A stretch of DNA of 64,000 nucleotides from Erysipelotrichaceae bacterium NK3D112 (lineage in GTDB: Bacteria > Bacillota_I > Bacilli_A > Erysipelotrichales > Erysipelotrichaceae). Location: NCBI GenBank assembly GCA_000701725.1, contig JNJQ01000004.1, positions 1-64,000 on the forward strand. The letters are read 5' to 3'. Made by a program: the position numbers and the translations under genes. The notes under the pieces were generated by a model. It made no database searches and had not been told where the DNA came from. It saw only the letters and a list, made by a program, of their open reading frames with translations. Of the stretch, positions 1-64,000 are shown piece by piece (position 1 is the stretch's first letter; each line of letters starts with the position of its first letter).

Positions 1-22
1 GCAATGTCATTTAGTTAAGACA
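1..22 (+). repeat. Left terminal inverted repeat of the IS4-like element
   Basis: It begins GCAATGTCATTTAGTTAAGA and matches the reverse complement of 1783-1804 at 18 of 22 positions. It may continue beyond the window. Confidence 0.8.
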
Positions 23-34
23 TTAAGGGGCGGG

Positions 35-78
35 AAAGGAAGTATATTTCGGGAAGAATCGAAATTGCTTCCTTTTTT
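35..78 (+). terminator. Hairpin inside the left IS end
   Basis: AAAGGAAG (35-42) pairs with CTTCCTTT (68-75), and an inner ATTTCG/CGAAAT pairing extends the stem. A T-tract follows on the plus strand. It could stop transcription entering the element or end the leftward transposase transcript. Confidence 0.5.
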
Positions 79-117
79 ATAGCAACAATAAAATCAAATC
101 TATATCTGAAGATGTTT

Positions 118-1458
118 TTAGAAACTGCGTTTTCTGTTATTACAGTAATTGCTTGCCAGTTGGCCTTTTGTGCGTGGATATGTCCGATCATCTCTGACAG
201 GTTCGACATTTTCAGATATTTCATCCATTATTCTTGCCATCAATGCCTCCTGAATTTTCTCGTCCTTTTCCAAGATGAGCCGTATCAGTTCCTCCTTCAG
301 AATTCCAATTGCCAGATTTCTGTTTACTGCCATTGGATATTTTCTTTGTTTATACTTCTTACTGTCTGCGATCTCGTCTTCTACATCATTTATGATATCC
401 GATATCAGATTGTATAAATAACCTGTCGCGTATATATCCTGTTCAATGATAATCGGTTTCTGACCTGTAAAGTTTTCAAGCTGAAGTTTGTTTTTTAATT
501 CATCATAACTGGTCTCAATGCCCCATCTGCAGTGATATATGGTTTTCATTTCATTCTGCGAAATGATTGATTCCGGAACATTCGTCAAAATGAACTCTAT
601 TTCTCCTGTATTAAGCGGAACCTTCACAAATCTTAACCGAATCTTTTCTTTTTTCTCCAGTCGTTCGGCTGTCGCAATATCGCCTTTTGTTTTATATGGA
701 TTGATTCTTGTTTTGTCAAAAATGATATCTATCCATTCATCTTCTGATGTCATTGATTGGATTTCTCGTTTGTAATGTGTAGGCCCCAGTCGTACAACGA
801 AATACTGATTCATTTCCATCAGATCAAGAAGAAAGTTCGCTCCAGGGTATCCTCTGTCCGCCAGCAGAATTGATTTTTTATTTCCAATGACACTGCTGCT
901 CTGTTTTAAATGCGAAATCGCTGCCTTGCGTTCATCAAATTTGCATTCGTTGATACTCATGTCAATGATAATTCTGTTCAGCACATCATACAGGGAGGAT
1001 ACTCCTGCCTGCGGCCGCTCTTTCGGTTCCTTGCCTTTGTGAGAAGCGTTGCCATATTTCTGAACATTCTCTTTTGTCAGCGGAACATTAATATCACTTC
1101 CATCGACTGCGAGAAGAAGATACCCTTTCCAATCAGTAACATTCTCTTTGTCTGTATAAATATTTTTTGCGTGGAATCTTAACAGCTCCAAAAAGGCAAG
1201 CGGATTCAGTTTCATCCGCTGCTGATGATATCCGGACTTAGTTATTTTGGAAGGCATTTTGAACATATCTTTAAACTCTCTCAATTCCATATATAATGAT
1301 CTGCCTTTTCGGCAGAGTACGGAATACAAAAGTGTCAATAAGGGCATTTTTCTGTTTCGGGTGTAATGTGAAGATTTAATTTGACGGCAAATTTGCGCAA
1401 AAGACTCCTGTCGCATGTAAGAAAGGTCTTTCAGGAATCGCAAATGCGCCTTTTTCAT
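118..1458 (-). CDS. IS4-family DDE transposase
   Basis: This is a 446-residue transposase that cuts and joins the element's ends. Visible marks are an acidic residue in AVDGSD, a second in LADRGYPG, and the C-terminal block YHCRWGIETSYDELK. That block fits the IS4-family Y-(2)-R-(3)-E-(6)-K signature exactly and supplies the catalytic Glu. The reading frame is full length with no interruption, so the enzyme may be active. It starts 12 bases after the stop of the small ORF at 1470-1676 and is probably translated from the same leftward transcript. No strong ribosome binding site precedes the ATG, which suggests translational coupling or low expression, common for transposases. Confidence 0.9.
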   Translation of the reverse strand: MKKAHLRFLKDLSYMRQESFAQICRQIKSSHYTRNRKMPLLTLLYSVLCRKGRSLYMELREFKDMFKMPSKITKSGYHQQRMKLNPLAFLELLRFHAKNIYTDKENVTDWKGYLLLAVDGSDINVPLTKENVQKYGNASHKGKEPKERPQAGVSSLYDVLNRIIIDMSINECKFDERKAAISHLKQSSSVIGNKKSILLADRGYPGANFLLDLMEMNQYFVVRLGPTHYKREIQSMTSEDEWIDIIFDKTRINPYKTKGDIATAERLEKKEKIRLRFVKVPLNTGEIEFILTNVPESIISQNEMKTIYHCRWGIETSYDELKNKLQLENFTGQKPIIIEQDIYATGYLYNLISDIINDVEDEIADSKKYKQRKYPMAVNRNLAIGILKEELIRLILEKDEKIQEALMARIMDEISENVEPVRDDRTYPRTKGQLASNYCNNRKRSF

Positions 1459-1469
1459 ATGACTGTCTC

Positions 1470-1676
1470 CTAATTCTCTGGAGTCTCATCATAAACAAGA
1501 CGGGGTTTCTTTTTTGCGTAAGCCGCCTTGAGATATGGGATCTGATCTTCAGTAACAGGGCCGAGATTAGCAATAATAGACTGAACCACTTTACCGTTTA
1601 TTCTTTTGTTTTCAACTAGCTTGGCATAATAATGCGTTTTTCCGCCATAGACACGGGAATCAATTCTGATAAACAT
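1470..1676 (-). CDS. Small IS accessory ORF resembling the N-terminus of IS1634-type transposases
   Basis: This 68-residue protein begins MFIRI, followed by YYAKLVENKR and VVQSIIANLGPV. That layout recalls the short N-terminal region of IS1634-family transposases (MFIR...LVE.YR...G...Q....NLG). Here it stops and a complete IS4-type transposase follows 12 bases later. It may be a separate DNA-binding or regulatory subunit, or the remnant of a split or replaced transposase. Its ATG lies in a 12-base repeat (1674-1685) that recurs upstream at 1730-1741. The function is not known. Confidence 0.6.
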   Translation of the reverse strand: MFIRIDSRVYGGKTHYYAKLVENKRINGKVVQSIIANLGPVTEDQIPYLKAAYAKKKPRLVYDETPEN

Positions 1677-1741
1677 AACACTACAATAAATTGATATTAA
1701 AGCTTATTTACAAATTAATTATATATTTACATAACACTACA
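1674..1741. repeat. 12-bp direct repeat around the IS accessory-ORF start
   Basis: CATAACACTACA occurs at 1674-1685 and again at 1730-1741. The first copy contains the start codon of the 68-residue ORF on the minus strand. The AT-rich spacer probably holds the leftward promoter. Confidence 0.6.
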
Positions 1742-1782
1742 TTCAAGGCGCCATAAGAAAAACCACCTTTTTTCCGGTGGGA

Positions 1783-1804
1783 TTTCTTAACTTAACGGCA
1801 TTGC
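1783..1804 (-). repeat. Right terminal inverted repeat of the IS4-like element
   Basis: Its reverse complement is GCAATGCCGTTAAGTTAAGA, matching the left end with four mismatches in 22. A hairpin (1756-1790, AAGAAA.ACCACC with GGTGG.ATTTCTT) lies just inside it, upstream of the leftward IS genes. Confidence 0.8.
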
Positions 1805-1825
1805 ATAAAACGGGCATTTTTTCTG

Positions 1826-1854
1826 TTTACATTCAGAAGGGAAACTGGTATCAT
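1826..1854 (+). promoter_or_regulatory. rpsF operon promoter
   Basis: TTTACA (1826-1831) and TATCAT (1849-1854) are separated by 17 bases, giving a predicted start near 1861. It lies just outside the IS right end (1804), so the insertion left the promoter intact. Confidence 0.7.
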
Positions 1855-1860
1855 TATACG

Positions 1861-1907
1861 GCGAGTGGTAAAAACCGCTCCTTGCCAGAAATGGCCGTTT
1901 AGACCAG
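1861..1907 (+). promoter_or_regulatory. Possible S6:S18-type ribosomal-protein leader
   Basis: The short 5' leader can fold into GAGTGGT-AAAA-ACCGCTC (1862-1879) and GCCA-GAAA-TGGC hairpins before the ribosome binding site AAGGAGGTG at 1908-1916. rpsF leaders in many bacteria bind the S6:S18 complex for feedback. The match here is by position and structure only. Confidence 0.4.
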
Positions 1908-1921
1908 AAGGAGGTGTACGA

Positions 1922-2230
1922 ATGAAAAAGTATGAAGTCATGTACATCATCAATGAGTCTGTCGAGGCTGAAAAGAGAGCCGAACTGATCGAGAACCTCG
2001 CCAAGATCATCACTGATAACGGCGGTGTTGTCACAAAGACAGACGAGTGGGGAATGCGCGAGTTCGCATACCGCATTGATTACATGAAGAAGGGTTACTA
2101 TGTAGTAGTAAACTTCGAAGCAGACAACGAGTGCGTCAAAGAATTTGACCGTCTGATGCGCATCAACGCCAATGTCGTCCGTTTCATGATTACAGTGGAC
2201 GAAGCTCCCGTTCGGGAGGCAAAGAAATGA
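1922..2230 (+). CDS. rpsF: 30S ribosomal protein S6
   Basis: S6 is a 102-residue protein of the 30S platform that binds 16S rRNA together with S18. The sequence begins MKKYEVMYII and has the conserved GMREFAYRI and KGYYVVVNFEAD blocks. The ATG at 1922 is chosen over an in-frame start at 1865 because a strong ribosome binding site (AAGGAGGTG, 1908-1916) precedes it and because known S6 proteins begin here. The stop overlaps the ssb start by four bases (ATGA), so the two are translationally coupled. It is the first gene of the rpsF-ssb-rpsR operon. Confidence 0.97.
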   Translation: MKKYEVMYIINESVEAEKRAELIENLAKIITDNGGVVTKTDEWGMREFAYRIDYMKKGYYVVVNFEADNECVKEFDRLMRINANVVRFMITVDEAPVREAKK

Positions 2231-2760
2231 TCAACCGCGTTGTTCTGGTCGGGAGACTGACCAGAGACGTCGAAGTCCGCAAAACACAGAGCAATCTTTC
2301 CGTGGCATCATTCACAGTCGCATGTGACAGCCGCAGAAGGGCAGCCGACGGTTCCACCCAGAACCAGGCTGACTTCATCAACTGTGTCGCCTGGAGACAG
2401 ACAGCGGATTTCCTGGGCCAGTACGCCAGAAAAGGCGCAATGGTCGGGGTTGAAGGAAGACTGCAGTCACGCAGCTATGACCGCGACGGTCAGAAGGTCT
2501 ATGTCACAGAGGTTGTCTGTGACAATGTCCAGCTGCTTGAATCAAGAGCGCAGTCGGAAGCCAGAGCGCAGAGCGCAGGCGGTTATCAGGACAGCTATCA
2601 GCAGCAGCCTGCATACCAGCAGGGCTATCAGCAGCCCTCTTATCAGCAGCCCAGCTACCAGCAGCCGTCCTACTCTCAGCCGAGCCAGCAGCCCTCATAT
2701 GATGACGGCTTCGGAAGTTCGGCCGGACTGGATATTTCCAGCGATGACCTGCCCTTTTAA
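2227..2760 (+). CDS. ssb: Single-stranded DNA-binding protein
   Basis: SSB coats single-stranded DNA and recruits replication and repair proteins. The 177-residue protein has an N-terminal OB fold (about 1-105; MINRVVLVGRLT, FINCVAWRQTADF, VEGRLQ) and a low-complexity linker. It ends in the acidic tip DDLPF, the standard partner-docking motif. The linker carries tandem QQPSY-type repeats at about residues 130-160 (bases 2610-2700). It overlaps rpsF by four bases and is followed by rpsR, the usual Bacillota arrangement that ties SSB supply to ribosome synthesis. Confidence 0.96.
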   Translation: MINRVVLVGRLTRDVEVRKTQSNLSVASFTVACDSRRRAADGSTQNQADFINCVAWRQTADFLGQYARKGAMVGVEGRLQSRSYDRDGQKVYVTEVVCDNVQLLESRAQSEARAQSAGGYQDSYQQQPAYQQGYQQPSYQQPSYQQPSYSQPSQQPSYDDGFGSSAGLDISSDDLPF

Positions 2761-2779
2761 TTGAAAAAGGAGAAGAGAT

Positions 2780-3010
2780 ATGGCATTCAGAAAGCAGAGA
2801 ACAGGCCGCAGAAAGGTCTGCTACTTCACAAAGAACAACATCGAATATATCGATTACAAAGATGTTGAACTTCTGAAGAAGTTTATCAGTGCTAACGGAA
2901 AGATCACTCCGCGCCGTGTCACAGGCACACGTGCGAAGTATCAGCGTCAGCTGGCAGTCGCAATCAAGCGCGCCCGTCAGATGGCACTGCTTCCTTACGT
3001 AGAGGACTGA
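2780..3010 (+). CDS. rpsR: 30S ribosomal protein S18
   Basis: This is a 76-residue S18, the partner of S6 on the 30S platform. Recognisable blocks are [28 protein letters not shown] and [20 protein letters not shown]. The ribosome binding site AAAAGGAGAAGAG lies just before the ATG. It is the last gene of the operon and ends 13 bases before a strong hairpin terminator. Length is normal for the family. Confidence 0.97.
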
Positions 3011-3022
3011 GCAATCCACTTG

Positions 3023-3050
3023 AAAAACCGTCGCTGCGACGGTTTTTTTT
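3023..3050. terminator. Bidirectional terminator after rpsR
   Basis: AAAAACCGTCG and CGACGGTTTTT form a long stem followed by a T-run. The mirrored A-run lets it also serve the convergent gene at 3064-3708. Confidence 0.85.
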
Positions 3051-3063
3051 CATGCAATTCAGT

Positions 3064-3708
3064 TTATTCCGTTTGCGTCAGGACATCCCCGACACAATAG
3101 CAATCTGTATCATGCGCTTTTGCCAGTTTTTTCTGGAAGGCGGCAATTTTATCATGCAGTTCATCAGAGAAGGTCACTGTTTCGTATTCACTTTGAAGCT
3201 GCTCAAACCGGCCGCTTCTTCTGAGCAGATCCATCCGCATCAGTTTCGTTGCTTCGCTGTCATCGGTTTTCAGAACTTCTTCGTAAAGATCGGCTGCCAT
3301 CCCTCTGACTTTCACAGCATTCTGAATATCATGCGCATCATCACATGCCCATGCGCAGTAAACAAGATGATCTGCGGCACGCTCGGTTTTACCGTCATGA
3401 AGATTTACCATATATGCCTGATAGAACTTTTTGGCCAGTCCGGAAATAAAGGCGGTGCCTTCACAGTTTCTGTATGATTCCCGCGACAGCCATTTTTTAT
3501 CGACGGATGTGTCTCTGTCTATTTTTCCGTTGGAATATCCGCAATCAGGACAGGTCTGAACCCAGGTGTGGATCGTGTCCCGCTGCATCGGGGCAGGCCT
3601 CAGATCCAGATCGGGGGAACCGAAGGAATTGGTTGAGCCGACAACCCTGAACTTATGTGTGCGGCCGCAGACGGCGCAGGTATATTCAGCAGTGAAATAT
3701 GTGGTCAT
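3064..3708 (-). CDS. DUF2225-like zinc-ribbon protein
   Basis: This 214-residue cytoplasmic protein has two Cys pairs, CAVCG near the start (about 11-15) and CPDCGYSN (about 53-60), followed by a helical region. The pattern of a CxxC pair, a D-x-D stretch and a second WVQTCPDCGY block resembles the DUF2225 family, whose role is unknown. The pairs probably bind one zinc ion. The later part (AADLYEEVLKTDD and similar) looks like helical-repeat hairpins. The ATG follows GGAAAGGAGAAAATC, a good ribosome binding site. It is monocistronic, convergent with rpsR. Confidence 0.6.
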   Translation of the reverse strand: MTTYFTAEYTCAVCGRTHKFRVVGSTNSFGSPDLDLRPAPMQRDTIHTWVQTCPDCGYSNGKIDRDTSVDKKWLSRESYRNCEGTAFISGLAKKFYQAYMVNLHDGKTERAADHLVYCAWACDDAHDIQNAVKVRGMAADLYEEVLKTDDSEATKLMRMDLLRRSGRFEQLQSEYETVTFSDELHDKIAAFQKKLAKAHDTDCYCVGDVLTQTE

Positions 3709-3921
3709 GATTTTCTCCTTTCCGCTATCTCTCTGCTCTAACTATATATGATTCTGAACAGTTCTTTTTTTTACATTTCAGAGGATTGAACCGAAAGCGG
3801 CAATCCGTGAAGATTCATTCTGACTTGATCATGTTCAATTCGGCTGATTTTTGGTAGACTGTAGATGGTATGAAATCCGGCTTTTTGTAATGCCGTGACC
3901 GCTTGGAACGGGGTGAATGCA

Positions 3922-5331
3922 GTGGAAGATATCAGAAAAACAGCAAATGATCTGATCAGCTGGATGAAAGATCAGGCTGCGGGCAAATGTGAAATCGGCG
4001 AAAGCGCTGAAAGCAACATGGACTGTCTGCATCTGGAAACCCCGTACGCAAAGGCGAATGTGACCGTCTATTATCTGGAATTCACGATCTGTGAACTGCG
4101 GGTCATGGACCGCAAGGATGAAAATGTCTTCTACCTTCACTTTGAACTGAATGACATTGATCATGCGAAGAGCCTTTATTCGGAAATGCTTGAATGCCTG
4201 CTCAAACAGAAACAGGACAATGATATCCATGTGCTGTTATGCTGCACATGCGGTCTGACCACTTCCTTCTTCACGATGAAGCTCAATGAGTCAGCCGCGG
4301 CCATGGGCATCAAAATGGACTTTGAGGCGGTTCCTTATGACAGGCTTTATGAGACGGCTGCCTCCAAGGATATCGTCCTGCTGGCGCCGCAGATCGGCTA
4401 CCAGCTCAAAAACGCGAAGAAGATTCTCACCGACAAGGCGGTATTCGCCATTCCGGCCGCGGTCTTCTCAAGCTATGACGTGCTTGGTCTGATCAACTTT
4501 GTCAGAGACAATGTGAACCAGCCGGAAGAGGAAAAAACAGCGCAGTCCGAAGAACGCTTATCCATGAATGAGAAGGGCGGCAGCGTGCTTCTGGTATCCG
4601 TCATCAACATGGAGCGCAGAACCCAGCTGGCCTACCGTGTCTATAACGGTCATGAGATCCTCATGGAAAAGCAGATTGTCAAGGAGACCTATGCGGCCAG
4701 CGACATCCTTGATGTCATCGCCACCGTGCTGACCCTTGATCCGGAGATTGAAACCGTCGGTGTTGTTTCCCCGGGCTCCTTCATTGACGGAAAGCTGACC
4801 TATGAAAAGGCCAATATCATCAACTTTGATATCCGTAATGAAATCGAGCAGAGATTCAAACGGAAGACGGTCGTGCTCAATGACACCGACGCGATGGCGC
4901 TGGGTTACAGCATGCGCGAAAGAAACGGCGCAGAGACGGCCTTCTACTTCCTGCCAAGCGGTGAATACGCGGGCAATATCGGCATGAGTGAAAACGGCAT
5001 GATCTTCGGCAATGCCGGCCATATGGGCGGCTCACAGCTTGAAGGCATCACCGACATCATGACCTTCCCCAAAAATCCTTATGCCCTTGCCAAGACACCG
5101 GAGGGCAATGTGATCCTGGCAGCCAGATACATCGCCGGCCTGATCACATTCACAGGATGTGCGCATGTGGCATATTATGCCAAGATGATTCCCGATACGG
5201 AATCACTGATGAAAGAGCTTGAAACCATCATCCGCAGGGAATATATCCCCGAAATTGTTAAGGTTGCCAGCATCAGGGATTATCTCTATGACGGGGCAAT
5301 GTATTATATAGAAAACAGAAAGGATCAATAA
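3922..5331 (+). CDS. PTS EIIB-like / ROK-like fusion protein
   Basis: The 469-residue protein starts at GTG 3922 (ribosome binding site GGAACGGGG at 3905-3913); an upstream GTG at 3895 is possible. Residues 1-95 are unassigned. Residues about 100-195 look like a lactose/cellobiose-type EIIB domain. C108 sits in C-T-C-G-L-T-T-S, matching the phosphocysteine loop C-x-x-G-M-S-T-S, and LLAPQIGY matches the family's LLGPQIAY. Residues about 222-465 look like a ROK sugar-kinase fold (VVSPGSF at 280-286, LNDTDAMALGY with D321, GNAGHMGG at 363-370). The N-terminal DxGxT phosphate loop and the ROK zinc cluster appear absent, so it may be a sensor rather than a kinase. It leads a four-gene operon with partner-switch proteins. 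I know of no characterised protein with this layout. Confidence 0.6.
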   Translation: MEDIRKTANDLISWMKDQAAGKCEIGESAESNMDCLHLETPYAKANVTVYYLEFTICELRVMDRKDENVFYLHFELNDIDHAKSLYSEMLECLLKQKQDNDIHVLLCCTCGLTTSFFTMKLNESAAAMGIKMDFEAVPYDRLYETAASKDIVLLAPQIGYQLKNAKKILTDKAVFAIPAAVFSSYDVLGLINFVRDNVNQPEEEKTAQSEERLSMNEKGGSVLLVSVINMERRTQLAYRVYNGHEILMEKQIVKETYAASDILDVIATVLTLDPEIETVGVVSPGSFIDGKLTYEKANIINFDIRNEIEQRFKRKTVVLNDTDAMALGYSMRERNGAETAFYFLPSGEYAGNIGMSENGMIFGNAGHMGGSQLEGITDIMTFPKNPYALAKTPEGNVILAARYIAGLITFTGCAHVAYYAKMIPDTESLMKELETIIRREYIPEIVKVASIRDYLYDGAMYYIENRKDQ

Positions 5332-5333
5332 TT

Positions 5334-5630
5334 ATGGAGATTGAACTGAAAAAGGACGGTACGCATCTGACCGCCGTCATGCACGGAAGAATCGACACAT
5401 CCACCAGCACCGATGCGGAAAGAATTCTGATTCCGGCGATTGAGGGAATCGATGATCTGGTTCTCGACTTTGCCGACATTGAATATATCTCATCTGCCGG
5501 TCTGCGTGTGCTTCTGCTGGTCTTCAAGCAGATGAGCGCCCAGGGCGAGATGAAGCTCATCAATGTCAATGAAGTGGTCCGTGAGGTCCTCGACATCACC
5601 GGCTTCCTTGACATCCTGAATGTCGAATAG
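5334..5630 (+). CDS. STAS-domain anti-sigma factor antagonist
   Basis: This 98-residue single STAS domain is of the SpoIIAA/RsbV type. Such proteins bind an RsbW/SpoIIAB kinase and release its partner; phosphorylation of one Ser switches them off. The switch loop EYISSAGLRVLL is present (S53/S54), as is the C-terminal NEVVREVLDITGF helix. It starts two bases after the stop of the EIIB-ROK gene, with AAAGGA as ribosome binding site, so the genes are co-transcribed. The probable partner is the ATPase at 5693-6100. No sigma factor gene lies nearby, so its target is unknown. Confidence 0.88.
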   Translation: MEIELKKDGTHLTAVMHGRIDTSTSTDAERILIPAIEGIDDLVLDFADIEYISSAGLRVLLLVFKQMSAQGEMKLINVNEVVREVLDITGFLDILNVE

Positions 5631-5692
5631 GAACACTCATCACAAGCATCTGCCATTAATGGCGGATCCCTGGCGCGTGGAGGTTTATGATC

Positions 5693-6100
5693 ATGAATGA
5701 AATGACAATTGATGCGACCGTTGAAAACATACCGGCGGTAACCGCGTTTGTGAATGAAAAGCTCGAGGAACTCAACTGCCCGATGAAGGCGCGGATGCAG
5801 ATCGATATCGCCATCGATGAGCTCTTCGGCAACATTTCCAATTACGCCTACAAGCCTGATGTCGGTCCGGCCACAGTCAGAGTGGAGGTGGACAATGATC
5901 CCGTTGCGGTGATCATCACGTTCATCGACGGCGGAAGGCAGTTTGATCCGCTTTCCGCGGATGATCCGGACACGACACTTCCCGCATCCGAGCGAAGAAT
6001 CGGCGGCCTCGGTCTTTTCCTTGTGCGCAAGACCATGGATGAGATCACCTATGAATACCGGGAAGGCAAGAATATATTGCGGATCCGCAAGAATATATGA
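5693..6100 (+). CDS. RsbW/SpoIIAB-like GHKL ATPase (serine kinase)
   Basis: This small GHKL-fold ATPase resembles anti-sigma Ser kinases. It has an N box with E and N (IAIDELFGNISNYAY), a G1 box (FIDGGRQFDP) and a G2 box (RIGGLGLFLVRKTMDE). The ATG at 5693 is favoured because GGAGG at 5678-5682 is well spaced from it; an in-frame ATG at 5687 is closer to that site. By family knowledge it should bind and phosphorylate the adjacent STAS proteins. It may sequester a sigma factor or another regulator encoded elsewhere. A GCCATTAATGGC hairpin lies in the 60-base gap before it. Confidence 0.85.
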   Translation: MNEMTIDATVENIPAVTAFVNEKLEELNCPMKARMQIDIAIDELFGNISNYAYKPDVGPATVRVEVDNDPVAVIITFIDGGRQFDPLSADDPDTTLPASERRIGGLGLFLVRKTMDEITYEYREGKNILRIRKNI

Positions 6101-6172
6101 GATACTTTGCGGGTTATCACCGCATCTGCCGTCCCGGGTACCGGACGGAAACAAAAACGGGAGGAAATTTGA

Positions 6173-7351
6173 ATGAATCTGATTGAAGCAAACGCCGAAG
6201 CGGAAACATTGCGTATTTATCTGATCGGGCATATCGACTCAGCCAATGCGGCGCAGATCGAAAAGGAAATTACGGAAGTCCGCAATGCCCATCCTGAATG
6301 CACGAAGATGATCATTGACGCCTCAAAACTGGAATATATTTCCAGTGCCGGCCTCAGAGTCATCCTGCGTTTAAGAAAAGTTTACCCGGATCTGAAACTG
6401 GTCAACGTTTCGGCGGAAGTATATGAAGTTTTTGATATGACGGGATTCACCGAAATGATGACTGTGGAAAAGGCATACCGCGTCATCTCCACCGAGGGAT
6501 GCGAAGTCATCGGCCAGGGCGCCAACGGCAAGGTTTACCGCATTGACCGCGACACGATCGTCAAGGTTTATATGAATCCGGACTCATTACCCGATATTCA
6601 GCGCGAGCGCGAACTGGCAAGACATGCGTTCGTTCTGGGGATTCCGACAGCGATTCCCTATGATGTTGTCAGAGTGGGAGAGGGATACGGCTCCGTATTC
6701 GAACTGCTCAACGCGACCTCATTTGCCAAATGGCTGGCGCAGAAACCGGAAGATCTCGATGAGATCGTCAGAGAAAGCGTAGATCTGCTTAAGAAGATCC
6801 ACAGCACCGTCGTCAAACCGGGCGAGGTTCCCGATATGCGCCAGACCGCGCTGAAATGGGTCACCTTCCTCAAAGACTATCTTTCCCCGGAAAAGGGCGA
6901 GAAGCTTGTCGCGATGGTTGAGGCGGTACCGGTGGATTATCATATGATGCACGGTGACTATCATATCAAGAATGTCATGCTGCAGGATGGCGAAGCATTG
7001 CTGATTGACATGGACACTCTCTGCCATGGACATCCCGTCTTCGAATTTGCTTCCATCTTCAATGCCTACCAGGGTTTCTCCTGTGCCGACCATACCAACA
7101 TTGAGCGCTTCCTCGGTATCACCTATGAGCAGGGTGCACAACTCTGGAACAAGACCCTGAAATACTATTTTGAGGGCAAGAGTGAAGAGGAAATCGCCGC
7201 GATCGGCGACCGTGCAAAGATCATCGGCTATTCCAGAATTCTGCGCAGGGCATACCGCAGACCCGATGAAGAGAACAGTGCGGTCATCGCCTTCTGCAAA
7301 AAGGAGATCGAAGATCTGCTTGAGCGGGTTGATTCCCTGACATGGGACTGA
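6173..7351 (+). CDS. STAS domain fused to an aminoglycoside-phosphotransferase-like kinase
   Basis: In this 392-residue fusion, residues 1-100 form a STAS domain with the switch loop EYISSAGLRVIL (S57/S58). Residues about 105-385 form a kinase of the APH/choline-kinase fold, with a glycine-rich loop GQGANGKVYRI (114-124), a Lys in IVKVY (131), HGDYHIKN (260-267; catalytic D262, N267) and LIDMD (D279). It recalls the TIGR02172 family of APH-like kinases. The substrate is unknown. The STAS part suggests control by the RsbW-like ATPase encoded just upstream. The ribosome binding site GGGAGGA precedes the ATG, and a strong terminator follows. It is the last gene of the operon. Confidence 0.8.
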   Translation: MNLIEANAEAETLRIYLIGHIDSANAAQIEKEITEVRNAHPECTKMIIDASKLEYISSAGLRVILRLRKVYPDLKLVNVSAEVYEVFDMTGFTEMMTVEKAYRVISTEGCEVIGQGANGKVYRIDRDTIVKVYMNPDSLPDIQRERELARHAFVLGIPTAIPYDVVRVGEGYGSVFELLNATSFAKWLAQKPEDLDEIVRESVDLLKKIHSTVVKPGEVPDMRQTALKWVTFLKDYLSPEKGEKLVAMVEAVPVDYHMMHGDYHIKNVMLQDGEALLIDMDTLCHGHPVFEFASIFNAYQGFSCADHTNIERFLGITYEQGAQLWNKTLKYYFEGKSEEEIAAIGDRAKIIGYSRILRRAYRRPDEENSAVIAFCKKEIEDLLERVDSLTWD

Positions 7352-7376
7352 TCCTTTCTGAACATTGAATTTTATG

Positions 7377-7417
7377 GAAACCGGTCTGTTTGTTAATGAC
7401 AGACCGGTTTCTTTTTT
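7377..7417 (+). terminator. Terminator of the EIIB-ROK/STAS operon
   Basis: GAAACCGGTCTGT (7377-7389) pairs perfectly with ACAGACCGGTTTC (7399-7411), followed by six Ts. Confidence 0.9.
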
Positions 7418-7481
7418 ATACAATTAAAAGTGCTTTTTCCTGGTTTTTCCAAGGGGAAAAATCACGATATAAGGGGGTTAT

Positions 7482-8858
7482 ATGTTAGAAAAGCTCTTTC
7501 ATCTGAAGGAGAACGGAACCAATGTGCAGACTGAACTGATTGCCGGTCTGACAACATTTGTGACCATGGTTTATATTCTGGCCCTGAATCCGTCCATCCT
7601 GTGCGCTGCGCCCGGTCTGGAAAATGCCGGCGGCTCTGTTCTGTTTGCAACTGCGGTGTCTTCCGCGATTGCCTGCTTCTGCATGGCGGCGTTCTCAAAC
7701 AAGCCGTTCGCACTGTCTGCCGGTCTCGGCCTGAATGCCTATTTCGCCTACACCGTATGCGGTGCCATGGGCTACAGCTGGAAAGTCGCGCTGACCGCCG
7801 TATTCGCGGAAGGTGTCATCTTTATCATCATGTCTCTGACCAATGTGCGTGAAGCGATCTTCAACGCCATTCCAAAGAGCCTCAAGACAGCCGTTTCCGT
7901 CGGTATCGGATTCTTCATCACCTTCATCGGTCTGCAGAATGCGCATGTGATCGTTGACGGCTCCACACTGGTTTCCCTGTATTCCATCAAGGGTGCCCTT
8001 GCCAACGGCACATTCTTCACCGAAGGCATCACCGTTGTTCTGGCTCTGATCGGCACACTGATCATGGCGTTCATGCTGATCAAGGGTGTCAAGGGCTATA
8101 TGCTCTTCGGCATTCTGATCACATGGGTTCTCGGCATCATCTGCCAGCTGTGCGGACTGTATGTTCCCAATCCGGAGATGGGTTTCTATTCCCTGATCCC
8201 GACAAGCTTCTTCGCGATGCCGGATCTCTCCGTGAATATGATCGGCCAGTTCGATTTCAGCTTCATCACAACCCACACACTTGACTTCATCGTCATCCTG
8301 TTCGCATTCCTGTTTGTCGATGTGTTCGACACACTGGGAACCGTGATCGGCTGTGCAGCCAAGGCTGACATGCTGGATGAAGAGGGCAAGCTGCCCGGCA
8401 TCAAGGGCGTACTGCTCGCGGATGCGGTCGGCACAACCGTCGGCGCATTCCTGGGAACTTCCACCATCACCACATTCGTGGAATCCTCCTCCGGTATCAC
8501 CGAAGGCGGCAGAACCGGTCTGACCGCGGTTGTCACCGGCTTCCTGTTCCTGGTTTCCCTGATCCTGGCTCCGCTGTTCCTGACAATCCCGTCCTTTGCG
8601 ACAGCACCGGCGCTGATCGTTGTCGGATTCCTGATGATGCAGCAGGTTGCCAACATCAACTGGAACGATATGACTGAAGCAATTCCGTGCTTCCTTGCCA
8701 TTACCATGATGGGCTTTGCATATTCCATTTCCGACGGTATCGCTTTCGGCATCATCTCCTATGTGCTGCTTGGACTTGCCACCGGAAAGACAGAGAAGCT
8801 CTCACCGCTCATGTATGTGCTGGCGGTGCTCTTCGTACTCAAATATATTCTGATCTGA
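7482..8858 (+). CDS. NCS2-type purine (hypoxanthine/guanine/adenine) permease
   Basis: This 458-residue polytopic membrane protein imports purine bases with protons. The start MLEKLFHLKENGTNVQTE and the block GLTTFVTMVYILALNP are typical of the AzgA/PbuG branch of the family. Further marks are AGLGLNAYFAY, the FVDVFDTLGTVIG helix and the GTSTITTFVESSSGI loop. About 12 to 14 hydrophobic segments are visible. The ribosome binding site AAGGGGGT precedes the ATG. No purine riboswitch is visible in the short upstream gap. It is a single-gene unit between two terminators. The exact base specificity cannot be read from the sequence. Confidence 0.88.
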   Translation: MLEKLFHLKENGTNVQTELIAGLTTFVTMVYILALNPSILCAAPGLENAGGSVLFATAVSSAIACFCMAAFSNKPFALSAGLGLNAYFAYTVCGAMGYSWKVALTAVFAEGVIFIIMSLTNVREAIFNAIPKSLKTAVSVGIGFFITFIGLQNAHVIVDGSTLVSLYSIKGALANGTFFTEGITVVLALIGTLIMAFMLIKGVKGYMLFGILITWVLGIICQLCGLYVPNPEMGFYSLIPTSFFAMPDLSVNMIGQFDFSFITTHTLDFIVILFAFLFVDVFDTLGTVIGCAAKADMLDEEGKLPGIKGVLLADAVGTTVGAFLGTSTITTFVESSSGITEGGRTGLTAVVTGFLFLVSLILAPLFLTIPSFATAPALIVVGFLMMQQVANINWNDMTEAIPCFLAITMMGFAYSISDGIAFGIISYVLLGLATGKTEKLSPLMYVLAVLFVLKYILI

Positions 8859-8865
8859 TTCAAGT

Positions 8866-8894
8866 GACCGGCATGCGCCGGTCTTTCTTTTTTT
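8866..8894 (+). terminator. Terminator after the purine permease
   Basis: GACCGGC-ATGC-GCCGGTC is followed by a T-rich tract. The tract overlaps the -35 box of the next promoter. Confidence 0.85.
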
Positions 8895-8920
8895 AACAAT
8901 ATCGCTCTCTATGGTAGAAT
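8893..8920 (+). promoter_or_regulatory. Promoter of the oxidase-like/alaX operon
   Basis: TTAACA (8893-8898) and TAGAAT (8915-8920) are spaced by 16 bases. The promoter is partly embedded in the upstream terminator's T-tract. Confidence 0.55.
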
Positions 8921-8945
8921 ACGGAGGTTGAATGGAGGAATATTT

Positions 8946-9419
8946 ATGTTCCGTGAACTGGTCCGTTTCAAACAGGCATTAAGCAAAGAGGAATGCGTTG
9001 AAATACTGAAAGAGACAAAAAGAGGTGTGCTTTGTGTCAATGGGGATGAGGGCTATCCCTATGGCATGCCCATCAATCATTATTACCGTGAATGCGACGG
9101 GAAGATCTATTTCCATGGCGGCATGCAGGGACATAAGATCGACGCGCTGAAGAAGGATGACAAAGTCAGCTTCTGCGTTTATTCCGATCCCATCGATGTC
9201 GAAAACGCCTGGTACAAGGATTTCAAAAGCGTGATCATCTTCGGAAGGGCAAAGCCGGTTGATCATGAGACGATGCTTGAGATCTCGCGTGAGCTCTCCT
9301 ATAAGTTCACCGATGATGAGAAATATATTGAAAAGGAGCTGCGCACCAGCGGTCCGCGCACCCTGGCATTTGCCATTGAGATTGAGCACATCAGCGGCAA
9401 GCTTGTGCATGAGAGGTAG
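8946..9419 (+). CDS. Pyridoxamine 5'-phosphate oxidase-family (NimA-like) flavoprotein
   Basis: This 157-residue protein has the split-barrel FMN-binding fold. The layout KRGVLCVNGDEGYPYGMPINHYY, KIYFHGGMQGHKIDAL and KVSFCVYS is typical of the nitroimidazole-resistance (Nim)-like branch. These proteins bind flavin or heme, and some reduce nitro-compounds; the physiological substrate is usually unknown. The ATG at 8946 follows GGAGGA, better than an in-frame TTG at 8928. The alaX start lies six bases after its stop, so the two form an operon. Confidence 0.8.
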   Translation: MFRELVRFKQALSKEECVEILKETKRGVLCVNGDEGYPYGMPINHYYRECDGKIYFHGGMQGHKIDALKKDDKVSFCVYSDPIDVENAWYKDFKSVIIFGRAKPVDHETMLEISRELSYKFTDDEKYIEKELRTSGPRTLAFAIEIEHISGKLVHER

Positions 9420-9424
9420 GAAAG

Positions 9425-10579
9425 ATGGCTGATTTCAAAGAATTGTATGATCTTGATCCGTACAGAAAAGAATTCGACGCGGCGGTTGTATCATGTACGG
9501 AACATCACGGCACCTATGAAGTGATCCTCGACCAGACCGCATTCTATCCCGAAGGCGGCGGCCAGCCGGCGGATCATGGCACTCTCAATAACGTGAATGT
9601 TCTGGATGTTCATGAAAAAGCGCAGGGGATCATCCATACCTGTGACGCTCCGCTGACTCCGGGAGAGAAAGTCCATGGCACGATCGACTGGGACAGACGC
9701 TTTGATTTCATGCAGAATCACAGCGGCGAACATATCGTTTCCGGCCTGATTCATAAAATGACCGGCTTTGACAATGTCGGCTTCCATATGGGCGAAGTGA
9801 TCCAGATTGATTTCTCCGGACCGCTAACGGAAGATCAGATGCGTGAAATTGAAATTCAGGCCAACCGCATCGTCATGCGCAATGAGCCGGTCAAAGCGCT
9901 GTTTCCTTCTTCTGAAGAACTGGAAACCATCGATTTCCGCTCGAAAAAGGAACTGAGCGGGATTGTCCGCCTGATTGAAATCGAGGATGCGGATTTATGC
10001 GCATGCTGCGGAACCCATGTGCGCAATACCGGCGAGATCGGTCTGATCAAGCTGCTGTCCATGCAGAAACACAAAAAGGGCGTGCGCATTGAAATGCTCT
10101 CCGGCATGCGGGCATTCAGATATGTGCAGAAGGCAATGAGCGAAAACCACAAAGTCTCGGTTGCCTTAAGCGCAAAGGAGCTTGAAACCTCCGACGCGGT
10201 GAATGCACTTTTGAAAACATCGGAACTCAAGGATGTCAGAATCCGCGAAGTATCGGAAAGCCTGCTGAAATACAGACTGAATGAATATGAATCCGGACAG
10301 AAGCTGATCATCGACTTTGAGGATGATCTTGACCGCAACGTACTGCGAAGACACGGCAATGATCTGGCTGAAAAAGCCGAAACCGCCGCCGTGATCAGCG
10401 GGGATGAGACCAAATGGAATTACTTCATCATCTCCAAAACGGTCAATTTAAAAGACAAAGCGAAACTGATCAATGAAGCACTGAACGGCAGGGGAGGCGG
10501 CAGCGCGGAAATGATCCAGGGCAGCTTCGCCGGCGAAAAAGAAAAGATTGAAACAGAACTGAAGAGAATTCTCGGCTGA
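9425..10579 (+). CDS. AlaX-like alanyl-tRNA editing protein (long form, DHHA1 tail)
   Basis: This 384-residue free-standing editing protein is expected to hydrolyse Ser or Gly mischarged onto tRNA-Ala. The AlaRS-like editing core (about 1-240) holds the zinc ligands H99 and H103 in HSGEH and C194/H198 in CCGTH, plus the YPEGGGQPAD motif. The C-terminal half (about 250-384) resembles the DHHA1 domain, with RGGGSAEMIQGSF near the end. The protein lacks the AlaRS aminoacylation domain, as expected for AlaX type II. Its 3' end contains the left arm of its own terminator, whose T-tract was split by the IS66 insertion. Confidence 0.88.
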   Translation: MADFKELYDLDPYRKEFDAAVVSCTEHHGTYEVILDQTAFYPEGGGQPADHGTLNNVNVLDVHEKAQGIIHTCDAPLTPGEKVHGTIDWDRRFDFMQNHSGEHIVSGLIHKMTGFDNVGFHMGEVIQIDFSGPLTEDQMREIEIQANRIVMRNEPVKALFPSSEELETIDFRSKKELSGIVRLIEIEDADLCACCGTHVRNTGEIGLIKLLSMQKHKKGVRIEMLSGMRAFRYVQKAMSENHKVSVALSAKELETSDAVNALLKTSELKDVRIREVSESLLKYRLNEYESGQKLIIDFEDDLDRNVLRRHGNDLAEKAETAAVISGDETKWNYFIISKTVNLKDKAKLINEALNGRGGGSAEMIQGSFAGEKEKIETELKRILG

Positions 10580-10592
10580 GATCTCTTCAGTT
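10557..10592 (+). terminator. alaX terminator stem, T-tract displaced by IS66
   Basis: AACTGAAGAGA (10557-10567) and TCTCTTCAGTT (10582-10592) form a perfect 11-bp stem. In the pre-insertion sequence a run of Ts followed; these now lie at 12505-12510, beyond the IS66 element. Confidence 0.8.
10585..10592 (+). repeat. Left target-site duplication of IS66 element
   Basis: CTTCAGTT is repeated exactly at 12499-12506. Eight bases is the standard IS66 duplication length. Confidence 0.95.
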
Positions 10593-10609
10593 GTTACTGT
10601 TCAGACGGT
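10593..10609 (+). repeat. Left terminal inverted repeat of IS66 element
   Basis: GTTACTGTTCAGACGGT is identical to the reverse complement of 12482-12498. Confidence 0.95.
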
Positions 10610-10627
10610 ATAAAGGCTTCCTGAGAA

Positions 10628-12256
10628 CTAACGTGTTCTCGAGAAGCCTTCTTTCATCATCTGATAGATGTTAATACCTTTCTGGTCAGCAGTCTTTATC
10701 AGGCTTAGGACATCGCAGTATGTTTCTGTGGATTCTGAACTTCTGAATGATATTACCGCCTTGGATTTTCTCTTGCATTGCCGTAACAGACGTTCGCTCA
10801 GATTGTTATCGTATTCCAACTCTGTCTCTGATGTCAGAAACGCCAGCGTTTCATTGCGGTATGCTTTCAGCCGTTTTGCCAGATTAAAGCCTTCCCGGTA
10901 ATACTTTACCGGCGGATGCAGTCTGTATTCTTTTTCTGCTGTATCCAGTATTTCATCGTACGTCTGAATCAGCACCTCCCGTTCATCCTCTGTTATGTTT
11001 TTCTCTTTATACCTGTGTATGATCCACTGCAGGTGCTTTTTCATCCTGGAGTTCCATGTCAGCTCCGGCTCATTATCTATACTGTCCTGACAATATCGTA
11101 TGATGTGAGCCAGACACTCCTGGTGTTCTTTGAAAGAAAACTCCTCATTGTAATAACTTCTGTCATGATCGTGGATCACTGCGTTCACATAGTTCTTCAG
11201 CGGTGTCGCTTTGATTCCTTCTACGCCCTTTACTTTCGAGAGTGTATATACGGCATCCCTGTCATTCGCTGTTACATAGATATTCCATTTCTCTCCGTTG
11301 ATTCGGATTCCTGTGGCGTCGCTGTGCAGCACCGGTGAGCACATCAGCCTGTGTATGATCTCTTTCCTGTCTTCTTCTGTCTTGTCTTTTAATTCTTTGG
11401 GTAGTCCGGCTATCATTCCGGTCGAAATGTTCAGCCTGTTATCTGTCAGGCTCCGGATCAGTTCCGCTGTTTTCCTGATGGATACGTTGCAGTATGAAGG
11501 CAATAAACAACAAAGTGCCTTGATCCCTTCACCGTAATTCACTTCATTTACGGCATTCGCAGGAAAGGCACTGTAAATAATCTGCTTCGTTTGTTTATTG
11601 CGGTATGCGTGCGCTTCGTACTGCACACAGCTGATTTCCATATGTGCATCAATAACCTGACGCACTCTCTTTATCTCCATTTCTTCCCAGTCTTCCGGAT
11701 TCTCAGTCACTTCCTGAGGCACCAGTTTAATCACTGGTTCTGTCGGCTCCATCGGCCTGCGCAAGGATCCCTTGTGTCCTTTCTGTCCGCCCGGCAGCCG
11801 TCCGCTTTTCTCTCTGCTGTTGGATATCTTTTTATGATTCTCATCTTTACTGGACGGAATGGATGAATTTGTATAATCACGGTTCAGCTGCGCGCTCATT
11901 TTTTTAATCGTTCCTTCCAGATCATTGATCTGTCTGCGCAGTTCATCTATCAGATTTTTATACTCATCCAGCATCCCTTCATATTCTTTTATGGCATCCT
12001 GAAGTTCTGAGTCCTTTTCGGAGATAATCCTTCTGAGCCGGGCATTTTCCGTAATATTCTTATTGTTGTTTTCAGACATCCTTTTATAGGAACTTTCTGA
12101 CATTGACAGCTTGTTCTGCAGCTTTTTGATTTCCTTCTCATATTTGGCTTTAAGAGATTCAAAAGCTTTGCCGGATTCGTAGTATTCCAGTTTTCTCTCA
12201 AGCCGGTAATAATCACCGCGAAGAATGTCATATTTTACTTCAAGTTCTGTTCTCAT
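10628..12256 (-). CDS. IS66-family transposase (TnpC type)
   Basis: This 542-residue transposase has a long charged coiled coil (about 1-130), a PGGQKGHKG linker motif (about 155-163) and a DDE catalytic region. Visible motifs are SPVLHSDATGIRI, AVIHDHDRSYY and the C-terminal YDNNLSERLLR, the IS66 signature N-N-x-x-E-R. The gene is intact and lies between perfect inverted repeats. The stop codon lies inside the terminal hairpin. No obvious ribosome binding site precedes the ATG. Confidence 0.95.
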   Translation of the reverse strand: MRTELEVKYDILRGDYYRLERKLEYYESGKAFESLKAKYEKEIKKLQNKLSMSESSYKRMSENNNKNITENARLRRIISEKDSELQDAIKEYEGMLDEYKNLIDELRRQINDLEGTIKKMSAQLNRDYTNSSIPSSKDENHKKISNSREKSGRLPGGQKGHKGSLRRPMEPTEPVIKLVPQEVTENPEDWEEMEIKRVRQVIDAHMEISCVQYEAHAYRNKQTKQIIYSAFPANAVNEVNYGEGIKALCCLLPSYCNVSIRKTAELIRSLTDNRLNISTGMIAGLPKELKDKTEEDRKEIIHRLMCSPVLHSDATGIRINGEKWNIYVTANDRDAVYTLSKVKGVEGIKATPLKNYVNAVIHDHDRSYYNEEFSFKEHQECLAHIIRYCQDSIDNEPELTWNSRMKKHLQWIIHRYKEKNITEDEREVLIQTYDEILDTAEKEYRLHPPVKYYREGFNLAKRLKAYRNETLAFLTSETELEYDNNLSERLLRQCKRKSKAVISFRSSESTETYCDVLSLIKTADQKGINIYQMMKEGFSRTR

Positions 12257-12481
12257 ACCTTACAAATACAGGAGATAATCAGTGCTGTCAAATGTGGAGA
12301 AAAATCATCCGGAACACGGTTGAAACGGGCTTTCCCACATACTGGCCGAATCAAAAAAGCACGGGTTCTTCAGTTGCCCACAAACTATTGGATCTGAACC
12401 TGTATTTTTATATCGTTTTTCGCTTCGATTCCCTCAAAATGGATTCCAAAATTTTTTCATTTTGTGGAAAACTATTTTTTA

Positions 12482-12498
12482 ACCGTCTGAACAGTAAC
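12482..12498 (-). repeat. Right terminal inverted repeat of IS66 element
   Basis: ACCGTCTGAACAGTAAC is the exact reverse complement of the left end. Confidence 0.95.
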
Positions 12499-12506
12499 CT
12501 TCAGTT
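12499..12506 (+). repeat. Right target-site duplication of IS66 element
   Basis: CTTCAGTT matches 10585-10592. It continues directly into the displaced T-tract of the alaX terminator. Confidence 0.95.
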
Positions 12507-12528
12507 TTTTACGTGCCCTAAACAACAA

Positions 12529-12557
12529 TTGAAATCAATATCGTTTCAAGGGATAAT
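12529..12557 (+). promoter_or_regulatory. GH1 promoter with overlapping palindrome
   Basis: TTGAAA (12529-12534) and GATAAT (12552-12557) are 17 bases apart. TTGAAA also forms an inverted repeat with TTTCAA (12544-12549), a plausible operator covering the -35 box and spacer. The IS66 element ends 31 bases upstream, leaving the promoter intact. Confidence 0.6.
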
Positions 12558-12594
12558 GAATATGTAACATGCAACAATGACACACAATTCATAG

Positions 12595-14022
<1,428 letters not shown>

Positions 14023-14033
14023 TCATTCACACC

Positions 14034-14063
14034 AATCCTCCGGAAACGGGGGATTTTCTTTTT
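14034..14063 (+). terminator. Terminator after GH1 gene
   Basis: AATCCTCC pairs with GGGGGATT (one G-U pair) and is followed by TTTCTTTTT. Confidence 0.8.
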
Positions 14064-14094
14064 ACGCAAAGTTCTGTATTTCTGATTTTTAATG

Positions 14095-14103
14095 TGGCAT
14101 AAT
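14095..14103 (+). promoter_or_regulatory. Extended -10 box giving a leaderless MATE transcript
   Basis: TG-G-CATAAT ends seven bases before the ATG at 14111, so transcription should begin at or next to the start codon. No ribosome binding site is present. Confidence 0.5.
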
Positions 14104-14110
14104 ACAGCCC

Positions 14111-15469
14111 ATGAGCACAGAAAGAAAAGAAAACAAGATGGGCGTCATGCCCGTGAAAAAACTGATTGTCACCATGTCGCTGCCGATGATGGTATCGATG
14201 CTGGTGCAGGCCCTCTATAACGTCGTTGACTCGATCTATGTCGCAAGACTTTCCGAAAGCGCCCTGACCGCGGTCACTCTGGCATTTCCTTTGCAGAATC
14301 TGATGATCGCGCTTGGTTCAGGCACAGGCGTCGGTATCAATGCCTTACTATCCAGATCGCTTGGCGCAAAGCGCTTTGAGCGCTCGGACGCGGCTGCCAA
14401 CACAGGTCTTCTGCTGACCTTCCTCAATGCGGTGCTGTTTCTGTTCATCGGTCTCTTTGCGGCTGACGCGTTCATCCGCACCCAGACGGATGTGAGTGAA
14501 ATCATCGGCCATGGCAGCACCTATCTGCGCATTGTCACTTGCTTCTCCGTTGGCATCTTCTTTCAGATGACATTTGAAAGACTGCTGCAGTCGACCGGTC
14601 TGACCGTATATTCTATGATTTCCCAGGCGGCAGGGGCGATCATCAATATCATCCTTGATCCGATTCTGATCTTCGGTATGTTCGGCCTTCCCGCATTCGG
14701 CGTGGCCGGTGCCGCCTATGCGACCATCGCGGGACAGATAATTGCGGCAGTGCTCGGACTGATCATGAATCTGAAATTCAACAAAGAGATTCATTTCTCC
14801 TTCGCGAAGATTCTGCACCCGCAGCCTGAGATCGTCGGCCGGATCTATGCGGTGGGTGTGCCGTCCATACTGATGATGTCAATCGGTTCGGTGATGACAT
14901 ATCTGATGAACCGCATCCTGATTGCCTTCTCCACAACCGCGACGGCTGTCTTCGGTGTGTATTTCAAACTGCAGAGCTTCTTCTTCATGCCGGTGTTCGG
15001 TCTCAATAACGGACTGATCCCGGTGCTGGCTTACAACTATGGCGCCCGTTCAAAACCGCGTATCGATGAAGCTTTGAAATTCTCGGTCATGGTGGCGGCG
15101 CTGATCATGTGCACGGGAACCCTGATCATGAACCTGTTCCCTTCACAGCTGCTTGGCTTCTTCAATGCCTCGGAAGATATGCTTGCCATCGGTGTTCCCG
15201 CCCTGCATATCATTTCCGTCCATTTCCCGATCGCGGCGGTTTGTATTGTGCTTGGCAGTGTGTTCCAGGCTTTTTCACAAAGCATCTATTCCCTGATTAT
15301 CTCCATAGGCAGACAGCTGGTCATTCTCATACCGGCCGCATGGCTGCTTGCGCAAAGCGGCAATGTGAACAATGTCTGGTGGTGCTTCCTGATCGCCGAG
15401 TCCGCATCCCTGATGCTTTCCGTCATCTTCTTCCGGAAGATCTACCGCGAACATGTCATGACCCTCTGA
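14111..15469 (+). CDS. MATE-family multidrug/cation efflux pump
   Basis: This 452-residue membrane protein has about 12 transmembrane helices and exports drugs or metabolites with a cation gradient. It shows the two-fold MATE repeat, with PMMVSMLVQALYNVVDSIYVAR in the first half and PSILMMSIGSVMTYLMNRILIAF in the second. The hydrophilic start (MSTERKENKMGVMPVKK) has no ribosome binding site. A -10 box ends seven bases before the ATG, suggesting a leaderless message. It is monocistronic with its own terminator. Substrate is unknown. Confidence 0.88.
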   Translation: MSTERKENKMGVMPVKKLIVTMSLPMMVSMLVQALYNVVDSIYVARLSESALTAVTLAFPLQNLMIALGSGTGVGINALLSRSLGAKRFERSDAAANTGLLLTFLNAVLFLFIGLFAADAFIRTQTDVSEIIGHGSTYLRIVTCFSVGIFFQMTFERLLQSTGLTVYSMISQAAGAIINIILDPILIFGMFGLPAFGVAGAAYATIAGQIIAAVLGLIMNLKFNKEIHFSFAKILHPQPEIVGRIYAVGVPSILMMSIGSVMTYLMNRILIAFSTTATAVFGVYFKLQSFFFMPVFGLNNGLIPVLAYNYGARSKPRIDEALKFSVMVAALIMCTGTLIMNLFPSQLLGFFNASEDMLAIGVPALHIISVHFPIAAVCIVLGSVFQAFSQSIYSLIISIGRQLVILIPAAWLLAQSGNVNNVWWCFLIAESASLMLSVIFFRKIYREHVMTL

Positions 15470-15484
15470 GTTTCATCAACCTGA

Positions 15485-15512
15485 AGATCCGCAAAAGCGC
15501 GGGTCTTTTTTC
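15485..15512 (+). terminator. Terminator after MATE gene
   Basis: AGATCCGC pairs with GCGGGTCT, followed by a T-run. Confidence 0.8.
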
Positions 15513-15583
15513 AGTTAGAACCGTAAGCAGGTTATGACCGGGCAGGTTTTATCTGCTATGATGATCAAAAGGGGAATAAACAA

Positions 15584-16801
15584 ATGAAGTATAAGTATCT
15601 GACTCTGAAGTACGCACTGGTCAATGCGGCCTTCATGTTCATGGTCTGCGCAACCGTGGGCTATTCTTACAATTTCCTCTCCCAGAGCGGACTTGCGGAC
15701 GGCACCGTCGGTATCATCATCACCGCGGTCAGCCTGTGCGGTCTGATCGGCCAGACGCTTTCCGGCGGAATCATCGACAAATCCGAAAAGCTGGATGAGC
15801 AGACATTCATTTCCGGCTCATTGCTGATCGTGCTGGTGCTGGCAGTGCTTCTTGCCATTGTTCCGGCAGGCAGCGTGCTCATGGTTATCGTGACAGTCAT
15901 CTGCTTCACATTCGCCTCCATCGGCATGCCGTTCCTCAATTCAATGGCATTCATCTATGAAAAAGACGGCCAGTCCATCAACTACGGTCTTTGCAGAGGC
16001 ATCGGTTCCGTCGCATGGGCACTTGGCTCAAGCCTGATCGGCCAGTTATGGGCAATGGCGGGCAGAACCGTTCTGCCCTGGTATGTGGCAGGATTCGCAG
16101 CGCTGAGTTTTATCCTGGTGCGCTTGATGCCCAAGCCTTCCGCAGCAGCAGTCAAAGCTGCCGAATCGGCGGAGAAGGCACAGGAAAAACCGCAGGATCT
16201 TTCCTACGGCGCCTTCTTCTCCAAATACAGAAAGGTTCTGATCATTGTTCTGGCCATGATCTGCATGTACTTCTGCCATATGCTGATCAACACTTATATC
16301 GCCAAGGTTATCGCCAATATGATGGGTGATGCCGCCAACACGGCCGGCGCGGTGGAATCCGTGCAGGGCACCGCATTGTTCATCGCGGCCATGGCGGAAA
16401 TGCCGACCATGTTCCTGTTCTCCAAGATCATTGAAAAGGTTGGTCTGCACAAAGTCATGATCATCGCTTCCATCATCTACTCGATCAAGCACCTGCTCAC
16501 ATGGATGTGCCCGAATGTGTATCTCTTCTATGCCATCATGGCATTGCAGATGCTGTCGTACGCAGCCCTGGTTCCGGCCTGTGTCTACTTTGCCAATGAG
16601 TCGGTTGAGGAAAAGGACCGCAACAAATCCCAGGCCATCTTCGGCGCAACCATGACGGTCGGAACCCTGCTTGCCTCACTGGTGGGCGGACAGCTCTTCC
16701 AGTATATGAGCGTCACCCCGGTTATCTTCATCGGTGTTGTCGTTTCCATCATCGGTACCGTATTGATGATCATCGGCATCAAAGCCGTTGAAGCAAAATA
16801 A
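15584..16801 (+). CDS. MFS transporter
   Basis: This 405-residue protein has 12 predicted membrane helices in two six-helix halves joined by a charged loop (about 185-210). The layout, with AFMFMVCATVGYSYNFLSQSG at the start and GMPFLNSMAFIYEKDG in the middle, resembles the LacY/nucleoside-like branch of the major facilitator superfamily. It probably carries out sugar or small-molecule:H+ symport. The ribosome binding site AAGGGGA precedes the ATG. It lies between GH1/MATE genes and DUF4186 with terminators on both sides. The substrate cannot be assigned. Confidence 0.8.
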   Translation: MKYKYLTLKYALVNAAFMFMVCATVGYSYNFLSQSGLADGTVGIIITAVSLCGLIGQTLSGGIIDKSEKLDEQTFISGSLLIVLVLAVLLAIVPAGSVLMVIVTVICFTFASIGMPFLNSMAFIYEKDGQSINYGLCRGIGSVAWALGSSLIGQLWAMAGRTVLPWYVAGFAALSFILVRLMPKPSAAAVKAAESAEKAQEKPQDLSYGAFFSKYRKVLIIVLAMICMYFCHMLINTYIAKVIANMMGDAANTAGAVESVQGTALFIAAMAEMPTMFLFSKIIEKVGLHKVMIIASIIYSIKHLLTWMCPNVYLFYAIMALQMLSYAALVPACVYFANESVEEKDRNKSQAIFGATMTVGTLLASLVGGQLFQYMSVTPVIFIGVVVSIIGTVLMIIGIKAVEAK

Positions 16802-16812
16802 TATGATCCATG

Positions 16813-16838
16813 CCGCATCGCAATGATGCGGTTTTTCT
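16813..16838 (+). terminator. Terminator after MFS gene
   Basis: CCGCATC pairs with GATGCGG, followed by TTTTTC. Confidence 0.8.
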
Positions 16839-16845
16839 TTTGCGG

Positions 16846-16854
16846 TGGGATAAT
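16846..16854 (+). promoter_or_regulatory. Extended -10 box giving a leaderless DUF4186 transcript
   Basis: TG-G-GATAAT ends six bases before the ATG at 16861. No ribosome binding site lies between. Confidence 0.5.
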
Positions 16855-16860
16855 GGATTC

Positions 16861-17220
16861 ATGACTGATACCAGAGCCATTCTGAAAAGACTGGAGCGTT
16901 CAAAATTCCGTTCCTCCTTCCATCTGAAACAGAAGGACATTGATTATATCCATGCAAAGGGGATGGATACGATCATGGACCATTGCGATGATTTCATCCG
17001 CGCAAGACTTGCGCCGTCAAATCTTCCCAATGACGGAAAGCAGACACCGATGAAAGGCCATCCCGTCTTCATTGCCCAGCATGCCACGGCGTGCTGCTGC
17101 AGAGGGTGTCTTTCCAAATGGTACGGCATTGACAAAAACCGCGATCTCAGTGAAACCGAGATCCGCAATATCGAACGCATCATCGGCGCCTGGATCACAA
17201 AGGAAATGGAAAACCGATAA
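16861..17220 (+). CDS. DUF4186 family protein
   Basis: This 119-residue protein matches DUF4186 in its core blocks: LERSKFRSSFHL near the start, RLAPSNLPNDGKQTPMKGHPVF, and the Cys cluster ATACCCRGCLSKWY. The function is unknown. The clustered Cys/His residues (HPVF, QHATACCCRGC) suggest metal binding. The ATG at 16861 is chosen because the homologous region begins here, and because a -10 box (GATAAT) ends six bases upstream, which implies a leaderless message. It is monocistronic. Confidence 0.8.
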   Translation: MTDTRAILKRLERSKFRSSFHLKQKDIDYIHAKGMDTIMDHCDDFIRARLAPSNLPNDGKQTPMKGHPVFIAQHATACCCRGCLSKWYGIDKNRDLSETEIRNIERIIGAWITKEMENR

Positions 17221-17225
17221 AAAAA

Positions 17226-17247
17226 CGAAGACGTGTTATCGTCTTCG
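17226..17247 (-). terminator. Terminator of the leftward thr operon
   Basis: CGAAGACG and CGTCTTCG form an 8-bp stem. On the minus strand it is followed by six Ts (plus-strand AAAAAA at 17220-17225). It overlaps the end of the 128-residue ORF. Confidence 0.8.
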
Positions 17248-17622
17248 CGCATGGCTTTGTTCCTCTTCATGATGCTGAAGCAATTCCGCCAGTTCTTCGG
17301 GATCCATCTGATCGATATAATCCAGCGCTTCCGATGAGCCGGAGATATCTTCCGCCATTTCCCGGTCCAGCTTCTGTTCGGCAGTCATGGAAGGCTGACG
17401 CCTTCTGTAGAGATCTTCCAGCTCTTTCTGTCTTTCCTCTTTGGAAATGCGGCTAATATAATCCAGCGACAGCAGCGCGTCCGTGCCAAGGAATGCAAGC
17501 AGGAAGAGATCAATGCCCGGATCAACTCCCATGAGCAGATCGGCGAAGAATACAGCGCCAAGCAGGATATCGCCGGCAATCATGATGCCGGAAAGGATTT
17601 TTTTGAGTTTCGGTGAAATCAT
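17236..17622 (-). CDS. Small membrane protein of unknown function
   Basis: This 128-residue protein has two hydrophobic segments (about 8-30 and 35-55), followed by a charged cytoplasmic tail rich in Glu/Gln/Arg that ends HHEEEQSHARRR. I do not recognise the family. It is the last gene of the thrC-thrB-ACT operon. Its ATG lies four bases after the ACT-gene stop without a clear ribosome binding site, so translation is probably coupled. Position suggests, but does not show, a link to amino-acid metabolism. Confidence 0.7.
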   Translation of the reverse strand: MISPKLKKILSGIMIAGDILLGAVFFADLLMGVDPGIDLFLLAFLGTDALLSLDYISRISKEERQKELEDLYRRRQPSMTAEQKLDREMAEDISGSSEALDYIDQMDPEELAELLQHHEEEQSHARRR

Positions 17623-17626
17623 ACAA

Positions 17627-18064
17627 TCATTCTATCGCATCCAGATGAACATTGCGAACAGAAGGAAGAGATTTGAGGTTTGCGGTCAGCTCCTCGATCG
17701 TGCCTTTCATCCGGCTGATATCAAGCGTGATCAGCACATTCGCCTTGCCGGCAACCGGCAGTGCCTGGGAGATGGTCAGAATGTTGGTATCCATTTCCGT
17801 GACCGTTGAGATCACCGCCGAAAGGGCGCCTGCCTCATCCCTGAGAATCAGGGTCAGCACCGCGTGGCGGCTGAATGATGATTCATTCTGGGCATAGACA
17901 AAGTCCTTGTATTTGTAATAGGTGTTGCGGGAAATGCCCGCCTTGAGAACCGCTTCCGTGACCGTTGACACCTCATGGTTTTCCAGAAGGTTTCTTGCCT
18001 CAATGACTTTTTCCAGATAATCCGGAAGGATTTTTTTGTGTACAATCAGATAGTCTTTACTCAT
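17627..18064 (-). CDS. UPF0735-type ACT-domain protein (PheB-like)
   Basis: This 145-residue protein has an N-terminal helix-turn-helix-like part (VTEAVLKAGISRNTYYKYKDFV, about 36-57) and a C-terminal ACT domain (about 68-145; HAVLTLILRDEAGALSAVIST). This is the layout of the UPF0735/PheB family. ACT domains usually bind amino acids, so it may sense threonine or an aromatic amino acid and regulate the pathway, but no role is proven. It overlaps the thrB stop by four bases and is co-translated with it. Confidence 0.85.
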   Translation of the reverse strand: MSKDYLIVHKKILPDYLEKVIEARNLLENHEVSTVTEAVLKAGISRNTYYKYKDFVYAQNESSFSRHAVLTLILRDEAGALSAVISTVTEMDTNILTISQALPVAGKANVLITLDISRMKGTIEELTANLKSLPSVRNVHLDAIE

Positions 18065-18942
18065 AAGGGTTTACCATTTACCAGAAGTCCGCCTGGCGCG
18101 ATGTTTAACGCCATGACTTTCCAGTTTCCATCCACCGCACAAATGCGCATTCCCGCTTCCTTTGAAAGCGGCTTTTTTGATATCAGAAGACACGAGGGTC
18201 CGCTGCCTGAAATCAGAAGTTTTCCGCCGGTATCACTTTCCGCAATCTTGCGCACATCCTCAAATCCTTTGATCAGGGGAGCGCGGTAGGGCTCATGAAT
18301 CACATCGCGTCCCGCTTCTTTCAATAATTCCAGATCTCCGTTTCCTAACGCATATACATTGAGAATCGCGTTGGCTACGGATGCGGACGCTTCCGCGCGG
18401 GAATAGAAATCCGGCAGTGCGGCGCGGGCTTTTTTGGTATCCACTTCAAAGTCGGGGATCAGCTGGGTGAAGATCCAGGAGTCATGAATTGCAAGACTGC
18501 GGTGAATCCATGTATTGTCGAGTGCCTTCAGCGAAGCGATCAGACCGCCGTAGATACATGGGGCGATATTGTCCGGATGGCCTTCCATCTGCGTGGAGAT
18601 CTGGAAGATCTCCTCTTTGCTTAAGGCATTTTCATGCAGTACGGATGCGGCGCTGACACCGGCCGCGATGAAGGCGGCGCTGGAACCCATGCCTCTTGAG
18701 GCGGGGATGTCACAGGCAAATCTCACCCGGACGTGATCATTCACACCGATGGCCTCACAGCCTTTGCGGTATGCCTGAAGAAACAGGTTGTCCGCGTTGT
18801 TATAGCGCGCATCGCAGTTTTCCAGAATGTCTGTTTCAGACAGTTCCGTTTCAAATGTGTTGTAAACGTTCAGGGCAATGCCCAGCGTGTCGAATCCGGG
18901 TCCCAGGTTTGCGCTCGAGGCCGGTGCCTCAATCCTGAACAT
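18061..18942 (-). CDS. thrB: Homoserine kinase
   Basis: ThrB phosphorylates homoserine to O-phosphohomoserine, the substrate of ThrC. The 293-residue GHMP kinase begins MFRIEAPASSANLGPGFDTLG and has the ATP loop IPASRGMGSSAAF (about 80-92) and the C-terminal GGKLLISGSGPSC block. The ATG at 18942 is chosen because homologues begin here; an upstream in-frame extension (to 19020) lies entirely inside thrC. It overlaps thrC by 14 bases and the ACT gene by four. It is the second gene of the leftward operon. Confidence 0.95.
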   Translation of the reverse strand: MFRIEAPASSANLGPGFDTLGIALNVYNTFETELSETDILENCDARYNNADNLFLQAYRKGCEAIGVNDHVRVRFACDIPASRGMGSSAAFIAAGVSAASVLHENALSKEEIFQISTQMEGHPDNIAPCIYGGLIASLKALDNTWIHRSLAIHDSWIFTQLIPDFEVDTKKARAALPDFYSRAEASASVANAILNVYALGNGDLELLKEAGRDVIHEPYRAPLIKGFEDVRKIAESDTGGKLLISGSGPSCLLISKKPLSKEAGMRICAVDGNWKVMALNIAPGGLLVNGKPL

Positions 18943-20422
18943 TGCCAAGGCCTCGCATCCTTTCGGCGATGGCTTTGAGTCCATCCTCTTTGGCGATGCT
19001 GCGGGTAAAGCGCACTTCAAGGCTGCGCAGCTCGGAAAGATTGGCGGGAACCTTCATGCCGGAAACTTCCGCCAGCTCATCCATGGCCTCAAAATCATCA
19101 TCCTTCTTCTCACCGGTGATGCAGGAAAGAACATCCTTGCAGAATTTATAAGGGGAAGCGGTGGAGAGCACCACACAAGGGGTGTAGTCACCGGTTTCTC
19201 TCTGATATCTTCTCATCGCGCTGTAACCGACGGCGGTATGCGGATCGATCAGGCAGTTCTGTTCGACGAAGAGATCATGGATGGTGACGGCGCATTCCTC
19301 CTCGTCCGTCCAGTATCCGCAGAAATTCTCCTTGATCTTTTTGAGCATCACATCATCGACGCGGTAGGAGCCTTTCTGTTTCAGTGAATCCATCATCGCC
19401 GAAACCTTGATGTCGTTGTTTCCGCTCAGGATAAACAGCAGACGCTCCAGGTTGGAGGAGATCAGGATGTCCATGGAAGGGGACATCGTGGTATGGAACT
19501 GTCTGTCCAGGGAATACACGCCGGTATTGATGAAATCAGTCAGAACATTGTTTGTGTTGGAGGCGCAGATCAGCTTGTTGACAGGCAATCCGATGCGCAT
19601 GGCCAGATAGCCGGCCAGGATATCGCCGAAGTTGCCGGTGGGCACGGCGAAGTTGACCTTGTCGCCGCATTTGATTTCGCCTGCGTTCACAAGCTTTGCA
19701 TATGCCCAGTAATAATAGACAATCTGGGGAACCAGTCTGCCGATATTGATCGAGTTTGCCGAAGAGATCGTGACGCCCTTGCACGCATCAAGCACCTCTT
19801 TGGAAGTGACCGCTTCCTTGACCATGCGCTGACAGTCATCGAAGTTGCCTTTGACGGCGATGACTTCAACGTTTGCGCCTTTGGAGGTTGCCATCTGTTT
19901 CTTCTGGATGGGCGAGACGCCGATCTCGGGATAGAAAACAGTGATCGCGGTATTGGGCACATCGGCAAATCCGGAAAGGGCTGCCTTGCCCGTGTCGCCG
20001 CTGGTGGCGGTCAGGATGGAAACGATATCGCTGCGGTTTTCCTTTTTATATGCCGCTGTGAGCAGTCTGGGAAGAATCGTCAGTGCAATGTCCTTGAAGG
20101 CACTGGTCGGTCCATGCCAAAGCTCCATCAGCCATCCGTCTCTGACGCGTCTTAACGGAACGATCTCTTCTGTATCAAACTTTTCATCATAGGCCCCGTA
20201 TACACATTCATGGAGCTCTTCCTTTGTGTAATCATCCAGCAAGGCGCCGATGATCTTCTCAGCGCATTCCTGATAGGTGTCATTCAGTATTTCCTCAGGG
20301 GAAATCCTGACATCGATGGATTCGGGTGTGTAAAGGCCTCCGTCTTTTGCCAGACCGGCAATGACTGCCTCGTGTGCGCTGAGCGCATCTTCCTTGTTTC
20401 TTGTGCTGATATAACGTGTCAT
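18929..20422 (-). CDS. thrC: Threonine synthase
   Basis: ThrC converts O-phosphohomoserine to threonine using pyridoxal phosphate. The 497-residue protein begins MTRYISTRNK; K110 in GPTSAFKDIALT is the PLP lysine. TATSGDTGKAAL binds the cofactor phosphate, and AVPTGNFGDILAGY is also typical. The length fits the long bacterial ThrC form. The ribosome binding site AAGGAG precedes the ATG. It is the first gene of the leftward operon, divergent from hom, from a TTGTTT/TATCAT promoter. Confidence 0.96.
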   Translation of the reverse strand: MTRYISTRNKEDALSAHEAVIAGLAKDGGLYTPESIDVRISPEEILNDTYQECAEKIIGALLDDYTKEELHECVYGAYDEKFDTEEIVPLRRVRDGWLMELWHGPTSAFKDIALTILPRLLTAAYKKENRSDIVSILTATSGDTGKAALSGFADVPNTAITVFYPEIGVSPIQKKQMATSKGANVEVIAVKGNFDDCQRMVKEAVTSKEVLDACKGVTISSANSINIGRLVPQIVYYYWAYAKLVNAGEIKCGDKVNFAVPTGNFGDILAGYLAMRIGLPVNKLICASNTNNVLTDFINTGVYSLDRQFHTTMSPSMDILISSNLERLLFILSGNNDIKVSAMMDSLKQKGSYRVDDVMLKKIKENFCGYWTDEEECAVTIHDLFVEQNCLIDPHTAVGYSAMRRYQRETGDYTPCVVLSTASPYKFCKDVLSCITGEKKDDDFEAMDELAEVSGMKVPANLSELRSLEVRFTRSIAKEDGLKAIAERMRGLGNVQD

Positions 20423-20450
20423 AATTTCTCCTTGCTAAGTCTTCCCGAAA

Positions 20451-20479
20451 ATGATACTATGTTGTCGTTTTAAAAACAA
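20451..20479 (-). promoter_or_regulatory. thrC operon promoter
   Basis: On the minus strand TTGTTT (20479-20474) and TATCAT (20456-20451) are 17 bases apart. The whole thrC/hom gap is only 92 bases, so there is no room for a T-box in either leader. Confidence 0.65.
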
Positions 20480-20514
20480 GTGTATTTGAAACAGAAACAA
20501 AAGAGGTGGGAAAC

Positions 20515-21663
20515 ATGAAGATTGGACTGTTAGGACATGGTGTCGTCGGCAGCGGCGTCAGAAAGATTATCGATGATGGAGCAACCTGGGAAGTCCGCGA
20601 GCTTGCGGTGAAGCGCATTCTTGTCAAGGACGAGAGCGAGCTCACCGACCCCAGATGCACATTGAATTTTGACGAGATTCTCAACGATCCTGAAATCGAG
20701 ATTGTCGCGGAATGCATGGGAGGCCTCGAACCGGCCCACACCTTCGCGAAGAAAGCGCTCGAAAAGGGCAAATACGTTGTCACATCCAACAAGAAGATGC
20801 TGGCAACCTATTGTGAGGATCTTTTTGAAACCGCGGTGCGCAATGGGGTCACGGTCCACTATGAGGCTTCCTGCGGCGGCGGCATTCCCTGGATGGCAGC
20901 TTTGGACAGAACCCGCAGAGTGGATGACATTGACAGCTTCAGAGGCATCTTCAACGGAACCACCAATTATATTCTTGAAAGAATGAAGAAAGAGGGGAAG
21001 GACTTTGACGAGATGCTTGCCGAAGCGCAGAAGCTCGGCTATGCGGAGCGCGATCCTTCCGATGACATTGACGGCTATGATGTCAAATACAAGGTGTCGC
21101 TCTCATGCGTCAAGGCGTTTGACACCCTGCAGGACATCAATGACATCACCACCTTCGGCATCCGCAATATCCGCCGTGAGGATCTCGAATACTGCGCTGC
21201 CAACAGCCTGACATGCAAGCTGATCGGCACCGGTGAATTCCATGGCGATTACATCAGCGCCTTCGTCATTCCGATGTTCCTGAAGTCGGATGATGTCTTC
21301 TCCAACATTCCGCTCAACTTCAACGCGATCGAATCCGATTCCAAAACACTTGGCGCCGCCGCATTTGTCGGCCAGGGTGCCGGTTCGCTGCCCACCGCCC
21401 ATGCGGTTGTGCAGAACCTGGTGGATATCTGGAAGAACCAGGATCCGGAAATCAATGACAAGGCGGTCAGACCGGTTGACAACCAGGCGCATACGGGTGT
21501 CTACTATATCCGCACCGCAAAGCACGCCGCTTTTGCGGACATCATTGACAGAAATGTATCTGAACATGCATTCATCACAAAGAAGATCTCGCTGATGCAG
21601 GCAGCGGATGCCTGCGCGGCCAGCGGTGATGAGAAGCTGTTCATCGCGGAGGTGGCACAATGA
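20515..21663 (+). CDS. hom: Homoserine dehydrogenase
   Basis: Hom reduces aspartate-semialdehyde to homoserine with NAD(P)H. The 382-residue protein has the N-terminal nucleotide-binding motif IGLLGHGVVGSGV, the SNKKMLATY block, HYEASCGGGIP and the GTTNYIL substrate-site motif. The ATG at 20515 follows AGAGGTGGG; an in-frame GTG at 20506 lies within that site and is rejected. The C-terminal part lacks a complete ACT domain, being shorter than the 430-residue forms. It overlaps lysC by four bases in the hom-lysC-asd operon. Confidence 0.95.
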   Translation: MKIGLLGHGVVGSGVRKIIDDGATWEVRELAVKRILVKDESELTDPRCTLNFDEILNDPEIEIVAECMGGLEPAHTFAKKALEKGKYVVTSNKKMLATYCEDLFETAVRNGVTVHYEASCGGGIPWMAALDRTRRVDDIDSFRGIFNGTTNYILERMKKEGKDFDEMLAEAQKLGYAERDPSDDIDGYDVKYKVSLSCVKAFDTLQDINDITTFGIRNIRREDLEYCAANSLTCKLIGTGEFHGDYISAFVIPMFLKSDDVFSNIPLNFNAIESDSKTLGAAAFVGQGAGSLPTAHAVVQNLVDIWKNQDPEINDKAVRPVDNQAHTGVYYIRTAKHAAFADIIDRNVSEHAFITKKISLMQAADACAASGDEKLFIAEVAQ

Positions 21664-23000
21664 TCAAGGTAACCAAATTCGGCGGCTCCTCAGTCGCCAA
21701 TGCCGAACAGTTTAAAAAAGTGAAGGGGATCATCGATTCCGATCCCGCCCGCAAGTTCATTGTAACCAGCGCCTGCGGCAAGGAATCCCATGAGGACCAC
21801 AAGATCACCGATCTGCTTTATCTGTGCGAGGCGCATATCCGCTATGGCGTTTCGGCGGACCCCATTTTTGATCTGATTACCGCAAAATACATGAATATCA
21901 AAAACGAGCTCGGTCTGTCGATTGATATGGAATATGAGATCACACGGATCCGCTCCCAGCTCAGCTACGGCATGAGCCAGGATTACCTGGTCAGCCGCGG
22001 TGAATATCTGACCGCAAGATGCCTGGCTGAATATCTCAATGCCGATTTCGTCGACGCGGCGGATGTGATCATCTTCCGTTATGACGGCGAGATTGACATG
22101 GAGCGCACCCATGATCTGATTCTGGAAAAATGCGCCAACTCGAAGAGAGTTGTCATTCCCGGTTTCTATGGCGCCATGCCCAACGGCTCCATCCGTGTCA
22201 TGAGCAGAGGCGGCTCCGACATCACCGGCTCCGTCATTGCCAATGTGCTTAACGCGGATGTCTATGAAAACTGGACCGATGTCTCCGGCTTCATGGTCGC
22301 CGATCCGAGAATCATCAAAAACCCGCTGCGCATTCCCCGCATCACCTACGCGGAATTACGCGGTATGAGCTATATGGGCGCCAACGTGCTTCATGATGAC
22401 GCGGTGTTCCCGGTCAAATCGAAAAACATTCCGATCAACATCCGCAACACCAACGAGCCGGACAATCCGGGCACGATGATCATGAATGACTGCAGTGAGA
22501 TGGACGCCAAGGAACCGCCGCATGTGCTGACCGGCATCACCGGCCGCAAGGACTATTCGGTGATCACCGTCGTCAAGAGCCACAGCTCCACAGAGGTCGG
22601 CTTCCTCAAGAAGATCCTTGAAATCTTCGAGGAATATCATGTGTCGATTGAAAGTGTTCCGGTCACCGTGGACACCTTCTCCGTGATCGTTCAGACAAGA
22701 GCGGTCGAATCCTGCATTTATGAGATTATCGGCAGAATCAAGAAGGTCATCCAGCCGGATGATCTCAAGGTCGAGGAACACCTGGCTCTGATTGCCATCG
22801 TGGGCCGCGCCATGAAATCCGTGCCGGGCATTTCGGGCAGACTCCTTTCCGAGTTTGGCCGCAACCAGATCAACATCAAGGTAATCAACCAGAGTTCGGA
22901 TGAGCTTTCCATCGTGGTCGGCGTTGACAACCGCGACTTCGAGAAGGCAATCCGCTGCATATATGACAAGTTCGTCAGAAGTGAGGAGAAAAAAGCATGA
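21660..23000 (+). CDS. Aspartate kinase
   Basis: This enzyme makes aspartyl-phosphate, the first step to lysine, threonine and methionine. The 446-residue protein begins with the KVTKFGGSSVAN motif, has SRGGSDITGS (about 181-190) and YENWTDVSGF, and ends in two ACT domains (about 300-446; FLKKILEIFEEYHVSIESV and VGRAMKSVPGISGRL). The ACT pair suggests feedback inhibition, probably by threonine or lysine. It lies between hom and asd with four-base overlaps on both sides. Confidence 0.95.
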   Translation: MIKVTKFGGSSVANAEQFKKVKGIIDSDPARKFIVTSACGKESHEDHKITDLLYLCEAHIRYGVSADPIFDLITAKYMNIKNELGLSIDMEYEITRIRSQLSYGMSQDYLVSRGEYLTARCLAEYLNADFVDAADVIIFRYDGEIDMERTHDLILEKCANSKRVVIPGFYGAMPNGSIRVMSRGGSDITGSVIANVLNADVYENWTDVSGFMVADPRIIKNPLRIPRITYAELRGMSYMGANVLHDDAVFPVKSKNIPINIRNTNEPDNPGTMIMNDCSEMDAKEPPHVLTGITGRKDYSVITVVKSHSSTEVGFLKKILEIFEEYHVSIESVPVTVDTFSVIVQTRAVESCIYEIIGRIKKVIQPDDLKVEEHLALIAIVGRAMKSVPGISGRLLSEFGRNQINIKVINQSSDELSIVVGVDNRDFEKAIRCIYDKFVRSEEKKA

Positions 23001-23980
23001 AAATCGGAATTCTTGGCGCAACAGGCGCCGTTGGCAGACAGATGCTCGAATGCATTGAGGAACGCAATATCAACGCGGAAGAGATCAGACTCTTCGCATC
23101 GGAAAAATCCAAAGGCAAAACCATGATGTACAAGGGACAGGAGCTTGTCATCGATGTGGCAGACGCTGAAAATCTCAAGGGACTGGATTATGTGCTTGGC
23201 GCCGTATCCAATGCCATGAGCAAATACTACCGTCCTTTGATCAAAGAGGCAGGTGCTGTCTACATTGACAACTCCAGCGCATTCCGTCTGGAAGACGATG
23301 TGCCCCTGGTTGTGCCGCAGATCAACGGCGAGGATGCCTTAAAGCATAACGGCATCATTGCCAACCCGAACTGCTCCACCATCATCACGATGATGGCGCT
23401 GGCACCCATTGCCCGCATTTCCCCGATCAAGACACTCACAGCGACGACTTTCCAGGCTGTTTCCGGCGCCGGCATCAACGGCTTCTATGAACTGGAAGAG
23501 CAGATTGAACAGGTCAAAAACAATGAACCGGTCACACCGAAGGTGTTCCCGGCCCAGATCGCATTCAACTGCATTGCCGAAATCGGCTCCTATAACGACA
23601 ACGGCTATACAACCGAAGAGATGAAGATGCAGAACGAAGGCAGAAAGATTCTCCATCTGCCGGATCTCAAGGTCACCTGCACATGCGTGCGTGTGCCGGT
23701 TTACCGCTCCCATTCCATCTCGGCCGCATTTGAGACCGAACAGTTCGTTTCCATTGAAGATGCCGAGAAGGCAGTGGCAGCCTTTGAAGGCGACAAGCTG
23801 GTCAAAGACCATGTTCCGCAGCCGATCGAAACCAGCAACCAGGATATCGTTCACGTGGGCAGAATCCGCTATGACCTGACCCGTGACAACGCCCTGACAC
23901 TGTGGTGCTGCGGTGATCAGATCCGCAAAGGCGCGGCAACCAACGCTGTCGAAATTATGGAGTATTTGGAAAATCACTAA
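22997..23980 (+). CDS. asd: Aspartate-semialdehyde dehydrogenase
   Basis: Asd reduces aspartyl-phosphate to aspartate-semialdehyde. The 327-residue protein has the N-terminal NADP motif GILGATGAVGRQML, active-site C126 in IIANPNCSTI, the TFQAVSGAGING segment and R-H residues in VRVPVYRSHS. It overlaps the aspartate kinase stop by four bases and ends the hom-lysC-asd operon. Together with hom, thrB and thrC on the other strand it completes the aspartate-to-threonine route. Confidence 0.96.
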   Translation: MKIGILGATGAVGRQMLECIEERNINAEEIRLFASEKSKGKTMMYKGQELVIDVADAENLKGLDYVLGAVSNAMSKYYRPLIKEAGAVYIDNSSAFRLEDDVPLVVPQINGEDALKHNGIIANPNCSTIITMMALAPIARISPIKTLTATTFQAVSGAGINGFYELEEQIEQVKNNEPVTPKVFPAQIAFNCIAEIGSYNDNGYTTEEMKMQNEGRKILHLPDLKVTCTCVRVPVYRSHSISAAFETEQFVSIEDAEKAVAAFEGDKLVKDHVPQPIETSNQDIVHVGRIRYDLTRDNALTLWCCGDQIRKGAATNAVEIMEYLENH

Positions 23981-24028
23981 TTGTGGTATGATAATGTCTG
24001 TTATCTGATACAGAAAGAGGTAAGAGAT

Positions 24029-24547
24029 ATGTTTCAAAGAACACTGCTTACAGCAATGACAGTGGCTGCAGGCGCCCTGGCAGCGGCACTGGTGAAAACA
24101 GTTCTTGATAAGAGAGACGAAAAACAGTACGGCGATGACGATGAGATCCGCTTCATCCGCATCAGCGATGATGAAGAGGAACAGACTGTATATGATGCTT
24201 CTTCAAAGAGTGAGGAAGTCCAGAAGGTCTGCGCGGTCTATCCGTATCTGAATCCGGATTTCGTTGAGGCAAAACTCGGCGAAAACGCTGCTCTGAATGA
24301 GAAGTATCCGCCGGAAACACTGTTAAGCATTACCCATACAGCACATTTCAGCAACTCCAACGCGGCTGAGGAATTCTCCCGCATCATGGATGAGGCAGGC
24401 TATGTGTGCGTTGACCGCAGCGAATACGCGGTTGCCGCAACCAGAAACCTGTTCGCCGAGGACGGCGCGATCACCAGCGACATTCTCAATGTCGCCAATC
24501 AGACCGCAGCCCTCAAAGGCACATACGAAACTTACGAAATCAACTGA
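24029..24547 (+). CDS. Membrane-anchored protein of unknown function
   Basis: This 172-residue protein has one N-terminal hydrophobic segment (about 5-24; LLTAMTVAAGALAAALVKTVL), an acidic stretch (DDDEIRFIRISDDEEE) and a soluble C-terminal domain of about 110 residues. I do not recognise the family. The ATG at 24029 follows AAAGAGGT; an upstream TTG frame is rejected. A TATGATAAT box at 23987-23995 may drive it. The next gene also has an N-terminal anchor and starts 29 bases later. Confidence 0.65.
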   Translation: MFQRTLLTAMTVAAGALAAALVKTVLDKRDEKQYGDDDEIRFIRISDDEEEQTVYDASSKSEEVQKVCAVYPYLNPDFVEAKLGENAALNEKYPPETLLSITHTAHFSNSNAAEEFSRIMDEAGYVCVDRSEYAVAATRNLFAEDGAITSDILNVANQTAALKGTYETYEIN

Positions 24548-24576
24548 TTTCCCTCTGATGCAAAGGAACTGAAAGA

Positions 24577-25153
24577 ATGGATCAGAACGGAAATGGTTTC
24601 AAGCTGAGCAACAAGGCATTCACAGGTCTTGTGCTGGCAGGCGCGGCCGTATTGATCATCATCTTCATGGTGCTGAACGGGGGCGGCGTCAAAAATGACG
24701 CGGACGGCTGCAATGTCAACTTCCAGAGCGCCTGGGGACAGAGTCCGAATGCGGTCTGGGTTGATCTGAACACCCATGGTGAAAACAAGGCGGTCGCAAC
24801 ATTCGATTTTGAATATCCTTCCTCGCCGCTTGCAGGATATGATAATCCGGTCTACCGGGCTTATTCCAGACAGGTATTCGAAGTCGGCTTCCTTGATGCC
24901 TCAGGCAAAGAGGGAATCCGCTTCTCAAAGGCCTACACATGCAATGCCTTTGAAATCTATGAGCCCAAAGACGGCGCATACCGCTCCATCGTGCGCAATG
25001 ATGTGGACGGAATCGAGGTCAAGGAATACGGTGACGGGGGAAAAGGTGTCAATTCTCTTCTTTGCAAAAGGGGATTACAGCTACACCATCCTGATGACCG
25101 ACAATCCTTTGCCTGCGGCAGAGGCTGAAGCATTTGTATCACAGCTCAACTGA
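24577..25153 (+). pseudogene. Membrane-anchored unknown protein with frameshift
   Basis: The first frame (from ATG 24577) codes for a cytosolic stub, one membrane helix (about 14-33) and an extracellular domain. It then shifts at a GGGGGAAAA run (25036-25044). After the run the natural continuation is in the +1 frame (EKVSILFFAKGDYSYTILMT... to the stop at 25153), while the first frame ends in unrelated sequence at 25128. One base too many in the run explains it. It may be a true mutation, a phase-variable tract or a sequencing error. The intact form would be about 191 residues. The family is unknown. Confidence 0.7.
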
Positions 25154-25181
25154 GGTATGTCATATGACATGCCTTTTTTTT
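25152..25181 (+). terminator. Terminator after the frameshifted gene
   Basis: GGTATGTCA and TGACATGCC form a stem (one G-U pair), followed by nine Ts. Confidence 0.85.
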
Positions 25182-25272
25182 GCATCATAAGCGAAACAAA
25201 GATGATTCAAATAACAATTTACCGCCTGTAACCGCATCCGTGAGGATTTGATGTCGCCAGGGGCGTTTGCTC

Positions 25273-25281
25273 TGCTATAAT
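25273..25281 (+). promoter_or_regulatory. Extended -10 promoter of the ecf operon
   Basis: TG-C-TATAAT (25273-25281) lies 47 bases before the ecfA1 start. No convincing -35 box is present. Confidence 0.6.
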
Positions 25282-25328
25282 AAATTGTCACCTCGCGCCC
25301 GTTTGGCGTGAGTGAAGGAGAAAAGCGT

Positions 25329-26156
25329 ATGAAAATGATCGAAGTGAAAAATCTGACTTTCTCATATGATGATACAAAAACAACCATCGACGATATCTCC
25401 TTCTCCGTAGAGGAGGGATCCTATACAACCATCGTCGGCCATAACGGCTCCGGCAAATCGACCGTTGCCAAACTGCTTGCAGGTCTTCTGGAAAAGAAAA
25501 GCGGTGAGATTTATCTTGGCGGACTGGAGCTGACAGCTGCCAACCTTACCAGGATCCGTTCATTGATCGGTATCGTATTCCAGAATCCGGACAACCAGTT
25601 CATCGGCTCCACCGTGCGCGATGACATCGCCTTCGGCCTTGAGAACCATTGCGTTCCCCAGGCGGACATGGATGAGATCATCAATACCAACGCCGCAAGA
25701 GTCAAAATGACAAAGTACCTTGACCATGAGCCGACCAGACTTTCCGGCGGCCAGAAGCAGAGGGTGGCGATTGCCGGCGTACTGGCAATGAAACCGAAGA
25801 TTCTGATTTTCGATGAGGCCACCAGCATGCTTGATCCCCAGGGCAAGGATGAGATCAAGAAGGTGATCCGCCAGATCCATGAGGAGAGTTCCCTGACCAT
25901 TCTTTCCATCACCCATGACATTGACGAGGTTGCCCAGAGCGACCATGTCATTGCCCTGAACAAGGGAAAGATCGCCATGAGCGGAACCCCGCATGAGGTG
26001 TTCACCGATGAAAAGAAACTCAAGGAAATCCAGCTGGATATTCCCTTTGCCCTCAAATTCCGCAACGCGCTTGCCCGCAGGGGAGTGCAGACCGATGCCC
26101 ATATCACGATGGAAGGACTGGTGAAAGAATTATGCCGATCAGATTCGAACATGTAG
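25329..26156 (+). CDS. ecfA1: Energy-coupling factor transporter ATPase 1
   Basis: This ATPase of an ECF vitamin/metal importer pairs with EcfA2 and EcfT and serves various S components encoded elsewhere. The 275-residue protein has Walker A GHNGSGKST, the signature [13 protein letters not shown] and Walker B ILIFDEATSMLD. The ATG at 25329 follows GAAGGAGA; the GTG at 25308 is rejected because it precedes that site. It overlaps ecfA2 by 25 bases. It leads the ecfA1-ecfA2-ecfT-truA operon. Confidence 0.94.
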   Translation: MKMIEVKNLTFSYDDTKTTIDDISFSVEEGSYTTIVGHNGSGKSTVAKLLAGLLEKKSGEIYLGGLELTAANLTRIRSLIGIVFQNPDNQFIGSTVRDDIAFGLENHCVPQADMDEIINTNAARVKMTKYLDHEPTRLSGGQKQRVAIAGVLAMKPKILIFDEATSMLDPQGKDEIKKVIRQIHEESSLTILSITHDIDEVAQSDHVIALNKGKIAMSGTPHEVFTDEKKLKEIQLDIPFALKFRNALARRGVQTDAHITMEGLVKELCRSDSNM

Positions 26157-26992
26157 GCCATACATACAGCGCCGGCACACCGTATGAATACAAAGCCCTG
26201 AAGGATGTCAATCTTGAGATCGAAGAGGGCAAGATCACCGCTGTCATCGGTATGACCGGCAGCGGCAAATCCACCCTTGTCCAGCATCTCAACGCATTGT
26301 TATTGCCGGAAGAGGGAAAGATTGAAATTCTTGACCGAACAATCACGGCAGGGGAAAAGCCGAAGAATCTCAAAAGCCTGCGCGGGGATGTCGGTCTTGT
26401 GTTCCAGTTTCCCGAATACCAGCTGTTTGAAGAGACCGTGATCAAGGATGTCGCCTTCGGCCCGAAGAATTTCGGCGTGCCGGAAAGCGAAGCCATTGAA
26501 CGTGCGAAGAAAGCTCTTGCCATGGTCGGTCTTGAAGCGGACAAATACGAACGAAGCCCTTTGGAGCTGTCCGGGGGACAGAAAAGAAGAGTGGCGATTG
26601 CCGGCATTCTGGCAATGGATCCCAAGGTGCTTGTGCTGGATGAGCCGACTGCGGGTCTTGATCCGCTTGGCACCGTATCGATGATGTCGCTGTTCTCAAA
26701 GCTCAACCGTGAAATGCACAAGACCATTCTCATCGTCACCCATGACATGGAACAGGTCTTCAAATACTGCGACCGTGTGGTCGTCGTGGAAAACGGCACG
26801 ATCCGTGCCCATATGAGCGTTTCCCATTTCTTCCTCGACTCCTCTTTCTGCAAGGAGATGAACATCCTGCCGCCCTCATTGATCCGTATGAAGGATCTGC
26901 TCAAAGAGGCGGGATTTGAAATCGATGAGCGGATTCATGATATCGACGGGCTGGCTTCCAGCATCGCAAGGCAGGTGAAGAAACATGGGTAA
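26132..26992 (+). CDS. ecfA2: Energy-coupling factor transporter ATPase 2
   Basis: This is the second ATPase of the ECF module, 286 residues. Walker A is GMTGSGKST, the signature is LSGGQKRRVAIAG and Walker B is VLVLDEPTAGLD. The N-terminal MPIRFEHVGHTYSAGTPYEYKAL block is typical of EcfA2. It overlaps both neighbours (25 bases with ecfA1, eight with ecfT), so the subunits are made together. No S component gene lies in the operon, as expected for group II ECF systems. Confidence 0.94.
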   Translation: MPIRFEHVGHTYSAGTPYEYKALKDVNLEIEEGKITAVIGMTGSGKSTLVQHLNALLLPEEGKIEILDRTITAGEKPKNLKSLRGDVGLVFQFPEYQLFEETVIKDVAFGPKNFGVPESEAIERAKKALAMVGLEADKYERSPLELSGGQKRRVAIAGILAMDPKVLVLDEPTAGLDPLGTVSMMSLFSKLNREMHKTILIVTHDMEQVFKYCDRVVVVENGTIRAHMSVSHFFLDSSFCKEMNILPPSLIRMKDLLKEAGFEIDERIHDIDGLASSIARQVKKHG

Positions 26993-27785
26993 TATCACAC
27001 TCGGACGTTATATACCGCTGGATTCGCCGATCCATAAGATGGATCCCAGAGCGAAAATCCTGGGGATGCTGCTGATGCTGGTGGCGATCTTCTTCCCGGC
27101 CGGCTGGATCGGCTATGCCATTCTGTTTGCGGCTGCCTCATGCGCCATCATTCTTGCAAAGCTGAGTCCTTCCTTTATCTGGAAGGCGATGAAGCCGATG
27201 CTCTATATGCTGGTCTTCCTGCTTGTGATCAACACATTCTTCTTAAAGACCGGCACACCTTTATTCACCATCGGATCCTTCACCATGTATTCCGATGCCG
27301 TCTTCCAGACCCTTTACATCGCCGTCAGACTGTTATTGATGGTGATGATCACAACCACCCTGACCGCGACCACCAAACCGCTGGATATGACCCTCGGCAT
27401 TGAGGATCTGCTCAAGCCGTTTGGAAAGATCGGCGTTCCGTATCATGAGATTGCGATGCTGATCAGTATCGCTCTGCGTTTCATTCCCGATCTGATTGAC
27501 GAAACACAAAGAATCATCAAGGCGCAGGAATCACGCGGTGTGGATCTCAAGGAAGGCAAATTCATGGAGCGCGTCATGGCCATTCTCTCCCTGATCGTGC
27601 CGCTGTTTGTGTCGGCTTTCCAGAGGGCGGAGGATCTCGCCAACGCCATGGAAGCCCGCGGCTATGCGCCGGGTGAGGAAAGAACCCGCTACAAGGTGCT
27701 GAAAATGGAGGGGAGAGATTATATTCTTCTGATCGTCACGGCAGCGCTGCTTGCCTGCATGATCTGGCTCTCCATGCGCTCATGA
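26985..27785 (+). CDS. ecfT: Energy-coupling factor transporter transmembrane protein
   Basis: EcfT links the two ATPases to exchangeable S components. The 266-residue protein has five or six membrane helices and the coupling-helix motifs ESRGVDLKEGK and AMEARGYAPGEERT, each with the family's A-R-G core. The start GRYIPLDSPIHKMDPRAKI is characteristic. It overlaps ecfA2 by eight bases and truA by four. Confidence 0.94.
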   Translation: MGNITLGRYIPLDSPIHKMDPRAKILGMLLMLVAIFFPAGWIGYAILFAAASCAIILAKLSPSFIWKAMKPMLYMLVFLLVINTFFLKTGTPLFTIGSFTMYSDAVFQTLYIAVRLLLMVMITTTLTATTKPLDMTLGIEDLLKPFGKIGVPYHEIAMLISIALRFIPDLIDETQRIIKAQESRGVDLKEGKFMERVMAILSLIVPLFVSAFQRAEDLANAMEARGYAPGEERTRYKVLKMEGRDYILLIVTAALLACMIWLSMRS

Positions 27786-28870
27786 GAAGATTCCGCTGCA
27801 CAGTATCATACGTTGGCAACGCGTATGACGGCTGGCAGTCACAGCGCAACGGCAGAAGCGTGCAGGAACAGATCGAAGAGGTTCTTCACGCCATTGCCCA
27901 TACAAAAATCAACATCACCGCCAGCGGCAGAACCGATGCCGGTGTCAGTGCCCGTGCCCAGGTCTTTCACTTTGACTCGGACATGGATCTCTCAGCCCGC
28001 AAATGGATGGGAGCCCTCAACGGCAGACTGCCCAAAGACATCCATATCATGGATATAGAGGAAACCGACCAGCTCTTTCATGCCCGCTACAACGTGCGCA
28101 TGAAACAGTATGCATACAGAGTGAATCTCGGTCCCTATGACGTGTTCACCAAGGACACCGCATATCAGTGTCCGGTGAAACTGGATACCGGAAAAATGGA
28201 ACAGGCTTCAAAATATCTCATCGGCACCCATGATTTCACCTCATTCAATTCCAATCCGCTTTCGGAGACACCCGACCAGGTGAGAACCGTCACGGATATC
28301 GTGTTTGCGAAAAACGGCAATATCCTGACCATGTATTTCACCGGCAAGGGCTTTCTGCGCTACATGGTAAGAATGATGAGCGCAGCCCTGATTGAAGTGG
28401 GAAAAGGAAAGATGGAACCGGAAGGGGTAAAACGCATGCTGGATGCCCGTTCCAAAACCATTGCCCGCAAGAATGCCCCGGCCAACGGACTGACCCTGGA
28501 ATGGGTGGATTACTTTGAAGTTTGTGCTTTGAATGAGCAGGCGATGATCCGCGAATTCCTGGCCATGGATGAGAAAATGCCTGCACCGCTCACAAAGCTT
28601 GAAGGCGATGTGAAAGAAGCCGCATGGCCCCGCATATATGCCATGACGACCAGATCCAGCCAGCAGCTGCTCGGCGTGTTCCGTGCGCTTTCCAAAGCGC
28701 AGGGATGCGTGCTGGAAGTATTTGATGAGAACGATCTGCCAAAGGCACAAAGCCTCAGAGAACAGCTGACTGAATGGCTCAGGAAAAACGGCGCGGATGA
28801 GGATGCCGCACTTGAAATCAGAATGGCGGACCGCAATGAAAACAGCTGGTTTTTTACGGAAAACGGGTGA
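27782..28870 (+). CDS. truA: tRNA pseudouridine synthase A with C-terminal extension
   Basis: TruA makes pseudouridine at tRNA positions 38-40. The first 246 residues form a normal enzyme, with catalytic D52 in SGRTDAGVSA, HARYNVRMKQYAYRV and FTGKGFLRYMVRMM. A further stretch of about 115 residues (247-362) follows that standard TruA lacks; I do not recognise it. It is hydrophilic, mixed alpha/beta in appearance and contains TTRSSQQLLGVFRALSKA. The gene overlaps ecfT by four bases and lies before rplM-rpsI, the usual Bacillota order. Confidence 0.9.
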   Translation: MRRFRCTVSYVGNAYDGWQSQRNGRSVQEQIEEVLHAIAHTKINITASGRTDAGVSARAQVFHFDSDMDLSARKWMGALNGRLPKDIHIMDIEETDQLFHARYNVRMKQYAYRVNLGPYDVFTKDTAYQCPVKLDTGKMEQASKYLIGTHDFTSFNSNPLSETPDQVRTVTDIVFAKNGNILTMYFTGKGFLRYMVRMMSAALIEVGKGKMEPEGVKRMLDARSKTIARKNAPANGLTLEWVDYFEVCALNEQAMIREFLAMDEKMPAPLTKLEGDVKEAAWPRIYAMTTRSSQQLLGVFRALSKAQGCVLEVFDENDLPKAQSLREQLTEWLRKNGADEDAALEIRMADRNENSWFFTENG

Positions 28871-28936
28871 AAACAATGCGATGGAAAACAGGCTTTGGAA
28901 CAGGTGCGAAATCAGCTGAAATAATTCCAAAACTGT

Positions 28937-28965
28937 TTGACTTGCAGGGGTGATTCAACTACAAT
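28937..28965 (+). promoter_or_regulatory. rplM-rpsI promoter
   Basis: TTGACT (28937-28942) and TACAAT (28960-28965) are 17 bases apart, with a predicted start near 28972. Confidence 0.8.
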
Positions 28966-28971
28966 ATTTAG

Positions 28972-29009
28972 CGACCACCATTTCTGAATGTAGCCCCGGA
29001 AACTACATT
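28972..29009 (+). promoter_or_regulatory. L13-type ribosomal-protein leader
   Basis: AATGTAG (28987-28993) pairs with CTACATT (29003-29009), and the stem abuts the ribosome binding site AGGAGG (29010-29015). Position and shape fit the L13 leader of Bacillota, thought to be bound by L13 for autoregulation. Confidence 0.55.
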
Positions 29010-29022
29010 AGGAGGATGAAAA

Positions 29023-29457
29023 ATGCGTCAGACAACGATGTTAAAACCAAGTGAAGTCGAGCGTACATGGTATGTCGTCGATGCGGCAGACTGCACACTC
29101 GGCCGTCTTGCAACTCAGGTTGCAACAGTATTAAGAGGCAAGCACAAGCCCACTTTCACACCCCATGTTGACTGCGGTGACTATGTCATCGTCGTTAACG
29201 CTGACAAGGTGAAGATCACAGGCGACCAGGATTTCAAGAAGTTCTATTACAGACACTCCGGATATCCTGGAGGACTCAAGGTCAGATCCACAAAGACAAT
29301 GCGTGAGAACTACACGGTTGAATGGGTTGAGAAGGCGATCAAGGGAATGCTGCCCCACAACAAGCTGGGCGACGTTCAGCGCAAGCATGTATTCGTGTAC
29401 ACAGGACCGGATCACCCGCATGCAGCTCAGAAACCTGTTGAGCTGAAGGTTAAATAA
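29023..29457 (+). CDS. rplM: 50S ribosomal protein L13
   Basis: This 144-residue L13 is an early-assembly protein of the 50S subunit. Typical blocks are WYVVDAADCTLGRLATQVA, RGKHKPTFTPHVDCGDYV, KFYYRHSGYPGGL and AIKGMLPHNKLG. The ribosome binding site AGGAGG precedes the ATG. Its own promoter and leader precede it. rpsI follows 14 bases later in the same operon. Confidence 0.97.
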   Translation: MRQTTMLKPSEVERTWYVVDAADCTLGRLATQVATVLRGKHKPTFTPHVDCGDYVIVVNADKVKITGDQDFKKFYYRHSGYPGGLKVRSTKTMRENYTVEWVEKAIKGMLPHNKLGDVQRKHVFVYTGPDHPHAAQKPVELKVK

Positions 29458-29471
29458 GGAGGAGATGACAG

Positions 29472-29879
29472 ATGGCAATCAAGAAAAAGTCAACAGTTAC
29501 TTATGTTGGTACAGGACGCCGCAAGAAGTCCGTTGCCCGTGTCTTCATGACTCCGGGTACAGGCGTGATCACAGTTAACGGACGTACACTCGAGGATTAC
29601 CTCCCTCAGGCTGTCCTGAGAATGGTAGTCAACTCACCGCTTGTTCTGACTGAGACAAAAGATCAGTTCGATATCAAGATCAACGTTGCAGGCGGCGGCT
29701 ATACAGGCCAGGCCGGCGCAATGCGTCATGGTATCTCCCGTGCTCTTCTCGAAGCAAGTGCTGATTACAGACCTGTTCTCAAGAAGGCCGGTTTCCTGAC
29801 ACGTGATTCCCGTGAAAAGGAAAGAAAGAAGTACGGTCTCAAAGGCGCAAGACGTGCACCTCAGTACTCCAAGCGTTAA
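29472..29879 (+). CDS. rpsI: 30S ribosomal protein S9
   Basis: This 135-residue S9 has a C-terminal tail that reaches the ribosomal P site. Typical blocks are [39 protein letters not shown] and the basic end [16 protein letters not shown]. The ribosome binding site GGAGGAGAT precedes the ATG. It is the second and last gene of the rplM-rpsI operon, followed by a terminator at 29912. Confidence 0.97.
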
Positions 29880-29911
29880 TCGCTTCCTGTATTGGAAAAA
29901 CATTTTGTCAG

Positions 29912-29945
29912 AAAGGTTCTGCTCACGCGGAGCCTTTTCTTTTTG
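29912..29945 (+). terminator. Terminator after rpsI
   Basis: AAAGGTTCTGC pairs with GCGGAGCCTTT (with G-U pairs), followed by a T-rich tract. Confidence 0.8.
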
Positions 29946-29967
29946 CCGCATGAATTCTCCTGATCAT

Positions 29968-30003
29968 CAAAAAAGTGCTGAGGACATTTCTGTCTTCAGC
30001 ACT
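29968..30003 (-). terminator. Terminator of thrH
   Basis: AGTGCTGA and TCAGCACT with an inner GACA/TGTC form a stem. On the minus strand a run of six Ts follows. Confidence 0.8.
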
Positions 30004-30019
30004 GAACTGGGTTCTTTTC

Positions 30020-30619
30020 TCAATAATACTGTCTGATGCCTTCCATCAGTTCATCAAAGGTTTCAAAGGCAGGCAGTTCGGGATAATCCGCCTTGATCTT
30101 TTCCGTGCTTCTGAACAGGAAACCGCCTTTGGAGGCCTTGATCATATCAAGGTCATTGTAGCTGTCACCGGCTGCGATGGTTTCAAAACCGATGGACTGC
30201 AGCGCTTTGACCGTGGTGAGTTTGGAATGATCGATGCGCATTTTAAAGCCGGTGATCTCACCGTTTTCAGCGACCTCAAGGGTATTGCAGAAAAGGGTGG
30301 GATATCCGAGTTTCTTCATTAACGGCATTGCAAACTGATCAAAGGTGTCGGAGAGAATCAGCACCTGGGTAAAGGATCTCAGCTCATCCAGGAACTCTTT
30401 GGCTCCCTCAAGCGGTTCAATCTTCGCGATTGTTTCCTGGATCTCCTTGAGACCCAGTCCGTGCTCTTTGAGAATGCCGATCCGCCAGTTCATCAGTTTG
30501 TTGTAATCGGGCTCATCGCGGGTTGTGCGTCTGAGCTCGGGGATTCCGCTTGCTTCGGAAAAGGCGATCCAGATCTCCGGTACCAGAACACCTTCCATAT
30601 CCAGACATACAATGTTCAT
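30020..30619 (-). CDS. thrH: ThrH-like phosphoserine phosphatase / homoserine phosphotransferase
   Basis: This 199-residue HAD-superfamily enzyme begins MNIVCLDMEGVLVPEIW, with the nucleophile in LDMEGVL as in Pseudomonas ThrH. SDTFDQFAMPLMKKLG and AAGDSYNDLDM supply the other HAD motifs. ThrH dephosphorylates phosphoserine and can transfer the phosphate to homoserine. It may thus give the last step of serine synthesis, with serC nearby at 31335-32420, and it touches the threonine route. The ATG at 30619 follows GGAGGTGTCTT; the longer frame is rejected. Confidence 0.82.
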   Translation of the reverse strand: MNIVCLDMEGVLVPEIWIAFSEASGIPELRRTTRDEPDYNKLMNWRIGILKEHGLGLKEIQETIAKIEPLEGAKEFLDELRSFTQVLILSDTFDQFAMPLMKKLGYPTLFCNTLEVAENGEITGFKMRIDHSKLTTVKALQSIGFETIAAGDSYNDLDMIKASKGGFLFRSTEKIKADYPELPAFETFDELMEGIRQYY

Positions 30620-30741
30620 AAGACACCTCCTGCACTCTTTGAAATATTGTAACTTGCATTCAAGATGACTTTCAATGTTTTTCATGCGGGGAAATCTTTA
30701 CGCAAAGCGGAATAGTAATCTCTGAAGGAGGAATTTATTCG

Positions 30742-31305
30742 ATGAAATGGAATCTTCTGCAGGCGGAGCAGATTGAGAAGGGCATGCAGGCAGGTCTCAG
30801 CAGAAGACAGATCCGCCGCTATGCGAAGCACCGCTATGATTTCCTGCAGATGCAGGAGATCCGCACCGCGCTTGAGGAGGGGCTTGATGAGTTTCAGATC
30901 GGCGCCATGTGCCATGCGAAGCTGAGCCATCAGGAAATGGAACAGATCCGCAAACGCCTGGAAAACCATGAATCCGTACGTCAGAGAACATCACTGCGGT
31001 TTTATCTGATTTTTGCGGCGCTTGCCTTATGCGCGCTCACATTGATCCTTGACGGGTATTTACATTGCTGCGAACATCCGTATCTGAATCTCTCTGTCAA
31101 TGAAACAGAGATCGCTCTGAATGAGCCGTTTGACGCGATGGCTTATGTCCAATCGTATTCCCATGATGCAGAGCGGCTCAAACTGCCCACGGATCTTGAT
31201 ACCTCAACACCCGGCGTCAAAGCGGCCGTCTATACGCTGCAAAGCGGTTATGAGCAGCTGACAAGAGTCCTGCTGGTGCATGTAAAGGAAAAGGATCACT
31301 CATGA
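30742..31305 (+). CDS. Membrane protein with Ig-like extracellular domain
   Basis: This 187-residue protein has a cytosolic helical N-terminus (about 1-85) with short repeats of the form QAEQIEKGMQAGLS, MQEIRTALEEGLDEFQIGAM and KLSHQEMEQIRK. One membrane helix follows (about 90-110). The short outer domain (about 115-187) resembles bacterial Ig-like folds of the DUF5011 kind (NETEIALNEPFD, TSTPGVKAAVYTLQS). The function is unknown. The ribosome binding site GAAGGAGG lies 9-10 bases before the ATG. It is monocistronic. Confidence 0.65.
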   Translation: MKWNLLQAEQIEKGMQAGLSRRQIRRYAKHRYDFLQMQEIRTALEEGLDEFQIGAMCHAKLSHQEMEQIRKRLENHESVRQRTSLRFYLIFAALALCALTLILDGYLHCCEHPYLNLSVNETEIALNEPFDAMAYVQSYSHDAERLKLPTDLDTSTPGVKAAVYTLQSGYEQLTRVLLVHVKEKDHS

Positions 31306-31328
31306 AAAAAGGCGGCTTCTGACCGCCT
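31304..31328 (-). terminator. Terminator of serC
   Basis: AGGCGG and CCGCCT form the stem, and the minus strand continues into a run of Ts. It also abuts the convergent gene at 30742-31305. Confidence 0.8.
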
Positions 31329-31334
31329 CTTATA

Positions 31335-32420
31335 TTACTTTGTATACTTCTGTTCAAATTCCTTCATGAAGGCAACCAGCGCCTTGACGCCTTCAATCGG
31401 CATCGCGTTATACAGGCTTGCCCGCATGCCGCCGACGGAACGGTGGCCCTTGAGATTGACAAAGCCGGCCGCTTCCGCCTCTTTGACAAAGAGGGCATTG
31501 AGCTCATCGCTGTCCGTGACAAAGGGAATGTTCATAAGTGAACGGTCGCATTTGCGCACGGTGCCATGGAACATCTTTGAGGAGTCCAGGAAGTCATACA
31601 GCAATGCAGCCTTTTCCTCATTGCGCTTCTTCATGGCCTCAAGGCCGCCCTGCTTCTTCAGCCATTTGAACACCTTTCCGCACATATAGATGTTATAGGT
31701 GGGAGGGGTGTTGTAAAGGGAGCCGCTGTTTGCGTATGTGTCATATCTCAGCATGGTCGGAATCTTCTCGTCCAGATCGCTTCTGATCAGATCCTCCCTG
31801 ACAATTGCGATTGCAAGACCTGCCGGACCGACGTTTTTCTGCACGCCGCCCCAGAGAATGCCGAACTTTGAGACATCCAGCGGTTCCGAAAGGAAACAGG
31901 AGGAGATATCCGCCACCAGATCCTTTCCCTTTGTGTCGGGAAGGGTATGGAAGACAGTTCCGTAGATCGTGTTGTTCAGGCAGATATATACATAATCCGC
32001 ATTCTCATCCACATCCAGATCAGAGCAGTCGGGAATGTAAGAGAAGGTTTCATCCGCGCTTGAGGCAATCACATTTGCCTCGCCGTATTTCTTCGCTTCC
32101 TGCCAGGCTTTTTTCGCCCACTGGCCGGTGATGATATAATCCGCGACACCGTTTTTCATGAGGTTCATCGGAACCATGGCAAACTGCACATGGCCGCCGC
32201 CCTGGATGAAAAGCACTTTGTAATTGTCGGGAATGTTCATCAGTTCGCGCAGATCCTTTTCCGCCTCATCGATGATATTCTGATATACCTTTGAACGGTG
32301 GCTCATTTCCATCACCGACATGCCGGTGCCGTTGTAATCAAGCATTTCCGCAGCCGCTTCTTTAAGCACTTCCTCCGGCATCACGGCCGGGCCGGCTGAG
32401 AAGTTATAGACTCTTGCCAT
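31335..32420 (-). CDS. serC: Phosphoserine aminotransferase
   Basis: SerC converts 3-phosphohydroxypyruvate to phosphoserine with PLP (also acting in B6 synthesis in some bacteria). The 361-residue protein begins ARVYNFSAGPAVMPEEVL, the SerC signature. It contains YNGTGMSVMEMSHRS, FIQGGGHVQFAM and the PLP-lysine region GGVQKNVGPAGLAI. The C-terminal GHRSVGGMRASLYNA block is also typical. The ribosome binding site AGAGGTG precedes the ATG. It is monocistronic; no serA is visible nearby. Confidence 0.96.
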   Translation of the reverse strand: MARVYNFSAGPAVMPEEVLKEAAAEMLDYNGTGMSVMEMSHRSKVYQNIIDEAEKDLRELMNIPDNYKVLFIQGGGHVQFAMVPMNLMKNGVADYIITGQWAKKAWQEAKKYGEANVIASSADETFSYIPDCSDLDVDENADYVYICLNNTIYGTVFHTLPDTKGKDLVADISSCFLSEPLDVSKFGILWGGVQKNVGPAGLAIAIVREDLIRSDLDEKIPTMLRYDTYANSGSLYNTPPTYNIYMCGKVFKWLKKQGGLEAMKKRNEEKAALLYDFLDSSKMFHGTVRKCDRSLMNIPFVTDSDELNALFVKEAEAAGFVNLKGHRSVGGMRASLYNAMPIEGVKALVAFMKEFEQKYTK

Positions 32421-32462
32421 ATTGGTTCACCTCTTCTGTATATGAGCGAAATTATAAAGCAT

Positions 32463-33428
32463 TTACACATTTCTGCAAGGCAGACCGTAGCTGTTTCCCG
32501 GATTTGTGCCTGCTCTGCGGATCGCTTGGGCCATGACATCGGCTGCCAGGGTTCCAACCGTGTTGATATCCGCCTTCACTTTGCCGTTGGCCAATACATA
32601 GATGGAATCGCCGTCAAACATGGTATGGACCGGACGGATTGCGCGGGCAAAGCCGTTATGCGCCATGCCGGCAATCTTGGCCAGTTCGGTCTTGTTGAAA
32701 TCAGCGTTGGTGATGATCGCGCCGATGGTGGTGTTGGTGTTGAAGAGATCGGGATTGGCGGAAAGGGCATAAAGACATTCGGACGCATTCAGATATTCAT
32801 TCTTCTCCCGGTCATATACCCCGGCAATTGTTTTTCCGGTATTCTCATCATAGATTTCGCCGGCCGCATTGACTGCGACAATGGCTCCGACCAAGAGATC
32901 ACCCAGCTGCACCGCATAGACGCCAAGGCCTGATTTCATCGTATAGGAAGGGCCCAATATCTTTCCGACTGTGGCGCCGCATCCTGCACCATGTGAGCCC
33001 TGCGCAAACAGGGAGGGATCCTCCGCGTTCACACATGCCTGATAGCCAAGGGCTGCGTCAGGTCTTACCTTTGCGCTGCCGATGCCAAGATCAAACAGGC
33101 AGCTTGAGACAACGATCGGCACCTTGCCATAGGCGGTGGGGAAGCCGGTGTCTCTTTCCTCGAGATATTTCATCACGCCGCTGCTTGCGTCCAGGCCGAA
33201 GGCGCTGCCTCCGGAAAGAACGACCGCGTTGACGCTGTCATTGGCCGCAAGCGGATTGAGAAGGGCGTTTTCACGGGTGGCGGGAGCGCCGCCTCTGATA
33301 TCGCATCCGCAGACGGTTTTCTCATCCGCGAGGATGACCGTGCACCCGGTCGCCGCTTCCGTGTACTCGGCATTGCCGATGCGGTAGCCGCCGATGTCTC
33401 TGATATCGATTTCCTTAACTGTTTTCAT
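32463..33428 (-). CDS. P1-family (DmpA-like) aminopeptidase
   Basis: This 321-residue protein belongs to peptidase family S58, which self-cleaves and then acts as an aminopeptidase or amidase on small peptides. The N-terminal half has RGGAPATREN and AVVLSGGSAFGLDASSGVM. The likely autocleavage site is in NTNTTIGAIITNA (about residue 231), leaving an N-terminal Thr nucleophile. No signal peptide is visible, so it is cytoplasmic. It overlaps the upstream beta-lactamase-like gene by 14 bases and is probably co-translated. The substrate is unknown. Confidence 0.85.
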   Translation of the reverse strand: MKTVKEIDIRDIGGYRIGNAEYTEAATGCTVILADEKTVCGCDIRGGAPATRENALLNPLAANDSVNAVVLSGGSAFGLDASSGVMKYLEERDTGFPTAYGKVPIVVSSCLFDLGIGSAKVRPDAALGYQACVNAEDPSLFAQGSHGAGCGATVGKILGPSYTMKSGLGVYAVQLGDLLVGAIVAVNAAGEIYDENTGKTIAGVYDREKNEYLNASECLYALSANPDLFNTNTTIGAIITNADFNKTELAKIAGMAHNGFARAIRPVHTMFDGDSIYVLANGKVKADINTVGTLAADVMAQAIRRAGTNPGNSYGLPCRNV

Positions 33429-34683
33429 TGTTTTCCTCCGATGCGCCGGGATTGAGCAGACCGTAGATCATTTCCGAAAGGTCTGCAACCGGCTGCGTGC
33501 CGATGTAATTGTAATCATTCATGATGACAAGAATATAATCCGTATTTTCACCCCAGACAATCGCCGCGTCATTTTCGATGCCGCTGAGCTCTCCGGTCTT
33601 GTTGGCGCTTTCGATTCCTTCGGGCAGTCCGGCCGGAATCTTGGTGATGATGTGCTGTTCCTTCATCAGTTCCAGCAGTTTTTCAGAAGCCGCCTCTGAG
33701 ACGAATTCCTTATGATAAACCTGACTGAGCAGCTCACCCGTATCACTGACCGAGGTTGTGTTGTCCGCCTCAAAGGAATAGATGCTTTCACCGCCGATCA
33801 ATCGTCCCGTATCTTCAAAGCCATGGGCTTTGGCAAATGATGTGACAGCATTAAGACCCGCGTTGTAATCGCCGTGTCCGATCAGGGTTTCCAGATCCTC
33901 CCAGGCATCATTGTCCGACCAGCAGATCATATATTCCAGATCAGTTTCAGATCTGTCACTGACTTCCAGTCTGCCCGCTTCGGTCTCCTCAAAGTAACAT
34001 CCGGCCGTGAACAGCTTGATCAGGGAAGCCGATGACATCTGATGATCATTGATTGTCAGCACCTCATCCGTATTCAGATTGCGGATATAGACCGCCCAGT
34101 CTCCATCCAGTTCAGAAAGATACTCCTCCACAGGCGCTCTGAGTGACTCCAGATCAACCCGCACCGAGAGTTCGAAAGAGGCTTCAGCAGCCTCAAGCTT
34201 CAGACCGTTTTCATGCAGGACAGACACGGCTTTCTGCTTGATGGCTCCCGGCACGATCGTTCTTTGCGGGGCAGCCGGTCTCATCAGGGTGAAACCAAGC
34301 AGTGCGCATCCGGCAAGCACAAGCGCGTACATCCAGGGCTGCGGCGTAAAGCCGACAGACTGATGCGGCTCATTGATGACTTGCGGAGTCTGCCTGATTT
34401 CCGCTGTTTCAGCGGGTATATTCAAAAGCTCAGCCTGCAGGGACTGTATGATCTCATCAGGCTTCAGCAGCGGCAAGACCATATCAGGCTCAAAAGCCGG
34501 AATGATCGCATCGGCCAGTCCTTTGAGCACAGGCGGATCAATCATCACAGAACGATATGCGCCAGCCGGATACACATAGCGGCCTCCCTTGCGTTTTGCA
34601 CGGGGAAGGGAAGGCTTTGTGACCGCGGTCTGCCGGTTCTGTTTTTTCAGCTGCTTTTTCGCTTTCTTTCTGCTTTTGGACAT
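33415..34683 (-). CDS. Membrane-anchored class A beta-lactamase-like serine hydrolase
   Basis: This 422-residue protein has a very basic cytosolic N-terminus (SKSRKKAKKQLKKQNRQ), a long cytosolic stretch, one membrane helix (about 118-136) and an outer catalytic domain (about 170-420). The penicillin-recognising motifs are S220-L-I-K223, S256-D-N and K362-T-G. It may be a beta-lactamase or a peptidoglycan-acting DD-peptidase. The cytosolic extension is not typical of secreted beta-lactamases. No ribosome binding site is seen; TAAAAT ends nine bases before the ATG, so the message is near-leaderless. It is followed by the P1 peptidase gene. Confidence 0.82.
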   Translation of the reverse strand: MSKSRKKAKKQLKKQNRQTAVTKPSLPRAKRKGGRYVYPAGAYRSVMIDPPVLKGLADAIIPAFEPDMVLPLLKPDEIIQSLQAELLNIPAETAEIRQTPQVINEPHQSVGFTPQPWMYALVLAGCALLGFTLMRPAAPQRTIVPGAIKQKAVSVLHENGLKLEAAEASFELSVRVDLESLRAPVEEYLSELDGDWAVYIRNLNTDEVLTINDHQMSSASLIKLFTAGCYFEETEAGRLEVSDRSETDLEYMICWSDNDAWEDLETLIGHGDYNAGLNAVTSFAKAHGFEDTGRLIGGESIYSFEADNTTSVSDTGELLSQVYHKEFVSEAASEKLLELMKEQHIITKIPAGLPEGIESANKTGELSGIENDAAIVWGENTDYILVIMNDYNYIGTQPVADLSEMIYGLLNPGASEENNENS

Positions 34684-34740
34684 AACACAGATATTTTACG
34701 TTAAACTCTGTGAATTTTGTCTGAAAATCATGCGAAAGAA

Positions 34741-34774
34741 AAAAGCCTGTCCGATCTTAAGAAATCGGGCAGGC
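34741..34774 (-). terminator. Terminator of the HU gene
   Basis: GCCTGTCCGATC pairs with GATTTCTTAA-looped ATCGGGCAGGC. The minus strand continues into TTTTTTC. Confidence 0.8.
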
Positions 34775-34789
34775 ATGCAGACAAAGATC

Positions 34790-35077
34790 TTACTTGATTT
34801 CGTCTTTGATTGCCTTGGCAGGCTTGAACTTGACAGCCTTGGAAGCGGCGATCTCGATCTTTTCGCCTGTTGCAGGGTTGACACCCTGTCTTGCCGGCTT
34901 TTCAACAACAACGAACTTTCCGAAACCGGAGACAGCGACTTCGCCTCCGTCCTTGAGTGTAGCAGTAATTTCATCAAAGACAGCGTTGACTGCTGCTTCG
35001 GAATCTTTCTTTGTCATTCCGAGCTGCTCAGCGACAGCTGCGGCAATATCTTTCTTAGAACGGCTCATAATATTCAT
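34790..35077 (-). CDS. HU-family DNA-binding protein
   Basis: HU is a small dimeric nucleoid protein that bends DNA. The 95-residue sequence has the typical SRSKKDIAAAVAEQLGMTKKDSE start, VSGFGKFVV and the beta-arm PARQGVNPATGEKIEI with its DNA-intercalating Pro. The ATG at 35077 follows AAGGAGGAAATG; a second ATG at 35068 is possible. It is a single gene with its own terminator. Confidence 0.95.
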   Translation of the reverse strand: MNIMSRSKKDIAAAVAEQLGMTKKDSEAAVNAVFDEITATLKDGGEVAVSGFGKFVVVEKPARQGVNPATGEKIEIAASKAVKFKPAKAIKDEIK

Positions 35078-35199
35078 GGTACATTTCCTCCTTGAGCATG
35101 AATATTGTAAACTTGACATTCGTATAATGCAAACATAATGGCTTGAAAAGCCCGTCTTATGCCACTTTGTTTATGATATCCTATTAAAAGGTATACATT

Positions 35200-35907
35200 A
35201 TGAGTATCTATGTGATGAGCGACATGCATGGTCTGTATGACCGTTATCTGAAAATGCTGGAACTGATCCGCTTCTCGGAAGAGGATGAACTGTACATTCT
35301 CGGCGATATGATCGACCGCGGACCGGACGGGATTCCGATCCTGCTGGATATGATGGACCGTCAGAATGTCATTCCGTTTCTGGGCAATCATGAGTGGATG
35401 ATGCTGGCATATCTGGAAGGCATGAAAACCCAGTACGGCTGGCTGACCCAGTATTCCGGCGGAATGAGCACGCTTGCCGCATTCAATGAGCTGGATGAGG
35501 ATGTCAGACGCGCAGTGTATGAATATCTGCGCTATGAGACGTGTCTGGTGAAGATGCTTCGAATCAATGGGCAGGACTACATGCTTTCCCATGCGGGATT
35601 CATCATTGAGCGGGAGGACTGGTATACCGGGGAAGTGGATGATCTCAATAAGGTCAGCGATCTTCTGTTCGGGCTTGGTCCGTACTCCATCCGCGCCATT
35701 CCGTCGCTGGATGAGCAGGAGCCTTTGATCCATGTGGTCGGCCATCTGGAAACCGGACGTATCGCCGACGGCACTCCCGGGAAAATCTATACCCGCACCT
35801 TCGGCAACGGCAGAAGCCTGATTGACATCGACACCGGATGTGAATACGGGGAAAGCGGCGTGCTGAGCTGTCTTTGCCTGGATCAGAAACGGGTATTCTA
35901 TCTTTAA
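35200..35907 (+). CDS. Calcineurin-like Ser/Thr-type protein phosphatase
   Basis: This 235-residue metallophosphoesterase is related to PP1/ApaH-type enzymes. All five metal and catalytic blocks are visible: SDMHG (7-11), GDMIDRGPDG (about 44-53), GNHEWM (about 65-70), LSHAG and VVGH. It may act on phosphoproteins or dinucleotide polyphosphates. A short AAAAGG site precedes the ATG. It is monocistronic, with a bidirectional terminator shared with the threonine aldolase gene. Confidence 0.82.
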   Translation: MSIYVMSDMHGLYDRYLKMLELIRFSEEDELYILGDMIDRGPDGIPILLDMMDRQNVIPFLGNHEWMMLAYLEGMKTQYGWLTQYSGGMSTLAAFNELDEDVRRAVYEYLRYETCLVKMLRINGQDYMLSHAGFIIEREDWYTGEVDDLNKVSDLLFGLGPYSIRAIPSLDEQEPLIHVVGHLETGRIADGTPGKIYTRTFGNGRSLIDIDTGCEYGESGVLSCLCLDQKRVFYL

Positions 35908-35937
35908 AAAAATGATCCTTGGTCAGGATCATTTTTT
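35906..35937. terminator. Bidirectional terminator
   Basis: AAAAAAATGATCC and GGATCATTTTTT form a long symmetrical stem. It serves the phosphatase (rightward) and the threonine aldolase (leftward), overlapping the latter's stop region. Confidence 0.85.
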
Positions 35938-36978
35938 CAGCTCTTTGAGAAGGGCGATCAGCTTTTTTGTATCAGCCGCATCGGTTGCCCAGGATGTGGC
36001 AAGCCGGATCACGGTATGATTCTCATCATAGCGCTCCCAGAAGGAGTATTCACACGCGTTTCCGAGCTCCTTGAGGGCTTCATTGTCCAGAATGATGAAA
36101 ATCTGGTTGGTCGGGGTTTCGAAGAAGAACCGGTAGCCGTATTCCTTCAGGGCCGCCTTGATCTTCGCCGCCTCATTCAGCGCGTTTCTGCCTGCTTCCA
36201 GATACAGATTGTCCGTGAAGAGGGTGTCAAACTGCAGGCCGGTGATTCTTCCCTTGGCCACCAGTGCGCCGCGCTGTTTGATGATTGTGAAGAAGTGCGG
36301 GATCAGACCCGGATCCGCAAAGACAACCGCTTCGCCATAGAAGGCTCCGCACTTGGTGCCGCCGATGTAGAACACATCGCAAAGACGGGCAAGATCCGCC
36401 AGGCTGACATCATTTTCCTCACAGGCAAGCGCATAGGCAAGACGGGCGCCGTCCGCGTAGAGGGCGAGGTTGTATTCACGGCATGCGTCATGCAGTTCGC
36501 TGAGTTCCTTCAGTGAATACAGTGTGCCGTATTCGGTCGGCTGGGAAATATAGACCATGCCCGGCATGACCATGTGATCATGGTTGGCATCATCATAGAA
36601 TGTTCTGCAGTATTCACGAACTGTCTCTGCATCGATTTTGCCATAGCTTTCCTTCACGGTGAGAACCTTGTGTCCTCCCGCTTCGATGGCACCCGCCTCA
36701 TGCACGGCGATATGGCCGGTTTCTGCGGCGATGACGCCCTGGTAAGGTCTCAGAACAGAGGTGATGACGGTCTCATTGACCTGGGTGCCTCCGACCAGAA
36801 ACTGCACCTCTGCCGCAGGCGCATTGCAGAGTTCACGGATCTTGCGGCGGGCGGATTCACTGTAATGATCCGTGCCGTATCCGGATGTCTTTTCCAGATT
36901 GGTTTCCATCAGACGTTTCAGGATGGCCGGATGAGCGCCTTCCATATAATCAGACGCGAAATAAAGTTTTTCACTCAT
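35929..36978 (-). CDS. Low-specificity threonine aldolase (beta-eliminating lyase family)
   Basis: This 349-residue PLP enzyme is expected to split threonine or allo-threonine into glycine and acetaldehyde. Typical features are the start FASDYMEGAHPAILKRL, SGYGTDHYS, the AETGHIAVHEAGAIEAGGHKV region, the YADGARLAYAL motif and the PLP lysine in FYIGGTKCGAFYGEA. The ATG at 36978 follows GGGAG; the longer frame to 37020 is rejected. It is monocistronic. Confidence 0.9.
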   Translation of the reverse strand: MSEKLYFASDYMEGAHPAILKRLMETNLEKTSGYGTDHYSESARRKIRELCNAPAAEVQFLVGGTQVNETVITSVLRPYQGVIAAETGHIAVHEAGAIEAGGHKVLTVKESYGKIDAETVREYCRTFYDDANHDHMVMPGMVYISQPTEYGTLYSLKELSELHDACREYNLALYADGARLAYALACEENDVSLADLARLCDVFYIGGTKCGAFYGEAVVFADPGLIPHFFTIIKQRGALVAKGRITGLQFDTLFTDNLYLEAGRNALNEAAKIKAALKEYGYRFFFETPTNQIFIILDNEALKELGNACEYSFWERYDENHTVIRLATSWATDAADTKKLIALLKELKK

Positions 36979-37090
36979 TTGTTCAATCTCCCTGTGATTG
37001 TCTATAAGATGATACATCAATCAGCCCTGTGACGCATGCGATACGATACATACAAACGTCACATCATTGTGAAGAGGGCGGACCGCAATT

Positions 37091-37119
37091 GAAAACAGCG
37101 GGGGATTCCCGCTGCTTTT
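37091..37119 (-). terminator. Terminator of rpoE
   Basis: AGCGGG and CCCGCT form a six-base stem, followed by GTTTTC on the minus strand. Confidence 0.55.
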
Positions 37120-37122
37120 TGC

Positions 37123-37497
37123 TCAGTCATATTCTTCGGAATTATCTGAAACCGGATAGACAGGTCTGCTTTCTTCTTCCCTGTCCTCGTCATCCTGTTC
37201 CTCATCATTCATCACATCTTCTTCGTTCTCGTCATCGTCATCCGTGTCGATTTCCTCGACATTCAGGTGTGTCTCCTCGTAGCTGTGATGTTCCTTGAGA
37301 TCCCATGTGTTGTTTTCCTGCTGGGTGAATCTTGAGTCCATGGAAAGCTGGGAATAGAATGAGTTCTTCTTTCTTTTTCTCAGATCTTCGGCAAGGGCAG
37401 CCTTGTCCGCCGCGATCGCGTAGAGTTCTGTGAAAGGAACAGATGCGTGTACAGTTTTCAGATATTCGTAAGCTGCGTCTGTCAGACTGATTTTCAT
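37123..37497 (-). CDS. rpoE: RNA polymerase delta subunit
   Basis: Delta is a Bacillota-specific RNA polymerase subunit that increases recycling and promoter selectivity. The 124-residue protein has an N-terminal HARE-HTH domain (about 1-70; LTDAAYEYLKTVHASVPFTELY, SFYSQLSMDSRF) and a disordered acidic tail dominated by Asp and Glu (about 80-124). It is shorter than the roughly 170-residue Bacillus form, mainly in the tail. It has its own ribosome binding site (AAAAGGAGTAACG). Confidence 0.9.
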   Translation of the reverse strand: MKISLTDAAYEYLKTVHASVPFTELYAIAADKAALAEDLRKRKKNSFYSQLSMDSRFTQQENNTWDLKEHHSYEETHLNVEEIDTDDDDENEEDVMNDEEQDDEDREEESRPVYPVSDNSEEYD

Positions 37498-37595
37498 TGT
37501 ACGTTACTCCTTTTAATCAGTGACAGTGATCATATACTATGGAAATGTTTTTCGTCAACAGGAATTATGAAATTTGTCAGATTTGTCCGATGACA

Positions 37596-37621
37596 AAGAA
37601 AAAGCGGAGAATGTCCGCTTA
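37596..37621 (-). terminator. Terminator of the small zinc-ribbon gene
   Basis: AGCGGA pairs with TCCGCT, and the minus strand continues into TTTTTC. The stem overlaps the stop codon of the gene. Confidence 0.75.
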
Positions 37622-37768
37622 TTTTCCGGTGATCTTCTTGATGGCTTTGGTCAGAGGAGAAATGATCTTCTCTCCTTCACGCTGCCATCCTTTTTTTGTG
37701 CGCTTGCCGCAATAGGGACACTGGAAAGCTCTGTCCGGAATGGACTTGCCGCATTTTGGACACTTCAT
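37619..37768 (-). CDS. Small double zinc-ribbon protein (49 aa)
   Basis: This 49-residue protein begins MKCPKCGKSIPDR, with a second pair in FQCPYCGKRTKKGW. The two CxxC pairs should bind one zinc ion. The tail is basic (SPLTKAIKKITGK). The strong ribosome binding site AAGGAGGT lies six bases before the ATG, and a terminator overlaps the stop, so this is a genuine single-gene unit despite its size. The function is unknown; such proteins often act in translation or as adaptors. Confidence 0.75.
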   Translation of the reverse strand: MKCPKCGKSIPDRAFQCPYCGKRTKKGWQREGEKIISPLTKAIKKITGK

Positions 37769-37897
37769 CCCCGTACCTCCTTGACTGATCTCATCATATC
37801 ACAAACCTTTCACCTTTCTGACATGATCCACACACATCTTTTGTTTAAGATTTCTTTGCCGAAGCAATCACAATAATATTCCCTCCAAAATGAAAAT

Positions 37898-37921
37898 GAA
37901 CCTGTTCTCAGGTTCTTTTTC
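37898..37921. terminator. Terminator of the rpsU operon
   Basis: GAACCTG and CAGGTTC form a stem flanked by A- and T-rich tracts on both sides. It ends the leftward rpsU operon and could act in both directions. Confidence 0.7.
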
Positions 37922-37938
37922 AATATTCTGAAGATTTG

Positions 37939-38205
37939 TCAGTTCAACGAGTCGTGGTAGCGGGATTTCACATGATCAACCAGTGATTCCATGATCTTCT
38001 CAAAGAATTCCTCCTGGTCAAGGGTGCCGTCCTGGTACTGCCTGAACAGTTCGTTCATCTCAGAGGCATCCATGATCATGATGCCCGCATCCGCGAGAAT
38101 CCGCTCACGGGAATTCTTCAGGCCGGGCAGCTTGTGCTCCATGGTTCCTTCATCATTTTCAACCGTGAATGTTTCCTTTTCGAAGTCAAAGATGATTCTG
38201 TCCAT
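37939..38205 (-). CDS. Small acidic protein of unknown function
   Basis: This 88-residue soluble, acidic protein has an N-terminal beta-like stretch (RIIFDFEKETFTVENDEG) and a C-terminal helical part (ASEMNELFRQYQDGTLDQEEFFEKIMESL). The latter looks like a helix-loop-helix but lacks a clear EF-hand. I do not recognise the family. It is the third gene of the rpsU operon, starting two bases upstream of the zinc-ribbon gene's stop on the minus strand. Confidence 0.65.
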   Translation of the reverse strand: MDRIIFDFEKETFTVENDEGTMEHKLPGLKNSRERILADAGIMIMDASEMNELFRQYQDGTLDQEEFFEKIMESLVDHVKSRYHDSLN

Positions 38206-38206
38206 A

Positions 38207-38443
38207 TCAGATTCCTCTGAGCTTGTTCATCACTGCCTTGCAGTGCGGGCAGAAGGGCTTTTCGAAGCTTGCTTTGTATCCGCACACAGAACATGTGCAT
38301 GTTCTGAGATAAATCAAACCTGTGACAGAGGAAGGATCTTCCCTTGTATCGTGGATCCAGTGGGGGATGACATCCCGCATCGCATCCAGGGCTGATTCTC
38401 CCTTCTGAATTCTGATCCCCTTAGTCCTGACAGGTTTCTCCAT
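38207..38443 (-). CDS. Zinc-ribbon protein in the rpsU operon
   Basis: This 78-residue protein has a C-terminal double-Cys zinc ribbon (CSVCGYKASFEKPFCPHC, about 51-68) and an N-terminal helical region. The function is unknown. Its start codon shares one base with the rpsU stop (TAATG), so it is translationally coupled to a ribosomal protein. A role in translation is a reasonable but untested idea. Confidence 0.7.
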   Translation of the reverse strand: MEKPVRTKGIRIQKGESALDAMRDVIPHWIHDTREDPSSVTGLIYLRTCTCSVCGYKASFEKPFCPHCKAVMNKLRGI

Positions 38444-38619
38444 TACTTTCTTCTCTTCTTGCGGGCAGCTTCGCTCTTGAGTCTTCTCGCAACACCCGGC
38501 TTGACATAGAATTCCTTGGCACGGACCTTCGCGAGAACTCCGCTGTTATTGACCTGACGCTTGAATCTGCGCAGTGCGGAATCGAGATCTTCATTTTCCT
38601 TAACGACTACTCTGGGCAT
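38443..38619 (-). CDS. rpsU: 30S ribosomal protein S21
   Basis: This 58-residue S21 aids base-pairing of mRNA ribosome binding sites with 16S rRNA. It begins [21 protein letters not shown] and ends in the usual basic tail ARKKRRK. The ATG at 38619 follows AAAGGAG; the longer frame to 38694 is rejected. It is the first gene of a leftward three-gene operon with two small unknown proteins. Confidence 0.96.
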
Positions 38620-38706
38620 AATAACTCCTTTCATTGCTCGCATGGCACATAGGCATGCTTGTGATATTGCGGCATGAAAACCCCGCTCTATCAAACGAAC
38701 ACGATA

Positions 38707-38715
38707 ATAATACCA
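38707..38715 (-). promoter_or_regulatory. Extended -10 box of the rpsU operon
   Basis: On the minus strand it reads TG-G-TATTAT, about 90 bases upstream of the rpsU ATG. The leader can form GCATG/CATGC. Confidence 0.45.
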
Positions 38716-38829
38716 TTGATCGCGGAATAAATCATCAGCGCAGTTTGAAAAAATTCTGAATTCTCATCACACCAGTAAACAGCAGTCATAACACGATGAC
38801 GCATTCATGCGCAGAAACATGCGCAATCC

Positions 38830-38838
38830 TGTTATAAT
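38830..38838 (+). promoter_or_regulatory. Extended -10 box of the membrane coiled-coil gene
   Basis: TG-T-TATAAT lies 26 bases before the ATG at 38865, with AAAGGGGA as ribosome binding site between. Confidence 0.6.
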
Positions 38839-38864
38839 GATAATTAATAAAGGGGATTTCTTTT

Positions 38865-39305
38865 ATGAAAGTGCTGAAAAAAATCATCAGTTTCGTTTCA
38901 CTGGCACTCCTGCTGGCGGGCGTGATCCTGATTCTCTATACCTATCTGACCAACCACACATTCGTTCAGAAGCTGACAAGCTTACTGACCAATGCCGACT
39001 GCAAGAGGGGAATGCTGATGATCCTGATCGGTTTCATCTGCCTTGTCTTCTCCTTTGTCCTGTTCTCGGTGTCCGTGCGCCTTGGCGCGGGAATCCGCCG
39101 CAAGGAGCGTGAGCTGGCCGCAGCCGAAAAGGCAAAGCTTGCCGAGGAAGAGGAAAGAAACCGCAGACTCGAACAGGAGGCAGCCGCCGCAAAAGCGGAA
39201 GCCGAGCGCTTCAAAGCGGAAGCCACCCAGGCCCATGCATTACTGCAAAGCAGTGTGACAGGCGCCGAAGCGGAAGAAGCTCAAACCCCGTCCGAAACCA
39301 TCTGA
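38865..39305 (+). CDS. Two-helix membrane protein with C-terminal coiled coil
   Basis: This 146-residue protein has two membrane helices (about 7-27 and 49-71) and a cytosolic Ala/Glu/Lys/Arg-rich coiled coil (about 80-130; ERELAAAEKAKLAEEEERNRRLEQE). I do not recognise the family. The ribosome binding site AAAGGGG precedes the ATG. It is monocistronic, with a terminator at 39311. The coiled coil suggests a scaffold or oligomer. Confidence 0.65.
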   Translation: MKVLKKIISFVSLALLLAGVILILYTYLTNHTFVQKLTSLLTNADCKRGMLMILIGFICLVFSFVLFSVSVRLGAGIRRKERELAAAEKAKLAEEEERNRRLEQEAAAAKAEAERFKAEATQAHALLQSSVTGAEAEEAQTPSETI

Positions 39306-39310
39306 CCATA

Positions 39311-39333
39311 AGCCGGCAATGCCGGTTTTTTTG
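39311..39333 (+). terminator. Terminator after the coiled-coil membrane gene
   Basis: CCGGC-AAT-GCCGG is followed by seven Ts. Confidence 0.8.
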
Positions 39334-39347
39334 TTTTGCGCGCGATT

Positions 39348-39356
39348 TGCTATAAT
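39348..39356 (+). promoter_or_regulatory. Extended -10 box giving a leaderless nuclease transcript
   Basis: TG-C-TATAAT ends seven bases before the ATG at 39364. There is no ribosome binding site. Confidence 0.6.
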
Positions 39357-39363
39357 AGTGCTC

Positions 39364-40341
39364 ATGGACGGAATCGGATACGAGGACTGGTGTGCGAAGT
39401 GGCTGAAGAAAAACGGCTTTCACAAAATCACCAAAACCAAAGCCAGCAATGACCAGGGCATTGATCTGATCGCAGAGCGCGGCGGACTTTCCTGGGGCTT
39501 CCAGTGCAAATACTACTCCTCGCACGTGGGCAATGAGGCCGTTCAGCAGGCCTATGCGGGTATGACATACTACGGGCTCGACAAAGCGGCAGTGCTCTGC
39601 AATACCGACTTTACGAAAAGCGCTGAAAAGCTCGCGGAACAGACCGGCGTGATTCTGGTTCCCGGACTGCAGCCCGAAGGTGCCAAAAGCAGCACGCTTC
39701 TTTTGAAAATCATGGGCTTCATCGGCGGGGGATTATGCGCATGGCAGTATTATGAGCTGATCCGCAGCGCGTCTGAATTGCCGCAGCGTCAGCTGAGCAT
39801 TCTCGCCTTCGCATTTTTAAGCAGCCTTTGCGCGTTGTTCACCGGCTCCCGTATGATCACGTATGTGCTTTGTGCGCTTTGCGCTGCTGTATATGCGAGT
39901 GCGTCTTTGATGGCAGGGGCATATACCGATGCGCTTGCCGTATTGATGGCGGTGATGTTATTGCTGGCTCTCATCCGTATGGTTATTCTGATGAAGGATG
40001 CGAATGAGAAAGAAGCGGCTTTGCAGAAGGCGCAGCTGGATGAGATGATTGCCAAAGGGCAGAAAGAGCTTGGCGAAAACATCGCGGGTCTGCTTGCTTC
40101 AGAGCTGAGGACATCCGTCAAAGCGCAGCGTACACGCAGAAGAAGCGACGGTTCTGCCGAAATCCACTGCCGCAGCGCTGCAGGCGTCAGCGATGATCTT
40201 GCCGTGGCGGTATATTCACTCAACATGCAGGCGGATGCCGAAAGGGAAAACATCCGCTTTGAATACGAAATACAGGATGACACGCATTTTGTCATCCGGA
40301 TCAGAGACAAGGAAAGAGGAAACACAGATGAAATGGTATGA
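39364..40341 (+). CDS. Membrane-anchored Mrr-like restriction endonuclease-fold protein
   Basis: This 325-residue protein has an N-terminal PD-(D/E)xK nuclease domain of the Mrr type (about 1-100), with E7 in GIGYEDW, D34 in NDQGIDLIA and Q47-C-K49. The hallmark D...QxK layout is complete. About four membrane helices follow (110-128, 143-160, 164-184, 187-210), then a charged helix and a soluble C-terminal domain of about 100 residues. DNA cleavage at or near the membrane is the likely activity; substrate and role are unknown. The ATG at 39364 is favoured because a TATAAT box ends seven bases before it, giving a leaderless message. It overlaps the GH13 gene by 14 bases. Confidence 0.75.
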   Translation: MDGIGYEDWCAKWLKKNGFHKITKTKASNDQGIDLIAERGGLSWGFQCKYYSSHVGNEAVQQAYAGMTYYGLDKAAVLCNTDFTKSAEKLAEQTGVILVPGLQPEGAKSSTLLLKIMGFIGGGLCAWQYYELIRSASELPQRQLSILAFAFLSSLCALFTGSRMITYVLCALCAAVYASASLMAGAYTDALAVLMAVMLLLALIRMVILMKDANEKEAALQKAQLDEMIAKGQKELGENIAGLLASELRTSVKAQRTRRRSDGSAEIHCRSAAGVSDDLAVAVYSLNMQADAERENIRFEYEIQDDTHFVIRIRDKERGNTDEMV

Positions 40342-41896
40342 GGAAGCGGTGTTTTATCACATCTATCCGCTTGGATTATGCGGCGCACCGCAGAAAAATG
40401 AATACGGACAGCCGGTGCACAGGCTGAAGCAGATCCTTCCCTGGATCGATCATATGAAGCGCATGGGCTTTACGGCCCTTTATATCGGACCGCTGTTTGA
40501 ATCAGGCGGACACGGATATGAGACAACGGATTACTACCGTCTTGACAGCCGGCTCGGCACCAATGAGGATCTGAAAAACCTCGTCGCATACTGCCATAAG
40601 AATGGTATCCGGGTGATCTTTGACGGCGTGTTCAACCATACCGGCAGGGATTTCTTCGCTTTTCAGGATTTAAGAAAAAACAGAGAAAACTCCCGCTACA
40701 AAGACTGGTACTGCAATGTGAACTTCTGGGGAAACAATGAGTTCAATGACGGCTTCAGCTATGAGGCATGGGGCGGCTACAACATCATGGCCAAACTGAA
40801 CCAGCGCAATCCGGAAGTCATTGATTACATCCGCAATGTCATCCGCTTCTGGGTCAGTGAGTTTGACGTCGACGGCATTCGTCTGGACGCGGCGGACGTG
40901 CTGGATTTTGATTTCATGAAACAGCTGCGCAGTCTTGCGGATGAAGTGAAAGAGGACTTCTGGCTGATGGGGGAAGTGATCCATGGCGATTATTCCCGCT
41001 GGGCCAATGCGCGCACACTGCATTCCGTCACCAATTATGCCCTGCATAAGGGACTGTATTCCGGTCACAACGATCACAATTATTTTGAGATCGCTCATAC
41101 AGTCAAACGCCAGCTGGAAATGTGCCCCGCATCATTGAGACTTTACAACTTCGTGGACAACCATGATGTGGAGCGCATCATGAGCAAGCTCCATAACAAA
41201 GCCCATTACACCCCGCTGCACATTCTTCTCTATACACTGCCGGGCATTCCGTCTGTTTACTACGGGTCCGAATTCGGCATTGAGGGAAAGAAGACATGGG
41301 GCACCGACGCTCCCTTAAGACCGGCGCTTGATCTCAAAGATTACAAAGATGCTTATGAAACCAATCCGTGCACGCAGCTGATCGCGGCACTGGGAAAGAT
41401 TCATGCCGAAGTCAAGGAGCTTTCCTATGGGGATTACAGACAGCTTTATCTGACCACCGGGCAGTATGCTTTTGCGCGGGAAAGCGTGATCGTTGCCGTA
41501 AACAACGCGTCCGAACCGGTTTCTTTTGAAGTTGAGGCAGAGGATGGTGTCTACACCGGCGCATTAAGCGCAAAGCAGGTGAAAGCCTCAGACGGCAGAC
41601 TTCGGATTGAACTGGAAGGATGCAGCGGTGAGATCTTTGTCAAAGAGGGACGCACCTTTGAGCCTTTAAGCATCAAAGTCGAGGATACAGCCGAAAAAGA
41701 AGAACAGAAAATTCCCAATGTGTCCGCCGCGCAAAGAGCCGGCAAATCATTTGAGGAAATGAGTGTGGAAGAGCTTCAGACCGAAATCCTTGAACGCATG
41801 GCGCAGCGCGGTCCGGTTACGGAACAGATGAAAAATGATGTTGTCAATAACATATGGCATGACTCTCTTGTCAATTGGGTAAAGAGCTTCCGCTGA
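40328..41896 (+). CDS. GH13 alpha-amylase-family enzyme (cytoplasmic)
   Basis: This 522-residue GH13 enzyme has an N-terminal TIM barrel. The catalytic residues are the nucleophile D187 in GIRLDAADVL, the acid/base E216 in MGEVIHGDY and the transition-state D280 in VDNHDVERI. FDGVFNHTG is conserved region I. It probably hydrolyses or transfers alpha-glucosidic linkages in maltodextrins, and the absence of a signal peptide places it in the cytoplasm. A beta-rich domain (about 390-450) and a short helical extension (about 470-522) follow. The ATG at 40328 follows AAAGAGGAAAC and overlaps the nuclease gene. Confidence 0.88.
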   Translation: MKWYEEAVFYHIYPLGLCGAPQKNEYGQPVHRLKQILPWIDHMKRMGFTALYIGPLFESGGHGYETTDYYRLDSRLGTNEDLKNLVAYCHKNGIRVIFDGVFNHTGRDFFAFQDLRKNRENSRYKDWYCNVNFWGNNEFNDGFSYEAWGGYNIMAKLNQRNPEVIDYIRNVIRFWVSEFDVDGIRLDAADVLDFDFMKQLRSLADEVKEDFWLMGEVIHGDYSRWANARTLHSVTNYALHKGLYSGHNDHNYFEIAHTVKRQLEMCPASLRLYNFVDNHDVERIMSKLHNKAHYTPLHILLYTLPGIPSVYYGSEFGIEGKKTWGTDAPLRPALDLKDYKDAYETNPCTQLIAALGKIHAEVKELSYGDYRQLYLTTGQYAFARESVIVAVNNASEPVSFEVEAEDGVYTGALSAKQVKASDGRLRIELEGCSGEIFVKEGRTFEPLSIKVEDTAEKEEQKIPNVSAAQRAGKSFEEMSVEELQTEILERMAQRGPVTEQMKNDVVNNIWHDSLVNWVKSFR

Positions 41897-42096
41897 ATGA
41901 AATGATGTTTCAAAAACTGCCATCATTCATGAAAAAGGTGTCGATTGCATTTTCTGAAAACTTGTGTGGTTTTTGTGCATCTTAATGTTTATTCACAACG
42001 ATATGTGCCGTTATACATTGAACCGCAAATATGATTGTGGTAATTTGTAGCTGACAGGATCAGCAGATTCCCCCAATATTCTGTGATCATGTTATG
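41897..42096. other. Non-coding interval before second MATE gene
   Basis: This gap of about 300 bases (to 42192) holds no convincing ORF. It contains an imperfect stem ATGAAATGATG / CATCATTCAT right after the GH13 stop. It also holds a promoter-like TTTATT-17-TTATAC (41988-42016) and, 80 bases on, a strong terminator (42097-42119), outlining a possible small RNA. Confidence 0.5.
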
Positions 42097-42119
42097 CCGC
42101 CGGTTATCCGGCGGTTTTT
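42023..42119 (+). ncRNA. Candidate small RNA of about 97 nt
   Basis: It is predicted only from a promoter-like TTTATT (41988-41993) / TTATAC (42011-42016) pair with 17-base spacing and a strong terminator at its end. An internal GCTGA-CAGGA-TCAGC hairpin is visible. It does not match a known RNA class that I can recognise. The terminator could instead belong to a long GH13 3' end. Confidence 0.3.
42097..42119 (+). terminator. Strong orphan terminator
   Basis: CCGCCGG-TTAT-CCGGCGG is followed by TTTTTATT. It lies 200 bases after the GH13 stop. Confidence 0.85.
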
Positions 42120-42192
42120 ATTGTTGAGGCCTGCATTTCCGTTGCATTTTCAGTCAATGCGTGCCATTGTATGGGCATTGCGGAGGGGGTAT

Positions 42193-43548
42193 ATGAAGAA
42201 AATATTCGGAGATATGGAATTTATCAGGCGTCTGGTGCTGATCGCGCTGCCGATCGGACTGCAGTCGGTCATCCAGCTGCTGGTCAATCTGATCGATACC
42301 GTCATGGTGGGAACCCTTGGCGATATCGCGCTTTCCTCCGTCAATATCGCCTCCCAGTTTCCGTTTCTTTACATGACCCTGATCATGGGCATTGCCAATG
42401 CCGGTCTGATCATCGCTTCCCAGGCGTTTGGCAATGGGCGGCCAGACAAGGTCAAGGCGATGCTGTCATTCTGTTTCCGGTTGGGTCTGATCATCAATGT
42501 CATTTTTTTCTGCGTGTCATATCTGTTTCCGGAAACGATCATTTCCATCTATACGGACAGTGCGGGCATCATTGAAACCGGCGGCACCTATCTGAAAATC
42601 TTCTCCTTCGCGATGCTGTTTCAGTCCATCCCGCTCAGTGCGGTCATCATCCTGCGCAGCGCAGGTGTCAACCGCCTCGGGTTCACATCAAGCCTGTTTG
42701 CCTGTGCGGCCAATGTCTTTTTCAACTGGGTCTTCATTTTCGGCAACCTCGGCGCTCCCCGCCTTGGTGTTGCGGGTGCCGCCCTTGGCACCGTATTGGC
42801 CAGAGCGACCGAACTGATTGTTGTCGTCATCGGCATTGCCATTGACCGCAAACTCGGCTGGAAACTCAAAGACATTACGCTCAGACTCGACAAAGGAGCG
42901 TTCAGCGATTTCATCCGCATCGGCACCCCGAGCATCATTTCCGAAGTCACCGGCAATCTCAATGTGTCCGCTGCCGCGATGATCACCGGCCGTGTATCCG
43001 AATACTATATCGCCGCCAACTCGATTGTTCATAACATCTGGACCATCTCCTCGCTGTTCATGTTCGGCGTGGCGATGGGCGCCAATGTCATCATCGGTCA
43101 TGTGATCGGCGCAAACGAAATGAAAAAGGCGGATGAATACGCCTCCTATTTCATCAATATCGCCGCATTGATTGGTTTATGCGGCGCTATCCTGACCCAG
43201 CTGATCGCTCCGTTAATCACATCCTTCTTCAATGTCTCGCCGCAAGCGCTTGAAACAGCCGCAAAGCTGACCAGAGCCGCGGGGATCGCGGTCTTCTTCC
43301 TGGCCATGCAGCAGGTATTGACCAAAGGCATTCTGCGCGGGGGAGGCCAGGCGGCCGCCGTCACAAGAGTGGACCTGTTATCCTGCTGGCTTGTCAACAT
43401 TCCCGCCGGTTTTATCGTCGCCCTGGTGCTGAAGCTGGATCCGTTCTGGATCTATCTGAGCTTACGCATCGACTATCTGATCAAAACCGTCTGGGCGCTT
43501 TACAGAATCAAAAAGACGGACTGGATCATCCGTCTCAATGTCGATTAG
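42193..43548 (+). CDS. MATE-family efflux pump
   Basis: This 451-residue protein has about 12 membrane helices. The start LVLIALPIGLQSVIQLLVNLIDTVMVGTLGD is typical of MATE pumps, as are NIASQFPFLYM and the second-half GTPSIISEVTGNLNVSAAAMI. The ATG at 42193 follows GGAGGGGG; the longer frame to 42094 is rejected. Its stop codon overlaps that of the convergent phosphoesterase gene (43545-43548), leaving no room for a terminator between them. The substrate is unknown. Confidence 0.88.
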   Translation: MKKIFGDMEFIRRLVLIALPIGLQSVIQLLVNLIDTVMVGTLGDIALSSVNIASQFPFLYMTLIMGIANAGLIIASQAFGNGRPDKVKAMLSFCFRLGLIINVIFFCVSYLFPETIISIYTDSAGIIETGGTYLKIFSFAMLFQSIPLSAVIILRSAGVNRLGFTSSLFACAANVFFNWVFIFGNLGAPRLGVAGAALGTVLARATELIVVVIGIAIDRKLGWKLKDITLRLDKGAFSDFIRIGTPSIISEVTGNLNVSAAAMITGRVSEYYIAANSIVHNIWTISSLFMFGVAMGANVIIGHVIGANEMKKADEYASYFINIAALIGLCGAILTQLIAPLITSFFNVSPQALETAAKLTRAAGIAVFFLAMQQVLTKGILRGGGQAAAVTRVDLLSCWLVNIPAGFIVALVLKLDPFWIYLSLRIDYLIKTVWALYRIKKTDWIIRLNVD

Positions 43549-44621
43549 TATTCAATCCTTAATGAACATGAGGAAACAGCGGACGCATCCAGCGATGCCC
43601 GGATCCATTTGCCCCATGCGCTGTCCCCAAGCAGATCAAGGGCTTTAAGAAAATGCTGATCCTGAAACAGTTGATCACGATGTTCATAAACCGTTCCGCT
43701 CTGCATGGCATCCTGCCACCATCCAAGCCGCTCAAGCATCATACTGATCTCATATTTACCATGGCTGTCTTTGAGAATCTTTTCATAGACAGCCATTCTG
43801 TTTTCCCGGCAGATCCGGTCCTTTTCATAGACCTGATCCAGAAGTGATCCGCTGAAATAAAACCGTCTGAGCCGGTAATTTATCTCTTTTTCACCCAGCA
43901 TCATTTCCCCGTACATATGGTTTCCGGCTAATAACATCGGCGTCACGATTTCATCGATCTCGCTGTGATAAATCTTCGGATCATGGAGATGGCCGCTGCA
44001 CACAAGCTTCACACCGTTTTGTACCAGCAGATCCTTCACATCAGAAGGGGAGAGACAATAGAATTCAGGTCTGCCCATCCATGCATCGGCATGCAGATTG
44101 TGGTGGGAGAGAAAGATGACCTTCTGACGGCGTTCGGCTTCCTTTCTGAGTTTTCGCTTCAGCCATTCGACGGTCTCCGCTTTCAGCACGCCTCTGGGAG
44201 AGCGTTTTCCTTCATGATCATCCATCGCAAAGAATGTATAAGAGCCGCTCCTTCTCAGATAACTGAGCGAATGAGGATCCTTTTCATCCGGTTTCAGAAG
44301 CGGAAAGAACAGCTGTTCATAATACTCCTCATAACCGCTGTCAAAGTCATGGTTGCCGGGACACATGATCACATCAATGTCTTTTTCTGCCAGCCGGTTC
44401 AGATATTCTTTCAGCATTCTCATATCCGCGACAGATCCGCTTTGGGTATTGTCCCCGCAGAGAATCAGAAGATCCGTATGTTCTTTGATGAGCATGTCAA
44501 AAAAAGCATCAAAGACCGGTCTTTGCAGTTTCATCAGAGAAACGATCGCATCGGACGGGTCCGGGGAAGCGCTCATATGGAAATCGGAAGTGATCACCGC
44601 TTTGTATACTCTCTCATTCAT
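43545..44621 (-). CDS. Metallophosphoesterase
   Basis: This 358-residue calcineurin-like phosphoesterase has SDFHMSASP (about 11-19), ILCGDNTQSG, MCPGNHDFDSG, FLSHHNLHAD and CSGHLHDPKIYHS, so all metal-binding blocks are present. The C-terminal 120 residues are helical and unassigned. The preferred start is ATG 44621, because an extended -10 box (TG-T-TATGAT on the minus strand, 44637-44629) ends seven bases before it, giving a leaderless message. ATGs at 44633 and 44630 are alternatives without ribosome binding sites. The substrate is unknown. Confidence 0.8.
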   Translation of the reverse strand: MNERVYKAVITSDFHMSASPDPSDAIVSLMKLQRPVFDAFFDMLIKEHTDLLILCGDNTQSGSVADMRMLKEYLNRLAEKDIDVIMCPGNHDFDSGYEEYYEQLFFPLLKPDEKDPHSLSYLRRSGSYTFFAMDDHEGKRSPRGVLKAETVEWLKRKLRKEAERRQKVIFLSHHNLHADAWMGRPEFYCLSPSDVKDLLVQNGVKLVCSGHLHDPKIYHSEIDEIVTPMLLAGNHMYGEMMLGEKEINYRLRRFYFSGSLLDQVYEKDRICRENRMAVYEKILKDSHGKYEISMMLERLGWWQDAMQSGTVYEHRDQLFQDQHFLKALDLLGDSAWGKWIRASLDASAVSSCSLRIEY

Positions 44622-44628
44622 CAGCTTC

Positions 44629-44637
44629 ATCATAACA
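44629..44637 (-). promoter_or_regulatory. Extended -10 box giving a leaderless phosphoesterase transcript
   Basis: On the minus strand TG-T-TATGAT is followed by seven bases and ATG 44621. A TTGACA lies further upstream in the preceding terminator but its spacing is poor. Confidence 0.45.
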
Positions 44638-44661
44638 AAAAACAGCTCATGAAGAGCTGTC
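44635..44661 (-). terminator. Terminator of the leftward MATE gene
   Basis: ACAGCTC and GAGCTGT form a seven-base stem; the minus strand then runs into TTTTTTG. It overlaps the MATE stop codon. Confidence 0.75.
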
Positions 44662-46066
44662 AATCATGCGCGACGAGATTATTGATCCACACGCCTTTAC
44701 CGACTAAGAAGAGACCGAAGACTGCTTTGATCAGATCGGCAGAGGATACCAGCAATACCAGCCAGACCACATCCAGCGATGTGCGTGAAGCCAGCAGGGC
44801 AGCCAGTGACCATGACACAAGACATGTGAAGACACTGTCCGAGAGGAAGGTGATCACCGTCTTGCCGCCGCACCTTAGTGTGAAATAACATGCGTTGCAG
44901 ATCGCCGATACCGGCATCATCAGTCCCGCAATCCGTAATAATGAGGCAGCGGTGGAGCGCACTGAATCATCGGTGTTGTAAAGCAGCGGGAACAGCGGTG
45001 CGCTGAAGATCATAAGAATACCGGTCAGGGTGCTCAGAATGATCGCAAAGACAATCAGCCAGCGGTCATACTGCACGGCGGTTTCACTTTTTCCCGCGCC
45101 TAACTGCTGACCGACCAGAATGCCGATCGAGCTGCCCATACCGATGCATACAATCATGAACAGGTTGTTCACGGTGGAATAGATGTTGCAGGCGGCCACC
45201 GCGTCAAGGCCGCGGGTGGAATATGCCTGGTTGATACCGGCAATGCCAAGCGACCAGAGAATCTCGTTGATGATCAGCGGCGTTCCTTTTTTCGCAACTT
45301 TGCCGATCAGTGATGCGGGGATATGGAAGCCTTTGAACACATTCCGGAAATAAGGCTTTTCCGCTTTCATCGCATTGGCAATGAAGCAGAGATAGGCAAG
45401 CTCCGCAAAGCGTGAGAGCACCGTGGCAATCGCGGCGCCATGGATGCCCAGTCTCGGGAATCCGAATTTGCCGAAGATCAGAATGTAGTTGAATACGAAG
45501 TTGATGCCCACCGCCAGAAAGGATGCCTTCATGGGGGAAAGGGTTTCCCCGTCCTCTCTCATGGTTGAGGACACGCACTGGCTTAAAGCAAAGGGTGCCA
45601 GTCCGGCTAACATGATCAGCAGATATTCCGAGCTGCCCTTGAGCGTATAGGCGATATCGGCGGCACTGTTAAGGTCCTCATTGAGGTAGAGACTGATCAA
45701 AGCGTCATGCTTTGTCAGAAAGATCACCGAAGCGATCAGAGCGGCAGCCATGCCCACAACCGTTTTGAGCCGCAGACAGTTTCTGACCCCGTCATGGTCT
45801 TTCTTGCCGCAGTATTGGGCGGAGAAGATGCCGGCCGCGTTGACGCAGCCGAAGATGGAGATGTTATAGATGAACAGCAGCTGGTTGGCGATTGATACCC
45901 CCGACATTTCCAGGGTGCCCAGTCTGCCGATCATGATGTTGTCAAGAAGATTGACAAAGTTTGTGACCGCGCTTTGCAGCATGATCGGAACCGCGATGGC
46001 CAGCACCATGGCGTAAAACGAACGGTCCGCAAACAGCCGGCTTCTTAAGGACTGCGTGTGTTCCAT
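44660..46066 (-). CDS. MATE-family efflux pump
   Basis: This 468-residue protein has about 12 membrane helices and the MATE two-fold repeat (MVLAIAVPIMLQSAVTNFVNLLDNIMIGRLG and KKGTPLIINEILWSLGIAGINQAYSTRG). The ATG at 46066 follows GGAAGGAGAAG; a longer frame to 46105 is rejected. It is the third MATE pump in the window, separated from the second only by the phosphoesterase gene. Transport substrate is unknown. Confidence 0.87.
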   Translation of the reverse strand: MEHTQSLRSRLFADRSFYAMVLAIAVPIMLQSAVTNFVNLLDNIMIGRLGTLEMSGVSIANQLLFIYNISIFGCVNAAGIFSAQYCGKKDHDGVRNCLRLKTVVGMAAALIASVIFLTKHDALISLYLNEDLNSAADIAYTLKGSSEYLLIMLAGLAPFALSQCVSSTMREDGETLSPMKASFLAVGINFVFNYILIFGKFGFPRLGIHGAAIATVLSRFAELAYLCFIANAMKAEKPYFRNVFKGFHIPASLIGKVAKKGTPLIINEILWSLGIAGINQAYSTRGLDAVAACNIYSTVNNLFMIVCIGMGSSIGILVGQQLGAGKSETAVQYDRWLIVFAIILSTLTGILMIFSAPLFPLLYNTDDSVRSTAASLLRIAGLMMPVSAICNACYFTLRCGGKTVITFLSDSVFTCLVSWSLAALLASRTSLDVVWLVLLVSSADLIKAVFGLFLVGKGVWINNLVAHD

Positions 46067-46152
46067 GACAGATCTTCTCCTTCCTGCATGTCCGAATGCC
46101 TGCAAAGTATATCATTTTTTGGTATGATTTTCCGTGCAGACGGAGAAATAAC

Positions 46153-46926
46153 ATGATCAAGGCAATCTTTTTTGATATCGACGGAACACTGGTCAGTTTT
46201 GAAACACACGAAGTCATTCCTTCCGCCCGTGAGGCACTGAAGAAATTAAAGGAAAAGGGCATCCGCCTTTACATCGCCACCGGCCGCGCAAAGGACGGGC
46301 TCAGGGTGCTTGAGGGCATTGATTTTGACGGCTATATCACCCTGAACGGTCAATACTGCTTTGCCTCTGACGGTACGGTGATCTATGAGAACACCATTGC
46401 CCGCCATGATCTGGAAATCCTTGTGGATGAGCTGGAAAAGAATCCTTTCCCGGCCGGCTTTGTGATGCGGGACACCAAGGTGTTCAACTACCGCGATGAG
46501 CGGGTCGATGCCATTCATGAGATCACCCATAATGACAATCATCCGGCAGGGGATGTGTCAAAGGTGCTGGATGAGAAAATCTACCAGGTGATGTGCTTCA
46601 TTGATGAGGCAAAGGAAAAGGAGCTCTTAAGCCGCATGCACAACTGCACCGCGGCCAGATGGCATCCGCTCTTCTGCGATATCTCTCCGCTTGGAGGCAC
46701 CAAGGTCAAGGGCATTGACAACTTCCTGAAATACCATGGCATCGATCTTTCCGAAACCATGGCATTCGGAGACGGCGGCAATGATCTGCAGATGCTGGAG
46801 CACACTGCGGTTTCAGTGGCGATGGGCAACGCGCCGGAAAATGTGAAAGAGGTCAGCACTTATGTCACGGATTCCTGCGATGATGACGGTCTAGTCAAAG
46901 CGCTTGCACACTTCGGCCTGCTGTGA
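46153..46926 (+). CDS. Cof-type HAD-superfamily phosphatase
   Basis: This 257-residue enzyme begins IKAIFFDIDGTLVSF, with nucleophile D8 and D10. YIATGRAKDGL supplies motif II, and GDGGNDLQMLEHTAVSVAMGNA supplies motifs III/IV. The C2-type cap places it in the Cof subfamily, which dephosphorylates sugar phosphates or cofactor intermediates. The ATG at 46153 follows ACGGAGAAA. It is closely similar in layout to the gene at 50639-51433 (both have NGQYCF). The substrate is unknown. Confidence 0.87.
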   Translation: MIKAIFFDIDGTLVSFETHEVIPSAREALKKLKEKGIRLYIATGRAKDGLRVLEGIDFDGYITLNGQYCFASDGTVIYENTIARHDLEILVDELEKNPFPAGFVMRDTKVFNYRDERVDAIHEITHNDNHPAGDVSKVLDEKIYQVMCFIDEAKEKELLSRMHNCTAARWHPLFCDISPLGGTKVKGIDNFLKYHGIDLSETMAFGDGGNDLQMLEHTAVSVAMGNAPENVKEVSTYVTDSCDDDGLVKALAHFGLL

Positions 46927-47018
46927 GCCCTGACGGCCTGATTGTTGTGTTTGCTGTTTTGTGAAAGACGATTTAATATTAATGTAATCTGCTTTTTGAA
47001 AGGAAGGAGGCGGAACAC

Positions 47019-47927
47019 ATGGAAAGAAGAATACTGGTGCTCGTCAATGCCAATGCGGGCCAGGGCAATGTTTCGAGAAATCTTTATGAAATTGTCCGCC
47101 TGCTCAGCGAGAACGGATGCGAGGTCACAATCTATCCGATCATTCCTTCAAGCGGCCTGACTTCCGAAACCATCATTGAGCGCAAGGGAAAGGACTTTGA
47201 ATCCATTCTGGTATGCGGCGGTGACGGAACGATGAACCATGCCATCAACTCCCTGGCGAAAAACAATCTGGATATTCCGATCGGCTATCTTCCTTTCGGC
47301 TCCACCAACGATTTCGCCAAAACGCTTTACCGGCGCGATCATGTCAGTGTGCGCGATGTGTGCCGCCATGTGCTGGCAGGCCGCACCAAGAAGTATGATA
47401 TCGGCGCCTTCAATGACAGATATTTCAACTATGTGGCATGCTTCGGGGCTTTTACCAAAGTCAGCTACACAACCCCGCGCGATATGAAAAATGCACTTGG
47501 CTATGGCGCCTATGTGCTCAATCTGATCGGCATGATTCCCGAAGATATCAACTATGTCAGACATGTGCGCTTCACGCATGACGGCATCAAGGAGGAAGGC
47601 GACTTCCTGGCCGGCTTTGTCTCAAACTCCATTTCGGTCGCAGGCATCCGCAATCCGCTGATCGGGGACAGTGAAATCGATGACGGCTATTTCGAGCTGA
47701 CCATGATCCAGCACCCCGAAAATCCGCTGGATGCGGCGGGTCTTGGCGGCGAACTGCTGGCAGGAACAGGCGAGGACCGCTTCGTCAGACAGTGGCGGGT
47801 GAAATCGCTGCAGATGGAATTTGATGAGGATACCCCATGGACAATGGATGGGGAAACCGGCAGAAACTACCGCAGGGTGAACATCGAAGTCGTTCCGAAA
47901 AAAATCAGTATTTACACAGACAGGTGA
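47019..47927 (+). CDS. Diacylglycerol/lipid kinase family protein (DagK/YegS-like)
   Basis: This 302-residue soluble lipid kinase is expected to phosphorylate diacylglycerol or a related lipid at the membrane face. The catalytic-domain signature VCGGDGTMNHAINSL (about 66-80) and PFGSTNDFAKTL (about 92-103) are clear, as is the C-terminal PWTMDGETG block. The strong ribosome binding site GGAAGGAGG precedes the ATG. It is a single gene without an evident terminator. Confidence 0.88.
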   Translation: MERRILVLVNANAGQGNVSRNLYEIVRLLSENGCEVTIYPIIPSSGLTSETIIERKGKDFESILVCGGDGTMNHAINSLAKNNLDIPIGYLPFGSTNDFAKTLYRRDHVSVRDVCRHVLAGRTKKYDIGAFNDRYFNYVACFGAFTKVSYTTPRDMKNALGYGAYVLNLIGMIPEDINYVRHVRFTHDGIKEEGDFLAGFVSNSISVAGIRNPLIGDSEIDDGYFELTMIQHPENPLDAAGLGGELLAGTGEDRFVRQWRVKSLQMEFDEDTPWTMDGETGRNYRRVNIEVVPKKISIYTDR

Positions 47928-48024
47928 AAACGGATTATGTTTTCACTTTTTTTGCATGCATTCATCTTCCGCGGCCCGGTTTTGTGGTACATTAGTATTA
48001 AAGAAAAACCAAAGGAAGATAATT

Positions 48025-48738
48025 ATGGACAAGAAGGACAAGAAGTTCAGAAAAATGGAACAGGAAGCCCCCAAACCGGCGGTTCTGTTCGATTTTGACG
48101 GCACTCTGATGGACACGGACATCGCCGTCATCGCCGCTTACAGAGAGATCTTTGACCGCTATAAGAAGGGTATGGAATTCACCAGGGAAGTCGAAAGCGA
48201 GGCACTGACAACCGTGCCCGAAGTCATGATGAAAAAATACTTCCCGCGCCGTTCCACCGCAAAGTGCGTCCAGGAGCTGCTGGATTATATGGAACAGCAC
48301 CTCAACGATCTCATCCAGCCGATGCACGGGGTGAGAAGACTGCTCACATGGATGAATGAAAACGGCTATCCGGCCGGTGTTCTTTCCGACCGTTCCCAGT
48401 CGATGCTCGAACTTTACCTGAAGAGCTCCGACATGTATGACTACTTCCAGAATGTGCGCGGCAATGACACAAACAGAACCGTGGAGCTCGAAGGAAGCGA
48501 TATCCGCGAAAGCTGCAGGGCGCTTGGCACAGAGCACTGCATCTATATCAGCGACAATCCGGAAAACATTGAGGCCGCTTCAAAGGCCGGCGCCTATACG
48601 GTCGGATTCCTGAGCGAATATTCCGACACACTGCGCTTTGTTGAAGCCCATCCGGACTTCATGACCGCTTCCATGGACCAGATCAGAAGTCTTCTGACCG
48701 GCGAACCGTACTGGCTTGCCTACGTACTCACCGAATAA
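48025..48738 (+). CDS. HAD-family hydrolase (phosphoglycolate phosphatase-like)
   Basis: This 237-residue HAD enzyme has a charged N-terminus (KKDKKFRKMEQE) and motif I AVLFDFDGTLMDTD (D30/D32 region). GVLSDRSQSMLELYL is a possible motif II, and YISDNPENIEAASKAGAYTVGF is motif IV. A helical C1 cap lies between. Motif II has SDR instead of the usual T/S-N-K. Substrate is unknown. The ATG at 48025 follows AAAGGAAG; an upstream frame is rejected. A terminator follows at 48746. Confidence 0.8.
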   Translation: MDKKDKKFRKMEQEAPKPAVLFDFDGTLMDTDIAVIAAYREIFDRYKKGMEFTREVESEALTTVPEVMMKKYFPRRSTAKCVQELLDYMEQHLNDLIQPMHGVRRLLTWMNENGYPAGVLSDRSQSMLELYLKSSDMYDYFQNVRGNDTNRTVELEGSDIRESCRALGTEHCIYISDNPENIEAASKAGAYTVGFLSEYSDTLRFVEAHPDFMTASMDQIRSLLTGEPYWLAYVLTE

Positions 48739-48745
48739 AGTTTTC

Positions 48746-48776
48746 AGAATGTGCCGCAGCGCACATTCTTTTTTTT
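48746..48776 (+). terminator. Terminator after HAD gene
   Basis: AGAATGTGC pairs with GCACATTCT, followed by seven Ts. Confidence 0.85.
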
Positions 48777-48819
48777 CAGATTCATGTGATCCATCAAATC
48801 ACACGTCCGGAGGAACATC

Positions 48820-49260
48820 ATGACACAGGGAAAGATCATATTTTATGATGAGGCATTCATTGAAAATCTGAACCGTCTGAAAGAGCTGCTTGAAACGCAT
48901 GACAGAGCGGAAATCCACCGCTTTCTGATTGACCGTTTCGGTTTCATTTTCAAAATGTGCCAGTATTATGCAAAACACAGTCCTGAAGGTGTGCCGGAAT
49001 TTGAACAGGCGGATGAAGAGACAAAACAGCAGCTGATGCGGCCTCTTTCACACCATCAGTACCGGCTGCTGGAAGGCTCGTTTTCCCCATGGAAGGATGA
49101 GGAATGGCTGGTCAATTCATCCTTCTGGGATTTCCTGGATGACGGCGGCACAATCGCCAGAAAGAAGGTTATGAGTGTGGCGGAAGTATCCGCATGCGCA
49201 GTGATTTATGAGAATGTCTGCGTGTCACTCAGCTCGTCTCACCGCCTGAAGAGGCCCTGA
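48820..49260 (+). CDS. Hypothetical protein
   Basis: This 146-residue soluble protein is mostly helical in appearance at the start (IENLNRLKELLETHDRAEIHRFL), with a Trp-containing middle (GSFSPWKDEEWLVNSSFWDFLDDGG). No domain is recognised, and no signal peptide or membrane helix is seen. The ribosome binding site CCGGAGG precedes the ATG at good spacing. It lies between a HAD gene and sepF and is probably expressed alone. Confidence 0.6.
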   Translation: MTQGKIIFYDEAFIENLNRLKELLETHDRAEIHRFLIDRFGFIFKMCQYYAKHSPEGVPEFEQADEETKQQLMRPLSHHQYRLLEGSFSPWKDEEWLVNSSFWDFLDDGGTIARKKVMSVAEVSACAVIYENVCVSLSSSHRLKRP

Positions 49261-49374
49261 ATGCATGGCGAAAAGCATATGAAAACGCATGCGGGCAGGC
49301 GGGATACACGGATGCGAAAAACACAAAGGATGTTGTATAATGAAAAAAGAATCGAAAGATGAAGGGAGAATAAC

Positions 49375-49722
49375 ATGGCTTGGAAAGATTTTCTGACCGG
49401 TACAGAAGAAGACGATACAGAATACGAAGAAGAAGAGACACTCACAAAACCGGCTCCGGCAGCCCGCACCGCATCGATCGCGCTGTTTGAACCGAGTGCG
49501 TTCGACGATGCGACAAAGATTGCGGATACCATCAAAAAAGGAAATGTGGCAACCGTCAATCTGCACAGACTTTCCAAAGACTACGCGCAGAGAACGATTG
49601 ATTTCCTGACCGGCGTTGTTTATGCGATGGATGGCCGCATTGAAAAGATCGGCCACAATCTGATCCTTTGCTCACCGAGTGAAATCAAGGTCAGCGGCAG
49701 AATCACCATGAATGCCGACTGA
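49375..49722 (+). CDS. sepF: Cell division protein SepF-like
   Basis: SepF tethers FtsZ filaments to the membrane and shapes the division septum. The 115-residue protein has an N-terminal short helix (MAWKDFLTG) in place of the usual amphipathic anchor, an acidic linker (EEDDTEYEEEET) and the conserved core (about 38-110; LFEPSAFDDATKIADTI, VNLHRLSKDYAQRTIDFLTG). It is shorter than the 150-residue Bacillus form and lies away from ftsZ. GAAGGGAG precedes the ATG, and TATAAT lies at 49336-49341. Confidence 0.83.
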   Translation: MAWKDFLTGTEEDDTEYEEEETLTKPAPAARTASIALFEPSAFDDATKIADTIKKGNVATVNLHRLSKDYAQRTIDFLTGVVYAMDGRIEKIGHNLILCSPSEIKVSGRITMNAD

Positions 49723-49751
49723 GCAGGATCTGAAAAAAGGAAGGCTAAGCG

Positions 49752-50249
49752 ATGAAAAGCTGCACCATATACAGAAGCTCAAGAGCGGGTGTCCTGGAGT
49801 GCGCAGCCTTTGCGGACGGAAAGATGATGCTTCATACTTCCATGGCAAAGGATGTCTCCGCCCCGGTCATGATTGAGACAGCCCATATCAGACTCAAAAG
49901 CGATTATGACTCCGAGCAGACCCTGATCCCCGGCGTCACCAAGCGCACCGTCTTTTATGCGGGCAAGAATATCCGTTTTGCGGATATCAGATGGAACCGT
50001 GACGAAACATATACGATTGATTTCGGCGATGAGACATTCGATGCCGTGCGCAATGACGCGGACAGCTTCAGCTTTTTCGCGGATGATGTGTCAATCGGCA
50101 AAATCAGCAGGGATGTTTCAGGGGTCAGCGGCATTGTCAAAGACGATGTGCGCTATGAGCCCTCATACACCGTCGAATATGATGAGAACATCTCTCAGCA
50201 GGTGCTCATCATGATCATGGTTTTCCCGATCCTTTATTTCGGCTTCTGA
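49752..50249 (+). CDS. Hypothetical protein, possibly with a C-terminal membrane segment
   Basis: This 165-residue protein is rich in beta-type stretches (KRTVFYAGKNIRFADIRWN, YTIDFGDETFDAV, SFSFFADDVSIGKISRD) and ends in a hydrophobic segment (QQVLIMIMVFPILYFGF) that could anchor it. The beta-barrel look faintly recalls LURP/Tubby-like domains, but this is a weak impression. AAAAAAGGAAGG precedes the ATG. It is 29 bases after sepF and probably in the same transcript; a terminator follows. Confidence 0.6.
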   Translation: MKSCTIYRSSRAGVLECAAFADGKMMLHTSMAKDVSAPVMIETAHIRLKSDYDSEQTLIPGVTKRTVFYAGKNIRFADIRWNRDETYTIDFGDETFDAVRNDADSFSFFADDVSIGKISRDVSGVSGIVKDDVRYEPSYTVEYDENISQQVLIMIMVFPILYFGF

Positions 50250-50269
50250 GCTGAAACACCAGCGATCAG

Positions 50270-50299
50270 GCAGTCAGAGAATGTTTCTGACTGCTTTTT
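50270..50299 (+). terminator. Terminator after the sepF unit
   Basis: GCAGTCAGA pairs with TCTGACTGC, followed by five Ts. Confidence 0.85.
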
Positions 50300-50327
50300 G
50301 GATGAAAGAGAATGGAGAACAGGCAAT

Positions 50328-50642
50328 ATGACTGAAGAACTGACAAGAGCCGCTAAAAAACCGGCAGCTTCAAGTGCGAAAAAGAAAACCTCCTCGACCT
50401 CAACGGCAAGGAAAAAGACTTCCACCGCCAAAAAGAAGACTGGCACAACAACGGCAAAGAAAAAGACATCCACGTCGAATACAATCAGACTGACGGCAGC
50501 TGAAAAGAAGCTGATCACCAATTACCGCAAATGCGGAACACTGCAGAAACAGATCATCTCGCTGGTGATTGAGAAGGTGGCAGGGGGTGTCACTAAACTC
50601 GATGGCATTGAGCGCATGATCAATATGGATGAGAACCAATGA
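50328..50642 (+). CDS. Histone H1-like Lys/Ala/Thr-rich small protein
   Basis: This 104-residue protein has a low-complexity middle with repeated A-K-K-K-T-S/G units (about 8-55), very rich in Lys, Ala, Thr and Ser. A predicted helical C-terminus follows (AAEKKLITNYRKCGTLQKQIISLVIEKVAGGV). Such AKKKT tails resemble bacterial histone H1-like proteins that bind DNA without sequence preference. The ATG at 50328 follows GGAGAAC. It overlaps the next HAD gene by four bases (ATGA). Confidence 0.65.
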   Translation: MTEELTRAAKKPAASSAKKKTSSTSTARKKTSTAKKKTGTTTAKKKTSTSNTIRLTAAEKKLITNYRKCGTLQKQIISLVIEKVAGGVTKLDGIERMINMDENQ

Positions 50643-51433
50643 TCAGGGCGGCATTCTTTGATATTGACGGCACCCTGATTCCGATGACCACCCGGAAAAT
50701 GCCTGAAAGCACTCTGTCCACGCTTCATGCCCTTAAGGAAAAAGGTGTGCGCCTTTATATCGCCTCCGGCAGACCGCCGGTGCACCTGACTCTTCTGGAC
50801 AAGGCGCTGACCTCTTTTCCATGGGACGGGTACATCATGATGAACGGCCAGTATTGTTTTGATGCGGACGGCAATGTGTTCCGTAAAGAAGCGCTGAAAC
50901 AGGAAACCCTTGAAGTATTGGTGCCCTGGCTCAAGGAATATGCGGATTTCCCGTGTACCATCTTTGAACTGGACCGCTCTTATGACATCGCCTTCAATGA
51001 GTCGATGCACAATTATCTCAGCTCGATCAACCGCCTGGACCAGATGCCGCCGGTACTGGATCCCGTGCGCGCCCTGAGCCATGAGACCTATATGATGTCG
51101 CCTTATATCCCGGCTGAGCGTGACGCGGAATTTCTCTCCCATGCCCCGGGCATGATGAGCGCGAGATGGTCGCCTCATTTTGCCGATATGATCCGTGAAC
51201 ACGGCGGCAAACCCGAAGGAATCAAGGCGGCGCTGGCCATGCATGGTTTAAACAGGGAAGAGGCAATTGCCTTCGGAGACGGGGGCAATGACATTGCAAT
51301 GCTTGCATATGCGGGCACGGGCGTGGCGATGGGCAATGCGTCCGATGAAGTCAAGGCCCACGCCGATTATGTGACAGACGACTGTGAAAATGACGGAATT
51401 TACAGCGCATTCAAGCATTTTGGCTTGATTTAG
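50639..51433 (+). CDS. Cof-type HAD-superfamily phosphatase
   Basis: This 264-residue enzyme begins IRAAFFDIDGTLIPM (D8/D10). YIASGRPPVHL is motif II, and GDGGNDIAMLAYAGTGVAMGNA gives motifs III/IV. It is a paralogue of the gene at 46153-46926: both have a C2 cap with MNGQYCF or LNGQYCF. The substrate is unknown. It overlaps the histone-like gene by four bases and is co-translated with it. Confidence 0.86.
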   Translation: MIRAAFFDIDGTLIPMTTRKMPESTLSTLHALKEKGVRLYIASGRPPVHLTLLDKALTSFPWDGYIMMNGQYCFDADGNVFRKEALKQETLEVLVPWLKEYADFPCTIFELDRSYDIAFNESMHNYLSSINRLDQMPPVLDPVRALSHETYMMSPYIPAERDAEFLSHAPGMMSARWSPHFADMIREHGGKPEGIKAALAMHGLNREEAIAFGDGGNDIAMLAYAGTGVAMGNASDEVKAHADYVTDDCENDGIYSAFKHFGLI

Positions 51434-51480
51434 AAAAAGTCATGCTATAATCAAATCTGTCACGCGGAGGATTTGTCTCA

Positions 51481-51894
51481 ATGCAGGTTTTTATCAACAT
51501 TTTCTTTATGGCGGCGAGCTGGGCTGCCGGAGTCTTTGTCTTCACGATCGCATCGGAGAAGATCAGAAACTACCGGAATAACCGGTCCGTCGGTGATCTG
51601 CTCTACGCAATCGGCCTGTTTGCGGCATTGATCATCTCAGTCGTTCTGGTTGCGGTGCTCAACAATACCCAGGGTGCGGCGTGCATGCTCGGCGGATATG
51701 TGGTGTCATTCATCAATATCATTGACCCGATCAAACTCACCCAGGCAAAAGCCGATGAGATCGGTGCCAAGGCAGCCCGTGAGGCGGCTTTGAAAGCGGA
51801 AAAGGAAGATGCGAAACGCGAAGAGGAGCGCATCAAAGCGGAAAACGCCCGTATCTACAACGAGGAAAAGAAGAAGCAGCAGGCTTCCAAATAA
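51481..51894 (+). CDS. Small membrane protein with charged C-terminal helix
   Basis: This 137-residue protein has two or three hydrophobic segments (about 4-24, 42-62, 68-82) and a long charged helix (about 88-137; AREAALKAEKEDAKREEERIKAENAR). It resembles in plan the protein at 38865-39305 but is not clearly homologous. The function is unknown. GCGGAGGA precedes the ATG. It is monocistronic with a terminator at 51905. Confidence 0.65.
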   Translation: MQVFINIFFMAASWAAGVFVFTIASEKIRNYRNNRSVGDLLYAIGLFAALIISVVLVAVLNNTQGAACMLGGYVVSFINIIDPIKLTQAKADEIGAKAAREAALKAEKEDAKREEERIKAENARIYNEEKKKQQASK

Positions 51895-51904
51895 TCATTC
51901 TGAA

Positions 51905-51930
51905 CCGGTCCGTGCACTGCACGGGCTTTT
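51905..51930 (+). terminator. Terminator after small membrane protein
   Basis: CCGTGC-ACT-GCACGG is followed by GCTTTTATT. Confidence 0.75.
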
Positions 51931-52025
51931 ATTATTAACCTGCTAAAAACGAGTTTTTTTCTTAAGAAGTCCCGTAAATCTTTCGGGGACTGTTCACTTT
52001 TGTTACAATCATATTGAGGTGTATT

Positions 52026-53393
52026 ATGAACAGAAAATGGATCATCGCCGCCCTCTGTGTCGCAATGATCAGCGGATGCGGTAAAAAGGAAGAAGAACCT
52101 GAAGAAACCCCGACACCCGAGCCGGTGAAAGTCGAAACCGGCACCTGGGTGAAAAAGATCGGAGAAATGGGGATCTCCGATGCCGGACCTGCGGAGAGTT
52201 TTGAGCAGGTTGAGATTCCTTATGAGGGAACCATGGTGCTTGGTGAAATGGAACGTGTCGGCGTTCCGGCCGAATGGTTCACACAGGGCTATGACACAAA
52301 TGCGATTGTGATCGAAAAAGACGGCAAGCACGGTATTTATGACTACAGCGGAAATGAGCTTTACGCGCCAAGTGTCAACGTTCATTCCACGCCGTTTGCC
52401 AGAGGCATTTCCATGGCCAAGTTCAAAGACGCGGAAAGCGGGGAATGGAAATACGTCTTCGGCTACTGCAATTCCACCATTTCAACCGCGGTGGTGCTTG
52501 CGCCGGATTTCAAATCAGTCAGCGATGTGCCGTTTGCGGATTATAACTTCGATCCGTACAAAGACACCTCAGCGATGCCGTTCTGGGCAGTTGTGGACGG
52601 CACCTTCGGCGTTGTGACTCCGGCAGACGGAAGCTACAGTTTCGCCCCTTACAGCGGAACAGGCCTGACCCGCAACATGATCGTTCCGGTCGTGGATGCC
52701 ATGTACAAGCCGGCCAGCTATGTCGTCGTCTTCCAGAGCGGCGCCATCGGACCGGATGTGCCGGAATATCTCGGCAAATACCAGAAGGGCTCCTATGCCA
52801 ACGGCTACTACCGTCTGAAATATGATGACACCGTGATTCTGATCCAGGCCGAAACCGCAACCCAGATCGGCTGGGCATATCATGACGCAAAGACATTCAC
52901 CGAAGGCTATATCCCGGTCAAGCGCTACGGCTACTGGGCATTGCTCAATGAGGATGGCGAAGAGGTGACCGACTACGTCTTCAACGATATTTCCAATGTG
53001 TGTGACGGCAAGGCATATGTGCGCATCGGCAAGCAGTGGGGCATTATCAATGTGGCCGAAGCCGTTGACAGAGGCCAGAATGTCACATGGACAGCACTGT
53101 TTGGCACTGAGGAAGGCGAATCCCTGGGAACCCTGACCGTGCATGTCGGCGATCTGAACTTCCGCACCGGACCGGATATCGGCTATGATGCGGTCGGCAA
53201 CTCCGTACCGAATTCCAGATATCCTGTCTATGAGACAACCGAAGCCTCCGGCTACACCTGGTACAGAATCGACGAGGGTGTCTGGCTGCCGAGCGAAGGC
53301 TCCTGGGCAACCTATGAGGAAGGCGTGTTCACCGCAGATGAAGGCCCGAACAAAGACGTGCGTCCCACGGTGAAAGCAGAACCGCAGGGTTAA
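52026..53393 (+). CDS. Lipoprotein with WG-type beta repeats and an SH3-like domain
   Basis: This 455-residue secreted lipoprotein has a signal peptide MNRKWIIAALCVAMISGCG, with the lipobox I-S-G-C and lipidated Cys at about residue 18. An acidic linker follows, then a large beta-repeat region with WG-like units (KHGIYDYSGNELY, YGYWALLNEDGEEV, KQWGIINVAEAV). A bacterial SH3 domain lies near the end (about 375-435; TVHVGDLNFRTGPDIGYDAVG). It is likely attached to the outer face of the membrane and may bind cell wall. The ATG at 52026 follows GAGGTG. Confidence 0.8.
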   Translation: MNRKWIIAALCVAMISGCGKKEEEPEETPTPEPVKVETGTWVKKIGEMGISDAGPAESFEQVEIPYEGTMVLGEMERVGVPAEWFTQGYDTNAIVIEKDGKHGIYDYSGNELYAPSVNVHSTPFARGISMAKFKDAESGEWKYVFGYCNSTISTAVVLAPDFKSVSDVPFADYNFDPYKDTSAMPFWAVVDGTFGVVTPADGSYSFAPYSGTGLTRNMIVPVVDAMYKPASYVVVFQSGAIGPDVPEYLGKYQKGSYANGYYRLKYDDTVILIQAETATQIGWAYHDAKTFTEGYIPVKRYGYWALLNEDGEEVTDYVFNDISNVCDGKAYVRIGKQWGIINVAEAVDRGQNVTWTALFGTEEGESLGTLTVHVGDLNFRTGPDIGYDAVGNSVPNSRYPVYETTEASGYTWYRIDEGVWLPSEGSWATYEEGVFTADEGPNKDVRPTVKAEPQG

Positions 53394-53407
53394 AAACAAT
53401 CATCATG

Positions 53408-53435
53408 ACCTCCGTCAGAAATGGCGGAGGTTTTT
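53408..53435 (+). terminator. Terminator after the lipoprotein gene
   Basis: ACCTCCG pairs with CGGAGGT, followed by five Ts. Confidence 0.85.
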
Positions 53436-53544
53436 GAATTTTCATTTAAGATTGTCAGGCTGTCAGCTGAAAACAGAACCCCCTGGGATATAATGGAAAC
53501 CGTATACGGAACATTTCCGGGCTGAATATTCAGCCGGACGATAT

Positions 53545-54648
53545 ATGAAACGAGGCTTTGGATTTATGAAAAAGAAAAAGTGGCTGATTCCCGTGATCAT
53601 CGGTGTGATCGCGCTGGCAGGTATTCTTGTATGGTTTATGAACCGCAATCAAGGCGGCTCTGATACAGACGGCGTCTATGTCCAGAGCATTGCCTCCCTG
53701 AACGGCAATATGATCGCGGACCGTTATTCCGGTGTTGTCGAATCCCAGCAGACGGTTGATTTCAAAGCGGCCAGCGGCCGTGAGATCGAGTCCGTCATGG
53801 TGATTGCCGGCCAGAATGTCAGCGAAGGAACACCGCTTTTCCGATACAGTATCCGCGACGCCGAAAACAAGGTGGCAAGCGCCAATCTGGAAATTGAGAA
53901 TTACAACAACCAGATTTCCATTCTCGCAGCCTCCGGCAACTCCACTGACATCCAGCTGCAGATCAGACAGCTGCAGTATCAGATCCAGGTGCAGCAGCAG
54001 GAAATCGCCGGCTATGAGCAGGAGATCGCCAATGCCGAAGTCAAGTCAACCATCGATGGTGTTGTCAAATCGGTCAATGAGACCGGCATCGGCGCCGACG
54101 GCATGGAGGCTCCCATTGTGGTTGTCTCGGAAACCGGAGACTTCCGGGTCAAGGGAAAAGTGTCCGAGCAGTCCATCGCCTCTTTCTATCCCGGCATGAG
54201 CGTCTTCGTGCGCTCGCGTGTGCGCGAAAACCAGGTCTGGCACGGGGAAATCTCCTCGGTGGAAAGCGAACCGGAACAGAATAACAACAATTATTACGGC
54301 GCCGGGGAATCCAGCTCCAAATATCCGTTCTATGTGACTCTGGAAAAGACCGACGGGCTGATGCTGGGCCAGCATGTCTACATTGAGCCCGACTTCGGCC
54401 AGGGCAATGTCAAAGAAGGCATCTGGCTGGATATGAGCTTTATCGCCTATGACGACAGCGGCAGTCCTTATGTCTGGTGCGGCACGGGCGGAAAACTGAA
54501 AAAGAGAGCGGTCACAACCGGAGAAACCGATGAGGAAACCTTCCGCATCCAGATCCTCGAAGGTCTTGACGAAAAGGATCTGATCGCCTGGCCGGAAGAA
54601 TCCCTTGCGGAAGGCATGAAGGCCATTACCGTGATGGAGGGTGAGTAA
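53545..54648 (+). CDS. MacA/YknX-like ABC-pump adaptor protein
   Basis: This 367-residue membrane-fusion-type protein has an N-terminal membrane helix (about 12-31), a split lipoyl-like domain (GREIESVMVIAGQNVSEGTPLF and KSTIDGVVKSVNETG), a short coiled-coil hairpin (about 105-165) and beta-rich C-terminal domains. With no outer membrane it should couple the pump to an outer-face partner. Start 53545 is listed; ATG 53566 (MKKKKW) is an equally good choice. It is the first gene of a four-gene unit with an ATPase, a second adaptor and a permease. Confidence 0.83.
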   Translation: MKRGFGFMKKKKWLIPVIIGVIALAGILVWFMNRNQGGSDTDGVYVQSIASLNGNMIADRYSGVVESQQTVDFKAASGREIESVMVIAGQNVSEGTPLFRYSIRDAENKVASANLEIENYNNQISILAASGNSTDIQLQIRQLQYQIQVQQQEIAGYEQEIANAEVKSTIDGVVKSVNETGIGADGMEAPIVVVSETGDFRVKGKVSEQSIASFYPGMSVFVRSRVRENQVWHGEISSVESEPEQNNNNYYGAGESSSKYPFYVTLEKTDGLMLGQHVYIEPDFGQGNVKEGIWLDMSFIAYDDSGSPYVWCGTGGKLKKRAVTTGETDEETFRIQILEGLDEKDLIAWPEESLAEGMKAITVMEGE

Positions 54649-54649
54649 G

Positions 54650-55342
54650 ATGCTGCTGGAATTATCCGGTATCTGCAAAAACTACGGCAGCGGCCAGGCA
54701 GCCGTGGCGGCGCTGAAAAACGTGAACCTTTCCGTGGCGGAAGGGGAATATATTGCCATCATGGGACCTTCGGGCTCCGGCAAGACAACCCTGATGAACA
54801 TTATCGGCTGTCTTGACCGCTGTGATGAAGGCACTTATATGCTTGATGGAATTGATATCTCGGCGATGGATGAAAACCGTCTGTCCGATGTGCGTCTCAA
54901 CAAGATCGGTTTTGTCTTTCAGACGTTCCAGCTGCTTCCCGGCGACACCGCCCGCGACAATGTGGCGCTGCCTTTGATCTATGCCGGTGTCAAAAAGGCG
55001 GAGCGGGAAAAAATGGCGGAGGAAGCGCTTGGCAAAGTCGGACTAGAGGAGCGTACAGGCTTTTATCCCAACCAGCTCTCCGGCGGCCAAAAACAAAGAG
55101 TGGCCATTGCCCGTGCAATGATCAACCATCCCCGCATCCTGCTGGCCGATGAGCCCACCGGCGCCCTTGATCAGGCCAGCGGCCGACAGGTCATGGAGCT
55201 TTTTGAGACGCTCAACCGCGAAGGCACAACCATCATCATGATCACCCATGATGCCTCTGTCGCCAAAAATGCGAAGAGGATCTGCTATATCGTCGACGGT
55301 GTGCTGAGCGAGAAAGGAACGGGTGAGAATGATGAAGAATAA
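54650..55342 (+). CDS. MacB/YknY-like ABC transporter ATPase
   Basis: This 230-residue ATPase of the LolD/MacB/FtsE class energises the permease at 56945. Walker A is GPSGSGKTT, the signature is [13 protein letters not shown] and Walker B is [12 protein letters not shown]; the Q-loop region is [10 protein letters not shown]. The ATG at 54650 follows GGAGGGTG with good spacing; an in-frame GTG at 54641 lies inside that site. It begins just after the first adaptor's stop and overlaps the second adaptor gene. Confidence 0.92.
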
Positions 55343-56948
55343 GAAGATCATCGGCATTGTTCTTGCCGTGCTGGCTGTATTGACCGGCGGCTTCTTCGGC
55401 ATCCGCCAATACCGCAACTCAAACCGCAAGGTGTCGGCTGTGCCGGTGGAAATGCTCAATCAGCAGTTCTATTCCGAAGGCACGCAGATGTACGGAAACA
55501 TCTATGACGCGGACAGCCAGAATATCTATCTGCAGCCAACATCCATCATCGAGCGCGTTTATGTGAGCGAAGGACAGCCGGTTGCCAAGGGCGATCCGTT
55601 AATCGTCTTTGATATGACCTCTCAGCAACTGAACACCGAAATCAAACAGCTCGAAGTTGAAACGATCCGCAACAATCTTGCCAAGGCAAAACAGGAGCTG
55701 ATTAAACTGCAGAATGCGAAGCCCTATGTCGAGCCCGCACCCGAACCTGAACCCGAGCCTGAACCTGAAGTCACGCCGGAACCTGAACCCGAGCCGGTGC
55801 AGGAGGAATTACGAAATGACGCATGGACCGCACTCAAGCGGCTGGATCAGAAATACGAAACCGAAGACGGCCTTCTGCATTATCTGCTGACAAGCGACGG
55901 TCTTCTCTACGGCTCTTTCTTCAATGAGCTGAAAGCGCAGCCCGCCGGCACAATGGCGGTGCTGGAAGTCAGAGACGGGGATGTCAAAGACGGCACCCTG
56001 ATCTCCTCCTGGACACTCAACAGCAGTTTCATCACGGCTGATTATGACGACCGTGACTGCTGGTTCATTTTGACCCATGACAAGGCAGGCGGCACCGGCA
56101 GTGCCATCATCAATCCGTCCGGAACACAGCCCGGCGGTTATCAGCCGGGCATCTGGCAGCCCGATACCCCAGCCGTTACGCCTTCCAATACGGCGGATGA
56201 AGAGAATTACGACGGCATGTATACCAAAGAAGAGCTGGCCGAAATGATCGCTTCCAAGAGAAATGATATCCGTGATCTGGATCTTTCTTTGCGGCGGGCA
56301 ATGCTCGAACTCAAGGTCATGCAGGAATCCCTGGATGACGGTGTGATCTATGCCAAAAAGGACGGCGTGGTCAAAACACTCGGCGATCCCGCCAATCCGC
56401 CCCAGGACGGCAGTCCGTTCATGTCGGTTGCCTCCGGCACAGGTCTGACCGTGCGCGCAAGTGTTTCGGAACTGCTTCTGGACCAGATTCAGATCGGCAA
56501 GCCGGTCACCCTGACATGCTTTGACACCGGTGACGTGTTCAGCGGCGAGGTGAAGTCACTTGATGTTTATCCTTCCTCCTCCAACATGGGCGGCGGCGGA
56601 AATCCAAATGCCTCCTATTATGATTTCTATGTTTCCTGCGATGAGGCACCGTCTCTTCCCGCCTATGCGTTTCTGCAGGTTCAGCTGGGCAGCGCGGATG
56701 CGCCGACCAGCATCGCCATCGAAAACGCCTTTGTGCGCAGGGATGCCTCCGGCAGCTATGTGATGAAGGCGGAAGAGGGAAAGCTGAAAAAGCAGTATGT
56801 GAAAACAGGCCGCTCCTTCTATGGCTATGCGACCGAAATCCTTGAGGGATTATCCGTTGAGGATGCGATCACTTTCCCGTATGGAGACGGGGCAGTCGAA
56901 GGGACGAGTGTTGAAATCACGGATGATATGGGGGTGTTCTACCAATGA
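55329..56948 (+). CDS. Second HlyD/MacA-like adaptor with inserted domain
   Basis: This 539-residue protein has an N-terminal membrane helix (about 6-24), a first lipoyl half (IERVYVSEGQPVAKGDPLIVFD) and a first coiled-coil helix (about 95-130). A Pro-Glu repeat spacer follows (about 135-160), then an inserted domain of about 120 residues (GLLHYLLTSDGLLYGSFFNEL, ISSWTLNSSFITADYDD). After that come the second coiled-coil helix (about 300-335), the second lipoyl half (DGVIYAKKDGVVKTLG) and beta domains. The insert sits at the hairpin tip, where TolC binds in Gram-negative relatives. ATG 55329 is chosen over GTG 55323; ATG 55332 is also possible. Confidence 0.75.
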   Translation: MMKNKKIIGIVLAVLAVLTGGFFGIRQYRNSNRKVSAVPVEMLNQQFYSEGTQMYGNIYDADSQNIYLQPTSIIERVYVSEGQPVAKGDPLIVFDMTSQQLNTEIKQLEVETIRNNLAKAKQELIKLQNAKPYVEPAPEPEPEPEPEVTPEPEPEPVQEELRNDAWTALKRLDQKYETEDGLLHYLLTSDGLLYGSFFNELKAQPAGTMAVLEVRDGDVKDGTLISSWTLNSSFITADYDDRDCWFILTHDKAGGTGSAIINPSGTQPGGYQPGIWQPDTPAVTPSNTADEENYDGMYTKEELAEMIASKRNDIRDLDLSLRRAMLELKVMQESLDDGVIYAKKDGVVKTLGDPANPPQDGSPFMSVASGTGLTVRASVSELLLDQIQIGKPVTLTCFDTGDVFSGEVKSLDVYPSSSNMGGGGNPNASYYDFYVSCDEAPSLPAYAFLQVQLGSADAPTSIAIENAFVRRDASGSYVMKAEEGKLKKQYVKTGRSFYGYATEILEGLSVEDAITFPYGDGAVEGTSVEITDDMGVFYQ

Positions 56949-58189
56949 TTGAGAATATCAGATTATCATTCAGAGGCATCCTCTCCCATAAGATGCGCTC
57001 GTTTCTGACGATGCTTGGCATCATCATCGGCATCGCCGCGATCATCGCGATTGTATCAACCATCCAGGGCACCAATGAGCAGATCCAGAAAAACCTGATC
57101 GGCTCGGGCGTGAACAATATCACCGTTGCCTTAAGCGAATCCGATTGGGAATATGATTATTCCGCCGGAATTCCCGACGGCATCCCGACAGTCAGCGATG
57201 AACAGCTCGAACAGCTGAAAAACATCAGCCATGTTGAAAACGTGTCGCTGTTTCATACCAGACAGGATTATGACGGGGCATATCATCTGTCCACTTCGCT
57301 TTCAGGCGGATATGTGCTCGGCATTGATACAACCTACTTTGACACGGCCGGCCTCACCGTCCGCAAGGGCAGGGGCATTACTGAATATGATCTTCTGAAC
57401 TTCCGGCGCGTGTGCGTGCTGGATGAGGACAGCGCGAAGTCACTGTTCCAGTCGGAAAATCCCGTCGGCAGCACCATTGAAATCCATGGCGAGCCGTTCA
57501 CGGTTGCCGGCCTGGTCGTTGAAAAGCAGATCTTTGAGCCGCACATCACCACGATGAGCGACTATTACACCTACACCGGCGAAAAGGCGGGAAGAATTTA
57601 TATTCCTTCCACCGTATGGCCTCTCATCTATCAGTACGATGAGCCGGAAACGGTGATCATCCGGGCGGACAGAACCGAAAACATGACCGCCATCGGCAAA
57701 GCCGCGGAGAACATTCTCAACGGCTCCTTTACCAGCGAAGTCTATTCCTACAAGGCGCAGGATCTCATGGAACAGGCAAGACAGATCCAGCAGCTTTCCG
57801 AAAGCACCAACACGATGCTGATCTGGATCGCGGCGATCTCACTGCTTGTCGGGGGCATCGGCGTCATGAACATCATGCTGGTATCGGTCACCGAGCGCAC
57901 GGCTGAAATCGGTCTGAAAAAAGCGATCGGCGCACCCAAGCGGGCAATCATGACCCAGTTCCTGACTGAAGCGGTGGTATTGACTTCCACCGGCGGTCTT
58001 CTCGGTGTCATCACCGGCATCATTCTGGCCGAGCTGATCTCACAGCTTAACGAGATCCCGGTGGCGATCAGTGTTCCCGCATCCGTCTTTGCGGTATTGT
58101 TCTCGATGGCCATCGGAATTATCTTCGGCATCCTGCCTTCACACAAGGCGGCCAATCTCGATCCGATCGAGGCGCTGCGTCACGAATAA
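56945..58189 (+). CDS. MacB/YknZ-like ABC permease (FtsX fold)
   Basis: This 414-residue permease has one N-terminal helix (MIENIRLSFRGILSHKMRSFLTMLGIIIGIAAIIAIV region, about 1-40), a MacB-type outer domain (about 45-270) and three C-terminal helices. These include IWIAAISLLVGGIGVMNIMLVSVTERTAEIGLKKAIGA, the FtsX/MacB signature. It probably exports peptides, toxins or cell-wall-active compounds. It overlaps the second adaptor by four bases and ends the operon at a bidirectional terminator. Confidence 0.9.
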   Translation: MIENIRLSFRGILSHKMRSFLTMLGIIIGIAAIIAIVSTIQGTNEQIQKNLIGSGVNNITVALSESDWEYDYSAGIPDGIPTVSDEQLEQLKNISHVENVSLFHTRQDYDGAYHLSTSLSGGYVLGIDTTYFDTAGLTVRKGRGITEYDLLNFRRVCVLDEDSAKSLFQSENPVGSTIEIHGEPFTVAGLVVEKQIFEPHITTMSDYYTYTGEKAGRIYIPSTVWPLIYQYDEPETVIIRADRTENMTAIGKAAENILNGSFTSEVYSYKAQDLMEQARQIQQLSESTNTMLIWIAAISLLVGGIGVMNIMLVSVTERTAEIGLKKAIGAPKRAIMTQFLTEAVVLTSTGGLLGVITGIILAELISQLNEIPVAISVPASVFAVLFSMAIGIIFGILPSHKAANLDPIEALRHE

Positions 58190-58195
58190 ACATGA

Positions 58196-58219
58196 CAAAA
58201 AGGGCATCAGCCCTTTTTG
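58196..58219. terminator. Bidirectional terminator
   Basis: CAAAAAGGGC and GCCCTTTTTG form a 10-base stem. It serves the ABC operon and the convergent phosphodiesterase gene. Confidence 0.85.
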
Positions 58220-58224
58220 TGATT

Positions 58225-58776
58225 TCAGAGATCAATATGCATGTAAGCTTCATGGTCTTTTGTATATACCGTAAAGCCGGTTTCATCAAACAGACCGTAT
58301 GAGCAGGGATGGCTGTTTTTGGGCAGGCTCACACTGCCGGGATTGAGCAGATAAACGCCGTCCTTTTTTTCGCATACGGGAATATGCGTATGGCCGGAAA
58401 GGAAGATATCGCCTTCCTTCATCTTCGGCAGTTTATTGGGGCCGTACACATGGCCATGGCTCATAAAGATCAGCCTGTTTCCCCATGGAACGATATTGTA
58501 ATCCGATGTGACCGGGAAGTTCAGAACCATCTGGTCCACTTCGGCTTCGCAGTTGCCTCTGACCGCGATCAGCGGCACTTCAAGCCCGTTCATGATTTCA
58601 ATCACTTTCTTCGGGGCATAGGAGGATGGCAGATCGTTTCTGGGACCGTGGTAGAGAATATCGCCAAGACATAACAGCAGGGAAGGGTGATGCACATTCA
58701 GTGCGTCAAGCAGGATTTCAGCACCGTCCAGGGCGCCGTGGATATCGCTGACCACCAGCATTTTTTCAGTTTTCAT
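58225..58776 (-). CDS. YfcE-like metallophosphodiesterase
   Basis: This 183-residue calcineurin-fold phosphodiesterase has the blocks MLVVSDIHGALDG, CLGDILYHGPRND, AVRGNCEAEVD, FMSHGHVYG and LSGHTHIPV. All match the YfcE family, which acts on small phosphodiesters in vitro. The ATG at 58776 follows ATGGAGACTTT with eight-base spacing; upstream ATGs at 58791 and 58800 are less likely. It is monocistronic. Confidence 0.9.
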   Translation of the reverse strand: MKTEKMLVVSDIHGALDGAEILLDALNVHHPSLLLCLGDILYHGPRNDLPSSYAPKKVIEIMNGLEVPLIAVRGNCEAEVDQMVLNFPVTSDYNIVPWGNRLIFMSHGHVYGPNKLPKMKEGDIFLSGHTHIPVCEKKDGVYLLNPGSVSLPKNSHPCSYGLFDETGFTVYTKDHEAYMHIDL

Positions 58777-58814
58777 ATACAAAGTCTCCATCAGAATCAT
58801 AGCACAGATGCGCG

Positions 58815-58823
58815 TGCTATAAT
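58815..58823 (+). promoter_or_regulatory. Extended -10 box of the coaBC operon
   Basis: TG-C-TATAAT lies 25 bases before the coaBC ATG, with AATGGAGAA as ribosome binding site between. Confidence 0.65.
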
Positions 58824-58847
58824 GAAACCGTCGAATGGAGAACCCTT

Positions 58848-60038
58848 ATGAAAGATAAATGTGTATTGGTCGGTATCAGCGGCGGAATTGCCGCCTTCAA
58901 GATCTGTTCCCTGGTTTCCTCACTCAAGAAAAAGGGAAACGATGTTCATGTGCTGATGACAAAGGAGGCGGAGCAGTTCGTGACACCGCTCACCCTTCAG
59001 ACCCTCAGCGGCAACCGTGTCATCAGAGACCTGTTCAGCCTGGATGAGAATCCCGAGGTTCATCATATCGCCCTGGCAAGAAAGGCGGATGTGTTCGTGA
59101 TTGCCCCGGCAACCGGCAACATCATTGCCAAAATCGCCAACGGCATCGCCGATGACATGCTGACAAGCACCTTCTTAGCAGCTGACTGTCCCAAGCTGAT
59201 CGTGCCGGCCATGAACACATACATGCTGGAAAACCCCGTTACGCAGGACAACATCGCCAAATGCGCGTCCTATGGCATGCATATTCTCGACAGCGCCAGC
59301 GGCTATCTGGCTTGCGGCGATACAGGCAAGGGAAGAATGCCCGAAGCCTCCGTTATTCAGGATGCCATTGAGATGGTTGTGTCAAAAGATCGCTATCTGA
59401 GCGGAAAGCGTGTATTGGTCAGTGCCGGTCCCACCCGTGAGGCGCTTGATCCGGTGCGCTATGTCACCAATCACTCCTCCGGCAAAATGGGCTATGAGCT
59501 GGCAAAGGCTGCCCGCAACGCGGGAGCGGAAGTCACCCTTGTGGCAGGGGCGAACAATCTTGAGGATCCGGTGGGCATCGATGTGATCCCGATTGTCTCA
59601 GCGGCGGATCTGGCGGAAGAGATTCTTGCAAGACAAAGCGAAAGCGACATCATCATCATGGCTGCCGCCGTCGCGGATTACACGCCTGTTTCCCGCGCGG
59701 ATCAGAAGATCAAGAAGTCCGAAGGAGAATTCTCCATCCCCATGAAGCGGACCGTGGATGTGCTGGCCGCCCTTGGCAAGCGCAAGCGGGAAGGACAGAT
59801 CCTGATCGGCTTTGCGATGGAAACGCAGAACCTGATCGAAAACGCATCGAAGAAACTCGCCGCAAAGAACGCGGATTATATCATCGCCAACTCGATCGCG
59901 GATGAAGGCGCAGGCTTTGGCGTTGACACCAACATCGTAACCATCATTTCCAAAGAGGGACTCAATCCGTTAGGCCTGCTTTCCAAAGAGGAGACAGCGG
60001 AAAGAATCCTGGAATTCTGCGTGAAGAGAGAGGATTGA
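58848..60038 (+). CDS. coaBC: Bifunctional phosphopantothenoylcysteine decarboxylase/synthetase
   Basis: This enzyme joins 4'-phosphopantothenate and cysteine (CoaB) and decarboxylates the product (CoaC) in coenzyme A synthesis. In the 396-residue protein, residues 1-180 form the flavin-dependent decarboxylase (GISGGIAAFKICSL, VHHIALARKADVFVIAPATGN, PAMNTYMLENP, and the cysteine in YLACGDTGKGRMPE). Residues about 185-396 form the synthetase (VLVSAGPTREALDPVRYVTNHSSGKMG, AAAVADYTP, KIKK). It leads the operon with coaX and a dipeptidase. Confidence 0.95.
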   Translation: MKDKCVLVGISGGIAAFKICSLVSSLKKKGNDVHVLMTKEAEQFVTPLTLQTLSGNRVIRDLFSLDENPEVHHIALARKADVFVIAPATGNIIAKIANGIADDMLTSTFLAADCPKLIVPAMNTYMLENPVTQDNIAKCASYGMHILDSASGYLACGDTGKGRMPEASVIQDAIEMVVSKDRYLSGKRVLVSAGPTREALDPVRYVTNHSSGKMGYELAKAARNAGAEVTLVAGANNLEDPVGIDVIPIVSAADLAEEILARQSESDIIIMAAAVADYTPVSRADQKIKKSEGEFSIPMKRTVDVLAALGKRKREGQILIGFAMETQNLIENASKKLAAKNADYIIANSIADEGAGFGVDTNIVTIISKEGLNPLGLLSKEETAERILEFCVKRED

Positions 60039-60040
60039 AC

Positions 60041-60823
60041 ATGCTGCTGGCAATTGATGTGGGCAATACAAATATCGCCCTTGGAATCATGGACGGTGAC
60101 AATATCATCGGCCGCTACCGTCTGATCACAAAAACAACCCGCACATCGGATGAATTCGGCTTTTTCATCCGTGAGTTCCTGGCCCAGAGTGAACTGAAAC
60201 CGGATGACATCGAGGATGTGATCATTTCCTCGGTTGTGCCCAAGCTGATGTACGCATTGACTTCCGCGATCATCAAATACATTCATAAAAAACCGATCAT
60301 CATCTCGCCGGATCTGAAGACCGGCATCACGGTGATCTCCGAAAACAGAAACAGCGTCGGCGCCGACCGCATTGTCAATACCGTCTATGCCCATCATACC
60401 TATGGCAGAAGCGCGATCATTGTTGATTTTGGCACCGCCACCACCTTCGACTATGTTTCCGAAAAGGGTGAGTTCAAATATGTCGTCATTGCTCCGGGCC
60501 TTGGCATTTCCGCTGAAGCGCTGACCTCATTGACCGCAAGACTTCCCGAAATCGAGATTCAGAAGCCGGCCAGCGTGCTTGGCACAAACACCGTCACAGG
60601 CATGCAGGCAGGTGTAGTCTACGGTTATATCGGCGCGGTTGAATACATCATCCGCCAGATGAAAAAGGAACTGAACGATCCCGACTGCCTGGTCATCGCA
60701 ACCGGCGGCCTTGGCAAGGTGGTTTCCAATGAGACCGATGAGATCGATGAATACGATCCCGATATTGCCTACAAGGGTCTTAAGATTATCTACGAGATGA
60801 ACAAAGAGGACTTTCACGCATGA
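60041..60823 (+). CDS. coaX: Type III pantothenate kinase
   Basis: CoaX phosphorylates pantothenate, the first step of coenzyme A synthesis. It is insensitive to CoA feedback and typically needs a monovalent cation. The 260-residue protein begins MLLAIDVGNTNIALGI (phosphate loop DVGNTN) and has SVGADRIVNTVYAHH and VDFGTATTFDYV. The ATG at 60041 follows AGAGAGGA; an in-frame TTG at 60035 is rejected. It lies directly after coaBC, and its stop overlaps the dipeptidase start by four bases. Confidence 0.94.
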   Translation: MLLAIDVGNTNIALGIMDGDNIIGRYRLITKTTRTSDEFGFFIREFLAQSELKPDDIEDVIISSVVPKLMYALTSAIIKYIHKKPIIISPDLKTGITVISENRNSVGADRIVNTVYAHHTYGRSAIIVDFGTATTFDYVSEKGEFKYVVIAPGLGISAEALTSLTARLPEIEIQKPASVLGTNTVTGMQAGVVYGYIGAVEYIIRQMKKELNDPDCLVIATGGLGKVVSNETDEIDEYDPDIAYKGLKIIYEMNKEDFHA

Positions 60824-61743
60824 TCCGGGTCTTTGACCTGCATGCCGATCTTGGCGAAGCGCTCAAGAAAACTTATGACGGAAAGACTTCCGCTTTGAAA
60901 GAGCACTGGATTCCCCGTATGAAACAGGGCGGCGTCGGCATTACTGCAGCCGCAAGCTTCTTTGCGGGAAGGGAAAGCTGGGAAGATATGACGCATGAAG
61001 TGGACATGGTCCGTCATGACATCGAACTTTCCGGCGCAAAGCTGATTCTTTCAAAGGAAGACCTCGCTGAACCGGAAGAAGAGCCCGCCTTCCTGATGAC
61101 CGTTGAAGGCATGTGCGGCATCCGCGACAATGTGTCTCTCAAAATCAGATGGCTTTATGAAAGAGGCAACCGCATCGGCAGTCTTGAATGGAATGATCAG
61201 AACGAACTGGCCACCGGCAATTCCGGCGATCCATGCAGAGGATTAACGGAAAAAGGAAAAGAGGCAGTCCGGGAAATGAACCGCCTCCATATGATCATCG
61301 ATGTGTCCCATGCCAATGAGAAAACCTTCTGGGATCTGATCGAATGCAGTGAGCTGCCTTTGATCGCCACCCATTCCAACGCAAAATCCTTATGCACCGT
61401 TGAGCGCAATCTGACCAACCAGCAGATCCGCGCCATCGCGCAAAAGGGCGGATTGATCGGCATGAACGCATGCGCTTCCTTCATCAGCGATGATCCCGCA
61501 AAGCGCACCGCCCGCACCCTGGCATCCCATGCACGTTACATCGCAGATCTGGTCGGTATTGAACATGTCGCATGCGGCTTTGACTATGGCGCTTATTATG
61601 GCGCAAAGGAAGGCCACGATCTGTATTCTCCCGAAATGACGCAGAATTTCATTGAAGGTCTGCGTGCGGAAGGATTCAGCGAAGACGAAATAAAGGACAT
61701 CGCATACCGCAATGTCCTGAGATTCCTGAACCAGTATCTTTGA
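60820..61743 (+). CDS. Membrane-dipeptidase-like zinc peptidase (M19 family)
   Basis: This 307-residue cytoplasmic zinc dipeptidase is of the renal-dipeptidase fold. Metal-binding blocks are DLHADLG (7-13), the Glu in MTVEGMCG, IIDVSHANEKTFWDL, ATHSNAKSLC and the Asp in ACGFDYGAYYG. It probably hydrolyses dipeptides; no signal peptide is present. It overlaps coaX by four bases, so it belongs to the coenzyme A operon. Whether it feeds cysteine to CoaBC is an untested idea. Confidence 0.88.
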   Translation: MIRVFDLHADLGEALKKTYDGKTSALKEHWIPRMKQGGVGITAAASFFAGRESWEDMTHEVDMVRHDIELSGAKLILSKEDLAEPEEEPAFLMTVEGMCGIRDNVSLKIRWLYERGNRIGSLEWNDQNELATGNSGDPCRGLTEKGKEAVREMNRLHMIIDVSHANEKTFWDLIECSELPLIATHSNAKSLCTVERNLTNQQIRAIAQKGGLIGMNACASFISDDPAKRTARTLASHARYIADLVGIEHVACGFDYGAYYGAKEGHDLYSPEMTQNFIEGLRAEGFSEDEIKDIAYRNVLRFLNQYL

Positions 61744-61744
61744 A

Positions 61745-62656
61745 TTATTCCCATAAGACGTCGGGGTAAATCCCGTCGTCTTTCATTTTCTGAACCCGCT
61801 GTTCCACTTCCGGCTTGTCTTCCTTATAGGTGACGCCGAACCAGTGATCCGTACTGGACAGCACTTTGACCGTGCAGACCTTTTCCTTGATGAGCTCGCC
61901 GATGGCAGTCGGAATGACATGTTCGCAGGTCATCGGATCAGTGTCATAGTTCTTTTTGAGATACTGCGCGAAAATCGGTTCAACCTGTTTGAAGATCTTC
62001 GGAGTGAATCCCCAGAAGTTCATCGAAACAAGCGTATTCTCATCCAGAGGCTTCCATTCGCCGTCCTCCTGGAAATAAGGCTTTCCATCGCGGCGGATGA
62101 TCTTGCGGATCTCGCGGATGGCAGTCAGGTTTTTGTTTTCATCCTGCTGGCAGACACCTCTGGTAACGGTGCCGTTGTCAGTCAGTGTGTTTCCGCAGAG
62201 ATAGCCGACCATTGCGTAATGATCGTCGCTGACCTCTTCGCTTAAGAATTTATAGATGACACGATATGCGTCCTTGCCGTAGAAGTCGTCCGCGTTGATG
62301 ATCGCGAAGGGCTGTTTGACGACTCCCTTGAGGGCCAGCAGGGCATGGGTTGTGCCCCAGGGCTTCACGCGTCCTTCGGGAAGGGTAAAGCCTTCCGGCA
62401 GCACATTCATGTCCTGATAGGCAAACTCGACTTTCATATGCTTTGACACACGGTTGGTCAGAGCTTTTTTGAAAGCTTCCTCGTGTTCCTTGCGGATAAT
62501 CAGGATGACTTTTTCAAAGCCAGCTTCTTTTGCGTCATATATGGAAAATTCGATGATCGGCTCACCGTGATTGCCAACACCGTCGATCTGTTTCATTCCG
62601 CCATAACGGCTTCCCATGCCCGCGGCGAGAATGACCAATACCGGTTTCTTATTCAT
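61745..62656 (-). CDS. Sugar-phosphate nucleotidyltransferase-like protein
   Basis: This 303-residue GT-A-fold protein begins VLVILAAGMGSRYGGMKQID, the nucleotide-binding signature of NTP-transferases. IINADDFYGKDAYRVIYKFL supplies the metal-binding Asp, and EHVIPTAIGELIKEKVCTVKV follows. The C-terminal WFGVTYKEDKPEVEQ block is typical of a subgroup annotated only as nucleotidyltransferase. The sugar and nucleotide are unknown. The ATG at 62656 lacks a strong ribosome binding site (GGGGGACAAAAAAATATC). It is convergent with the dipeptidase gene, one base apart. Confidence 0.82.
   Translation of the reverse strand: MNKKPVLVILAAGMGSRYGGMKQIDGVGNHGEPIIEFSIYDAKEAGFEKVILIIRKEHEEAFKKALTNRVSKHMKVEFAYQDMNVLPEGFTLPEGRVKPWGTTHALLALKGVVKQPFAIINADDFYGKDAYRVIYKFLSEEVSDDHYAMVGYLCGNTLTDNGTVTRGVCQQDENKNLTAIREIRKIIRRDGKPYFQEDGEWKPLDENTLVSMNFWGFTPKIFKQVEPIFAQYLKKNYDTDPMTCEHVIPTAIGELIKEKVCTVKVLSSTDHWFGVTYKEDKPEVEQRVQKMKDDGIYPDVLWE
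61757..61783. terminator. Convergent 3'-end hairpin
   Basis: GACGTCGGG pairs with CCCGTCGTC (one mismatch) and is followed by TTTCATTTTC on the plus strand. It lies inside the 3' end of the nucleotidyltransferase gene and could terminate the coaBC operon. Confidence 0.5.
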
Positions 62657-62720
62657 GATATTTTTTTGTCCCCCTGTTATGGTTCCTTAAAATTATATCA
62701 TCATTCATGAAGGTATCGTG

Positions 62721-62726
62721 TAAAAT
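62721..62726 (+). promoter_or_regulatory. -10 box giving a leaderless maf transcript
   Basis: TAAAAT ends seven bases before the maf ATG; no ribosome binding site lies between. Confidence 0.45.
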
Positions 62727-62733
62727 ATCTCTT

Positions 62734-63297
62734 ATGAAAAAAATCATACTGGCTTCAAAAAGCCCCAGACGTAAGGAACTCCTGGAAAAATGCGGCATCG
62801 AGTTTGAATGCATGCCGATGAATATTGACGAATCCCTGAATGAGGGAGACACCCTTGAGGAAAAGATCCGCATCCTCTCACAGCGCAAGGCATCCGCATG
62901 TCTTGCCGCTTATCCCGATGCGGTGGTGATCGGCTCCGACACGATTGTGACCGTCGATGAGAAGATCCTCGGCAAACCGAAAAACAGAGAGGAAGCCAAA
63001 GAGATGCTCAGAGAACTCTCCGGCCGCACGCACCGGGTGATTACGGGTCTTTGCATCATCAGCAGCGCCCGCACATACACCGATGTGTCTGTTTCCGAAG
63101 TCACATTCGCACCGCTGTCTGAAGAGGAGATTGACGCTTATACCGAAAGCGGGGAATGCGATGACAAGGCCGGCTCCTATGCCATCCAGGGTCTTGGCGG
63201 AAAGTTCATCACCCATATCAGCGGCGATTATTACGCGATTATGGGATTGCCTTTGAACCTTGTTTACGAGGAGCTCAAGAACATCGATCTCTATTGA
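62734..63297 (+). CDS. maf: Maf-like nucleotide pyrophosphatase
   Basis: Maf proteins hydrolyse non-canonical or UTP/dTTP-type nucleoside triphosphates. The 187-residue protein begins KKIILASKSPRRKELLEKCG, with VVIGSDTIVTVDEKILGKPKN (catalytic Asp), SGRTHRVITGL and KAGSYAIQGLGGKFI. The ATG at 62734 has no ribosome binding site; TAAAAT (62721-62726) ends seven bases before it, indicating a leaderless message. An upstream frame to 62707 is rejected. Confidence 0.92.
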   Translation: MKKIILASKSPRRKELLEKCGIEFECMPMNIDESLNEGDTLEEKIRILSQRKASACLAAYPDAVVIGSDTIVTVDEKILGKPKNREEAKEMLRELSGRTHRVITGLCIISSARTYTDVSVSEVTFAPLSEEEIDAYTESGECDDKAGSYAIQGLGGKFITHISGDYYAIMGLPLNLVYEELKNIDLY

Positions 63298-63345
63298 AAC
63301 AGTACAGGAGCGTCAATGTGAACAGGACAAAAGGAAAACCCTGCA

Positions 63346-64000
63346 ATGCTTGAGGTCAGGGAATGGACGGTGGAGGAAGGCGTTGAAAATGAAAATGCCG
63401 CGGCTTATATCGGCCGCACGCTTTCACTGTCCGATAACCGGCTGAAAAACATTGTGAAGTATCATCTTTGCGGCATTAATCAGCGCATGATCACGGAGGA
63501 GTCCGTTGTGAACAGCGGAGATGAGATCTCCTGCACGATTCCCGACAGAAGGCCGGACCATGATATTCCTTATGCATATGATCTGGATGTGCTGTATGAG
63601 GATCATTATGTCGCCGTCATCAACAAGCCCCGTGACATGGCAGTGATTCCGGGTCCGGGCAACTGGAAAGAGAATGTTGCGATGGCGCTGCTGCACAGAT
63701 ACGGCAAGGATGCCTATTTCCGGATTGCCCACCGCATCGACAAGTGCACGAGCGGATGTCTTCTGATCACCAGAACAAGGAAGGCGACAAGACTGATGGC
63801 TTACCAGTTGCAGAATCACACATGCGCAAGGGGGTATCTCGCTATTGTCAAAGGCAATGTATATGAACCGGGAACCATTGAGCTGCCCCTGGAGCGCGAT
63901 CCGCACAATTTCCGCAGAATGGGGGTCAGGGAAGACGGACGCTATGCCCTGACCATGTATGAGCCAATGAGTCAGCTCAATGATGCCAGTGAACTGAAAA
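63346..64000 (+). CDS. RluA-family pseudouridine synthase (partial, runs off window)
   Basis: This is an uninterrupted frame of 218 codons that continues beyond the window end. An S4-like N-terminal region (about 1-70) is followed by the RluA catalytic domain. VAVINKPRDMAVIPGPG is the typical strand-loop, and AHRIDKCTSGCLLI contains the catalytic Asp (HRxD-x-x-TSG). LERDPHNFRRMGVREDGRYALTMY matches the substrate region. It isomerises uridine in rRNA or tRNA; the exact target is unknown. A weak AAAGGA site precedes the ATG. It follows maf by 48 bases. Confidence 0.85.
   Translation, partial: MLEVREWTVEEGVENENAAAYIGRTLSLSDNRLKNIVKYHLCGINQRMITEESVVNSGDEISCTIPDRRPDHDIPYAYDLDVLYEDHYVAVINKPRDMAVIPGPGNWKENVAMALLHRYGKDAYFRIAHRIDKCTSGCLLITRTRKATRLMAYQLQNHTCARGYLAIVKGNVYEPGTIELPLERDPHNFRRMGVREDGRYALTMYEPMSQLNDASELK

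Follow-up and report, generated by a model that had tools for sequence, protein, structure and literature searches.

Most of what is known about partner switches concerns the control of sigma factors; few enzyme targets (SiaD, MlaF) have been described for them. The SiaABCD system of Pseudomonas aeruginosa is a partner switch with an enzyme output (PMC7647112, PMC8457831), and in MlaFB of E. coli an enzyme is under the direct control of a STAS protein (PMC7367683). A review of STAS-only proteins mentions one STAS-glycosyltransferase (PMC8256260), and we found no published STAS-APH system in the open-access literature. Here we describe a four-gene operon of a gut bacterium that encodes such a STAS-APH fusion, located in a stretch of 64,000 nucleotides (hereafter, the window). 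Our reading, to which we give a probability of roughly 0.6, is that the operon encodes a partner-switching module with an enzyme as its output: the APH kinase of the fourth protein would be controlled by the switch, and the EIIB-ROK protein encoded by the first gene would be an optional sugar/PTS input.

Operon layout and protein domains

The four genes lie on the same strand and form one operon (3922-7351, plus strand) with gaps of 2, 56 and 72 bases in the list of open reading frames (Table 1). This is the order, orientation and spacing given in a preliminary description of the locus, and the arrangement recurs in other genomes. The same description placed a strong terminator at 7377-7417; the strong hairpin is indeed present (fold z of -7.5, with none of 200 shuffles equally stable), but our scan puts it at 7376-7412. 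The operon is flanked by a divergent DUF2225 gene on its 5' side and by a xanthine/uracil-type permease gene on its 3' side (Pfam). No structured RNA was found in the intergenic gaps, where hairpins were no better than those of shuffles (z of -1.4 and -0.1) and Rfam gave no matches. The word GCATCTGCC, common to the gaps, was considered as a repeat and rejected, as it belongs to no repeat family. A phosphatase remnant between P2 and P3 was rejected too: the 56 bases that separate these genes contain no open frame.

Table 1. Coordinates of the operon features in the window.
Feature	Position	Strand	Details
P1, EIIB-ROK fusion	3922..5331	+	469 aa, GTG start
P1 EIIB fold	about residues 101-203 = 4222-4530	+	Pfam, AF2 model
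P1 ROK fold	about residues 216-469 = 4567-5328	+	Pfam, AF2 model
P1 EIIB active-site Cys108 codon	4243-4245	+	homologue alignment
P2, free STAS protein, SpoIIAA/RsbV-like	5334..5630	+	98 aa; TIGR00377 over cut-off
P2 Ser54 codon	5493-5495	+	aligns with SpoIIAA Ser58
P3, RsbW-like GHKL ATPase / putative serine kinase	5687..6100	+	137 aa; HATPase_c_2
P4, STAS-APH kinase fusion	6173..7351	+	392 aa; Pfam STAS + APH
P4 STAS domain	residues 11-100	+	Ser58 codon 6344-6346
P4 APH domain	from about residue 110	+	Pfam APH
Intrinsic terminator, operon end	7376..7412	+	15-pair stem, 7-base loop, T tail

The Pfam models that define the four proteins all scored over their cut-offs: PTS_IIB and ROK in P1, STAS in P2, HATPase_c_2 in P3, and STAS and APH in P4. 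P2 was aligned to the PDB sequences of RsbV and SpoIIAA, and its Ser54 falls at the position of SpoIIAA Ser58. This residue is present in 47 of 47 free STAS homologues and its counterpart in P4, Ser58, in 77 of 77 STAS-APH homologues, i.e., the phosphorylatable serine of a partner-switch STAS protein is there. Among solved structures, the P3 profile best matches RsbW (6m36, E 1.8e-8) and SpoIIAB. The N-box residues E45 and N49 and the GxxG loop are each kept in 68 of 68 homologues, so that P3 has the intact N box and G boxes of a GHKL kinase of the RsbW/SpoIIAB type. The APH half of P4 is equally well conserved: K131, E145, H260, D262, N267, D279 and D281 are found in 77 of 77 homologues, all of which have the HxDxxxxN motif, the metal Asp and the ATP Lys of APH-fold kinases.

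As a proxy for the folds of P3 and P4, we modelled a relative's protein (L043) in which STAS, APH and ATPase are naturally fused, using 34 rows, and obtained a mean pLDDT of 92.0 and a pTM of 0.82. The C-terminal part of this model matches RsbW from the RsbV/RsbW complex (Z 17.0, 1.6 Å over 112 residues) and the middle part matches APH/choline-kinase folds (Z about 16). The matches of the APH domain are mainly to small-molecule kinases (aminoglycoside, choline, methylthioribose), and because they spread over many such enzymes, no substrate was assigned to P4 from the structure. A shared fold alone demonstrates no function.

An AF2 model of P1 made with 13 homologues (mean pLDDT 79.6) contains both of the folds that had been proposed for it, matching EIIB-chitobiose (Z 18.7, 1.5 Å, 103 residues) in one part and ROK kinases (ROK ManNAc kinase; Z 21, 2.8 Å, 233 residues) in the other. 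Cys108 is invariant in 13 of 13 aligned homologues; P1 has both the EIIB fold and the active-site Cys of the Lac/Cel-type PTS EIIB. Despite the ROK fold, the motifs of ROK sugar kinases (the DxGGT ATP-binding motif and the Zn-binding Cys) are missing from 13 of 13 aligned homologues, so the ROK half appears to be a sensor without catalytic activity rather than a sugar kinase. No winged-helix DNA-binding N-terminus of the kind present in ROK repressors was found in P1, for which Pfam gives PTS_IIB and ROK only. At two other loci (L112 and L117), separate genes encode EIIB and ROK, and the start of the ROK protein appears HTH-like by eye. The domain assignments of the preliminary description (EIIB/ROK, STAS, RsbW-like ATPase, STAS-APH) agree with folds and catalytic residues, the ATP-binding motif of ROK excepted.

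Relatives of the operon and conserved clustering

The STAS-APH protein is present in 47 of the 70 genomes of the genus (two thirds), in 12 of the 392 sampled genomes of the window's phylum and in 24 of the 391 sampled genomes (about 6%) of the class Clostridia, to which an Oscillospiraceae relative belongs. A scan of contigs recovered at least 589 STAS-APH loci, most of them in rumen and gut metagenome bins labelled as Clostridia or Erysipelotrichaceae; a few are labelled Spirochaetia or Coriobacteriales, and such bin labels can be wrong. The system is not local to the Erysipelotrichales, the order in which the preliminary description proposed to look for it; it is widespread in Clostridia too.

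When 80 loci were counted, the same gene run as STAS-APH contained an ATPase in at least 66, a free STAS protein in at least 41, an HD protein in at least 39, a PP2C phosphatase in at least 35, and PHP and DUF218 proteins in at least nine each, all of these being lower bounds because contig ends cut the gene runs. For this count we made our own domain models from small sets and verified representatives with Pfam, which found SpoIIE (E 2.2e-47) and HATPase_c_2 (E 8.6e-19) in one protein and also recognized HD_4, PHP and MatE-HATPase_c_2. The HD protein of the relatives is RelA/SpoT-hydrolase-like, with Lmo0812 as its best solved match (E 2.6e-24), and their PHP protein is similar to 3',5'-nucleoside bisphosphate phosphatase; the HD and PHP genes are both missing from the window operon. 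In 23 of the 102 rows of the P4 tree the ATPase is covalently fused to STAS-APH; this is the state of one large branch, and the natural fusion argues that the two act together.

The four genes occur in the same order and without PP2C at three other loci in genomes of the genus (L245, L249 and L252), and with the addition of HD at a fourth (L240). In L249 and L240 the operon again lies between rpsF/ssb genes and the permease gene; in L245 and L252, which lie on short contigs, the permease flank alone was seen. Identities to P1, P2, P3 and P4 of the window are 86, 96, 96 and 93% in L245, 61, 86, 86 and 77% in L249, and 59, 62, 78 and 71% in L252. Homologues scattered singly were looked for and not seen for P2-P4 or for the P1 subfamily, and the gene order recurs in the genus.

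No SpoIIE/PP2C phosphatase gene was found in the window operon among its open reading frames or with Pfam. In most relatives, the counterpart of P3 makes up the C-terminal part of a protein that also contains a SpoIIE phosphatase, and this phosphatase part is missing from the window. The P4 tree, made by a quick method without bootstrap, groups the window with two loci (L129 and L130; SH-aLRT 95) inside a 15-row set (SH-aLRT 96) most of whose members have PP2C-ATPase. The window's genome has seven SpoIIE-type matches at other places, including one that belongs to a PP2C-ATPase and STAS pair, and the genomes of L129 and L130 have three to six SpoIIE matches each. Judged by its gene content, the window operon is a phosphatase-less form of the cassette, and the view of the preliminary description that the absence of a phosphatase is a feature of the system is not supported.

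The proposed switch and its alternatives

In the mechanism that we favour, P3 would be the switch kinase: it would attach to STAS domains and transfer phosphate to the serine conserved in them, and its partners would be the two STAS domains of the operon, free P2 and the STAS half of P4. Which of them is held or phosphorylated by P3 would determine whether the P4 kinase is active. The STAS serines would be reset by a SpoIIE-type phosphatase, which is fused to the ATPase in most relatives; in the window's genome, such a phosphatase would have to act from outside the operon. P1 may serve as an accessory sensor that passes sugar status to the switch: its EIIB half could take phosphate from the PTS on Cys108, and its ROK half, with the ATP-binding motif lost, may bind a sugar ligand. 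What is observed here are domains, folds, residues, conserved clustering and natural ATPase fusions. A switch acting on P4 and its reset by a phosphatase seem probable because of the conserved residues, the clustering and the fusions; STAS binding, phosphorylation, the direction of control and, through P1, the sugar/PTS input are what we infer.

The involvement of P1 requires separate consideration. EIIB-ROK proteins constitute a large family in the order (42 of 60 genomes, all 16 genera) with about ten paralogues per genome, mostly encoded by scattered genes, and P1 is not found at most STAS-APH loci, so that its role may be incidental. P1 also evolves faster than P2-P4 (59-61% against 62-86% identity in three relatives). 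It is thus possible, if somewhat doubtful, that P1 stands outside the circuit as a paralogue that shares the transcript by chance. This would not be expected from the behaviour of the P1 subfamily: six of its seven members in a first census adjoin STAS-APH while the other EIIB-ROK paralogues are scattered, and P1 was found beside STAS-APH at 16 loci of the genus, the window included, where its position varies (5' of STAS-APH, 3' of it, or flanked by PP2C-ATPase on one side and STAS-APH on the other). Its presence cannot be explained on the P4 tree with fewer than four changes, and the 2-base gap between P1 and P2 is retained in L245 and L249. The recurrence of the pairing at several positions is good evidence that P1 is functionally tied to STAS-APH, although it speaks for the tie and not for its nature. 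At two loci (L037 and L038), the protein encoded 5' of P1 was at first taken for a PTS EIIC; this was rejected, as Pfam identifies it as an SDF symporter. The N-terminal domain of this symporter is a distant relative of the ATPase (hhalign E 1e-6) in which the GGLG loop is missing by eye.

It is rather unlikely that P4 phosphorylates proteins through its APH domain, or that the cassette controls an HD or PHP neighbour and P4 adds another layer to the switch. P4 bears a weak likeness to kinases of the SrkA/CotS/Bud32 type, but its fold matches, to the extent that a fold can speak for a function, lie mainly with small-molecule kinases; and the frequency of HD and PHP genes in the 80 cassettes would suit control of a neighbour, but the window operon does without both.

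An ordinary anti-sigma switch, in which P3 binds a sigma factor whose gene lies elsewhere, P2 and P4 act as two antagonists, and the role of the APH domain is limited to reporting or modulation, appears improbable. Such a switch would agree with the likeness of P3 to RsbW and SpoIIAB and with the presence of eight Sigma70_r2 proteins in the window's genome. However, a search with these eight proteins found that neither the window operon nor any STAS-APH cassette includes a sigma gene, which extends what the preliminary description had said of this operon; the two sigma-like open reading frames seen across all loci are antisense and away from the cassette in one case (L167) and belong to a locus without STAS-APH in the other (L067). 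Moreover, the fusion partner of the ATPase is STAS-APH and not a sigma factor, and the catalytic residues of APH are all retained. The earlier proposal that the switch controls the kinase is in line with this lack of sigma genes, with the frequent company of the ATPase and with its fusions. Finally, the APH fold and the Pfam APH match might suggest an aminoglycoside-resistance enzyme with a regulatory domain, which we reject as extremely improbable given that no NCBIfam resistance model reaches its cut-off or comes near it (17 bits against 325 for APH(6)) and that P4 is conserved in anaerobes within a signalling cassette.

Comparison with described systems

If the favoured reading, a switch acting on the P4 kinase, is true, the cassette would provide gut and rumen bacteria with a common route by which signals reach metabolism. 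The alarmone-hydrolase-like HD and nucleoside-bisphosphate-phosphatase-like PHP neighbours suggest, speculatively, a link to nucleotide signalling. We tentatively consider a broader possibility, that a widespread and so far undescribed class of partner switches in gut Bacillota controls metabolism directly through STAS or RsbW-like domains fused to enzymes and transporters, and that this operon is its kinase branch with a PTS sugar input. The fusion partners in such a class would be APH kinase, HAD phosphatase, methyltransferase, AMP ligase, and MATE and SDF transporters.

The closest named relative of the P4 APH domain is TIGR02172 (Fibrobacter paralogues; E 2e-31), yet its score of 109.5 bits is below the model cut-off of 228.2. 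P1 recalls the Mlc-EIIB complex (PDB 3bp8), in which an EIIB domain also meets a ROK protein, but P1 joins the two covalently, its EIIB is of the Lac/Cel type and it has no DNA-binding domain. With SpoIIAA/SpoIIAB/SpoIIE and RsbV/RsbW/RsbU of B. subtilis the operon shares a phospho-serine STAS protein and a GHKL kinase, and its relatives share the SpoIIE-type phosphatase as well. The differences are that the window cassette has neither a sigma factor nor a phosphatase, that an APH kinase in it carries a second STAS domain, and that in its relatives the ATPase is joined covalently to the phosphatase or to STAS-APH. In MlaFB the target is an ABC ATPase, and there is no kinase/phosphatase switch. 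SiaA of SiaABCD is the best NCBIfam match of the relatives' phosphatase, with a score far below cut-off. There, SiaC activates SiaD, a diguanylate cyclase that is a protein of its own, whereas here an APH kinase is fused to its own STAS domain.

Switch domains joined to transporters and enzymes

In several related loci of other genomes, an RsbW-like ATPase domain forms the C-terminal part of a MATE transporter (L057:9938-11722; L136, L193, L183 and L206), and these fusions adjoin STAS-APH cassettes, i.e., gene runs holding a STAS-APH kinase, often with an ATPase. The N-terminal domain of an SDF symporter (L037:11223-12848; L057:6184-7830) is a distant relative of the ATPase (hhalign E 1e-6); the domain apparently lacks the ATPase's glycine loop. 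STAS is fused to a Cof-type HAD phosphatase, with its serine motif retained, in many genomes of the window's genus (L065, L230, L234-L239, L039, L146), and proteins resembling, by eye, SAM-dependent methyltransferases carry it at the C-terminus (L231, L232, L233). The same genus encodes a STAS-AMP ligase (L067:10609-12468) and an AMP ligase that matches HATPase_c_2 marginally (L061:5107-7209).

Neighbours of the STAS-APH cassettes

One branch of the cassettes (L049, L051, L052) has, by eye, galT-like and sugar nucleotidyltransferase-like genes nearby, which could point to a sugar as substrate.

The operon and its surroundings

Apart from one transposase-like ORF, nothing close to the four-gene operon points to a mobile element.

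Features in and near the operon (window coordinates)
Feature	Position	Strand	Remark
P1 (EIIB-ROK) Cys110	4249-4251		extra Cys of CCxCG motif
542 aa ORF, IS66-type transposase look-alike	10628-12256	(-)	by eye

The operon-linked P1 subfamily has CCxCG, whereas other EIIB-ROK paralogues have CxSG; the additional cysteine may either mark out the subfamily or form a redox/metal site.
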